IMG/VR virus record: IMGVR_UViG_3300010885_002439 | Span: 1 to 33,565 of that record | DNA length: 33,565 nucleotides | Strand: one strand, 5' to 3' | Source: a virus | In this document: one piece after another, positions 1-33,565 of the stretch | How the letters are laid out: each line of letters begins with the position of its first letter | How positions within the stretch are numbered: position 1 is the stretch's first letter | Translations under genes and position numbers: made by a program | The notes under the pieces: model-generated | What the model was told of the DNA's origin: nothing | Seen by the model: only the letters and a program-made list of their open reading frames with translations | Databases searched by the model: none

Positions 1-85
1 ATCCACTACAGGCTCACCAACCATAACCGTAGCAGGTGGATACCGTGTCTACAAGTGGACAGCATCTGGCTCAATTACAATCTAA
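1..85 (+). CDS. C-terminal end of a fibre-like protein (5' end outside window)
   Basis: Reading from base 2 gives 27 codons before TAA at 83-85. The tail end contains the stretch AGGYRVYKWTASGSITI, a pattern typical of the last strands of glycine-rich phage fibre or adhesin tips, where a YR-Y-F/W-T-G-S-I-T ending recurs. The start and nearly all of the gene lie to the left of the window, so length and attachment domain are unknown. The following gene starts 8 bases after the stop with AAGGAT as its ribosome binding site, so the two are probably co-transcribed. The assignment rests on a very short stretch. Confidence 0.5.
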   Translation, partial: STTGSPTITVAGGYRVYKWTASGSITI

Positions 86-93
86 GGATTAAT

Positions 94-423
94 ATGCACT
101 TTGCACAAGTAGTAGATAAGAAGGTAGTCAACGTAATAGTCGCTGAACAAGATGTTATTGATTCAGGTATGTTTGGAATTGGATGGGTTCAGACTAGCTA
201 TAACACTCATGGAAATAAGCATCCTAATGGTACACCCCTAAGAGGAAACTACGCTGGGTTAGGCTATACCTATGATAACGATGCTTTCTACTCACCACAG
301 CCCTATCCTAGCTGGACATTAAGCAAAGACTTCCTATGGGAAGCACCAACACCAATGCCTATAGATGGTAAAATGTACTCATGGGATGAACCTACATTAA
401 CTTGGGTAGCGGAAACGGTTTAA
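94..423 (+). CDS. Small fibre-associated phage protein (MHFAQV family)
   Basis: This is a 109-residue protein starting at the ATG at 94, which has AAGGAT 5 bases upstream. An upstream in-frame start at 55 overlaps the previous gene and lacks a binding site. The N-terminus (HFAQVVDKKVVNVIVAEQD) followed by GWVQTSYNT, LRGNYAGLGYTYD and KDFLWEAPTP recalls a small protein seen repeatedly in marine and freshwater phage structural regions, often beside fibre or capsid genes. Its function is not established. It has no membrane segment and no catalytic motif. It abuts the next gene (TAA directly followed by ATG), so the two are translated from one message. Confidence 0.6.
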   Translation: MHFAQVVDKKVVNVIVAEQDVIDSGMFGIGWVQTSYNTHGNKHPNGTPLRGNYAGLGYTYDNDAFYSPQPYPSWTLSKDFLWEAPTPMPIDGKMYSWDEPTLTWVAETV

Positions 424-1683
424 ATGTTCGGTTTAGTACCCCTATCTACAGCACCATTTAACGGAGGTACTGGCACTTCTGTATTTCAACTCACGATAAC
501 AGAATCTGCTAATGGTCAAGATGTAATAACCGTACTGGTAGTTGTTGTTAAATCTATCAATGAAACTGCAAATCCTCAAGATACCGTTTATGCAAACACA
601 ATAGATAGTGTTTTTGTAAGCGAATCAGCAAATGCACAGGATTCTCAATCAGAATCCATGTCAGCTCCAGTAACTATAGCTGAAGCTGCATCCGCACAAG
701 ATACTGTATCTGAGGCAATGACCGCTGCCACTAACATTAGTGAGGCTGGATCAGCAGCTGATACTCAGTCTGCAGCAATGACTTCCCCTGTAACCATTAC
801 AGAAGCTGCAAACGCACAAGATAGTCAGTCTGAATCATTATCCGCAGGGCTAATGGTTGAAGAATCTGCAACTGCTGTAGATACTGTTACAGAAGCAATG
901 TCAGCTGCCGTAAGCATTACTGAAGCTGCATCTGCAGCAGATAGTCAATCAGAATCAATGGCAGCACTTGTAACCGTACAAGAAGCTGCTAATGCAGTTG
1001 ATACTGTCACACAAAACTCTGTAGATGCTGTTTCCATAGCCGAAACAGCTAATGCCGTAGATACTGTATCTGAAAATATGTCTGCTACTGCTGCTGTAAG
1101 TGAAGCAGTAAATGCTCAAGATACCGTATCCGAGAATATGGCTGCTCCTGTCACCGTTACAGAGGCTGCCAATGCTCAAGATGAAGTTGTTGGTGGTGCT
1201 GTACAGTTTGTCAATATAATAGAAACAGCAAATGCAGTAGATACACAAACTGCACAAATGTCTGCTTTATTGGCTGTAATCGAGTCAGGATTGCTAACTG
1301 ATTCACAGACTGCAGTTATGACTGCATATCTATCGCAGATCGAGTCGGCAAATGCAGTAGATACAGTTGCAGCTAGTATGACAGCACCTGTTTCTATAAT
1401 AGAGATTGCAAATGCTCAAGATTTAACCTCCGCTTTAGCTGTAGCTTCAGTAAGTATTTTAGAAACAGCGAACGCGCAGGACTTAATTAACGAAGAAGTT
1501 TATGTTATCCTTGCCATACAAGAGGTTGGAAATGCTGTAGATATTTATATATGCAAACCAATTTTCCAAGCATCTGGTGTGATGTGGCGTGTTTCACCTA
1601 GAGCAGATTACTGGAATGTTCAATCAAGACCAAATTATTGGCACGTTTCACCAAGACAGGATTATTGGCATATAAATGAATAA
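424..1683 (+). CDS. Virion-associated protein made of 18 tandem 20-residue repeats
   Basis: This 419-residue protein is dominated by a 20-residue repeat with consensus close to V-S-I-x-E-x-A-N-A-x-D-T-V-S-E-x-M-x-A-x. Eighteen units run from about residue 23 to 382, with no gaps between them. The glutamate, the A-N/S-A pair and the aspartate are the best-kept positions. The C-terminus switches to three short aromatic repeats of the form R-x-x-Y-W-x-V/I. The repeat has no cysteine and almost no lysine, so the molecule should be very acidic. It sits between fibre-like genes and the capsid protease, which suggests a fibre or capsid-surface protein. No known enzymatic motif is visible. A solenoid or elongated beta fold is an inference. 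Confidence 0.6.
   Translation: MFGLVPLSTAPFNGGTGTSVFQLTITESANGQDVITVLVVVVKSINETANPQDTVYANTIDSVFVSESANAQDSQSESMSAPVTIAEAASAQDTVSEAMTAATNISEAGSAADTQSAAMTSPVTITEAANAQDSQSESLSAGLMVEESATAVDTVTEAMSAAVSITEAASAADSQSESMAALVTVQEAANAVDTVTQNSVDAVSIAETANAVDTVSENMSATAAVSEAVNAQDTVSENMAAPVTVTEAANAQDEVVGGAVQFVNIIETANAVDTQTAQMSALLAVIESGLLTDSQTAVMTAYLSQIESANAVDTVAASMTAPVSIIEIANAQDLTSALAVASVSILETANAQDLINEEVYVILAIQEVGNAVDIYICKPIFQASGVMWRVSPRADYWNVQSRPNYWHVSPRQDYWHINE
490..1569 (+). repeat. Tandem array of 18 in-frame 60-bp coding repeats
   Basis: Units begin every 60 bases (490, 550, 610 and so on to 1510) with no insertion or deletion. They are diverged in sequence but share cores such as GCAAATGC(T/A)CAAGAT and GCAATGCAGTAGATAC. 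Exact 60-base spacing together with synonymous divergence shows that the protein period, not the DNA, is being kept. Confidence 0.9.
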
Positions 1684-2038
1684 TTACATACTAGAAAAAA
1701 GAACAAGCGAAACTATTTACTACGACATCGACTGTACTCTTATCTTAGATACTGGCGAAACTATAACGACTGTTATATCCGTAGAAGCAGATCAAACAGG
1801 TTTAGTTATTCTTGCCCCTGCTGTAAACGCTGCTCCAGTTGTGTTTCCAGATGGCACTACTGCTGCTATTGGTAAAGTAATCTCTGTGCAAATATCTGAA
1901 GGCACTATACAGCCTAAACAAATTAACCAGCTCTACACTATCAGAGCAATTTTCAATACTACATTAGGCAATATCAGAGAAGGAACTGTTTTGTTAAATG
2001 TAACTAACATTCCAGTTCAAACAGGAAGGGTAATCTAA
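1676..2038 (+). CDS. Small beta-rich protein, unknown structural role
   Basis: This 120-residue protein overlaps the previous gene by 8 bases and its own stop overlaps the next start (TAATG). It alternates hydrophobic and polar residues in strand-like runs ([48 protein letters not shown]) and ends with [15 protein letters not shown]. This looks like an immunoglobulin-like or other beta-sandwich domain. Phages in this structural class often encode such a protein near the fibre or capsid genes, as a decoration or fibre adaptor. I cannot name a family. Co-translation with the repeat protein and the protease suggests a virion role. Confidence 0.5.
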
Positions 2039-3324
2039 TGCCATTAAAAGAAGGATACAGCAAGGAAGTGATTGCTGAGAATATAGCAGAGCTTGTTAAG
2101 AGTGGACACCCACAAAAGCAAGCAGTTGCTATAGCGTATGAAAATGCTCGCAAAGCTATGGGCGATGATGAGCAAGATTCTGGATACGATGAAGTAATTC
2201 CAGCAATGGATAAGCGAGAATACGATACTAACGGCTGGTTTGAGGTTAAAGACAATCCTCTGTCAAAGGTTGGAGTATTCCCATATTCAGGTAAATCAAT
2301 AGCACCAGAGTGTGAACCCAATCAAATTTACTATGTATTTCGCCCAGCCGAGGAACTTTCGTCTGCTGAGTGCGTTGATTCATTCAAGCTAATACCTTGG
2401 ATTGACAACCATGTAATGCTAGGTGATGAAGAAGAAGGTTTGACACCAGCAGAAAGCAAAGGTATTCAAGGAGTTATCGGAGAGGATGTATACTTCGATG
2501 GCGAGTTGCTGAAAGGCAACATTAAAGTATTTTCCGAGTCGATGAGTAATCTTATCGCTAATGGAAAAAAGGAATTGTCCTGCGGTTATCGTTGTAAATA
2601 TGAGTATGCTCCATCTTCTTATAACGGAGTGGCGTATGATTATGTGCAACGTGATATTCGTGGCAATCATCTTGCTCTAGTCGAAAATGGCAGAATGGGC
2701 AAAGATGTATCGGTTTTAGATCACTTTACTTTTACAGTAGACAATAAGGAGTTTTTAATGATGGACAAAGAAGATGCAGTAGAGGGCGAAAAACCCACTA
2801 TGACACTAGAGGAAGTGCATAAATTCCTCGAAGAAGTCATGCCTAAATTGGCAAAGATTCAGGAGCTTACAGGTCAATATGGCTCTGCAGTTCCTGAAGC
2901 CGTTGTTGATGAGGACATGGGTCAAGCTGAACAAGAAGCACCAGCTGAAGAAGAAGAAACACCTGTAGTAGATGCTGAAGGCGCAGAGTATGGCGTTGGC
3001 GGTCAGAAAACTGAGGAAAAAGAGGGCGAAAGAGGTACTGGCATGGATGCAGCAACCCTTATTCGCAAGGTTGAACTTAACGTGGCTAAAAAAGCCAAGC
3101 TGTATACTGACTTGTCAGCTCACGTTGGCGCATTTGATCATGCCAACATGGACTTGAAAGACATGGCTGTATACGGTTGTAAGAAACTTGGATTGGATGC
3201 TCCAAAGGAAACTATTACTTTCCTTGAGGCTTATCTGATCGGCAAGGGTAGCCCTGTTCGTGCGGTGATGGATTCTGCTGCTCGTAAGGGTAATTTTATT
3301 GAACGATTTTTAGAAGGTAAATAA
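2038..3324 (+). CDS. DUF2213-type prohead protease/scaffold protein
   Basis: A 428-residue protein. Residues 5-40 carry the [14 protein letters not shown] motif often found in front of this family. Residues about 66-230 match the DUF2213 pattern, including WIDNHVML (His125), [13 protein letters not shown] (Ser181) and [13 protein letters not shown] (His211). The family is regarded as the capsid maturation protease of phages with DUF1073 portals and DUF2184 capsids, and the two histidines and the serine are the likely active-site residues. Residues about 280-345 are glutamate-rich and low in complexity, as expected of a scaffold segment, and a helical C-terminal domain follows. Position just before cement and capsid genes agrees. 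The protease function is family-based. Confidence 0.75.
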
Positions 3325-3326
3325 CA

Positions 3327-3839
3327 ATGACTGCTGCGACATTCCAATCCACAGTTAACATCAATTTGGGATTCGGTATTCCCGGAGAGTTGATTGTTGA
3401 CGGACCACAAAGAAGTGAATCACTAATCCTAGATGTTAATGGCGGTACTATTGCCTATGCGTTTACAAAGTCTAATACTACCAATGTAGCCACTATGGGT
3501 GGAGCTATTGTTGCTGGTACTAATGTCTTTGCTGGTATTCTGGTCAATCCTAAAGCCTACGCATCGTTTGGTGCTGTTGGTGGTGCGCCACTTGATCCAA
3601 CAATGTATCTACCCGGATATGCTCAAGGAGAGTTCCTCACAATGGGAACTATCGTTGTAACCATGAACGGTGCAGCTAACATTGGCGATAATGTTTTCTA
3701 TCAAAACACTACTGGTCAACTGTATGCTGGTACTCCGGGCGATGCTCCGGGTGCTGGGTTCACACAAATACCAAATGCGGTAGTTTATCGTTATCCAGTT
3801 TCTACAACTGGCTTGACAGCTATTCGCCTCACTAACTAA
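3327..3839 (+). CDS. Capsid cement/decoration protein (structural cement gp24-like)
   Basis: This 170-residue protein follows the protease with a 2-base gap. It has glycine- and beta-rich composition and the features GIPGELIVDGPQRSES near the start and GDNVFYQNTTGQLYAG in the second half. These resemble small cement proteins that lie between protease and major capsid genes in DUF2213/DUF2184 phages. Such proteins bind the outside of the mature capsid and stabilise it. No transmembrane or catalytic signature is seen. The gene is followed by AAGGATTAGATC and then the capsid start, so head genes are clearly one operon. The call relies on synteny and general pattern. Confidence 0.65.
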   Translation: MTAATFQSTVNINLGFGIPGELIVDGPQRSESLILDVNGGTIAYAFTKSNTTNVATMGGAIVAGTNVFAGILVNPKAYASFGAVGGAPLDPTMYLPGYAQGEFLTMGTIVVTMNGAANIGDNVFYQNTTGQLYAGTPGDAPGAGFTQIPNAVVYRYPVSTTGLTAIRLTN

Positions 3840-3849
3840 GGATTAGATC

Positions 3850-4950
3850 ATGAAATCAAACGAACATAGTCACATCGCCCCACGACAAGTAGGGGCAGTA
3901 AAAATGACCGCAGACGATGTTGCAGATTTTGCAGCTCTAAGCGATATTGGTATTAATCTTCCTCGTCAACAAGTCGCTAAAATGGCTGCATGGGCAATGG
4001 ATGATAACCAATCCGATGTAACAGCACCATCTATGACAACCCCTGTTCAGTTCCTACAGAACTGGCTACCCGGCTTTGTTAAGGTTATTACCGCAGCTCG
4101 CAAGATTGATGAGCTGGTTGGTATCACCACTACAGGCTCTTGGGAAGATGAGGAAATCGTACAAGGTATCCTAGAACCAATCGGTAACGCAGTTCCTTAC
4201 GGTGACTATACTAATGTGCCATTGGCATCTTGGAATACTAACTTTGTACGCAGAACTGTTATCCGTTTTGAAAAGGGTATCAAGGTTGGTATGTTGGAAG
4301 AAGCTCGCGCATCACGCATCCGTGTTAGCACTTCTGCCGAAAAGAGAGCTTCGTCTGCTCTGTCACTAGAAATTCAACGTAACCTAGTTGGTTTCTATGG
4401 CTACAACAACGGTCTTAACCTGACATACGGTTTCTTGAATGATCCAGCTCTGCCAGCCTACGTTACTGTAGCTGCTACTGGAACTGGAAGCTCTACATTG
4501 TGGAGTACCAAGACATTCTTGCAAATCGTTGCGGATATTAGAGTTGCTGCTGCTCAATTGCAAACTCAATCCCAAGACACTATTAACCCTGAAGATGTTG
4601 AATTGACTCTGGCTCTGCCTACGAACTCATATCAATACCTATCAGTAACAAGTGACTTCGGTATTTCAGTTCGTGATTGGCTCAACAAGACCTACCCAAA
4701 ACTGCGTGTTGTTTCAGCTCCCCAGCTGAATCTGGCAGATGGCGGTGAAAACGTATTTTATCTCTACGCTGAATCAGTTGATGATGGCGCAAGCGATGAC
4801 TCTCGTGTGTGGGTTCAAGTTGTTCCTGCTAAATTCCAAGCTCTTGGCGTGGAAAAGCAAGCAAAGGCTTATGTTGAAGATTATGCTAATGCAACAGCTG
4901 GCTGTATGCTGAAACGCCCTTATGGGGTTGTTAGGTATTCAGGAATTTAA
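3850..4950 (+). CDS. Major capsid protein (DUF2184 family)
   Basis: A 366-residue protein with a strong ribosome binding site (AAGGAT) 6 bases before ATG. It contains TPVQFLQNWLPGFVKVITAARKIDEL, the paired GSWEDEEIVQGILEP and YGDYTNVPLASWNTN segments, RTVIRFEKGIKVG, and a C-terminal section with LNLADGGENVFYLYAE, all in the order expected for DUF2184 HK97-fold capsids. The length is typical. It lies straight after the protease and cement genes. Two hairpin terminators follow immediately, suggesting that transcripts ending here raise capsid mRNA over the connector and tail genes. Confidence 0.85.
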   Translation: MKSNEHSHIAPRQVGAVKMTADDVADFAALSDIGINLPRQQVAKMAAWAMDDNQSDVTAPSMTTPVQFLQNWLPGFVKVITAARKIDELVGITTTGSWEDEEIVQGILEPIGNAVPYGDYTNVPLASWNTNFVRRTVIRFEKGIKVGMLEEARASRIRVSTSAEKRASSALSLEIQRNLVGFYGYNNGLNLTYGFLNDPALPAYVTVAATGTGSSTLWSTKTFLQIVADIRVAAAQLQTQSQDTINPEDVELTLALPTNSYQYLSVTSDFGISVRDWLNKTYPKLRVVSAPQLNLADGGENVFYLYAESVDDGASDDSRVWVQVVPAKFQALGVEKQAKAYVEDYANATAGCMLKRPYGVVRYSGI

Positions 4951-4956
4951 TGACTT

Positions 4957-4985
4957 GGGGATCAATAATATATTGATTCCCTTTT
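4957..4985 (+). terminator. Intrinsic terminator 1 after the major capsid gene
   Basis: GGGGATCAAT (4957-4966) and ATTGATTCCC (4972-4981) form a 10-bp stem with one G-U pair, loop AATAT, followed by TTTT. It begins 6 bases after the capsid stop codon. Confidence 0.75.
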
Positions 4986-5006
4986 CATCCTACTGTACTG
5001 TAGAAT

Positions 5007-5033
5007 AGACGGAGTATTACTTCGTCTTTTCTT
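5007..5033 (+). terminator. Intrinsic terminator 2 after the major capsid gene
   Basis: AGACGGAGT (5007-5015) pairs with ACTTCGTCT (5019-5027) in a 9-bp stem with one G-U pair and loop ATT, followed by TTTCTT. It lies 25 bases beyond terminator 1 and 23 bases before the next start codon. Confidence 0.7.
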
Positions 5034-5055
5034 AACTACTATGAGGACTAATAAA

Positions 5056-5427
5056 ATGGCTAAATCATCAAAGATATATGTTTTTTCTACCTTGGCAAAT
5101 GACCAGAACTATACTAATTGGTTAAAAGGTGGTGGCGATGTTCCTATTAAAGGACATTCAGTATTGATTAAAGGTGGCACAGGAGTGGCGAATGATCGCC
5201 TGATTACTCCTATGGGCATCTCAACAGAGATCAACGAGCTAGACTTGTCAGAACTCGAAAACAACGTAGTTTTCCAAAAGCATAAGGCTTCTGGATTTAT
5301 TGTAGTAAAGCAAAAGGCTGCTGATCCTGAAAAAGTAGCAGCAGATATGAATCGCAAGGATGAATCCGCACCCTTGACTGAAGCTGACTATTCAGCAGAT
5401 GATGCACCAAAAACTAAGTTTGCATAA
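5056..5427 (+). CDS. Conserved-position hypothetical protein between capsid and connector
   Basis: A 123-residue protein. The ATG at 5056 is preferred over the one at 5041 because GAGGA lies 8 bases before it. The N-terminal half is beta-like (KIYVFSTLANDQNYTNWL, HSVLIKGGTGVAN), while the last 40 residues are charged and probably disordered (RKDESAPLTEADYSADDAPK). It is the first gene after the tandem terminators and its stop overlaps the next start (TAATG), which couples it to the connector genes. A head-tail joining or capsid-associated role is likely from position only. I do not recognise a named family. Confidence 0.6.
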   Translation: MAKSSKIYVFSTLANDQNYTNWLKGGGDVPIKGHSVLIKGGTGVANDRLITPMGISTEINELDLSELENNVVFQKHKASGFIVVKQKAADPEKVAADMNRKDESAPLTEADYSADDAPKTKFA

Positions 5428-5867
5428 TGACCACACCTACATTCGATGATGAAAAATTCAGGAATCAGTTTCCTGCATTTGAAAATACGACAGACTTTCC
5501 ACCAGAGCAGCTTGATGGCTGGTGGGTTATGGGTACAGCGTATATCAATATCCAAAATGGCTATCCTTGGAATTTTAATCCAGCACAGCTACAACTGGCT
5601 GCAGACTTAATGTGCGCCCACTTAGGGCAATCGTTTACCTTGATTAATTCTGGGATTCCTACAGTTTTGGTACAAGGTACAGCAGAAGGCACGATTAACG
5701 TGAGTTTAACGCCCCCTCCTGTCAAATCAGCGTTTGGTTGGTGGCTTAGTACCACTTCGTATGGACAACAGCTTAGAGTGCTGTTAAAAGCCGTTGCTGG
5801 GGTTGGTCTGTTTGTAGGTGGCTGGGTAGAAAGATCAGGCTTCCGTAAGGCAGGTGGTGTGTTTTGA
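5427..5867 (+). CDS. Head-tail connector protein (DUF4054 family)
   Basis: This 146-residue protein shows the DUF4054 layout: an N-terminal F-R-x-x-F-P-A-F motif at 11-18, a helix ending in LAADLMCAHLG, then QGTAEGTINVSLTPPPV, and a C-terminal WLSTTSYGQQLRVLL-x-GLFVGGWVERSGFRK. The family belongs to head-completion or adaptor proteins that sit under the portal. Its position right after the capsid block and before the HK97 gp10-like gene supports this. The upstream stop overlaps its ATG and its own stop overlaps the next start, so expression is coupled. Confidence 0.75.
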   Translation: MTTPTFDDEKFRNQFPAFENTTDFPPEQLDGWWVMGTAYINIQNGYPWNFNPAQLQLAADLMCAHLGQSFTLINSGIPTVLVQGTAEGTINVSLTPPPVKSAFGWWLSTTSYGQQLRVLLKAVAGVGLFVGGWVERSGFRKAGGVF

Positions 5868-6340
5868 CACAGTTTAATCTAGGTAAGATTATGTCTGTGT
5901 TGGAACGTGCGCCTAAAGAATTTGAAAATATGGTTGCTCAAGTAGGGATACCTTCTGGTATTCAGTATGAAGATGGAACAGATGTAGCATTTGTAGCTGC
6001 TATCCATGAGTTTGGTGCGCCAGCTGCTAATATACCTGCAAGACCATTCATTATGCCTACTGTGGCAGAACAAAAGGATCAATGGACTAACACCATAGCA
6101 AAATCAATACCTAAAGTAGTTATGAACCAAATGACTGCTTTTGATGTATTGGATTTAGTTGGTATGCAAGCTGCTGCTGATATACAAACCAAGATTTCAA
6201 CAATTTATAGCCCTGCATTATCTCCAATCACCATTCGCAGAAAAGGATCATCCAAACCATTAATTGATACTGGTTTAATGATGGCATCCGTTAGAAATGC
6301 TGTGAATGAAGCTGGTGGGGAATTTATTAATAAAGGCTAA
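5864..6340 (+). CDS. Tail completion/neck protein (HK97 gp10 / Mu gpG-like)
   Basis: A 158-residue protein if translation begins at the TTG overlapping the previous stop (TTGA). An ATG at 5891 with AGGT 8 bases upstream gives 149 residues and is a real alternative. The core has AAIHEFGAPAANIPARPFIMPT, a helical middle, and ITIRRKGSSKPLIDTGLMMASVRN. That HEFG, IPxRPF and KPLIDTG series is the hallmark of virion morphogenesis proteins that stabilise the tail-to-head interface. Genes before and after are connectors too. The function is inferred from family pattern. Confidence 0.7.
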   Translation: MTQFNLGKIMSVLERAPKEFENMVAQVGIPSGIQYEDGTDVAFVAAIHEFGAPAANIPARPFIMPTVAEQKDQWTNTIAKSIPKVVMNQMTAFDVLDLVGMQAAADIQTKISTIYSPALSPITIRRKGSSKPLIDTGLMMASVRNAVNEAGGEFINKG

Positions 6341-6342
6341 CA

Positions 6343-6726
6343 ATGAATCTTCGTGGAATAGTTAATAATTATACAAGGTTGACTAATAACAACATTCAAA
6401 TTAATTGGGTGCAGTCAACAGGTTACACAACTAATGCAGCTGGTAGGCGAACACCTACAACTATCACATTGACAGTTGATGCTCAAGTGCAAGCTCTTAC
6501 TGCAAGTGACTTAAAGCAACTTGATGGATTGAATATTACAGGCGTTATGCGTACTGTATATCTATATGGAAATGCTGCTGGTGTTGTTAGAGCAGATCAA
6601 ATCGGTGGTGATATACTGAGATTCCCTGAGATTCCCACAGGACAAATCAGGAATTGGGTGGTCACTCAGGTTGTGGAAACATGGTCTGATTGGTGTCATG
6701 TAATTGTTACACTTCAACAGGATTAG
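6343..6726 (+). CDS. Putative head-tail joining protein
   Basis: This 127-residue protein starts 2 bases after the previous stop. It is beta-rich, with INWVQSTGYTTNAAGRRTP, VDAQVQALTASDLKQLDGLNITGVMRTVYLYG and GQIRNWVVTQVVETWSDWCHVIVTLQQD. The ending, where a write-up of the form VxxVxExWxDWCxVxVTLQ recurs in small phage joining proteins, and the location between the gp10-like and neck-terminator genes point to a head-tail joining subunit. No residue suggests catalysis. I am confident it is a real structural-region gene but less sure of the exact role. Confidence 0.6.
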   Translation: MNLRGIVNNYTRLTNNNIQINWVQSTGYTTNAAGRRTPTTITLTVDAQVQALTASDLKQLDGLNITGVMRTVYLYGNAAGVVRADQIGGDILRFPEIPTGQIRNWVVTQVVETWSDWCHVIVTLQQD

Positions 6727-6728
6727 GT

Positions 6729-7247
6729 ATGGCAGTCACAATTGATATTGTAGATCAGGATGTATTTACAGCTCTGGTCGTATTTTTTAACACCTTTTTA
6801 CCTGCTGGCACAGAAGTAGTGCAAGCGCAGGAGAATCTGGTTTCAATGCCTAAAGGTGGCTTTGTTGTTATGAACAATGTCAGCTTGACTAGGTTATCTA
6901 CCAATGTTGACAATTATCAAAGTGGGGAACAGACAAAAACTATCCTCACAGCAAACAATTATGGAATACAGCTTGATTTCTATGGTCCAAACTCTCAAAC
7001 ATGGGCTTCTGAAACTCAGACTTTATTCCGTGATGAATATGCAACGGAGATTTTTCCACCAAATATTCAACCGCTATATGCGGATAACCCAATGCAGATT
7101 CCATTAATTGATGGTGAGGATCAGTATGAGCAAAGATGGAAAGTAGTAGCAAGTCTGCAATATAACCCCATCCTGTCAACTTCCCAACAATCTATGTTGG
7201 GTGTTGATATTGCACTTGCACCAATAGACCAAACCTTTAACCCCTAG
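6729..7247 (+). CDS. Neck terminator protein (LIC_12616-like)
   Basis: A 172-residue protein. The ATG at 6729 is chosen because AGGATTAGGT lies just before it, and an upstream in-frame start at 6690 is buried in the previous gene. Motifs include ALVVFFNTFLPAGTEVVQAQENLVSMPKGGFVVMN, a central YGIQLDFYGPNSQTWASETQTLFRDEYA, and a C-terminal YEQRWKVVASLQYNPILSTSQQSMLGVDIALAPID. This arrangement matches phage neck or tail terminator proteins that cap the tube, and the sheath gene follows 8 bases later, which is the usual order. Confidence 0.7.
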   Translation: MAVTIDIVDQDVFTALVVFFNTFLPAGTEVVQAQENLVSMPKGGFVVMNNVSLTRLSTNVDNYQSGEQTKTILTANNYGIQLDFYGPNSQTWASETQTLFRDEYATEIFPPNIQPLYADNPMQIPLIDGEDQYEQRWKVVASLQYNPILSTSQQSMLGVDIALAPIDQTFNP

Positions 7248-7255
7248 GAGATTTT

Positions 7256-8740
7256 ATGAGTACCATTCCTTTTTCAGAAGTAGTACAGGTAGTTCCATCA
7301 GTCTTATCGGCTGGAGGTACAGCAGTAGATTTAAACGGATTAATGTTGACTGACAATGCACTAGCACCATACGCACAGATTCTTCAATTTGCAAATGCAG
7401 CTGGTGTAAAGAACTATTTTGGTTCTAATTCAACCGAGGCATCTTTAGCAACAGTATATTTTAACGGCTATAGCATAGGCACACAGTTGCCGGGTGCTTT
7501 GCTTATGACTAGATACCCAGAAGCAGCTATTGCTGGATTCTTGCGTAGTGGTTCTTTTGCTGCCATTACTCTTGGAGAGCTTCAAGGATATACTGGAGCA
7601 TTGACTCTAAGTGTAGGAGGTAGCCCAATAACATCTGGCACTATCAATCTATCAGGAGCAACTAGCTTTAGCGATGCAGCTACTATTATAACAGCTGGCT
7701 TTGCTACACCTCCTTTCACAGTAATTTATGAATCCACTACCAATTCTTTTGTATTTACTACAACAGCAACTGGCAATGCAGCAACAATCACTTATGCAAC
7801 TACAAGCACCTTCTCAACAGAAATGTTGTTAACTCAGGCTTCTGGAGCTGTGTTGTCGCAAGGTTCTGATGCTGTAACCCCTGCTGATTTTATGGATGGT
7901 GTTGTTACCCAAAATCAAAATTGGGCTACATTTATGACCGTTTATGAGTTGATGGATAAAGAAGCATTTGCAGATTGGAGCAATTCACTATCACCTCGTT
8001 GGTTGTATGTTGCACAAGATACAAATATTGATGCGTTGACACCTAACAACACAACCACTTTTGGTAATTACTTGCAAACCAATAACTTGGTTGGAACTTG
8101 CCCAATATACGGAGATTCTCCACTAGCTGCATTTGTTTGTGGATTTGCTGCATCATTGAACTTTACTAGACTAAACGGTAGGGCTACTCTGGATTTCAAG
8201 ATGCAATCAGGTCTTGTGGCTTCAGTAGCTAACGCTACAGATTACGCTGCCGTTCTAAGCAATGGTTACAACTGCTACGGAGCATTTGGTTCTAACAATC
8301 CTGCCAACAATGCTAACTGGTTTACCCCCGGCTCAGTATCTGGAGAGTGGCTGTGGGCTGATACTTACCTAAATCAGATTTGGCTCAATGCAAACATACA
8401 GTTGGCTATGGTTAACTTGTTGCTAGATGTAGGATCAATTCCTTACAACACACAAGGAAATGCCTTGATTTACTCTGCTGCTCTTAATCCAATCAATTCT
8501 GCGATTAGATTTGGCGCAATCCGTACTGGTATTACAGTTTCTACTGCTCAAGCTGCGGAAATTCAATATACGCTAGGATTTGATGTTTCTCCTACTCTTG
8601 CCTCACAAGGTTTCTATCTACAGATAAGCCCTGCGACTGCTATTACTAGAGCTGCTCGTCAAAGCCCACCGATCACTCTATACTACCAAGATGGGGAATC
8701 AGTACAACAAATTACTCTTGCTTCTATCGTTATCCAATAA
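7256..8740 (+). CDS. Contractile tail sheath protein (DUF3383 family)
   Basis: A 494-residue protein with a strong AGGAG site before ATG. The N-terminus (IPFSEVVQVVPSVLSAGGTAVDLNGLMLT) and the segment VKNYFGSNSTEASLATVYFNGY match the DUF3383 sheath start. Residues about 115-190 form a small inserted beta domain (LTLSVGGSPITSGTINLSG). The C-terminal part contains TGITVSTAQAAEIQYTLG and GFYLQISPATAITRAARQSPP and ends with beta strands that would form the sheath handshake. A sheath gene is the main reason to call this a myovirus. Length is normal for the family. Tube gene follows. Confidence 0.85.
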   Translation: MSTIPFSEVVQVVPSVLSAGGTAVDLNGLMLTDNALAPYAQILQFANAAGVKNYFGSNSTEASLATVYFNGYSIGTQLPGALLMTRYPEAAIAGFLRSGSFAAITLGELQGYTGALTLSVGGSPITSGTINLSGATSFSDAATIITAGFATPPFTVIYESTTNSFVFTTTATGNAATITYATTSTFSTEMLLTQASGAVLSQGSDAVTPADFMDGVVTQNQNWATFMTVYELMDKEAFADWSNSLSPRWLYVAQDTNIDALTPNNTTTFGNYLQTNNLVGTCPIYGDSPLAAFVCGFAASLNFTRLNGRATLDFKMQSGLVASVANATDYAAVLSNGYNCYGAFGSNNPANNANWFTPGSVSGEWLWADTYLNQIWLNANIQLAMVNLLLDVGSIPYNTQGNALIYSAALNPINSAIRFGAIRTGITVSTAQAAEIQYTLGFDVSPTLASQGFYLQISPATAITRAARQSPPITLYYQDGESVQQITLASIVIQ

Positions 8741-8749
8741 GGAACTATT

Positions 8750-9181
8750 ATGTCAACAATAACTTCAGCAAATGCGGTCTTGGCTCTTGCCATTAACAAT
8801 TATTTTCCTGTACCGCAGACCATACAGGGATTTGCCGTAGATGATGCCTTTGAGGGCGAAGCGGTACAACAATCGGAAACCATGATGGGCGTGGATGGTA
8901 TATTGAGTGCTGGTAAAGTATTCGTACCATACAAAATGACCATCCATCTACAAGCAGACAGCCCCAGCGTGTTTCTATTCGATGGTTGGAGAAATGCTCA
9001 AGATGCAGCTGTAAATGTATTTGCTGCTAGTGGATCAATTGTCTTGACATCTACTAATATGGTATATACTCTACAAAATGGCTTCCTAACTTCAGCGACT
9101 CCGTTCCCTGCTGTGAAGAAGGTTCTCCAGCCTCTCGTTTACGAGATTACTTGGCAACGTATAATCGGTGGTCAAATTTAA
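8750..9181 (+). CDS. Tail tube protein
   Basis: A 143-residue protein that follows the sheath gene with AAGGA before its ATG. It has a beta-rich sequence with FAVDDAFEGEAVQQSETMMGVDGILSAGKVFVPYKMTIHLQADSPSVFLFDGW and a final PLVYEITWQRIIGGQI. Size, position between sheath and tail chaperone, and the closing strand pattern agree with the tube subunit that forms the hollow core inside the sheath. It has no transmembrane segment. The next gene starts 3 bases after its stop codon. Confidence 0.75.
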   Translation: MSTITSANAVLALAINNYFPVPQTIQGFAVDDAFEGEAVQQSETMMGVDGILSAGKVFVPYKMTIHLQADSPSVFLFDGWRNAQDAAVNVFAASGSIVLTSTNMVYTLQNGFLTSATPFPAVKKVLQPLVYEITWQRIIGGQI

Positions 9182-9184
9182 TAT

Positions 9185-9646
9185 ATGGCAAGAAAAGAGT
9201 CGACATTCGTAGCAGAGTCAGGTAGAGATAAAGGTAAGCAATTTATCATTACCGAGATGTCTGCATCTCATGCTGAAAACTGGGCTTTACAGGTAATTCT
9301 AGCTGTTGGTAATGCTGGAATTGATATACCTGACGGCTTGGCAGAGCAAGGAATGTCGGGTCTTATGGCTGTTGGATACATGAATCTACTCAAGATTCCA
9401 TTTGATGCTGCAAAGCCTCTCTTGGATGACATGATGACCTGTGTCCAAATCATGCCGTCTATGAATATTAAAAGAGCATTGATTGAAGATGATATTGAAG
9501 AAGTTACAACTCGTTTGCAGCTTCGTAAAGCAATTTGGTCATTGCACATGGATTTTTTTTTCGCAGAAAGCAAGTTGACTTCGGAATCAGAAACACAGGT
9601 GCAACCAAGCAATACATTGACTATCAAGCCACGACCAAAGCGATAG
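9185..9646 (+). CDS. Tail assembly chaperone, zero-frame product
   Basis: This 153-residue protein lies between tube and tape measure, the conserved site of tail assembly chaperones. It begins MARKESTFVAESGRDKGKQFIITEMSA and is helical after residue 30, which is usual for chaperones that coat the tape measure. At residues 123-126 the message runs through nine consecutive T (9553-9561), where a second reading frame opens. The zero-frame product continues 27 residues beyond this and ends KPRPKR. As in phage lambda G and GT, both the short and frameshifted proteins should be made. Confidence 0.8.
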   Translation: MARKESTFVAESGRDKGKQFIITEMSASHAENWALQVILAVGNAGIDIPDGLAEQGMSGLMAVGYMNLLKIPFDAAKPLLDDMMTCVQIMPSMNIKRALIEDDIEEVTTRLQLRKAIWSLHMDFFFAESKLTSESETQVQPSNTLTIKPRPKR

Positions 9647-9777
9647 CAACTGTAGTTTCATCTAAATTGGCTACTCTCCATGAACTCGATACTGTATACG
9701 GTGTTGAGGATTTATGGATTCTTCTTGAAGTCAACGCAGTTGATCGTCATAACGCTTACATTGCGAGTAAAAAATAA
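9185..9777 (+). CDS. Tail assembly chaperone, -1 frameshift product
   Basis: A -1 slip on the T run at 9553-9561 joins the first about 125 residues of the chaperone to a 72-residue extension that starts RRKQVDFGIRNTG and ends HNAYIASKK, about 197 residues in all. The extension frame overlaps the zero frame from 9535 and stops at 9777, where its TAA overlaps the tape measure ATG (TAATG). The extension has no convincing start of its own. In other phages the extended form binds tail tube protein while the shared part binds the tape measure. A homopolymer sequencing error would also explain the two frames, but the conserved location favours programmed frameshifting. Confidence 0.75.
9553..9561 (+). 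other. Slippery T run for -1 ribosomal frameshifting
   Basis: Zero-frame codons are GAT TTT TTT TTC. The run of nine T lets both tRNAs re-pair after moving back one base, fitting the X XXY YYZ rule. The new frame then reads CGC AGA AAG. I see no strong pseudoknot downstream by eye. Confidence 0.7.
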
Positions 9778-11378
9778 TGGCAACCGTAATAGATAGCTTA
9801 TTCATTGAGCTTGGACTAGACTCATCCAAATTCAACGCAGGACAAAAAAAGGCTGTAGATTCACTACGCCAGCTTGATGAAGCCCACAGAAAATCCGCAG
9901 AGAACATCCAGCGCGGTGCAAAAAATACCAGAGATTCCTTCGATAAATCTAAAGATTCATTAATTGCTTTTGGTACTGTTTTATTAGCAGCTGGTGGATT
10001 TGCTAAATTTGTTACCTCTATGGTAAACAGCAATGCTGCTTTGGGTAGAACATCTCAACAATTACAGATTGGTGTTGCAGATTTAAAGGCGTGGGAAGGT
10101 GTATTAAAGTCTAATGGAGGTACGCTTACTGATTTTACAACCGCCCTAGGTGGTATGCAAGAGCAACTTGCTGCCATTAGAAATGGTGGTGGTAATACTG
10201 TCATATTAGAAATAGCTTCTAAATTAGGGGCGTTAGATGCAATATCTGTACAATCAGGCGTAAATATTTACAAATTAGCCGATGCGCTAAAAGCTAAATA
10301 TGCAGTAGATAAACAACAAGCACAAGTATTAGCAGAGCAGCTAGGAATTTCAAGAGAGTTATTCCAAGTAATGATATTGGGTGGCGATGCTCTCAAGGCT
10401 CAACATGAAGCCCACCTTAAATTGGTTGGGGCTACTGAAGCAAATTCTAAGGCTGCTAGGGAATTTCAAGTAGAGCTTGGTAAGTTGTCGGCAGCAATGG
10501 GAGGTGCATTTGACGATATAATGACATATTTATATGGTCTTAAAAAATATCCTGCTCAAGCTACTGCAACCATTCAATTCTTCAGAAATTTAAGTAAGGA
10601 AGTATACGATGTAAATTCTGCATTTGTAGCACTTGGCAAGGTTTGGGATAAGATTATTCCAAAGATATTTAAGAAAGGCGCAGCTGATTGGCTTACTGGT
10701 AAAAAACAAACACCCACATCTACAGGACAATCTGCTTCTGGTGTGTTCCCACCTGCTACAAATGCTGGACAAAAACCTGTAGCGCGTGAAGATCGTACAC
10801 CAAACACCCCAGCTGGGCGTTTAATGCAATATTTCCAATCAAAAGGTTTAGATAAAGCTCACGCAGCAGCATTGGTTGGCAATCTAATACAAGAAAGCTC
10901 TTTAAATCCAAAGGCTACTAATCAAAGTCAACTAGGCACTCATAGAGGTTTGGCGCAATGGTCACCAGCTAGACAGGCTGATTTTAAAGCATTTGCTGGA
11001 TTTGATATTACAGATGCTCAAGCTACAAGTGAAAAACAAGCTGATTTTATTCTGTACGAACTTAATCATAAATTTAAGACTGCTGGCAAGAAGTTTTACT
11101 CTGCCACAAACACCAAATCTGCTTCTGATGTTATCTTCAAGCAATATGAAAATCCCGGAGATAATACAGGAGCTAAGAGAGCTGCATATTCTGCTGCCTT
11201 AATGGGTGCTGGAGCTACTGCGCCAGTTAATGCAGGACAGCAATCTAGTAATGAAACTAACATTCAAACGATTAATGTTCAAACTCAAGCTACTGATGCT
11301 GATGGTATGGCTAGAGGTTTACGCGAATCATTATCTAATAATCAACTGATGAACTTCTCAACATCGGGCAATAAATAA
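9777..11378 (+). CDS. Tail tape measure protein with tail lysozyme domain
   Basis: A 533-residue protein. The start resembles many tape measures (FIELGLDSSKFNAGQKKAVDSLRQLDEAHRKS), with helical sequence to about 300 and a hydrophobic stretch around 62-82. Residues about 345-475 form a phage tail lysozyme-like domain: AGRLMQYFQSKGLDKAHAAALVGNLIQESSLNP, with Glu373 as the probable catalytic residue, followed by GLAQWSPAR and a C-terminal QYENPGD motif. Such domains cut peptidoglycan during DNA entry. The protein is short for a tape measure, so a short contractile tail is expected. Coupled by TAATG overlaps on both sides. Confidence 0.8.
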   Translation: MATVIDSLFIELGLDSSKFNAGQKKAVDSLRQLDEAHRKSAENIQRGAKNTRDSFDKSKDSLIAFGTVLLAAGGFAKFVTSMVNSNAALGRTSQQLQIGVADLKAWEGVLKSNGGTLTDFTTALGGMQEQLAAIRNGGGNTVILEIASKLGALDAISVQSGVNIYKLADALKAKYAVDKQQAQVLAEQLGISRELFQVMILGGDALKAQHEAHLKLVGATEANSKAAREFQVELGKLSAAMGGAFDDIMTYLYGLKKYPAQATATIQFFRNLSKEVYDVNSAFVALGKVWDKIIPKIFKKGAADWLTGKKQTPTSTGQSASGVFPPATNAGQKPVAREDRTPNTPAGRLMQYFQSKGLDKAHAAALVGNLIQESSLNPKATNQSQLGTHRGLAQWSPARQADFKAFAGFDITDAQATSEKQADFILYELNHKFKTAGKKFYSATNTKSASDVIFKQYENPGDNTGAKRAAYSAALMGAGATAPVNAGQQSSNETNIQTINVQTQATDADGMARGLRESLSNNQLMNFSTSGNK

Positions 11379-12001
11379 TGTCTTTAATACCATATCCTAA
11401 CATTCCTCCATTGCCCGGAGTTCCGGGATTGCATAGATCAACTGCTGGATTTGCTGCTGCTGCTCTTACTATAGTTGGTCAGGTTTTGCCGTTAAATCTA
11501 TTTGGTCCACGTTGGGGAATTGTAACCCCAGCTGGCTCTGTGGCTTTAACACCTGATTCTTTTGTAGAATTTGAATATAGATCAGAACGTAAAGTACCCA
11601 TATATCCAGTAGAGCAAGGTGGCTTTGCAAGCTACAATAAAATTGCATTGCCTTTTGATATTAGTGTCATTGTTACTTGTAGTGGCAATGGGGCAATGAC
11701 TAAACCTGCATTTTTAGCAGCTATTCAAACATTATTAGCTCAACTAACATTAGTTAGCGTTGTTACCCCAGATGGGACTTTCCCCAACTGTAATCTTGTT
11801 CATGTAGATTATAGAAGGGAAGCCAGACAGGGTGCTACTTTAATTATAGCTCAACTTAAATTTCAAGAGATTAGAGTAGTTTTACCAGCAGCACCACCTA
11901 CATCTGATCCATCTGGCGCAACTAATGCCAGCAATGGACAGACATCTGTTGTGCCTGTTACCGATGCGGTCAGCAATAGTTCTAGCACAGGAATACAATA
12001 A
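11378..12001 (+). CDS. Baseplate/tail-tip protein of unknown subfamily
   Basis: This 207-residue protein sits directly after the tape measure, with TAATG overlaps on both sides. Residues 50-165 are beta-rich (GIVTPAGSVALTPDSFVEFEYRSERKVPIYPVEQGGFASYNKIALPFDISVIVTCSG), ending in GATLIIAQLKFQEIRVVLP. The phrase Y-P-V-E-x-G-x-x-x-S-Y-N-K resembles baseplate proteins linking tube and hub. The last 40 residues are serine- and threonine-rich and likely flexible. I would place it as a baseplate initiator or tube-hub adaptor but cannot name the family with certainty. Confidence 0.6.
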   Translation: MSLIPYPNIPPLPGVPGLHRSTAGFAAAALTIVGQVLPLNLFGPRWGIVTPAGSVALTPDSFVEFEYRSERKVPIYPVEQGGFASYNKIALPFDISVIVTCSGNGAMTKPAFLAAIQTLLAQLTLVSVVTPDGTFPNCNLVHVDYRREARQGATLIIAQLKFQEIRVVLPAAPPTSDPSGATNASNGQTSVVPVTDAVSNSSSTGIQ

Positions 12002-12294
12002 TGACTATTCAAATAATTCCCATTACTGCTACTGCCTCTCAATCGTTTACAATTCTATTGGGAAAGCAAAATTGCTCCATGAAAATTTATCAGTTATCAA
12101 CAGGGTTATATTGCAATCTGATTGCTAATAATAATCCTATATTTAACACTATGATTTGTTTAAATTTAGTAGGATTGGTAAGAGAAGCATATTTGGGATT
12201 TGTTGGTCAATTATCTTTTGTAGACACCAAGGGTACAAGCGATCCTACTTATGATGGACTTGGTGCTAGATACCAACTCATATATCAATCATGA
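12001..12294 (+). CDS. Baseplate plug-like protein
   Basis: A 97-residue beta-rich protein reading MTIQIIPITATASQSFTILL at the start, then CSMKIYQLSTGLYCNLIANN and FVGQLSFVDTKGTSDPTYDGLGARYQLIY. This matches the small baseplate plug family encoded between tape measure and hub genes in many myoviruses of this kind. The D-P-x-Y-x-G-L-G-x-R-Y ending is the best marker. It would fill the tube lumen at the baseplate. The start overlaps the previous stop (TAATG), and its stop overlaps the hub gene start (ATGA). Confidence 0.7.
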   Translation: MTIQIIPITATASQSFTILLGKQNCSMKIYQLSTGLYCNLIANNNPIFNTMICLNLVGLVREAYLGFVGQLSFVDTKGTSDPTYDGLGARYQLIYQS

Positions 12295-13166
12295 CATTTG
12301 CCTTTCGACAGATTGACCTTCAATTCTCCACAGCTGAAGGACAGGTTGTAAAGCTCACAGGGTTACGTTGTGCTGCAATAATTGAAGCACCCGGAGGGTA
12401 TATACCTTACGCCTCTTTACAGATGCGTGTGTGGGGTATGACACTAGAACACATGAATCAATTTTCTAGTACAGGCGCAAACTTAGTAGTTATTCAAAAT
12501 AGCTCTATAACTGTATTAGCTGGTGATCCTAGCCAGCCACTTACGCAAATCTTTTTAGGCACAATAAAAACTGCGTATATAGATTTTGGAAGCCTACCAG
12601 ATGTATGTTTTTCAGTATCAGCGTATGCAGGGTACTATAATAAATCCACTCCAGTTGCATCTAATTCTTATCCCGGATCACAACAAGCTGAAGATATTAT
12701 TGAAGCATTGGTTGGTCAAATGGTTGATGCTAATGGAAGTAATAGTTGGGGATTTGAAAATCCAACTAACGCGACTGCTGTTTTACAAGATCAGGTTGTC
12801 ACAGGTTCAATTATGGATCAAATACAAAAGATAGCAGCAAATGCTAAATTTCCAATGACTGTTGATAATAATACCGTGACCATCTGGGATAACAACGGCT
12901 CAAGAGATGACCTTATTGTAGATGTAAACCCAGATACAGGAATGGTAGGTTATCCTTCCTATTGGGAAGCTGGATTTATAGTTAAATCATTGTTTAACCC
13001 ATTAATCACAAATGGTAGGGGCGTTAGATTAAGCTCTAGCCTTCCTAAGTCAAATGGTACTTTCAATGTGTTATCTGTTACCCATGAGCTTGGAACAGTA
13101 ACCGCAGATGGACCTTGGTTCTCAACTTGCAAATTAGGAGTACCGCCTTATGTCACTCCCAATTAG
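12291..13166 (+). CDS. Baseplate hub protein
   Basis: A 291-residue protein starting at the ATGA overlap. It carries DLQFSTAEGQVVKLTGLRCAAIIEAPGGYIPYASLQMRVWGMTLEHMNQFS, a middle segment with VFSVSAYAGYYNKSTP-like strands, and a C-terminus with KSLFNPLITNGRGVRLSSSLPKSNGTFNVLSVTHELGT. This matches the hub family (T4 gp27 or Mu gp44-like) that forms the platform between tail tube and spike. The partner spike gene overlaps it by 17 bases. Order plug, hub, spike, gp25-like, J-like is standard in myovirus baseplates. Confidence 0.75.
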   Translation: MTFAFRQIDLQFSTAEGQVVKLTGLRCAAIIEAPGGYIPYASLQMRVWGMTLEHMNQFSSTGANLVVIQNSSITVLAGDPSQPLTQIFLGTIKTAYIDFGSLPDVCFSVSAYAGYYNKSTPVASNSYPGSQQAEDIIEALVGQMVDANGSNSWGFENPTNATAVLQDQVVTGSIMDQIQKIAANAKFPMTVDNNTVTIWDNNGSRDDLIVDVNPDTGMVGYPSYWEAGFIVKSLFNPLITNGRGVRLSSSLPKSNGTFNVLSVTHELGTVTADGPWFSTCKLGVPPYVTPN

Positions 13167-13788
13167 TTTTGTAGCAGGTGATAATGCTTCAGATGTAGGT
13201 AGATTACAATTTGTTATTAGGGCTGCATTATCAGGTTTGCGTACTGCAATGCCTGTGAGAGTTGAAGCAGTAACAAATGACGGTGGTTTATCACCTATTG
13301 GAACTGTAGATGTACAGCCGTTAGTCAGCTCCGTAGATGGTGATGAAGGAACTTGGGAAATGCCTCTTATTTCTAATGTGCCTTATATGCGTATTCAGGG
13401 AGGTACAAATGGGATCATTATTGATCCAGTTGTAGGCGATATTGGCATAGCAACTACTTGCGATAGAGATATATCAACCGTAAAGAATACAAGCGACATT
13501 TCAGCCCCCGGCTCAGTTAGGAAGCATGATATGTCTGATATAGTCTACCTAATGACTATTATAGGTGCTGAACCCACTCAATACGTTCAATTTAATACTG
13601 AAGGTATAACTATAAATTCACCTAATGCCATTACAATTAATGCACCAGAGATTAACTCTAATGGCACTTGGAATCACACAGGAACAATAACCGCGTCTGG
13701 TGATGTAGAAGGTTCTGGAACAAGTCTACACACACATAGACATGGTGGCGTTCAAACAGGTGGTGGTCAAACAGGTACTCCAATATGA
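13150..13788 (+). CDS. Baseplate spike protein (Gp138 N-domain type)
   Basis: A 212-residue protein with an N-terminal OB-like domain (LRTAMPVRVEAVTNDG, GTVDVQPLVSSVDGD, PVVGDIGIATTCDRDIST), then repeated short beta strands (NTEGITINSPNAITINAPEINSNGT) that would form the trimeric helix of the spike. It ends in HTHRHGGVQTGGGQTGTP, with three histidines at 194, 196 and 198. That histidine tip is where spike proteins of P2-like and related phages hold a metal ion at the membrane-piercing apex. The gene overlaps the hub gene upstream and the gp25-like gene downstream (ATGA). Confidence 0.8.
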   Translation: MSLPISFVAGDNASDVGRLQFVIRAALSGLRTAMPVRVEAVTNDGGLSPIGTVDVQPLVSSVDGDEGTWEMPLISNVPYMRIQGGTNGIIIDPVVGDIGIATTCDRDISTVKNTSDISAPGSVRKHDMSDIVYLMTIIGAEPTQYVQFNTEGITINSPNAITINAPEINSNGTWNHTGTITASGDVEGSGTSLHTHRHGGVQTGGGQTGTPI

Positions 13789-14153
13789 CAATAATACAAA
13801 ATTCTTTGCTACTAGATCAATCTGCTTGGGATTTAGTTCTTGATGTTAACAACAATATTGCTCTAGGAGCAGCTCCTTATTCTATAGCTCAAGATGTAGC
13901 TTCAGCAGTAAGGACATTTCTCGGAGAATGTTGGTACAATAATAATCTAGGACTTCCGTATTGGCAACAAATACTTGGGGAATTTCCACCGCTGCCATAC
14001 GTTAGCCAACGTATAGTTGCAGCAGCGTTGACCATTCCTAATGTAGTATCAGCAAATGTTACATATTATTCTTTTACGAACAGAGTTTTATCAGGACAAA
14101 TTTTAATTACAGATACAGATGGCACGACTGCAAATGTTGCCTTCGGAGGGTAA
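13785..14153 (+). CDS. Baseplate wedge protein (GpW/gp25-like)
   Basis: This 122-residue protein has the gp25-like pattern: W-D-L-V-L-D-V-N-N-N-I-A-L near the start, AQDVASAVRTFLGECWYNNNLGLPYWQQILGE in the middle, and ISQRIVAAALTIPNVVSA-like strands with SGQILITDTDG at the end. The family binds the sheath initiator region of the baseplate. It is encoded between spike and baseplate J-like genes, the usual order. The ATG overlaps the spike stop codon, and the following gene begins directly after its TAA. No lysozyme active site is seen, as is typical despite the family name. Confidence 0.75.
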   Translation: MTIIQNSLLLDQSAWDLVLDVNNNIALGAAPYSIAQDVASAVRTFLGECWYNNNLGLPYWQQILGEFPPLPYVSQRIVAAALTIPNVVSANVTYYSFTNRVLSGQILITDTDGTTANVAFGG

Positions 14154-15368
14154 ATGAGTACAAATGTTCCAGTTATAGAATGGGTTAATGGTTCTCCTGT
14201 AATTCCAGCTGAATTAGATATTCTGGCTGGTGTACAAGCAGATATTAACGCTGCTTTCGGTGGTGGAGTTAACCCATCTTTGCAAACCCCACAAGGACAA
14301 CTTGCACAATCTGAAACAGCCATTATTGGCGATAAAAACAATCAAATAGCATACATTGCAAACCAAATTAATCCTTCGATGTCATCTGGCATTTGGCAGG
14401 ATGCTATAGGGTATATATACTTTTTACAAAGAATACAAGCTGCTGGTACAGTAGTTAACGCGGATTGCGTAGGTGCTGTAGGCGTTGTTATTCCTGCTGG
14501 ATCAATAGCTCAAGATACAACTGGCTACAAATATGCTTCTACTTCAACTGCAGTAATTCCTCCAGCTGGAACAATATCTGTTCAATTTCAAAATCAGACA
14601 GTAGGTGCTATTGCTTGCGCTATTGGTGCATTGTCTACTATATATACTGCTGTTGCTGGTTGGAATACCATTAACAATACCGCTGCTGGTGCATTGGGAA
14701 ACCTAGTAGAGTCTAGGGCAGAATTTGAATTACGCAGACAAAATAGTGTAGCTGGTAATGCAGTAAACACCCTTCAATCTCTTTATGGTGCTGTGTTAAG
14801 CGTTCCTAACGTGATTGAGGCTTATGTGGTAGATAACAATTCCAATGGAACTGTAAGCTATGGAAGTACAAATTATCCTCTCGTAGCACACTCTATCGTG
14901 GTTAGTGTGGCTGGCGGTGAAGCATCTGCTATAGCACAGGCTATATGGAATAAGAAGCCGCCCGGAACTAACTACAACGGCAATACGAGTGCTACAGTAT
15001 ATGACACTAATTACCCTAGCCCATATCCAAGCTATACAGTTACATGGCTAACTCCAGATTCTACTGCTGCATATTTTGCTGTAGAAATTGCTGATAACAG
15101 CCAACTACCAGCAAATATTGTTACTTTAGTGCAAAATGCAATACTTTCATCATTCTACGGTCAAGATGGAGGAACTCCTGCTGGTATTAACCAAACAACA
15201 TTTTCTGGTAGATATTATGCAAATGTTAGCGCAATTAATACCAATGTAGATGTACTATCAATATTATTGGGATTCTCAGCTATGGGAGCAACCTTGACAT
15301 CCTTAACATTTGGCATTGATGAATTGCCTACTTTATCTGCTTCTCAAATTGCTGTTACATTAGTCTAA
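14154..15368 (+). CDS. Baseplate J-like protein
   Basis: A 404-residue protein of the gpJ baseplate wedge family. Diagnostic parts include NPSLQTPQGQLAQSETAIIGDKNNQIAYIANQ near the start, GIWQDAIGYIYFLQRIQAAGTV, the hinge GWNTINNTAAGALGNLVESRAEFELRRQNSVAGNAVNTLQSLYGAVLSVPNV (the E-S-x-x-E-F-x-x-R-R region is the best marker), and VVSVAGGEASAIAQAIWNKKPPG. It connects the hub to the tail fibre network and triggers sheath contraction. Length and context are ordinary for the family. The next gene starts after a 2-base gap. Confidence 0.85.
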   Translation: MSTNVPVIEWVNGSPVIPAELDILAGVQADINAAFGGGVNPSLQTPQGQLAQSETAIIGDKNNQIAYIANQINPSMSSGIWQDAIGYIYFLQRIQAAGTVVNADCVGAVGVVIPAGSIAQDTTGYKYASTSTAVIPPAGTISVQFQNQTVGAIACAIGALSTIYTAVAGWNTINNTAAGALGNLVESRAEFELRRQNSVAGNAVNTLQSLYGAVLSVPNVIEAYVVDNNSNGTVSYGSTNYPLVAHSIVVSVAGGEASAIAQAIWNKKPPGTNYNGNTSATVYDTNYPSPYPSYTVTWLTPDSTAAYFAVEIADNSQLPANIVTLVQNAILSSFYGQDGGTPAGINQTTFSGRYYANVSAINTNVDVLSILLGFSAMGATLTSLTFGIDELPTLSASQIAVTLV

Positions 15369-15370
15369 TT

Positions 15371-15970
15371 ATGCAGAACTGGACACAAACATTACTTAGT
15401 CAATATTGTGACTCTCCCACAATAGATGGGCTATTAAATTCATTTAATGATGCTGTTGATCCTACGGTTAATCTTGCAGACTTTTATGCTTATGTATGGA
15501 ATGTATATACAGCATCTGGTCAAGGATTAGATGATTGGGGCATGATTGTAGGCGTATCTCGCTATTTACAAATACCAAATTCACCTGCTTATTTAGGATG
15601 GAAAGAGGCTTATGTAGCTGGACACCCAACAACTATTCCACAACCTTTTGATCAAGAACCATTTTACGGTGGACTATTAAGTACATATACATTTCCATTA
15701 CAGGATGTTGATTACAGACAGTTAATTTTAACAAAAGCAGCTGTAAATATTTCTAATATATCAGTACCCAATATTAATGCTATATTGAGATTTCTGTTTG
15801 CAGATGCTAACCTACTACATCCAAATGGCGTAGTCTATGTAATTGACAATTTAAATATGAGTTTTGTATACCATTTTACATTTGTACCCGATCCAGTTCA
15901 ATTAGCAATTATACAAACTTCTGATGTATTTCCTAGACCAGCTGGCGTTTCCGTAACAGTTACTTATTAA
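15371..15970 (+). CDS. DUF2612-like baseplate protein
   Basis: A 199-residue protein. It contains GLLNSFNDAVDPTVNLADFYAYVWNVYTASGQGLDDWGMIVGVSRYLQIP, the G-x-x-L-D-x-W-G-x-I-V-G-V-x-R motif being diagnostic of DUF2612. The rest has YRQLILTKAAVNISN and a C-terminal beta region. It holds the equivalent position of P2 gpI, linking the baseplate wedge to fibres. It follows the J-like gene after 2 bases and precedes a collar-domain fibre, which agrees with a role as fibre attachment. Confidence 0.75.
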   Translation: MQNWTQTLLSQYCDSPTIDGLLNSFNDAVDPTVNLADFYAYVWNVYTASGQGLDDWGMIVGVSRYLQIPNSPAYLGWKEAYVAGHPTTIPQPFDQEPFYGGLLSTYTFPLQDVDYRQLILTKAAVNISNISVPNINAILRFLFADANLLHPNGVVYVIDNLNMSFVYHFTFVPDPVQLAIIQTSDVFPRPAGVSVTVTY

Positions 15971-15979
15971 AGGATAATA

Positions 15980-17146
15980 ATGCAAAGCACCAATATTCCA
16001 ACCAAGATTCCTTTGCCGTTTGCCAATTCTGCTGGAGTTGGATATATAACAGCCATACCTGTTGCTTCACAAATTGGCGTTGTGGATGGTAGAGCTTCTC
16101 TACATGATGGGTTTCCACCATTAAACTTTACAGCAATTAGCTCTGGTGGTATTCCTCCATTCGGAGCAGATGTCAATGGTATCTTATTTGAATCAACAGC
16201 TATCCTGCAATGGCAACAAGCTGGTGGATTCTTTCCGTATGATCCATCATTCTCTGGTACTGTTGGTGGCTATCCCTTGGGTGCTGTTATACAGGCTGCT
16301 TCGTTTTCTGGGTTCTGGACAAGCACCTCTGAAAACAATACAACCAATCCGGATACTGGTGGTGCTGGATGGATTCCAACAGCTTTTTCTGGATTGCAGT
16401 CAATCGCACTTTCAGGAGCATCTGTTACATTAACTAAACTTCAATCCGCATATCCGATCATAGTGTTGACAGGTACGCTAACGCAAAATTGCAATGTTAT
16501 TCTTGCTAATGTAGTAGATGATTGGATTATTGCCAATAACACAACTGGTGCATATACAGTACAAGTTAAGACTGCAGCTGGAACAGGTGTAAATATTGCT
16601 CAAAATTCTTCCCAGTATATATGGGGTGATTCAATTAATATTTATTATGCTAACGCATCTTCTGTAACGAGTTTTAATACTAGGACAGGAGCAATAACAT
16701 TAACAGCTTTAGATGTAACAGATGCTCTAGGATATGTTCCTGCTTACTGGACATCTGGAATGATTATGATGTGGGCTGGATCAATTTTAGCCGTTCCTGC
16801 TGGGTGGTTTTTATGCAATGGATCAAACAGCACTCCAGATTTAAGAGATAGATTTATAGTTGGTTCAGGATCAACCTATACAACTGGTAATACTGGAGGT
16901 AGTGCAAATTCTATTGTACCCAGCCACACGCATGGAATTACTGATCCCGGTCACTTCCACAGTCAGACAGGGTACACAACTGCTATTCCACAAAGCAATG
17001 GAGCTAACCAGTATCCTGTAATAACACCAATTACACTAAACACAGGAAGTAAAACCACAGGAATTACTATAAACACAGAAGGTGTAAGCCCAACTAATGC
17101 TAACTTGCCACCATATTATGCTCTTGCATATATAATGAAGTCATAA
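15980..17146 (+). CDS. Tail fibre with collar domain
   Basis: A 388-residue protein with AAGGATAAT before ATG. The N-terminus (GGIPPFGADVNGILFESTAILQWQQAGGFFPYD, GGYPLGAVI, NTTNPDTGGAGW) is the fibre attachment domain seen in many proteobacterial phages. A central beta region follows. Residues about 258-300 form a tail collar domain with MMWAGSILAVPAGWFLCNGSN and PDLRDRFIVGSG. After that come SHTHGITDPGHFHSQTG and the terminal PPYYALAYIMKS. Histidine clusters of this kind bind metal in fibre tips. This is the most probable receptor-binding protein in the window. Confidence 0.85.
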   Translation: MQSTNIPTKIPLPFANSAGVGYITAIPVASQIGVVDGRASLHDGFPPLNFTAISSGGIPPFGADVNGILFESTAILQWQQAGGFFPYDPSFSGTVGGYPLGAVIQAASFSGFWTSTSENNTTNPDTGGAGWIPTAFSGLQSIALSGASVTLTKLQSAYPIIVLTGTLTQNCNVILANVVDDWIIANNTTGAYTVQVKTAAGTGVNIAQNSSQYIWGDSINIYYANASSVTSFNTRTGAITLTALDVTDALGYVPAYWTSGMIMMWAGSILAVPAGWFLCNGSNSTPDLRDRFIVGSGSTYTTGNTGGSANSIVPSHTHGITDPGHFHSQTGYTTAIPQSNGANQYPVITPITLNTGSKTTGITINTEGVSPTNANLPPYYALAYIMKS

Positions 17147-17155
17147 GGATATATT

Positions 17156-17425
17156 ATGTCTTGGGAAGCTATTTTTGCAGGTATAACATTATGTTATTTA
17201 GTGGGTGGTGGTGTCATTAGTTATTGGATTAAGGCTGTCACTTTGAATCAAAAAGATTTAAGCAATTCTCAAAGAATATTAGCAAATGATTTGAGAGATA
17301 TAACATTGAAGATGTCAGAGGACTATGTAAAGAAGTCTGACATTAACAACCGCCTTGATAAGATAGATAATATCTTGGATAGGATTTTTGATAAACTAGA
17401 GTCGAAACAAGACAAAGGGCAATAA
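17156..17425 (+). CDS. Small membrane protein with coiled coil (lysis cassette)
   Basis: An 89-residue protein with an N-terminal membrane helix (residues about 4-27: EAIFAGITLCYLVGGGVISYW) and a charged helical remainder in heptad-like spacing (LSNSQRILANDLRDITLKMSEDYVKKSDINNRLDKIDNILDRIFDKLESK). The layout recalls XhlA-like hemolysin proteins or an i-spanin. It opens the lysis cassette and overlaps the next small gene by one base. Which of the two it is cannot be settled by eye. Start has AAGGATAT upstream. Confidence 0.55.
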   Translation: MSWEAIFAGITLCYLVGGGVISYWIKAVTLNQKDLSNSQRILANDLRDITLKMSEDYVKKSDINNRLDKIDNILDRIFDKLESKQDKGQ

Positions 17426-17553
17426 TGTTCAAACAACTCAAGCAACTTGCAGCACTCCTTCGCGTTAGACCAACTACACCTGTAGTCGAGATAACAAAGC
17501 CTAAAAAACCAGCTGTAAAAAAAGTGGTGAAAGCTAAAAAGCTGAATGATTAA
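17425..17553 (+). CDS. 42-residue basic peptide in lysis cassette
   Basis: This small gene begins on the A of the previous TAA (TAATG overlap) and ends by overlapping the next gene by 8 bases. The product starts MFKQLKQLAALLRVRPTTP and finishes with a lysine- and proline-rich tail, KPKKPAVKKVVKAKKLND. Overlap on both sides supports translation. No family is recognised. An amphipathic N-terminal helix with a basic tail could associate with membrane or nucleic acid, which is a guess. Confidence 0.5.
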   Translation: MFKQLKQLAALLRVRPTTPVVEITKPKKPAVKKVVKAKKLND

Positions 17554-17974
17554 AGCTCTGCTGCAACGTGGCAAGTCAACAGATCAAGGAACTTTCGGAA
17601 TACTATCATTCGGAAACTTTGCTTGTTTCACATTAGAATTACCAGACAGAGATAATCTTCCTCAATTTAGCCGAGTACCAGAGGGTGAGTATGTATGCTC
17701 ATGGTTACTATCTCCTAAATTTGGTAAATGCTTTCAGCTAATGAATGTGCCACATAGGAACAATATCCTACTCCATGCAGGTAACTTTGCTGGTGATGTA
17801 GAGCAGGGCTATCTCAGCCACTCTCATGGCTGCATACTGCCTTGTGAGGCTGCTGGTCGTATGGAAGGACAGGATGCTGGACTGCTGTCCAGAATGGCTG
17901 TTGTAAAACTACATAAAGCACTAGATAAAAGATCGTTTACTTTAGTGATTCGTGATCCACAGGAGGTTAAATAA
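17546..17974 (+). CDS. DUF5675-like protein, candidate lysis enzyme
   Basis: A 142-residue protein. Central residues read NNILLHAGN (His77) and SHSHGCILPC (His94, Cys96). The G-x-L-x-x-x-x-x-C-F-T-L-E-L-P-D-R-D-N start and R-V-P-E-G-E-Y fit the DUF5675 family often found in lysis regions of phages. The SHGC element resembles the active site of L,D-transpeptidase-fold enzymes, so this may act on the cell wall. The neighbouring holin-like gene, which it overlaps by TAATG, supports an endolysin-like role. No other canonical endolysin lies in the window. The enzymatic claim is an inference. Confidence 0.6.
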   Translation: MIKALLQRGKSTDQGTFGILSFGNFACFTLELPDRDNLPQFSRVPEGEYVCSWLLSPKFGKCFQLMNVPHRNNILLHAGNFAGDVEQGYLSHSHGCILPCEAAGRMEGQDAGLLSRMAVVKLHKALDKRSFTLVIRDPQEVK

Positions 17975-18525
17975 TGTTATCAATAATTCTAGGTGTACTA
18001 GGTTCTGGTGGTTTTGGCTCTCTAGTTGGTCTAATAGGCGGTTATTTTAACCGTAGGTTAGACATTCAAGCTCGTACTTTAGACATTGCAGACAAGGCTG
18101 CTGAACGCGCCAATGACCTTCTGAAGATGGATAAAGAACGCGAGTTCATGTCTGCTGAATACGCCATGAAGCTGCAAGTGGCTGATAAAGAAGTGGTCAA
18201 GGCATCAATTACAGCAGATGCTGCTATTGAAACTGCTGGCTATTCAGCTATGAAAGATGCGTTTAGCTTTGCTGCAACATCGCCTAGTGATGGATGGGTA
18301 GATAAATTTGTAAAGATTATGCGACCTTGGCTAACTGTTTCATTCTTTATCTTTACGGCTGTAATCTTCTATCAACTTCAAATTCTAGTAAATGACTTAT
18401 CTATTAAGCCAACCCCAGAGCAGGTAATCAGGCTGTATACACTTATCATTGAATGGGTAGTGTTCCAATCCGCAGTATGTATCGGATTCTGGTTTGCTAT
18501 GCGACCACACAGACAGAAGATTTAA
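17974..18525 (+). CDS. Putative holin (3TM, gene-transfer-agent type)
   Basis: A 183-residue protein with an N-terminal hydrophobic segment (IILGVLGSGGFGSLVGLIGGYF, residues 4-25), a charged helical middle (RRLDIQARTLDIADKAAERAN and so on), and two C-terminal membrane helices (PWLTVSFFIFTAVIFYQLQIL and YTLIIEWVVFQSAVCIGFWFAM). This order matches the 3TM holin family used for gene-transfer-agent release. It overlaps the DUF5675 gene by TAATG. It is the last rightward gene and its stop abuts the stop of a leftward gene with no base between. Confidence 0.65.
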   Translation: MLSIILGVLGSGGFGSLVGLIGGYFNRRLDIQARTLDIADKAAERANDLLKMDKEREFMSAEYAMKLQVADKEVVKASITADAAIETAGYSAMKDAFSFAATSPSDGWVDKFVKIMRPWLTVSFFIFTAVIFYQLQILVNDLSIKPTPEQVIRLYTLIIEWVVFQSAVCIGFWFAMRPHRQKI

Positions 18526-18900
18526 CTATTCTTCTATACCGCCCATAGCACTCCCAATACCTTTAAACTCGCGCTTTTTTAAATCTGGAGATTTATACCC
18601 ATATTTTTTTCTAAGTATATCTCCAGCGTTTACGATCCTAGCCCCAGCTATCGTTGGCTTCATAGTATACCTAGCTGATGGTTCTTCACCATCGTTTATA
18701 TAATATGTACCAATTCTGGTTTTCTGCCCACCAATCAATACTAATCTTATCTCATCTTTTAGAGAAGATATGATCACATTCAATTGGCATCTGGATAAAC
18801 CAAATTTTTCTTTCATCTCCTCTTTGGTACATCCCTCGTTAGAACTTACATAATCTAATACAAATTCCCTGTTCCTGCTAGTACGTTCCTGTCTGTTCAC
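18526..18900 (-). CDS. Winged-helix-like small DNA-binding protein
   Basis: A 124-residue protein starting at GTG, whose last two bases overlap the previous TGA (GTGA). Residues 10-60 read NREFVLDYVSSNEGCTKEEMKEKFGLSRCQLNVIISSLKDE, a helix-turn-helix with a likely wing (IGTYYIND). The C-terminal half is polar with YTMKPTIAGARIVNAGDILRKKYGYK. It is the last gene of the long leftward operon. It could be a regulator, but no operator is seen near it. Nothing more specific can be claimed. It meets the holin gene tail to tail without a terminator. Confidence 0.6.
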   Translation of the reverse strand: MNRQERTSRNREFVLDYVSSNEGCTKEEMKEKFGLSRCQLNVIISSLKDEIRLVLIGGQKTRIGTYYINDGEEPSARYTMKPTIAGARIVNAGDILRKKYGYKSPDLKKREFKGIGSAMGGIEE

Positions 18901-19151
18901 AGAAATTTCCTTCTAAGTAAGGATTCTTTATGCGCCCTATCCCATGCTCGCCCTGCACAGATTAGTTCTGCGTGTTCGGCTCTAGGAACGAGGCTATGGC
19001 TCGTTAAAAATATTCTTTGGTAGCAACTACAGTAGTCATTAAACAAATGCGCTGGTAAGCGTTGTACTGGCTTCTCTGGGCAAGCATATACTATTGACAT
19101 CATCAATATCATAGCTATTAGTATAAAACATATATCTATTATAATTTTCAT
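18897..19151 (-). CDS. Small protein with signal-like N-terminus
   Basis: An 84-residue product with an N-terminal hydrophobic segment (IIIDICFILIAMILMMSIVYAC, residues 3-24) followed by a polar, cysteine-containing tail (DYCSCYQRIF, ELICAGRAWDRA). Cys24 follows V-Y-A and could be a lipobox cysteine or the edge of a signal peptide, though the lipobox is weak. ATG overlaps the upstream stop (ATGA), and its own stop overlaps the next start (GTGA). Function unknown; export to the periplasm or membrane is the main visible hint. Confidence 0.5.
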   Translation of the reverse strand: MKIIIDICFILIAMILMMSIVYACPEKPVQRLPAHLFNDYCSCYQRIFLTSHSLVPRAEHAELICAGRAWDRAHKESLLRRKFL

Positions 19152-19321
19152 TGGTATTCCTCATATTTTTTTTTGGCTGCTAGCAAGCTATCGTACACAC
19201 CATAGGATTTGCTAATCCTCCATAATGTAAACTTTGCTATACCTTTTACTACACATTTATCTATTGACCATTCATACAGCGACCAAGAATATTGATCGTG
19301 TTGTGTCCAATTTTTACTCAT
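19148..19321 (-). CDS. 57-residue hypothetical protein
   Basis: This short gene is framed by two ATGA overlaps, one with the HNH-like gene upstream and one with the signal-bearing gene downstream, which is strong support despite its size. The product reads MSKNWTQHDQYSWSLYEWS at the start and contains GIAKFTLWRISKSYGVYDSL before a lysine-rich end. It is rich in tryptophan and tyrosine, with 4 Trp and 6 Tyr in 57 residues. No family is recognised. Without it there would be an unusual gap of about 170 bases in an otherwise gap-free operon. Confidence 0.6.
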   Translation of the reverse strand: MSKNWTQHDQYSWSLYEWSIDKCVVKGIAKFTLWRISKSYGVYDSLLAAKKKYEEYQ

Positions 19322-19620
19322 AATACACCAACCAATCCTCGTTTAAATAGTTCTCCAATAGTGGCTCTATGTGCGGTTTCCCACATAGCAAGTTTTACTT
19401 CCCTAGATTCCATACCATAGTCAACATCATTGTGACATTTAAAGCATAGCGCAGCTAATCTGTAATCGTGTGTCTTATATGCTATACCTCTGCCATCTCT
19501 GCTTTGATTGCTATGGCTGGCTTGCGTAGAACCGTCTAAACCACATATTTGGCATGGCAGACTAGCGACTGCTCTACGCAGCTTTTCATTTATGTACTGT
19601 GGGTCTTTTTGTAAACTCAT
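19318..19620 (-). CDS. HNH-like zinc protein (DUF1364/Ref-like)
   Basis: A 100-residue protein. It has a Cys-x2-Cys pair (C23, C26) in PCQICG, then QASHSNQSRDGRG, and a second pair CFKCHNDVD (C59, C62, H63). This arrangement resembles DUF1364 and the Ref-type HNH proteins of lambdoid phages, in which zinc holds the fold and the His-Asn region can cut DNA. The first catalytic position looks like SH at 35-36. Members act in recombination or are of unknown function. It sits in the leftward small-gene operon next to a DUF3310 gene. Whether it is catalytic is not decided by sequence. Confidence 0.6.
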   Translation of the reverse strand: MSLQKDPQYINEKLRRAVASLPCQICGLDGSTQASHSNQSRDGRGIAYKTHDYRLAALCFKCHNDVDYGMESREVKLAMWETAHRATIGELFKRGLVGVL

Positions 19621-19638
19621 TATATGTATGTTACTTCT

Positions 19639-19812
19639 TTAAATAGCCCTTGGTAGTTTATACGCAAGCTCATTGCGTACTCTATCAAATGTCTGTTTTA
19701 TGTTTGTATTGCGTGAACAGGTAGGTACAAATTTACTATCTAGTACCCATTTACCTCTTGCTTGTAACCATTCCAGACTCTCTCTACGTTTCTGCTTATT
19801 ATATTCAGTCAT
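19639..19812 (-). CDS. 57-residue hypothetical protein
   Basis: A short basic protein whose ATG overlaps the TGA of the DUF3310 gene (ATGA) and which ends 18 bases before the HNH-like gene. The sequence starts MTEYNKQKRRESLEWLQARG, then KWVLDSKFVPTCSRNTN, and ends FDRVRNELAYKLPRAI. It is strongly positive and largely helical by eye. A nucleic-acid-binding role is possible. No named family is recognised. The overlap is the main support, together with lack of any alternative coding frame here. Confidence 0.6.
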   Translation of the reverse strand: MTEYNKQKRRESLEWLQARGKWVLDSKFVPTCSRNTNIKQTFDRVRNELAYKLPRAI

Positions 19813-20207
19813 AGTAGTTTCTCCAATCGTTTAGCATACCATCCACATTTCCCTGCATCTAACCGCAGAGAATCCTTATCGCCCATCCTGCTGGCGTACT
19901 TCAAAAGCGATCCCTTGAGATAGCCTTTAAACTGTTCAGGTGAGAGCTTGGCTTGAATATAGTCAATAGCCTCAATTCCACCCTTAGTGTAATGACTCGG
20001 TGAATTTACCGAATCATGTGCTATTTTTTTAAATTCTTCAGGCTGGCTAACATATCGCACATTACTCTTATCCATATTAACCTGCGCCTCCCGAATCTCC
20101 TGCCAAGTATAGTCATAGTTTCGTATCATTACTGATTCAATATACTCCTGTCTTTCGTTTGGGTTTGCTTTTGTAACGGCTTCTAACACATCCATAATGC
20201 CTTTCAT
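19809..20207 (-). CDS. DUF3310 protein
   Basis: A 132-residue protein. The ATG at 20207 is preferred over a GTG two codons upstream because AAGGGGG is 5-6 bases ahead of it. The C-terminal half is a clear DUF3310 domain: VNSPSHYTKGGIEAIDYIQAKLSPEQFKGYLKGSLLKYASRMGDKDSLRLDAGKCGWYAKRLEKLL. The family is common in phage early regions and has been labelled nucleotide kinase in annotations, without an ATP-binding loop here. The N-terminal 65 residues are helical and unassigned. The gene overlaps the next by ATGA. Confidence 0.8.
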   Translation of the reverse strand: MKGIMDVLEAVTKANPNERQEYIESVMIRNYDYTWQEIREAQVNMDKSNVRYVSQPEEFKKIAHDSVNSPSHYTKGGIEAIDYIQAKLSPEQFKGYLKGSLLKYASRMGDKDSLRLDAGKCGWYAKRLEKLL

Positions 20208-20223
20208 GATCACCCCCTTAATT

Positions 20224-20574
20224 TTACAGCTCTAACGGATCGTATCCCATAGCAATTCCTATGGCTGCGCTACGTTCACGAAACCAATCATCGTGAAGCA
20301 TATACTTTTTAGTCTTACCCCGGAGAGAATGTACGATTTCATGGGCTAAAGTACGGACTATTGTATCCAAATGGCTATGTCTTTTAGCATTTACACATAT
20401 ATGATGTTTGTCATCACAGTATATGTAACTTCCTAAATCCATGTCCAATGGATCAAAAAACGCTACTTCAAATACACACTCATCAACTTTGGGCATAGAT
20501 CGCCATTTATTAAAAGGCTCAACACTTTGCAAGAAGATATACAGACAACGCAGATTTTCAGGTGTAATGTTCAT
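20224..20574 (-). CDS. SprT-like zinc metalloprotease
   Basis: A 116-residue protein with the gluzincin-type motif HEIVH at 78-82 and a third histidine at 94 in LHDDWFRERSAAIG, which together match SprT-like metal binding (HExxH then H-x-x-x-F). Before that come ICVNAKRHSHLDTIVRTLA. Many phages encode SprT-like proteins; in cells the relative SPRTN degrades DNA-crosslinked proteins. The gene begins 1 base after the phosphoesterase stop. Its substrate is unknown. I am confident of the metalloprotease fold and not of the target. Confidence 0.65.
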   Translation of the reverse strand: MNITPENLRCLYIFLQSVEPFNKWRSMPKVDECVFEVAFFDPLDMDLGSYIYCDDKHHICVNAKRHSHLDTIVRTLAHEIVHSLRGKTKKYMLHDDWFRERSAAIGIAMGYDPLEL

Positions 20575-20575
20575 G

Positions 20576-21808
20576 CTATCCCCATGAAATAATGTTTTGC
20601 GTAGTCATTTTTGGTGTTGTATCCACATGGATGGGTGCTGAGAAAGTAATGCCATGATCAGGGTGGGTGATCCACAATGCTTGTCTGGGTGGCTCATAGC
20701 TGAAGTTATTAGCGTTCGCATACTCGCAATATCCCTTTAATGATCCGTTGATTATAAGCCTGTCTAGCTGGATCAGCTGGTGAAAGTGTCCGCATAACAG
20801 GGTGTCGTATGGCTGCCCTATCTGAGCAGCTCTTGACCGTTTCTTATAGTCACCTCTAATGACCGATCCAATAGCACCGATAATACCATCACCGCCTTTA
20901 AAGCTATCCCCATGACTGAGTAGGTATCGTCTATTATAAACTGTGTAGCCTACATCTGGACCATCTGGGATTAAGAACTGAACCCTCTTGTCAGACTCAA
21001 ATCTTTTAGCCAGAAACATATAGAGCAGCCAATCAAAGCTAGTTACAGTTCTGTTCTTGTTGTATGTTTTAAAAGTATTTCTGCCATGATTCCCTGTTAC
21101 GCATGGCACAAATACCTTACCAAACGAATCCGCTAGAGTAGTAATGCACCATGTCAATACTCCAAATAGATCGAGTAGGGCTGGCATTGTGGGCATCTCG
21201 TTAGTCTGGCTTAGTTCTTCGTGGATGTCACCTGAGAGCATATCTCCACCCAGAACAAACACGACTGCCGGGTAGCTAGGATTAGCAAAGTGGTTATGCA
21301 GTAGATCAATGCTCTTTTCTATTAACCGCCTCGACCTCTCCTGCGCTATCTTGATGTTGTATGAGTTAACTCCACCAACTTGTTTAGGATCGACTACCTC
21401 GCCCCAATGCCAATCAGATGCAAATATGGTAGGTATGCCTGAAGTCTTAGCAGTCGATGTCCTACATATCCAATTTGGTACATCTACGACAGACTTTTGT
21501 AGCTTGATTATCTTTGACTTAATGTAGTCTGTGGTTAGTTTGTCTTGCTCAATTAAGTGTAGGCTAGATTCTAACGACCTAATCTTGGCTTGTGCATCAC
21601 ACAATTTAGAAGTGTTATCTGCTATTTTAGTATCGACTAATGGCTTTTTTGATTTGAACCCAAGTCTTTGAGCATTTTCAAATCGTGATCGAAAGGTTGC
21701 CTCTGGTATGTCGAGCAGTCGGGCTGCTGCGGTCTTATTGCCTCCAGCAGAATTAAATGCTTCTACAGTTGCTTGCAACTGCTCATCTGTAGACCTTCTC
21801 ATGCTCAT
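20576..21808 (-). CDS. HTH-metallophosphoesterase fusion
   Basis: A 410-residue protein. The ATG at 21808 is chosen because AAGGAGAG lies 6 bases upstream; an in-frame ATG at 21913 is inside the upstream gene. Residues about 10-46 hold a Fis-like helix-turn-helix (NKTAAARLLDIPEATFRSR). From residue 125 the calcineurin-like phosphoesterase motifs appear in order: SDWHWGE (D132, H134), LGGDMLSGD (D188), VTGNHGRN (N240, H241), LSHGDSF (H299), and LCGHFHQ (H341, H343). All metal ligands are present. A helical linker of about 80 residues separates the domains. It may bind DNA and cut a phosphodiester. Substrate unknown. It overlaps the nuclease-like gene by 26 bases. Confidence 0.75.
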   Translation of the reverse strand: MSMRRSTDEQLQATVEAFNSAGGNKTAAARLLDIPEATFRSRFENAQRLGFKSKKPLVDTKIADNTSKLCDAQAKIRSLESSLHLIEQDKLTTDYIKSKIIKLQKSVVDVPNWICRTSTAKTSGIPTIFASDWHWGEVVDPKQVGGVNSYNIKIAQERSRRLIEKSIDLLHNHFANPSYPAVVFVLGGDMLSGDIHEELSQTNEMPTMPALLDLFGVLTWCITTLADSFGKVFVPCVTGNHGRNTFKTYNKNRTVTSFDWLLYMFLAKRFESDKRVQFLIPDGPDVGYTVYNRRYLLSHGDSFKGGDGIIGAIGSVIRGDYKKRSRAAQIGQPYDTLLCGHFHQLIQLDRLIINGSLKGYCEYANANNFSYEPPRQALWITHPDHGITFSAPIHVDTTPKMTTQNIISWG

Positions 21809-22244
21809 ATTGGCTCTCCTTACTAGTGTATACTTTACCATACAGAAATAGTGCATCTTTTGCAATAAGAAATGCCTTCTTTGGTTTAGTATCACCTTTC
21901 CCCACAAATTCAACGTACTGAAGTTTATTCATAAAAATACAATGAATAATCTGTGTAGGTGTAATCCAAAGATATTTCACGCCATCATAAAAAATCCAAT
22001 GGTCTGCTGTTGTAGTCATCAACGCGGATGGTTTGCCGTTAAACTCTATCTCGATAACCATGTTCCCTGTCTGACAACTCATCACATCATACTTGACTTC
22101 TACCGATTTATGTAGTTCGGGTATCCAAATATCGTATCCCTTAAAGCGATCCACAATACAGGCGCAGGGGTATTTGCGCTGAATTAACGCCAATACCTTT
22201 AACTCAATATCCTGTCCTATATGCAGATCAGCAGCGAAACTCAT
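21783..22244 (-). CDS. PD-(D/E)XK nuclease-like protein
   Basis: A 153-residue protein with RFKGYDIWIPELHKSVEVKYD, giving Asp38 then Glu49-x-Lys51, the arrangement of PD-(D/E)XK nucleases. TGNMVIEIEFNGKPSALMTTTADHWIF then follows, a common pattern in phage members of this fold. Similar proteins include Holliday junction and restriction-type nucleases. The upstream gene overlaps by ATGA and the phosphoesterase overlaps the 3' end. The active site is read from sequence, but the family member cannot be pinned down. Confidence 0.6.
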   Translation of the reverse strand: MSFAADLHIGQDIELKVLALIQRKYPCACIVDRFKGYDIWIPELHKSVEVKYDVMSCQTGNMVIEIEFNGKPSALMTTTADHWIFYDGVKYLWITPTQIIHCIFMNKLQYVEFVGKGDTKPKKAFLIAKDALFLYGKVYTSKESQYEHEKVYR

Positions 22245-22573
22245 GCAACTGCCCTTCCTTCTGCCCTCGCACTAGACTCTAGGGATCGCCACACCTCAAT
22301 CTTAGCCTCCGCAGCTACCATTAGCCACCTTAACCTTTCTGCTTCGGCTACGGCATCTCTAATGGCGTGTAAATGGCATAGATAATCCTCATGTGCATAC
22401 GCATCTGACTCACGTTCTGATTGTGTCTTAGCTTGGCTTTGGCTCATGAGCATAGCCTTCAACGACTTGCGGTACTCGGTCACATACACTACATCTGCTT
22501 TCGCTTGGCTGTATGCCGGGGCGTTATCCCTGATAAAGTCTAGGGCTTTGAATGGGCTTATCTCATCAATCAT
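22241..22573 (-). CDS. Helical hypothetical protein
   Basis: A 110-residue protein starting at an ATGA overlap. It is almost fully helical by eye, with alanine-, glutamate- and arginine-rich runs (YSQAKADVVYVTEYRKSLKAMLMSQSQAKTQSERESDAYAHEDYLCHLHAIRDAVAEAERLRWLMVAAEAKIEVWRSLE). The pattern suits an antiparallel coiled coil. Similar short helical proteins are common in phage early operons. No motif suggests an enzymatic role. Its stop overlaps the start of the nuclease-like gene. Confidence 0.6.
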   Translation of the reverse strand: MIDEISPFKALDFIRDNAPAYSQAKADVVYVTEYRKSLKAMLMSQSQAKTQSERESDAYAHEDYLCHLHAIRDAVAEAERLRWLMVAAEAKIEVWRSLESSARAEGRAVA

Positions 22574-22770
22574 ACCGCCTCCTTATCTAGTTCAGCCTGA
22601 TATGCTTTATCTGCTCTATCCCATACACGGTAAGCACTATCCGCACGATCCAACGCATCTCTTACGTTAGTATTTTGCACTACCCATATAGAACGCGCAC
22701 CATCCGCTACTAACTTTAATAGGGCTGAATGTGGCTGGGTTTCAGTCTTTAATTCCTCTAGCTTAGTCAT
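22570..22770 (-). CDS. 66-residue helical hypothetical protein
   Basis: The ATG at 22770 is chosen because GGAGG lies just 4 bases ahead of it. An in-frame ATG at 22809 (adding 13 residues, MLCPCGTYVHGGG) overlaps the TAA of the small membrane gene upstream, so it could be translated by coupling. The product is helical: MTKLEELKTETQPHSALLKLVADGARS and VRDALDRADSAYRVWDRADKAYQ, with a repeated D-R-A-D-x-A-Y unit. Function unknown. Its stop overlaps the next gene by ATGA. Confidence 0.55.
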   Translation of the reverse strand: MTKLEELKTETQPHSALLKLVADGARSIWVVQNTNVRDALDRADSAYRVWDRADKAYQAELDKEAV

Positions 22771-22808
22771 ACCGCCTCCGTGAACGTAAGTACCGCATGG
22801 ACACAGCA

Positions 22809-22904
22809 TTACTTGATCCCCCAGAACAACAACAACGCCACTACTACCCCGAACCCTAGACCGTACATTAAAGGCTGCAACCACTCAGTAACAAATTTGT
22901 TCAT
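22809..22904 (-). CDS. 31-residue single-span membrane peptide
   Basis: A very small gene that opens with an ATGA overlap on the upstream gene. The product, starting MNKFVTEWLQPLMYGLG, has one hydrophobic segment (about 13-29) rich in Gly, Val and Leu followed by a short polar end (WGIK). The TAA overlaps an ATG of the next frame. Translational overlaps on both ends and a clear membrane segment make it likely real. Small membrane proteins of phages often inhibit host processes, but no such role is shown here. Confidence 0.5.
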   Translation of the reverse strand: MNKFVTEWLQPLMYGLGFGVVVALLLFWGIK

Positions 22905-23104
22905 GCTATTCCCCTTGCAATAGTTGTTTGGTTAACATCGTAATCAGTAACTGCTTGACCGCAAAATTCATGTGTAGCAACGTAACGTAACTTTACAAAA
23001 TCACCTTTGCTATTATAAGTTTTAAGAATGTCAGTTACCGTGCATAGTTTTTTATTTTTATATCCTTCCATGTACTGAGTACCTATTTCAAATTTAGCTT
23101 CCAT
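22901..23104 (-). CDS. 67-residue hypothetical protein
   Basis: The sequence begins MEAKFEIGTQYMEGYKNKK, continues LCTVTDILKTYNSKGDFVKLRYVATHEFCGQ and ends TTIARGIA. Alternating strands suggest a small beta barrel, with a shape like a fragment of an SH3-type or transcription-related fold. It begins 1 base after the previous stop, in the chain of leftward genes. No family is named. The ribosome binding site is not strong, so translation may be coupled. Confidence 0.6.
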   Translation of the reverse strand: MEAKFEIGTQYMEGYKNKKLCTVTDILKTYNSKGDFVKLRYVATHEFCGQAVTDYDVNQTTIARGIA

Positions 23105-23105
23105 C

Positions 23106-23339
23106 TTAATGCTCCTTAATGTATTTAGGGTATTCGGGATGGTTCATTGTCACAGCTGTATATGCTTTCTCCAGCTTATCTTCAATTCGCAAAACTTCTT
23201 CCTTTGCCTTGATTCTTTGTAAAACCCAAGGAGCAAATTGTTTACGCATCTCTCCCCAGTATTCTTCTGCCACAGTTAATTCAGCATTTAGAGCATTTAA
23301 AAAATCCCACTTCTTTCTGGTTATTTCTTGATTAGTCAT
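23106..23339 (-). CDS. 77-residue helical hypothetical protein
   Basis: The ATG at 23339 is chosen because AAGGAGAATGAA precedes it, while an ATG-like start at 23372 is inside the upstream gene. The product is long-helical with charged heptads (EITRKKWDFLNALNAELTVAEEYWGEMRKQF, VLQRIKAKEEVLRIEDKLEKAYTAV) and ends in HPEYPKYIKEH. Likely a coiled-coil early protein. No catalytic signature. Next gene starts after a 1-base gap. Confidence 0.6.
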   Translation of the reverse strand: MTNQEITRKKWDFLNALNAELTVAEEYWGEMRKQFAPWVLQRIKAKEEVLRIEDKLEKAYTAVTMNHPEYPKYIKEH

Positions 23340-23355
23340 TTCATTCTCCTTTAAT

Positions 23356-23688
23356 TTAATCCATCCAGCCATCGTAATACTCAGCTTGTATGTTGTTGGC
23401 AGCTAGAAACTCTAATGCCAAGTCTACTGCTCGAAAAGCAGCTACGTTGCCCTGTACGAATCCGCAATAGACAACTTCTTTCATTTCATAATTGCGCTTT
23501 CCTTTGCCCAGATACGGAACTCGAATAGCTTTCCCACCGCAGCAAGTGCCAGTATCTTCTGCTCCTTGCTTCTGCCAGTTCTGATACCAAATCTCCCCGG
23601 CTTCAGCAAAGATTGCTTTGTTGGCTAGTAGGTCAGCATCTTGGTAGGCATTTATTAGATCATCGTTGTAGTTCAATGTTTGCTTCAT
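23356..23688 (-). CDS. Hypothetical protein with a Cys-Cys motif
   Basis: A 110-residue protein with AAGGAGAATGAC before the ATG. Residues 13-40 are helical (LINAYQDADLLANKAIFAEAGEIWYQNWQ). TGTCCGGKAIRVPYLGKGKRNYEMKEVVYCGFVQGNVAAFRAVDLALEFLAANNI follows, a mixed alpha/beta piece with two adjacent cysteines and a third near VVYC. Family unknown. A copy of the GCAA-tetraloop hairpin lies between this gene and the one upstream. Confidence 0.6.
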   Translation of the reverse strand: MKQTLNYNDDLINAYQDADLLANKAIFAEAGEIWYQNWQKQGAEDTGTCCGGKAIRVPYLGKGKRNYEMKEVVYCGFVQGNVAAFRAVDLALEFLAANNIQAEYYDGWMD

Positions 23689-23703
23689 GTCATTCTCCTT
23701 AGT

Positions 23704-23719
23704 AGGGGCTTGCGCCCCT
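23704..23719 (-). other. GCAA-tetraloop RNA hairpin, copy 1
   Basis: On the minus strand the sequence AGGGGCGCAAGCCCCT forms a 6-bp GC stem with a GCAA loop, a stable GNRA tetraloop. It begins 5 bases past the stop of the 68-residue gene. There is no T run after it, so it is not a standard terminator. Two further copies follow the same pattern (26532 and 26968). Confidence 0.7.
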
Positions 23720-23724
23720 GTTGG

Positions 23725-23931
23725 TTATTTAAAATCGTGGTGCGTGGCTAATGCAATAGCTTCTTTTGCTGTCTTAGCCCTGTACCCATCACACAGCATA
23801 TGCCTGATTCCATCGGCATATGCTATCCATGCTGGTGGTATAGTTGCTTGACATACTGTATTAAAATATTCATCTTCCAAATATACTTCATCAATCTTTA
23901 CAAATTTTCTACCGTTGAATATTTTGTTCAT
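23725..23931 (-). CDS. 68-residue hypothetical protein
   Basis: The ATG is preceded by the extended leader box CACGAAAAGGAGAAT. The product starts MNKIFNGRKFVKIDEVYLED and contains NTVCQATIPPAWIAYADGIRHMLCDGYRAKTAKEAIALATHHDFK. The final K-T-A-K-E-A-I-A-L-A helix is a small common motif of phage proteins that sit next to nucleotide-metabolism genes. Function unknown. The stop is followed at once by the GCAA hairpin. Confidence 0.6.
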   Translation of the reverse strand: MNKIFNGRKFVKIDEVYLEDEYFNTVCQATIPPAWIAYADGIRHMLCDGYRAKTAKEAIALATHHDFK

Positions 23932-23952
23932 TTTAATTCTCCTTTTCGTGGT

Positions 23953-24165
23953 TTAATAAATAATAGCTTTGACTAATCCATCTTCCCAAATCAATCTGTC
24001 CACTTTGCGTAACCTCATCATCGCACCCCATATAAGCATATCGTCAGTTGCCATTTTTCTATATCCTTTGCGGAATGTCGGGTGGAAGAATTTACCATCT
24101 TGGTGGTAAGCCCCATCAAAAAACAACTCAAGAACTCTTTGCACATTTAGTCTTGGCATCTTCAT
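23953..24165 (-). CDS. 70-residue hypothetical protein, first gene of the leftward accessory operon
   Basis: This gene opens the leftward block. Its ATG is preceded by the same box (CACGAAAAGGAGAAT at 24184-24170). The product has MKMPRLNVQRVLELFFDG, then FFHPTFRKGYRKMATDDMLIWGAMMRLRKVDRLIWEDGLVKAIIY, mostly helical with many basic and aromatic residues. No family is recognised. The promoter-like segment upstream at about 24.2 kb is the most likely start of the message covering the seventeen genes to 18526. Confidence 0.55.
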   Translation of the reverse strand: MKMPRLNVQRVLELFFDGAYHQDGKFFHPTFRKGYRKMATDDMLIWGAMMRLRKVDRLIWEDGLVKAIIY

Positions 24166-24207
24166 TTTGATTCTCCTTTTCGTGGGTTTTTGTCATTTGC
24201 TACAGTT

Positions 24208-24231
24208 ATAATAGTATAGATGTATTACACA
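24208..24231 (-). promoter_or_regulatory. Weak promoter-like region before the leftward accessory operon
   Basis: On the minus strand TGTGTAATA (24231-24223) is followed 9 bases later by TATTAT (24213-24208). The TGTGTAATA spacer element recurs in the other early promoters. No TTGCAT -35 box is present here, so an activator or degenerate promoter is possible. Confidence 0.35.
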
Positions 24232-24272
24232 TTCCGTTTGATATATATCAATATTTTGCTATATTTATTGAA

Positions 24273-24299
24273 TAAAAAAAAGCCCCCTAAAAGGAGGCT
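24273..24299 (-). terminator. Intrinsic terminator of the recombination operon
   Basis: Leftward RNA: AGCCTCCT (24299-24292), loop TTT, AGGGGGCT (24288-24281), 8-bp stem with one G-U pair, then a run of 7-8 T. It lies about 100 bases beyond the SSB stop codon, so it closes that operon. Confidence 0.8.
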
Positions 24300-24345
24300 A
24301 AAACAGCGCGGATCATTGCTATCAGCGTGAGGTGGGGAGAATGAC

Positions 24346-24356
24346 CACGAAAAGGA
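24346..24356 (+). repeat. Orphan copy of the CACGAAAAGGA leader box
   Basis: CACGAAAAGGA on the plus strand, the same box that precedes early starts at 23931, 24165, 26860, 27189 and 27681. No substantial plus-strand gene follows here, so it looks like a relic or an unrelated use. Confidence 0.5.
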
Positions 24357-24401
24357 CATCACTTTATTTAGGTAGCTACACCTGACATTCCCCCCGAAAG
24401 T

Positions 24402-24800
24402 CTAAAATGGGCAATCTTCCCCGAAAGGATTAACCTCTTTATTATTTTCTATAGTAGTTGGTTTCGGCTTGTCACCCTTGCTACCAAGCATTTGCATGGA
24501 GTCTGCAATCACTTTAGTTGAGTAGCGAGTGATACCATCCTTATCATATTTCTCTGTCTTTAGTTTACCCTCAACGTAAAGCTGAGAACCCTGTGTAACG
24601 TACTGCTTAACAATCTCAGCCAGTTTACCAAAGAATACTACGTTAACCCATTCGGTCACTTCCTTCTGCTCGCCCTGCTTGTCCTTGTAGCGTTCCGTAA
24701 TAGCTATGCTGATGTTGGCTACGCACTTTCCATCTGGCATGAACCTAACCTCTGGATCACGACCTACATTACCAATACCTATAAATTTATTTACTGCCAT
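24402..24800 (-). CDS. ssb: Single-stranded DNA-binding protein
   Basis: A 132-residue protein with the OB-fold of bacterial-type SSB over residues 1-106 (NKFIGIGNVGRDPEVRFMPDGKCVANISIAITERYKDKQGEQKEVTEWVNVVFFGKLAEIVKQYVTQGSQLYVEGKLKTEKY). It has the T-E-W and GKLAE hallmarks. A short linker leads to the acidic tip PFGEDCPF, where the ending is CPF rather than the common IPF. The tip recruits partner proteins. The gene follows the exonuclease by 2 bases and is last in the operon. Confidence 0.9.
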   Translation of the reverse strand: MAVNKFIGIGNVGRDPEVRFMPDGKCVANISIAITERYKDKQGEQKEVTEWVNVVFFGKLAEIVKQYVTQGSQLYVEGKLKTEKYDKDGITRYSTKVIADSMQMLGSKGDKPKPTTIENNKEVNPFGEDCPF

Positions 24801-24802
24801 GA

Positions 24803-25408
24803 TTATTCTCCTAGTTGGATGATTAAATTTTCCACTTCCGTTAAAAAGTGGGTTACTTCTGCTTCCATCTCTGCGATGAAACTGTTATCACGCTGCAGCC
24901 TAATGATCAGCAGCTGATTCTTCTTTGATAGCCTTGGATCGAATGATACGAAGTCGCACCACTCACGATCCGTACACCACATCTGCGCTTGCATCTGGTT
25001 AAAATACTTAGTTGGTATCTGCTGAGAAAGCAAGTATTCAAGATGCGTATTGGTATTTGGGCATTTTATCTCAATAAGACCTATGTTGCCCACAAGTCTA
25101 TCAGGTGATACGCCCAGCCACTTTATGTAAGGATGGTGTACAAAGCCTGTCGGCTCAACGAAAGTGTCCTTAACGACCTCGTATGCCATTGCAGCCACTT
25201 CTTCCTGCTGTATACCCCACTCCATCGCAGCATTAGTAAAAGACTCCTGTATTGTGCCAGTTATTCGTTCGGCAACCAACTTCATCTTGTACTTATGCCG
25301 GGTGATAGACTCACCACCCTTTCCTTTTGACATGACATCGGAGATGCAGCTGGCGGTTACATGACCTAGCCTCTGCATCTTCCACTCGTCTGTTCCCTGA
25401 ACTATCAT
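24803..25408 (-). CDS. YqaJ-type viral recombinase/exonuclease
   Basis: A 201-residue protein of the YqaJ (lambda exonuclease-like) fold. It begins VQGTDEWKMQRLGHVTAS and has the core GVSPDRLVGNIGLIEIKCPN, giving Asp103 and Glu113-x-Lys115, with QMQAQMW (Gln139 region) following. These residues bind metal and cut DNA from an end, leaving single-stranded tails for annealing. Immediately upstream is the DUF1071 annealing gene, overlapping by ATGA, and SSB follows. Together these make a two-component recombination system like lambda exo and beta. Confidence 0.8.
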   Translation of the reverse strand: MIVQGTDEWKMQRLGHVTASCISDVMSKGKGGESITRHKYKMKLVAERITGTIQESFTNAAMEWGIQQEEVAAMAYEVVKDTFVEPTGFVHHPYIKWLGVSPDRLVGNIGLIEIKCPNTNTHLEYLLSQQIPTKYFNQMQAQMWCTDREWCDFVSFDPRLSKKNQLLIIRLQRDNSFIAEMEAEVTHFLTEVENLIIQLGE

Positions 25409-26004
25409 ACTAGCCTCGCCTTCACAAGATTGGTGGCATCCCGAACCAGCCTTAACAATGCCACATCATTATTACAGAATAGAACTGCTATCTCGTAGTT
25501 GACCTTGAGATTTTCCATTGAGTCGGATGAGTCAATTTTAGCAATCAAATCCGCAAGACCATCTACATCAACTGGCGGTGCTTCAGGCAAATCCTCACCA
25601 GCGTAAATGTAGATCGCAAGCCCAAACATAGCCAAGTTCTTAACCAAGCAACGCATAATAGTTTTATTGACATCGAACATATCAAAAGCATCGCAAGTCT
25701 TTTCTCCAAACTTAGTTTGGTATGTATATGCTGTGCGTTTCATTGCTTTGTTTGCACCATCCATGATGGGCAACCACATCTCATGGGTTATACCATTAGC
25801 CGTAACCTCGGTATAAACCATTACACCAGCCTCACTTTCAAAGTAAGGCAAGCCCTCCATTGTTTTCATTACTTGGTAAGTAGTATCAGGGCATTTTTGT
25901 TTAAATATACGCCAAGCCCAAGCCCAAGAAAGATAGGTTAATTTATTTTTCTTTTCCGTATGCTCGTTAACATTGATACCGCAAAGTTCGTTAAAAGTTG
26001 TCAT
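25405..26004 (-). CDS. DUF1071 single-strand annealing protein
   Basis: A 199-residue protein. The ATG at 26004 has TGGAGGG ahead of it. Residues 1-140 match DUF1071 (Sak-like): INVNEHTEKKNKLTYLSWAWAWRIFKQKCPDTTYQ, then GVMVYTEVTANGITHEMWLPIMDGANKAMK, and NKTIMRCLVKNLAMFGLAIYIYAGEDLPE. The family pairs with exonucleases to anneal complementary strands. The gene overlaps the exonuclease by ATGA, and the C-terminal 60 residues are a separate helical tail. Length is usual. Confidence 0.8.
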   Translation of the reverse strand: MTTFNELCGINVNEHTEKKNKLTYLSWAWAWRIFKQKCPDTTYQVMKTMEGLPYFESEAGVMVYTEVTANGITHEMWLPIMDGANKAMKRTAYTYQTKFGEKTCDAFDMFDVNKTIMRCLVKNLAMFGLAIYIYAGEDLPEAPPVDVDGLADLIAKIDSSDSMENLKVNYEIAVLFCNNDVALLRLVRDATNLVKARLV

Positions 26005-26311
26005 GATTAGCCCTCCAGTAGTTTGATCCAGAATCACGAATCCTATCCCTGTCATCAAATCGCGCAGCAGCTAAACTGTTAGCTCGGTCATAGCAGTAGT
26101 TATATACAGCCCTAGAAATTTCTTTACCTATAGCTGCATAGTTCTCAGACTCAATCGCTTCTACAAGCATTTCATTATCGACATGGTTGTATAGCGCATC
26201 CTCTCTAATAGCCTCCATGAACATTTGATGTGTGTGCGGATTAAACGTATCCTGCAGCAATCCCTCGACTACAACATCTAAAGCATCTGCCTTCTCGATT
26301 GCATAACTCAT
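25991..26311 (-). CDS. 106-residue hypothetical early protein
   Basis: The start overlaps the upstream stop (ATGA). The product begins MSYAIEKADALDVVVEGLLQ, has TFNPHTHQMFMEAIREDALYNHVDNEMLVEAIESENYAAIGKEISRAVYNYCYD, and ends SNYWRANHDNF. It is helical. The A-D-A-L-x-x-V-x-x-x-L start is shared with the small protein just upstream, suggesting a partial duplication. Family unknown. The last 14 bases overlap the annealing-protein start. Confidence 0.6.
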   Translation of the reverse strand: MSYAIEKADALDVVVEGLLQDTFNPHTHQMFMEAIREDALYNHVDNEMLVEAIESENYAAIGKEISRAVYNYCYDRANSLAAARFDDRDRIRDSGSNYWRANHDNF

Positions 26312-26505
26312 AATAGTTGCTCCAATTTATCTTCAACAGTATTTACATAATAGTCTGTACATGGCAGGTCTGCTGGTGCAAGTATATGGTCATCTACCCA
26401 TACCCATTTATCTGTAACAGCAGCATAGTCTGTGGCATTTTGTAAAGTAAGATTTGCTAAGACTTTGTTTAACGCATCTGCTCGTTGCATAACAGTCATT
26501 CTCAT
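26308..26505 (-). CDS. 65-residue hypothetical early protein
   Basis: The ATG is preceded by a variant of the leader box (CACAAAAAGGAGAAT). The product starts MRMTVMQRADALNKVLANLT and ends TVEDKLEQLL, with a short central aromatic stretch (DKWVWVDD). The A-D-A-L-x-x-V-x-x-x-L motif recurs in the next gene. The function is unknown. Placement in the recombination operon is the only clue. The GCAA hairpin copy 2 lies between it and the gene upstream. Confidence 0.6.
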   Translation of the reverse strand: MRMTVMQRADALNKVLANLTLQNATDYAAVTDKWVWVDDHILAPADLPCTDYYVNTVEDKLEQLL

Positions 26506-26531
26506 TTCATTCTCCTTTTTGTGGATTGAAG

Positions 26532-26547
26532 TGGGGCTTGCGCCCCA
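26532..26547 (-). other. GCAA-tetraloop RNA hairpin, copy 2
   Basis: Minus-strand TGGGGCGCAAGCCCCA, 6-bp stem and GCAA loop, starting 4 bases after the stop of the 102-residue gene at 26552. The 14-base core is identical to the copies at 23705 and 26968. Confidence 0.7.
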
Positions 26548-26551
26548 TCTT

Positions 26552-26860
26552 TTATTGCATTGTCAAACGCTGCACAGTTTGCAGATCAGATACATCAACA
26601 CCATCCATAACCTCTGCCAGCATAAACTTGCTCAGATTTAAAGTCTTTCTGATCCGTTCAACATCATTAACATCGTTGTATTCCTGCACAGATTTTAAAA
26701 GCTCCTGACAATCTGACAGCATACCCATAACTCGCATAGCGATTAAATTTATATCCATCGGTGCGAACTCATCTGCCATCTTCATATAAACAGATCGTAT
26801 GTTTGCCTCACTCATACCATAACAATTTTTTTCAAAGTCTGTTGCAATAGCCTTTGTCAT
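26552..26860 (-). CDS. 102-residue helical hypothetical early protein
   Basis: The ATG at 26860 follows the box CACGAAAAGGAGAA. An upstream in-frame start near 26938 would sit inside the promoter and is rejected. The product is helical: MTKAIATDFEKNCYGMSEANIRSVYMKMADEF, MRVMGMLSDCQELLKSVQEYNDVNDVERIRKTLNLSKFMLAEVMDG and an end SDLQTVQRLTMQ. Family unknown. It has its own promoter (26935-26906) with a leader hairpin, suggesting strong early expression. Confidence 0.6.
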   Translation of the reverse strand: MTKAIATDFEKNCYGMSEANIRSVYMKMADEFAPMDINLIAMRVMGMLSDCQELLKSVQEYNDVNDVERIRKTLNLSKFMLAEVMDGVDVSDLQTVQRLTMQ

Positions 26861-26879
26861 TTTTTTCTCCTTTTCGTGT

Positions 26880-26899
26880 ATGGGAGCAAATGCCACCAT
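26880..26899 (-). promoter_or_regulatory. Leader hairpin at predicted +1 of the 26860 gene
   Basis: Minus strand ATGGTGGCATTTGCTCCCAT, 20 nt. It can form 8 of 9 pairs (one G-U, one mismatch) and begins 6 bases after the -10 box. A matching hairpin occurs at 27210-27229. Confidence 0.5.
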
Positions 26900-26905
26900 G
26901 TAAGT

Positions 26906-26935
26906 ATTATAAACCACAACTATTACACAATGCAA
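26906..26935 (-). promoter_or_regulatory. Early leftward promoter 2
   Basis: Minus-strand TTGCAT (26935-26930), 18-bp spacer beginning TGTGTAATA, and TATAAT (26911-26906). It lies upstream of the 26860 gene and is closely similar to the promoter at 27265-27236. Confidence 0.7.
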
Positions 26936-26967
26936 CATTTATTTTATAATACATTCTGTGGTCAACA

Positions 26968-26981
26968 GGGGCTTGCGCCCC
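26968..26981 (-). other. GCAA-tetraloop RNA hairpin, copy 3
   Basis: Minus strand GGGGCGCAAGCCCC, 5-bp GC stem plus GCAA loop, located 7 bases after the stop of the 66-residue gene at 26989 and before promoter 2. No T run follows. Confidence 0.7.
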
Positions 26982-26988
26982 ATTTTGT

Positions 26989-27189
26989 TTATGCTGTTAT
27001 TTCAACCTCATTATAATATATGCTCATTGGTCTGGTATATCTTTCTGGGTGTACGCCCATATCCAAGCCCAAGTGGTATATAGCAAGGTCGCGCGTTGGC
27101 TCGTTGGATGAATCCCCAAGCTGACCGATGTCATCAGCATAGTAAGCAACCCACATTTTTCTAGGTCTGTCGTAGTATGTCTTTATCAT
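26989..27189 (-). CDS. 66-residue hypothetical early protein
   Basis: The ATG at 27189 has the box CACGAAAAGGAGAAACAAG before it. The product reads MIKTYYDRPRKMWVAYYADDIGQLGDSSNEPTRDLAIYHLGLDMG and ends PMSIYYNEVEITA. The first 20 residues look like a small beta sheet. It is the first leftward gene, divergent from rusA and driven by the promoter at 27265-27236. Family unknown. First genes after an early promoter often counter host functions, but nothing here proves it. Confidence 0.6.
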   Translation of the reverse strand: MIKTYYDRPRKMWVAYYADDIGQLGDSSNEPTRDLAIYHLGLDMGVHPERYTRPMSIYYNEVEITA

Positions 27190-27209
27190 CTTGTTTCTCC
27201 TTTTCGTGT

Positions 27210-27229
27210 ATGGCAACAGGTGTTACCAT
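27210..27229 (-). promoter_or_regulatory. Leader hairpin at predicted +1 of the 27189 gene
   Basis: Minus strand ATGGTAACACCTGTTGCCAT, 20 nt, can form 9 pairs (one G-U) before loop limits. It starts 6 bases after the -10 box, so the transcript would begin with it. Confidence 0.6.
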
Positions 27230-27235
27230 GTAAGT

Positions 27236-27265
27236 ATTATAAATCACATCTATTACATAATGCAA
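27236..27265 (-). promoter_or_regulatory. Early leftward promoter 1
   Basis: Minus-strand TTGCAT (27265-27260), 18-bp spacer TATGTAATAGATGTGATT, TATAAT (27241-27236). The ATG of rusA on the other strand lies within the -35 box. Confidence 0.7.
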
Positions 27266-27616
27266 ACATTATTTTTGACCATACCATTCCCACCTAGCAT
27301 CAACAGCTACTGGGGCTTTGTTGGTCATCGCAGGTTTTTAAACAAGAGGGCTACACAGTTTAAGCGTGATGTTGCAGAACAGGTTGCATTGACTCCTGTG
27401 CGCTTTGGTGATGCAAGATTATTTGTCACCATGCTGCTATACGAAAAAGACAAAAGGATTCGTGATATAGATAACACCGCCAAACCAACTCTTGATGCGT
27501 TAGTGCAAGCTGGATTATTTAATGACGATAGCCAAGTAGATCGCCTACTCATAGAACGCAGAGAAAAGTTTAAAGGCGGTAAAGCAGAAATCATCATCAC
27601 CACTATAAAAATATAA
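27260..27616 (+). CDS. rusA: RusA-family Holliday junction resolvase
   Basis: A 118-residue protein with the RusA features: a start reading LFLTIPFPPSINSYWG, and the metal site RIRDIDNTAKPTLDALVQAGLFNDDSQVD (Asp69, Asp71, Asp79, Lys75, then Asp89-90). The enzyme resolves four-way DNA junctions during recombination and packaging. The ATG at 27260 lies within the -35 box of the divergent leftward promoter and has no Shine-Dalgarno ahead of it, so it may be translated leaderless or from a weak upstream start. Length is normal. Confidence 0.85.
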   Translation: MQTLFLTIPFPPSINSYWGFVGHRRFLNKRATQFKRDVAEQVALTPVRFGDARLFVTMLLYEKDKRIRDIDNTAKPTLDALVQAGLFNDDSQVDRLLIERREKFKGGKAEIIITTIKI

Positions 27617-27617
27617 C

Positions 27618-27647
27618 TTGCATTGTGTAATACTTCTAAACTATAAT
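27618..27647 (+). promoter_or_regulatory. Early rightward promoter
   Basis: TTGCAT (27618-27623), 18-bp spacer TGTGTAATACTTCTAAAC and TATAAT (27642-27647), just beyond the rusA stop. It is followed by the box CACGAAAAGGA before the DUF1376 start at 27681. Confidence 0.75.
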
Positions 27648-27680
27648 AATCCTGCATCAATCACGAAAAGGAAAAAGCCA

Positions 27681-28436
27681 ATGCACTATTACCAATTCAA
27701 TATTGCGGATTACCGCAAGGACACCGGGCATCTCACGACCTTAGAGCATGGCATCTATCGACAGCTGATAGATTGGATTTACCTAGACGAGCAACCTATC
27801 CCATTGGATACCCAACTGGTTAGGCGTAGGTTACGTTTGGGTTCTGAAGAAGAAGCGCAAGCACTAATTAATGTACTGACTGACTTCTTTGTTGTGGATC
27901 ATTCTGGCTACACACAGAAAAGAATATTTTCCGAGATCAAGCATTACCATGCAAATGCTGAAAAGAATAAAGCCAATGGTATCAAAGGTGGCAGACCTCC
28001 TAGTAACCCAACAATAACCCACTCGGTTAATTTGGCTAACCCAAACATAACCGAAACTAAAGGCAACCAAGAACCAATAACCAATAACCATAAACCAATA
28101 ACCAATATAAATACAAAAGCACTACCAAAGCAAGTGCATCCCCCGGTGGGGGTAAGTTTAGAGTTATGGGCTGATTACATGACTTTAAGAAAGAGCAAGA
28201 AGTCACCAATGACTGCTACATCTCTGAAAGGTTTGGAACGTGAGTCTAAGAAAGCAGGGATAACCCTAGAAGCTGGTATTACAATCTGTGTAGAACGCAA
28301 CTGGGTATCTCTGAAAGCTGAGTGGATATTACAAAAAGATAATACAATGACTACACATCAAATTCAAAACCTAGCAGCAGCCAGATCAATATTTGGAGAT
28401 GAAAGACAACATGGAAACTTTGAGAAGATTACCTGA
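27681..28436 (+). CDS. DUF1376 replication protein
   Basis: A 251-residue protein with ATG at 27681 preceded by CACGAAAAGGAAAAAGCCA. Residues 1-90 match DUF1376: MHYYQFNIADYRKDTGHLTTLEHGIYRQLIDWIYLDEQPIP, then LVRRRLRLGSEEEAQALINVLTDFF. The middle is a polar linker with NKANGIKGGRPPSNP and the repeated K/E-P-I-T-N. The C-terminal section (LELWADYMTLRKSKKSPMTATSLKGLERESKKAG) is helical. DUF1376 is found with phage replication genes and has a winged-helix-like shape. The linker DNA carries 7-bp repeats, as lambda O carries its iterons. It is followed by a P-like loader. Confidence 0.75.
   Translation: MHYYQFNIADYRKDTGHLTTLEHGIYRQLIDWIYLDEQPIPLDTQLVRRRLRLGSEEEAQALINVLTDFFVVDHSGYTQKRIFSEIKHYHANAEKNKANGIKGGRPPSNPTITHSVNLANPNITETKGNQEPITNNHKPITNINTKALPKQVHPPVGVSLELWADYMTLRKSKKSPMTATSLKGLERESKKAGITLEAGITICVERNWVSLKAEWILQKDNTMTTHQIQNLAAARSIFGDERQHGNFEKIT
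28066..28107 (+). repeat. Six tandem 7-bp iterons in the DUF1376 gene (candidate origin)
   Basis: ACCAAGA, ACCAATA, ACCAATA, ACCATAA, ACCAATA, ACCAATA follow one another with no gap. Seven is not a multiple of three, so the repeat reads in all three frames as it moves, which suggests that the DNA, not the protein, is being kept. Confidence 0.7.
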
Positions 28437-28812
28437 ACTTTGGGTGCAAAAGATTTTTGCCACATTGCAGGGTAACTATGGCTCTCGATTTATCAATATG
28501 TACAAAACTGGTCAGCAAATGGATGATGGGAGAGATGCTGGTATTGTAAATGCGATGAATGAATGGGCTGAAAAGCTAGGCGGTTATCAGGATAGCCCAG
28601 AAACATTCAAGCTAGTATTAGATGCGTTACCCAAAGACCCACCAGTATTGCCAGTATTTAGAGAGTTAATGCGTGTGGCTTATATAAAACCAAAACACTT
28701 AGAGATTGCAAAGGTTTGGACAGAAGAAGAACTAAAAAGTAATAGAGCTAGAGCAGCTGAAGAATTTAAGAAGATAAACTTCATATTGGAGAAATCACAT
28801 GAAAAAAGTTAA
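28411..28812 (+). CDS. Lambda P-like replication protein
   Basis: A 133-residue protein. Start is set at ATG 28411, with GGAG 12 bases before; an ATG at 28399 is also possible. The core LPELWVQKIFATLQGNYGSRFINMYKTGQQMDDGRDAGIVNAMNEWAEKLGGYQ, and LDALPKDPPVLPVFRELMRVA, resembles the replication protein P family that brings host DnaB helicase to the origin. The pair DUF1376 then P-like matches lambda O-P. It overlaps the upstream gene by 26 bases and the next gene by 14. Confidence 0.6.
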   Translation: METLRRLPELWVQKIFATLQGNYGSRFINMYKTGQQMDDGRDAGIVNAMNEWAEKLGGYQDSPETFKLVLDALPKDPPVLPVFRELMRVAYIKPKHLEIAKVWTEEELKSNRARAAEEFKKINFILEKSHEKS

Positions 28813-29017
28813 GATGGTGTATTGCGATTATCTAGCTTCATTGGTTCGTGAGGGGCTGCAACACCTAGACATGAACAACTTGATCGCAGAGGTTAGTTCT
28901 GTACAGCTAGACCTGAACGACAGAGGCGTGATGCAGTCAACAGATAAGCACATTGGCGTAACAGATGTCACAGGACAAAAGTACCTTGTAACTGTAAGCA
29001 AGGTAATTGACATATAA
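28799..29017 (+). CDS. 72-residue hypothetical protein
   Basis: The ATG overlaps the P-like gene end by 14 bases and has GGAGAAATC just before it. The product reads MKKVKMVYCDYLASLVREGLQHLD, then EVSSVQLDLNDRGVMQSTDKHIG and a beta end GQKYLVTVSKVIDI. It has no known motif. Position in the replication operon suggests a small accessory. Translation is well supported by the binding site. Family unknown. Confidence 0.55.
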   Translation: MKKVKMVYCDYLASLVREGLQHLDMNNLIAEVSSVQLDLNDRGVMQSTDKHIGVTDVTGQKYLVTVSKVIDI

Positions 29018-29062
29018 TATACTATGTATCATACTTACAACCCATCATAAGAAAGGATTTAT

Positions 29063-29365
29063 ATGTCAGGAACTCAGGCAGTAACCAAGATCAGAAATCT
29101 GTTTAGAGAAGTTGGCACACCCATGAGATTAGCTAATATCAAGGCAAAACTACCTGAACTAGAAACATCATCTATCTCAATGTCACTCTGCTACTTTATC
29201 AAGCAGCGTTATGCCACACGCGAGCTAGTACCCAATATATGTGAAAAGCAACGCAAGAATGTATGGCTGTATACATACTATGACAAACGACTGCCAGCAC
29301 CCACAGCATCAACAACTGGATTAACAGAAGGCGTAATAACAATAAACTGCCACAAACACGCATAG
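29063..29365 (+). CDS. 100-residue winged-helix-like protein
   Basis: The ATG is preceded by AAGGATTTAT. The product contains AVTKIRNLFREVGTPMRLANIKAKLPELETSSISMSLCYFIKQRYATRELVP, a helix-turn-helix with a final strand pair (KNVWLYTYYDK). It may be a small DNA-binding regulator. The last 25 residues are flexible. It lies between the replication genes and the Q-like gene, the place of the nin region of lambda. Family unknown. Confidence 0.55.
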   Translation: MSGTQAVTKIRNLFREVGTPMRLANIKAKLPELETSSISMSLCYFIKQRYATRELVPNICEKQRKNVWLYTYYDKRLPAPTASTTGLTEGVITINCHKHA

Positions 29366-29372
29366 TATTGCA

Positions 29373-29777
29373 ATGAGCAAGCGGTTTAGTGATCCAGACT
29401 TTGAACAGCTCTGCGTGAACTTTTGGCAGATAGCCAAAGCACACCAGTATGGTGGACCACGTTTGCCACCATCGTTTAGCAAAGTATTGAACCAAGGCTC
29501 GATGGACTACAACAAAGACTATCCACTCAATCCATACTTCCCAGCCTTTGTGATGGTAATAGATAGCTTGGAGATTGGAGAGCAGATAGCCTTCTATGCA
29601 ATCTACATAGGATCAGCATATAGGCTAGGCAAGAAAGTACCGATCAAAGTCATAGCAAATGAGATAGGAGTTAACCGATCCAACTTCTACAAGAAGGCAG
29701 ACCGAGCAGCAAAGAAGGCATGGTTACAGACTAAGGCTATTATGTACCTGTACACTACGCTGCATAGTGAGCAGTAA
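29373..29777 (+). CDS. Q-like late antiterminator candidate
   Basis: A 134-residue protein with GGPRLPPSFSKVLN, PAFVMVIDSLEIGEQIAFYAIYIGSAYRLGKKVPIKVIANEIGVNRSNFYKKADRAAKKAWLQTKAI. The last third is a helix-turn-helix with the arrangement of phage Q or RinA type activators of late transcription. Gene order fits: it lies at the end of the early rightward operon and directly before the noncoding region that leads to terminase and late genes. No Shine-Dalgarno is obvious. The call is moderate, based on pattern and position. Confidence 0.55.
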   Translation: MSKRFSDPDFEQLCVNFWQIAKAHQYGGPRLPPSFSKVLNQGSMDYNKDYPLNPYFPAFVMVIDSLEIGEQIAFYAIYIGSAYRLGKKVPIKVIANEIGVNRSNFYKKADRAAKKAWLQTKAIMYLYTTLHSEQ

Positions 29778-29793
29778 TACAAGTGATACAAGT
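29777..29793 (+). repeat. ATACAAGT direct repeat
   Basis: ATACAAGT at 29777-29784 and 29786-29793, spaced by one base, overlapping the stop codon of the Q-like gene. Confidence 0.6.
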
Positions 29794-29831
29794 ATATACA
29801 TTTTCGGGTCGAGGGCATTTGCTAAGAAGTA

Positions 29832-29851
29832 ATGTTGCAAAAGATGTTGCA
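29832..29851 (+). repeat. ATGTTGCA direct repeat
   Basis: ATGTTGCA at 29832-29839 and 29844-29851, period 12, inside the long inverted repeat. TTGCA is also part of the early -35 boxes. Confidence 0.5.
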
Positions 29852-29871
29852 TTAACACCTTCATGCGTAAG

Positions 29872-29887
29872 CGGACATTTTTGTCCG
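29872..29887. other. CGGACA stem-loop
   Basis: CGGACATTTTTGTCCG forms a perfect 6-bp stem with a TTTT loop. No T run follows on either strand, so it is not a typical terminator. Confidence 0.6.
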
Positions 29888-29938
29888 ATTAGCTATTAAC
29901 CCTGAAAATGTAATATATGCGTATCTCCCAACAAGGAA

Positions 29939-29958
29939 TTGACCTAGTGTAAACACTA
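29939..29958 (+). promoter_or_regulatory. Operator-like palindrome behind a TTGACC box
   Basis: TTGACC (29939-29944) looks like a -35 box, and the perfect palindrome TAGTGTAAACACTA (29945-29958) follows at once in the spacer position. No strong -10 lies at 17 bases (TTACAA), so it may need an activator. Confidence 0.45.
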
Positions 29959-29960
29959 TC

Positions 29961-29990
29961 TTTACAAATGTATAAAAAAATGTTTATACC
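29961..29990 (+). promoter_or_regulatory. Possible late promoter with dyad
   Basis: TTTACA (29961-29966), 18-bp spacer and TATACC (29985-29990). The spacer and -10 contain the perfect dyad GTATAAA-N6-TTTATAC (29970-29989). Match to consensus is modest. Confidence 0.35.
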
Positions 29991-30054
29991 TAAATAGTTA
30001 CCCGATTAGAACTGAACTGGATATGTACAGAACGGCAAGTAATTATCTCTAAAT

Positions 30055-30072
30055 GTTATACACCAGTATAAC
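30055..30072. repeat. GTTATAC inverted repeat
   Basis: GTTATAC at 30055-30061 and GTATAAC at 30066-30072 flank ACCA, a perfect 7-bp dyad. It shares the ATAC core with the dyad at 29970-29989. Confidence 0.6.
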
Positions 30073-30092
30073 TTTTAACGTAGTCACACAAT

Positions 30093-30132
30093 GTATCCAA
30101 TATGGGATACAAAATAACAGGATACAAAATAA
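30093..30132. repeat. GGATAC site cluster before small terminase
   Basis: GTATCC (30093-30098) is the inverse of GGATAC at 30105-30110, and GGATACAAAATAA occurs at 30105-30117 and again at 30120-30132 (15-base period). The last copy ends 47 bases before the terminase start codon. Confidence 0.65.
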
Positions 30133-30179
30133 TGATAATACTGTATATTTTCGCTAACCTAGAGAGAGCTATCCCCTAG

Positions 30180-30659
30180 ATGTCAGCCACTCCGATTGAT
30201 CCAAAGATTACTGAGGCGGTTGTTATAGATTGGCGTATGGGGCAACTCAGCCAAGATGACATAGCAGACAAGCACAAGATCAGCAAAGGCATGGTTAACA
30301 AACTATGCAAAGGCATGGCACAAGATGCCAAGGCTACTGTGACCGTAGGAATCCAATATAATCAAGCACTAAAAAATCAAGATGACCGAATGGTGACCGC
30401 CATTGAGGATACGGTTAGCAAACAGGTTCAGCGCATGGAGTGGCTAAATACCGCTGCACTTAAAAATGCCAGCGATGCAATGAAAGCTCCATGTGATGGA
30501 CAAGTAGATTTCAAGCATAGAGCAGATACCATAAGCAAAGCCAAAGAAGTTCTGGTTGGCAAGAACCCAGAAATAGCAGTACAGGTAAACACCCAGCTCA
30601 ATTCAATATCTCTCATAGAACACGAAGCGTTAAGCCGTAGGTTGATGAATGAGATATGA
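30180..30659 (+). CDS. terS: Terminase small subunit
   Basis: A 159-residue protein whose first 45 residues form a helix-turn-helix (KITEAVVIDWRMGQLSQDDIADKHKISKGMVNKLCKGM) typical of small terminases that recognise the packaging site. A central helical part (NQDDRMVTAIEDTVSKQVQRMEWLNTAALKNASDAM) would make the oligomer ring, and the end binds the large subunit. The stop overlaps the large subunit start (ATGA), as usual. The repeats just upstream are natural candidates for its binding site. The Shine-Dalgarno is weak (AGAGAGAG, 12 bases before). Confidence 0.8.
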   Translation: MSATPIDPKITEAVVIDWRMGQLSQDDIADKHKISKGMVNKLCKGMAQDAKATVTVGIQYNQALKNQDDRMVTAIEDTVSKQVQRMEWLNTAALKNASDAMKAPCDGQVDFKHRADTISKAKEVLVGKNPEIAVQVNTQLNSISLIEHEALSRRLMNEI

Positions 30660-32038
30660 GGCAATACACCCCAGAGGAAAGATTATCCGCTGCAATCAAT
30701 GCCAAGGTAGATTTATACTTTTATAGCAGATGGATGTTTGCCCTGCGTAGAGGGTATGGCTGGCTCAAAGCAGATCACCATAGGCTAATCTGTGATGCAC
30801 TAATGAAAGTGGTAAGAGGCGAAACAAAGCGACTTATCATTAACATTCCCCCCAGATACAGTAAGACAGAGTTAGCTGTGATTAACTTTATATCATGGTG
30901 TCTAGGACATTTTCCAGACTCAGAGTTTATCTACACCAGCTACTCAGCAAGACTAGCATCTAACTATAGCTGGCAGACCAGAGAGATGGTCAGCAGCAAG
31001 GAGTATAGAGATATATTCCCCAACACCATACTCAAGGATGACTCCAAAGCCAAAGACGAGTGGAGAACCACAGCAGGTGGATTAGTTTACTCAGCAGGAT
31101 CAGGTGGAACGATTACAGGGTTCGGTGCTGGTAAGCAAAGAGCTGATTTCGGTGGAGCAATCATCATAGATGATCCACATAAGCCAGACGAAGCACGATC
31201 AGATGTAATGCGTGAGAACGTGATTGATTGGTTTCAGAACACATTAGAGTCGCGTAAGAACTCCCCAGAAACACCCATCATCATAATAATGCAACGGCTA
31301 CACGAGCTAGACCTATCAGGTTGGCTACTAGCTGGCAACAATGGTGAGCAATGGGATCATATCTGTTTACCTGCTATACAAGCAGATGGAACAGCACTAT
31401 GGGAAGATAAGCACGACATAAAGACCTTGAGGCAGATGGAGCAATCAGCTCCGTACATCTTCTCCGGGCAGTATATGCAAAGCCCAGCCCCAGCCGAGGG
31501 CGGTATATTCAAGCCTGATCAGATCAAGGTAATAGATGCACTACCTGCTGGCGAGATCAAATGGTGCAGAGGATATGACCTAGCTAGTACAGTAGATGGA
31601 GATTGGACTGCTGGCGGTAAGCTGGGTAGGCTACCAGATGGTAGATTCATAATAGGTGATATGCTACGACTCAGAGCTGGTCCAGATGAACGCGACTCAG
31701 CAATGATTAACACGGCAGCACTAGATAGCAGAGCAGTAAAGATAAGTATTCCGCAAGACCCCGGACAGGCAGGAAAAACACAAGTGTTATACTTGACTAG
31801 GGAATTAGCTGGATACAATGTTAAAAGCTCCCCAGAGTCAGGAGATAAGATAACACGCGCAGAACCTTTCGCAGCTCAAATCAATGTCGGAAATGTGATG
31901 ATGCTTAGAGGCGAATGGAACGTACCACTAATAAATGAGATGCGTATGTTCCCTAATGGCGCAAATGATGATCAAGTGGATGCTCTATCAAGAGCTTTCT
32001 CTGAAGTTATGATTCCAAGAAGAAGTTTTTTCGGATAA
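30656..32038 (+). CDS. terL: Terminase large subunit
   Basis: A 460-residue protein with an ATPase domain carrying a Walker A-like NIPPRYSKTE (residues 63-72), FIYTSYSARLASNYSWQTREM, and Walker B GAIIIDDPHKP (Asp172, Asp173). The C-terminal RNase H-like nuclease domain includes KWCRGYDLASTVDGDWT (Asp308), QDPGQAGKTQ and NGANDDQVDALSRAF. It pumps DNA into proheads and cuts at the ends. The P-P-R-Y-S-K-T type is common to headful or cos phages of several groups, so the end type cannot be read directly. Confidence 0.9.
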   Translation: MRQYTPEERLSAAINAKVDLYFYSRWMFALRRGYGWLKADHHRLICDALMKVVRGETKRLIINIPPRYSKTELAVINFISWCLGHFPDSEFIYTSYSARLASNYSWQTREMVSSKEYRDIFPNTILKDDSKAKDEWRTTAGGLVYSAGSGGTITGFGAGKQRADFGGAIIIDDPHKPDEARSDVMRENVIDWFQNTLESRKNSPETPIIIIMQRLHELDLSGWLLAGNNGEQWDHICLPAIQADGTALWEDKHDIKTLRQMEQSAPYIFSGQYMQSPAPAEGGIFKPDQIKVIDALPAGEIKWCRGYDLASTVDGDWTAGGKLGRLPDGRFIIGDMLRLRAGPDERDSAMINTAALDSRAVKISIPQDPGQAGKTQVLYLTRELAGYNVKSSPESGDKITRAEPFAAQINVGNVMMLRGEWNVPLINEMRMFPNGANDDQVDALSRAFSEVMIPRRSFFG

Positions 32039-32042
32039 AACT

Positions 32043-33565
32043 ATGTTTAAATGGTTATTTAATAAACCTGTCGAGGTTAAGACACCTCAACCAAAAGCTA
32101 AGACTAGCCTGTTCAGTACGCACGAGTTCGATTTCCCTGCAAAGCGTTTCGATTTAGTAGAACGAGTATTCCAATTAAAGCGTGAGCAACCCATATTTCA
32201 TGGTGACTATGCACAGGATGACTCCAGCGATGGATTCCCACAATTTAAGACCTACAATGCAATGGCTAATACTGTCAGCGATGCTGTAGTAGGCTGGTAT
32301 GCAACGCAGGGATTCATAGGGGCGCAGCTGTGCGGTATCCTAGCTCAGAACTGGTTGATCAACAAAGCCTGTTCAATGCCGGGTGATGATGCTATCCGTA
32401 AAGGCTATAACATTGTTTCGATTGATGGCGATGAGCTACCACCAGAAGCAATAAAGATTATGAAGCGGTATGACCGTTCCATGCGCCTTAACTGGAATAT
32501 GCGTGAGTTTATCCGCAAGGGGCGTATCTTTGGTGTCAGGGTAGCCATGTTCAAGGTAATGTCTACTGATCCAGACTACTACGAGAAACCATTTAACATT
32601 GATGGCGTAACCCCCGGCAGCTATAAAGGCATTGTGCAGGTTGATCCTTACTGGACAGCTCCAATGCTAGATGGTGCTGCTGCAAGTCAGCCAGATACAT
32701 TACACTTCTACGAACCTACTTGGTGGATCATTAACGGCAAGAAGATACATAGATCACACCTGATCATCTTCCGTCATGCTGAACCAGTAGATGTACTAAA
32801 ACCATCATACATATACGGTGGCGTACCACTATCCCAGCAGATCATGGAGAGAGTATACGCAGCCGAACGCACAGCTAACGAAGCTCCACAACTGGCTATG
32901 ACCAAGCGGACTACTGTCTGGCTAACCGATATGGAAGCTGTAATGGCTAACTCAGATGCTGCCGTTGAAAGACTACAGCAATGGGCGCAGTACCGTGATA
33001 ACTTTGGCGTTAAGCTAGGTGACAAGGAAGGTGACGAGTTTTCTCAGTTCGATACATCCTTGGCAGACATGGATGCGTTGATAATGACTCAGTATCAGCT
33101 CGTAGCTGCTATTGCTGGCGTTCCAGCCACTAAGCTCATAGGTACATCACCCAAGGGCTTCAATGCCTCTGGTGAGTACGAGGAAGCCTCCTATCACGAA
33201 CTACTAGAATCAATACAAACACACGATTTAACACCATTGGCTGAAAGACATCACCAGCTAGTGATGAAATCCTTTGTCGAGTCACAATTAAAGCTCAAGT
33301 TAAATATACTAACTACCTTAAATTGGTTGCCACTCGACACCCCAACAGCTGCAGAACTGGCTGCTACTAATCTTACCAAGGCGCAGACATCTCAAATCCT
33401 GATCCAATCAGGCGCACTATCAAGTGAAGATGAACGCCAACGTATCGCTACAGACAAGGACTCTGGATACAATGAGCTAGGTATATTAGACGAGAATCCA
33501 GATAACTTTGAAGATGGCGAACCAGATGAGGAAACTCCTGATCAGCCTGAAAAAGAAGATGATAA
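32043..33565 (+). CDS. Portal protein (DUF1073 family), 3' end outside window
   Basis: Five hundred and seven codons from ATG at 32043 run off the right edge without a stop. The sequence has the DUF1073 layout: FPQFKTYNAMANTVSDAVVGWYATQGFIGAQLCGILAQNWLINKACSMPGDDAIRKGYNI, MREFIRKGRIFGVRVAMFKV, YGGVPLSQQIMERVYAAERTANEAPQLAMTKRTTVW, and GVPATKLIGTSPKGFNASGEYEE. The last visible part is acidic (NPDNFEDGEPDEETPD). The family forms the dodecameric portal. Some relatives carry an extra C-terminal domain, and this one is cut before that could be seen. It starts 4 bases after the large terminase. Confidence 0.85.
   Translation, partial: MFKWLFNKPVEVKTPQPKAKTSLFSTHEFDFPAKRFDLVERVFQLKREQPIFHGDYAQDDSSDGFPQFKTYNAMANTVSDAVVGWYATQGFIGAQLCGILAQNWLINKACSMPGDDAIRKGYNIVSIDGDELPPEAIKIMKRYDRSMRLNWNMREFIRKGRIFGVRVAMFKVMSTDPDYYEKPFNIDGVTPGSYKGIVQVDPYWTAPMLDGAAASQPDTLHFYEPTWWIINGKKIHRSHLIIFRHAEPVDVLKPSYIYGGVPLSQQIMERVYAAERTANEAPQLAMTKRTTVWLTDMEAVMANSDAAVERLQQWAQYRDNFGVKLGDKEGDEFSQFDTSLADMDALIMTQYQLVAAIAGVPATKLIGTSPKGFNASGEYEEASYHELLESIQTHDLTPLAERHHQLVMKSFVESQLKLKLNILTTLNWLPLDTPTAAELAATNLTKAQTSQILIQSGALSSEDERQRIATDKDSGYNELGILDENPDNFEDGEPDEETPDQPEKEDD

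Follow-up and report, generated by a model that had tools for sequence, protein, structure and literature searches.

Known Q-type antiterminators are thought to act after transcription has been initiated. The elements described for them in the literature lie between the −35 and −10 elements of the promoter (PMC6606751, PMC9371919, PMC7969949, PMC11150451), e.g., the TGAGCA repeats of phage 21 Q, which are 8 bp apart in the late promoter PR′ (PMC6606751). AlpA of Pseudomonas aeruginosa, a Q-like antiterminator with a helix-turn-helix, uses a short promoter element with a terminator downstream, consisting of one site (GGGACG) in the same interval and occupied by a single molecule (PMC9371919, PMC7969949). 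In the Caulobacter gene transfer agent, GafYZ combines activation with antitermination at the first promoter of the particle-gene cluster; IHF takes part besides these two proteins, the element of GafZ is placed between −10 and −35, and the terminator is found beyond the first gene (PMC11150451).

Here we analysed a DNA stretch of 33,565 nt, a single IMG/VR virus record that is referred to as the window, in which the gene of a Q-like regulator (29373–29777, + strand, 134 aa) and a small-terminase gene (TerS; 30180–30659, + strand) flank a noncoding block (29778–30179) on its 5′ and 3′ sides, respectively. The original prediction for this block was a late-control and packaging region, crowded with dyads to which several proteins may bind. 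We consider it probable that one part of it, 30093–30160, is a phage late promoter which is controlled by the Q-like protein encoded just upstream. The locus resembles phage 21 Q/QBE (PMC6606751) in its predicted sigma-region-4-like helix-turn-helix, its 6-bp direct repeats, the placement of the putative late promoter just downstream of the regulator's own gene and a −10-like pause element in the initial transcript, here a candidate, and the fold prediction matches 21Q weakly. Unlike those of phage 21 Q, the repeats in the window lie at about −35 and −50, with 15 bp from one to the next, and a third site is present in inverted orientation; the protein is without detectable sequence similarity to 21Q. 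A Q-like protein with a helix-turn-helix, here predicted, a short promoter element and a downstream terminator are shared with AlpA, although antitermination is only proposed here and AlpA has its one site between −35 and −10. The combination of activation and antitermination that is known for GafYZ is likewise only proposed for the window, where neither the use of two proteins and IHF nor an element between −10 and −35 has its like.

Results

The noncoding block and its repeats

The block comprises 402 nt with 34% GC and all open reading frames that touch it are at most 46 aa long. It is the longest noncoding gap in the window, as predicted for the ~400 bases between the Q-like gene and the terminase, while the accompanying statement that the window has almost no other gaps is only roughly right, given further gaps of 236, 188, 166, 120 and 90 nt. 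The dyads and direct repeats listed at the outset are all present, but their supposedly unusual density comes down to a mild excess over shuffled sequence. Perfect arms of at least 6 bases number 15, compared with 8.3 ± 2.7 in dinucleotide shuffles (4 of 200 reach 15), there are no perfect arms of at least 8 bases in the block, and for arms of at least 7 its number is equalled by 8 of 166 sliding windows. For the 5′ part, the top-scoring gapped inverted repeat was matched in 156 of 500 shuffles and is not significant, and an ATAC-core dyad at ~30050–30077 is within chance and not conserved. Two features of the block are above chance, i.e., the folding potential of 29780–29930 and a cluster of GGATAC, with three sites against 0.19 expected (none of 1000 shuffles).

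Dyad conservation across the whole block was rejected, with blastn of the block against the relatives giving nothing beyond chance. A distant blastn against phage records matched the large-terminase gene alone, and an Rfam search of the block returned no family at the gathering score and none convincing below it. Alignment with related phages showed that ~30093–30160 is kept but that the remaining dyads are not; the 5′ ~310 nt (29778–30090) had no counterpart in any relative found, and in this part the original prediction of dyads kept among relatives is refuted.

As a separate observation, an open reading frame at 424–1683 of the window, which is made up of many degenerate ~20-residue repeats (ESANAQDTVSE-like), scatters GGATAC words at multiples of 60 bases.

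Architecture of the promoter module

Protein searches with the window's proteins led to two kinds of phage, carrying either a similar Q-like gene (52–67% identical) or a similar terminase, and comparison of the gaps between the Q-like and small-terminase genes among relatives gave one piece in common, which immediately precedes the terminase start. In the window this module lies in the 3′ quarter of the block, directly upstream of the TerS start, and consists in order of an inverted pair GTATCC-6-GGATAC, a second GGATAC at 15 bp, 18 bp, TATATT, TTCGC and TAACCT. Half-site A (GTATCC, the inverted GGATAC; 30093–30098, − strand) is kept in every relative of the clade and is the partner of half-site B (GGATAC; 30105–30110, + strand), which is also conserved and lies 15 bp upstream of half-site C (GGATAC; 30120–30125, + strand) in every lineage. 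Half-site C in turn is placed exactly 18 bp before a −10-like hexamer in every lineage. This hexamer of the predicted late promoter, TATATT (30144–30149, + strand), is invariably TAYATT in the clade, and the distant lineage L064 has TACAAT at the same place. The B–C period of 15 and the C to −10 spacer of 18 are fixed among relatives, whereas the A–B gap is 6–7 bp and varies by one base.

If TATATT is the −10, C spans −36 to −31, hence the −35 position, and B falls near −50; the promoter has no consensus −35 (GATACA, matching 3 of 6 bases) and the transcript start is predicted at ~30156. An alternative −10, GATAAT (30134–30139), was dropped, not being conserved in relatives. TAACCT (30155–30160, + strand) has the form TAnnnT of a candidate second −10-like (sigma pause) element. 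It recurs in most lineages, with TAnnnT following the −10 at 5–6 nt in the window clade, L064, L140, L137, L142 and L167, but is absent from L169, PBR31 and L166, the lineages with TCCGCA. The readable site is maybe longer than 6 bases, because ACAAAATA-like bases are shared downstream of B in most lineages. In the window clade, no intrinsic terminator was found on the way from the promoter to TerS. The module would be a new variant of the Q-type site, as in every lineage C ends 18 bp before the −10 and B is another 15 bp upstream, whereas the known sites are found between −35 and −10.

Linkage to the Q-like gene

A scan of 2.9 million viral contigs by DNA pattern alone found the module in 32 contigs, of which 30 carry, immediately upstream, a gene related to the Q-like gene of the window and two are truncated at that place. 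Homologues that are 52–67% identical to the Q-like protein always directly precede the module, and among 145 records, including phages with a related terminase, it was never found away from a Q-like gene. Two scans of genome contigs revealed no relatives in bacterial genomes. In the 30 contigs and in the window, the putative promoter separates the Q gene from the late operon; terminase genes come after it, and no other gene is common to all loci at this position. Comparison of the window with the modules of diverged relatives gave z values of 7.6–11.3 over shuffles, always at ~30090–30166. In the window, 319 nt separate the stop of the Q-like gene from site A; most relatives have 4–146 nt here, and longer distances are confined to loci with inserted genes.

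Linkage does not extend to the terminase. The window's TerS and that of the closest module carriers have a global identity of 17–21%, the background level of unrelated proteins, and in some carriers the large terminase belongs to another family than that of the window, where TerL, preceded by TerS, matches phrog_38 and Terminase_6C. TerS itself has a weak match to the small-terminase family phrog_1206. Conversely, phages with the window's TerS type (60–68% identical; L009, L010 and L040) have no module and carry other sequence in its place. As the carriers' TerS is unrelated and phages with the same TerS are without the module, it goes with the Q-like gene rather than with packaging, and the packaging role in the original prediction was therefore abandoned.

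Insertions were observed at several of these loci. In L103 (726–1270) and L114 (3277–3821) a 168-aa gene follows directly after the half-sites, with a TTG start between C and a −10-like TAATAAT stretch; here an inserted gene has seemingly separated the late promoter module from TerS. Differing genes are inserted between the Q-like gene and the late promoter in L137 (5346–6387), L142 (2931–3811) and L167 (107–961), including, by eye, PAPS-reductase-like and DNA-methylase-like proteins, and the late promoter remains at the head of the late operon despite these inserts.

Half-site words in distant lineages

Distant relatives of the Q-like protein (20–27% identical) keep the inverted A, the B–C period of 15 and the 18 bp from C to −10, but the words differ. 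L064, whose Q-like protein is ~24% identical, has GTCGG / CCCGAC / CCCGAC at spacings of 15 and 18, followed by its TACAAT hexamer and a terminator, and a generic sigma-70 promoter scan calls the same promoter. Xanthomonas phage PBR31 (MT119766), encoding a 26% identical Q-like protein that is annotated as antiterminator Q, shares TGCGGA / TCCGCA / TCCGC(A/G) with L169, again at 15 and 18 and with a terminator after the module; unlike the window, PBR31 has this other half-site word, a weak though correctly spaced −10 (TAGACT) and no TAnnnT. The words of L140, L137, L142 and L167 are CCCTAC/(C/T)CCGAC. In L140 the module (GTAGG / CCCTAC / CCCGAC) overlaps the end of its own Q-like gene, and in the other three it lies 0.86–1.04 kb downstream of this gene, beyond the inserted genes; these three modules were seemingly missing at first and were found only after geometry and word had been fixed. 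L166 carries GTGCGG / TCAGCA / TCCGCA at a similar place.

A strict word-free scan for the geometry, covering 2.76 Mb on both strands, gave only four matches that do not adjoin a Q-like gene. A relaxed scan alone is not stringent, with 13% of random 4.5-kb pieces matching (true sites included), and weight was therefore placed on the strict scan and the word-specific matches. The geometry was not found for L141/L143, nor for the unrelated phrog_79-like Q of L073, and its absence from the latter indicates that the 15/18 signature is specific to the window's Q-like branch. Judged from the sequences, the half-site word changes along with the Q-like protein while the spacings stay fixed.

The Q-like protein

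The window's Q-like protein had no match in curated families (Pfam, PHROGs, NCBIfam), and phrog_79, 'anti-termination protein Q-like', was touched only by the distant members L141 and L166 (E 0.045 and 0.22). A fold model built with 16 sequences (pLDDT 80, pTM 0.75) has six helices, of which the last two form the predicted helix-turn-helix. Fold matches of this model in the PDB are mainly sigma region 4 domains, none of them individually significant (all E > 0.4), and the top 50 include the phage 21 Q chains 6p18, 6p19, 6p1b and 6jnx (TM ~0.4, E > 0.4). A sequence search of solved structures returned nothing. The modelled fold, together with the touches of phrog_79, suits a Q-like protein of its own branch.

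The 5′ part of the block and structured RNAs

The stretch 29785–29925 is prone to structure, with a long imperfect inverted repeat that closes ~140 nt around an inner GCGGACATTTTTGTCCG hairpin. Folding of 29780–29930 has a z of −4.5 on the + strand and −4.9 on the − strand (none of 200 shuffles) and takes in the 'long-range pair' and 'hairpin' noticed originally. This stretch may be a structured RNA, a cruciform or a small insertion.

Relatives with a gap of ~200 nt have a different structured RNA in the same slot, with strong covariation and a pseudoknot, which was looked for in the window and is not there. It is ~90 nt long (L113:2190–2310, L092:2708–2830, L091:3105–3225, L119:5432–5552, L123, L097, L020), has a loop-3′ pseudoknot AGGCAGA/TCTGCCT and occupies either the interval from the Q-like gene to the late promoter or the position ahead of TerS; 97.7% of cells are paired, 10 of 31 pairs show double changes, and it belongs to no Rfam family. 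Another element absent from the window is a tiny, highly conserved open reading frame at 24 loci (L040:4961–5035, L002:5915–5990, L010:2990–3065, L097, L020 and others), which is usually preceded by an HNH gene and followed by Q-like, TerS or other genes. It ends in IGQLIPFSDAG, with its stop codon within the loop of the hairpin GCWGG-ATAAACGTAA-CCWGC, whose arms show compensatory changes (GCTGG/CCAGC, GCAGG/CCTGC, GTTGG/CCAAC). This hairpin had no Rfam match at the gathering score and looks like a leader-peptide or attenuator element.

Discussion

The predicted role in late control is supported for ~30093–30160, where a conserved promoter module stands next to the Q-like gene and changes its word with the Q-like protein. 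There is no need to invoke the binding of several proteins, as a single DNA-binding protein plus RNA polymerase fits the conserved sites. The Q-like protein would bind the half-sites, one of them on the −35 position, and so control late transcription; promoter activity, pausing and antitermination we infer. Two Q-like subunits would occupy the direct repeat of B and C, and the third site, A, would be read in inverted orientation. With C on the −35, the sigma-region-4-like helix-turn-helix of the protein probably helps polymerase to start; alternatively, the protein may capture polymerase just after the start, at the TAnnnT pause element. As an antiterminator, it would then likely accompany polymerase along the late operon, from the terminase onward. 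The terminators after the promoter in L064 and L169/PBR31 are as expected for an antiterminator, and in the window clade a terminator might lie further on, as it does for GafYZ (PMC11150451), or the protein may be mainly an activator.

In its fullest form our reading is tentative and less likely than not: an uncatalogued branch of Q-like proteins would use a three-half-site promoter at which one subunit replaces sigma region 4 at −35, acting first as activator and then as antiterminator, with words and recognition helices having diverged together under fixed 15/18-bp spacings. That the protein is instead a plain activator, which recruits polymerase to the late promoter from −35 and −50 and is no antiterminator, we regard as rather unlikely. 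The site positions, the weak −35 and the missing terminator before TerS in the window clade would all suit it, but in the related lineages L064 and L169/PBR31 the same module is immediately followed by a terminator, TAnnnT is similar to a pause element, and the fold similarity takes in 21Q.

It is improbable that the half-sites are operators of another phage regulator, e.g., a repressor, co-inherited with the Q-like gene. Linkage alone cannot separate neighbouring genes, and binding by the Q-like protein is a prediction. However, the words change with this protein over deep divergence under a constant geometry, no other gene is shared at that position, and the linkage survives an insertion of ~0.9–1 kb between gene and site. 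Very improbable is the view that most of the block is a neutral AT-rich spacer with dyads by chance, as might be read from a dyad density that exceeds shuffles only mildly, from the folding of 29931–30092 (z −1.0, no better than shuffles) and from the lack of the 5′ 310 nt in relatives. It is already refuted for the conserved 30093–30160 and fails at 29785–29925 with its folding, while 29931–30090 may be compatible with it. We attach next to no weight to the view that the small terminase binds the GGATAC cluster as a pac or cos site for packaging, which the repeated dyads directly upstream of TerS might suggest, and rejected it, as TerS is swapped between module carriers, the module is kept with two TerL families and missing in phages with the window's TerS type, and the spacing to the −10 is invariant and promoter-like.

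With the late promoter under Q-like control as the preferred reading, this family, having sites on and above −35, constant spacing and interchangeable words, would offer a clean natural series in which the passage of such a protein from promoter to polymerase could be tested. Furthermore, the signature of period 15 and spacer 18 could be used to locate late promoters, together with the corresponding regulators, in uncultured phages outside curated families.
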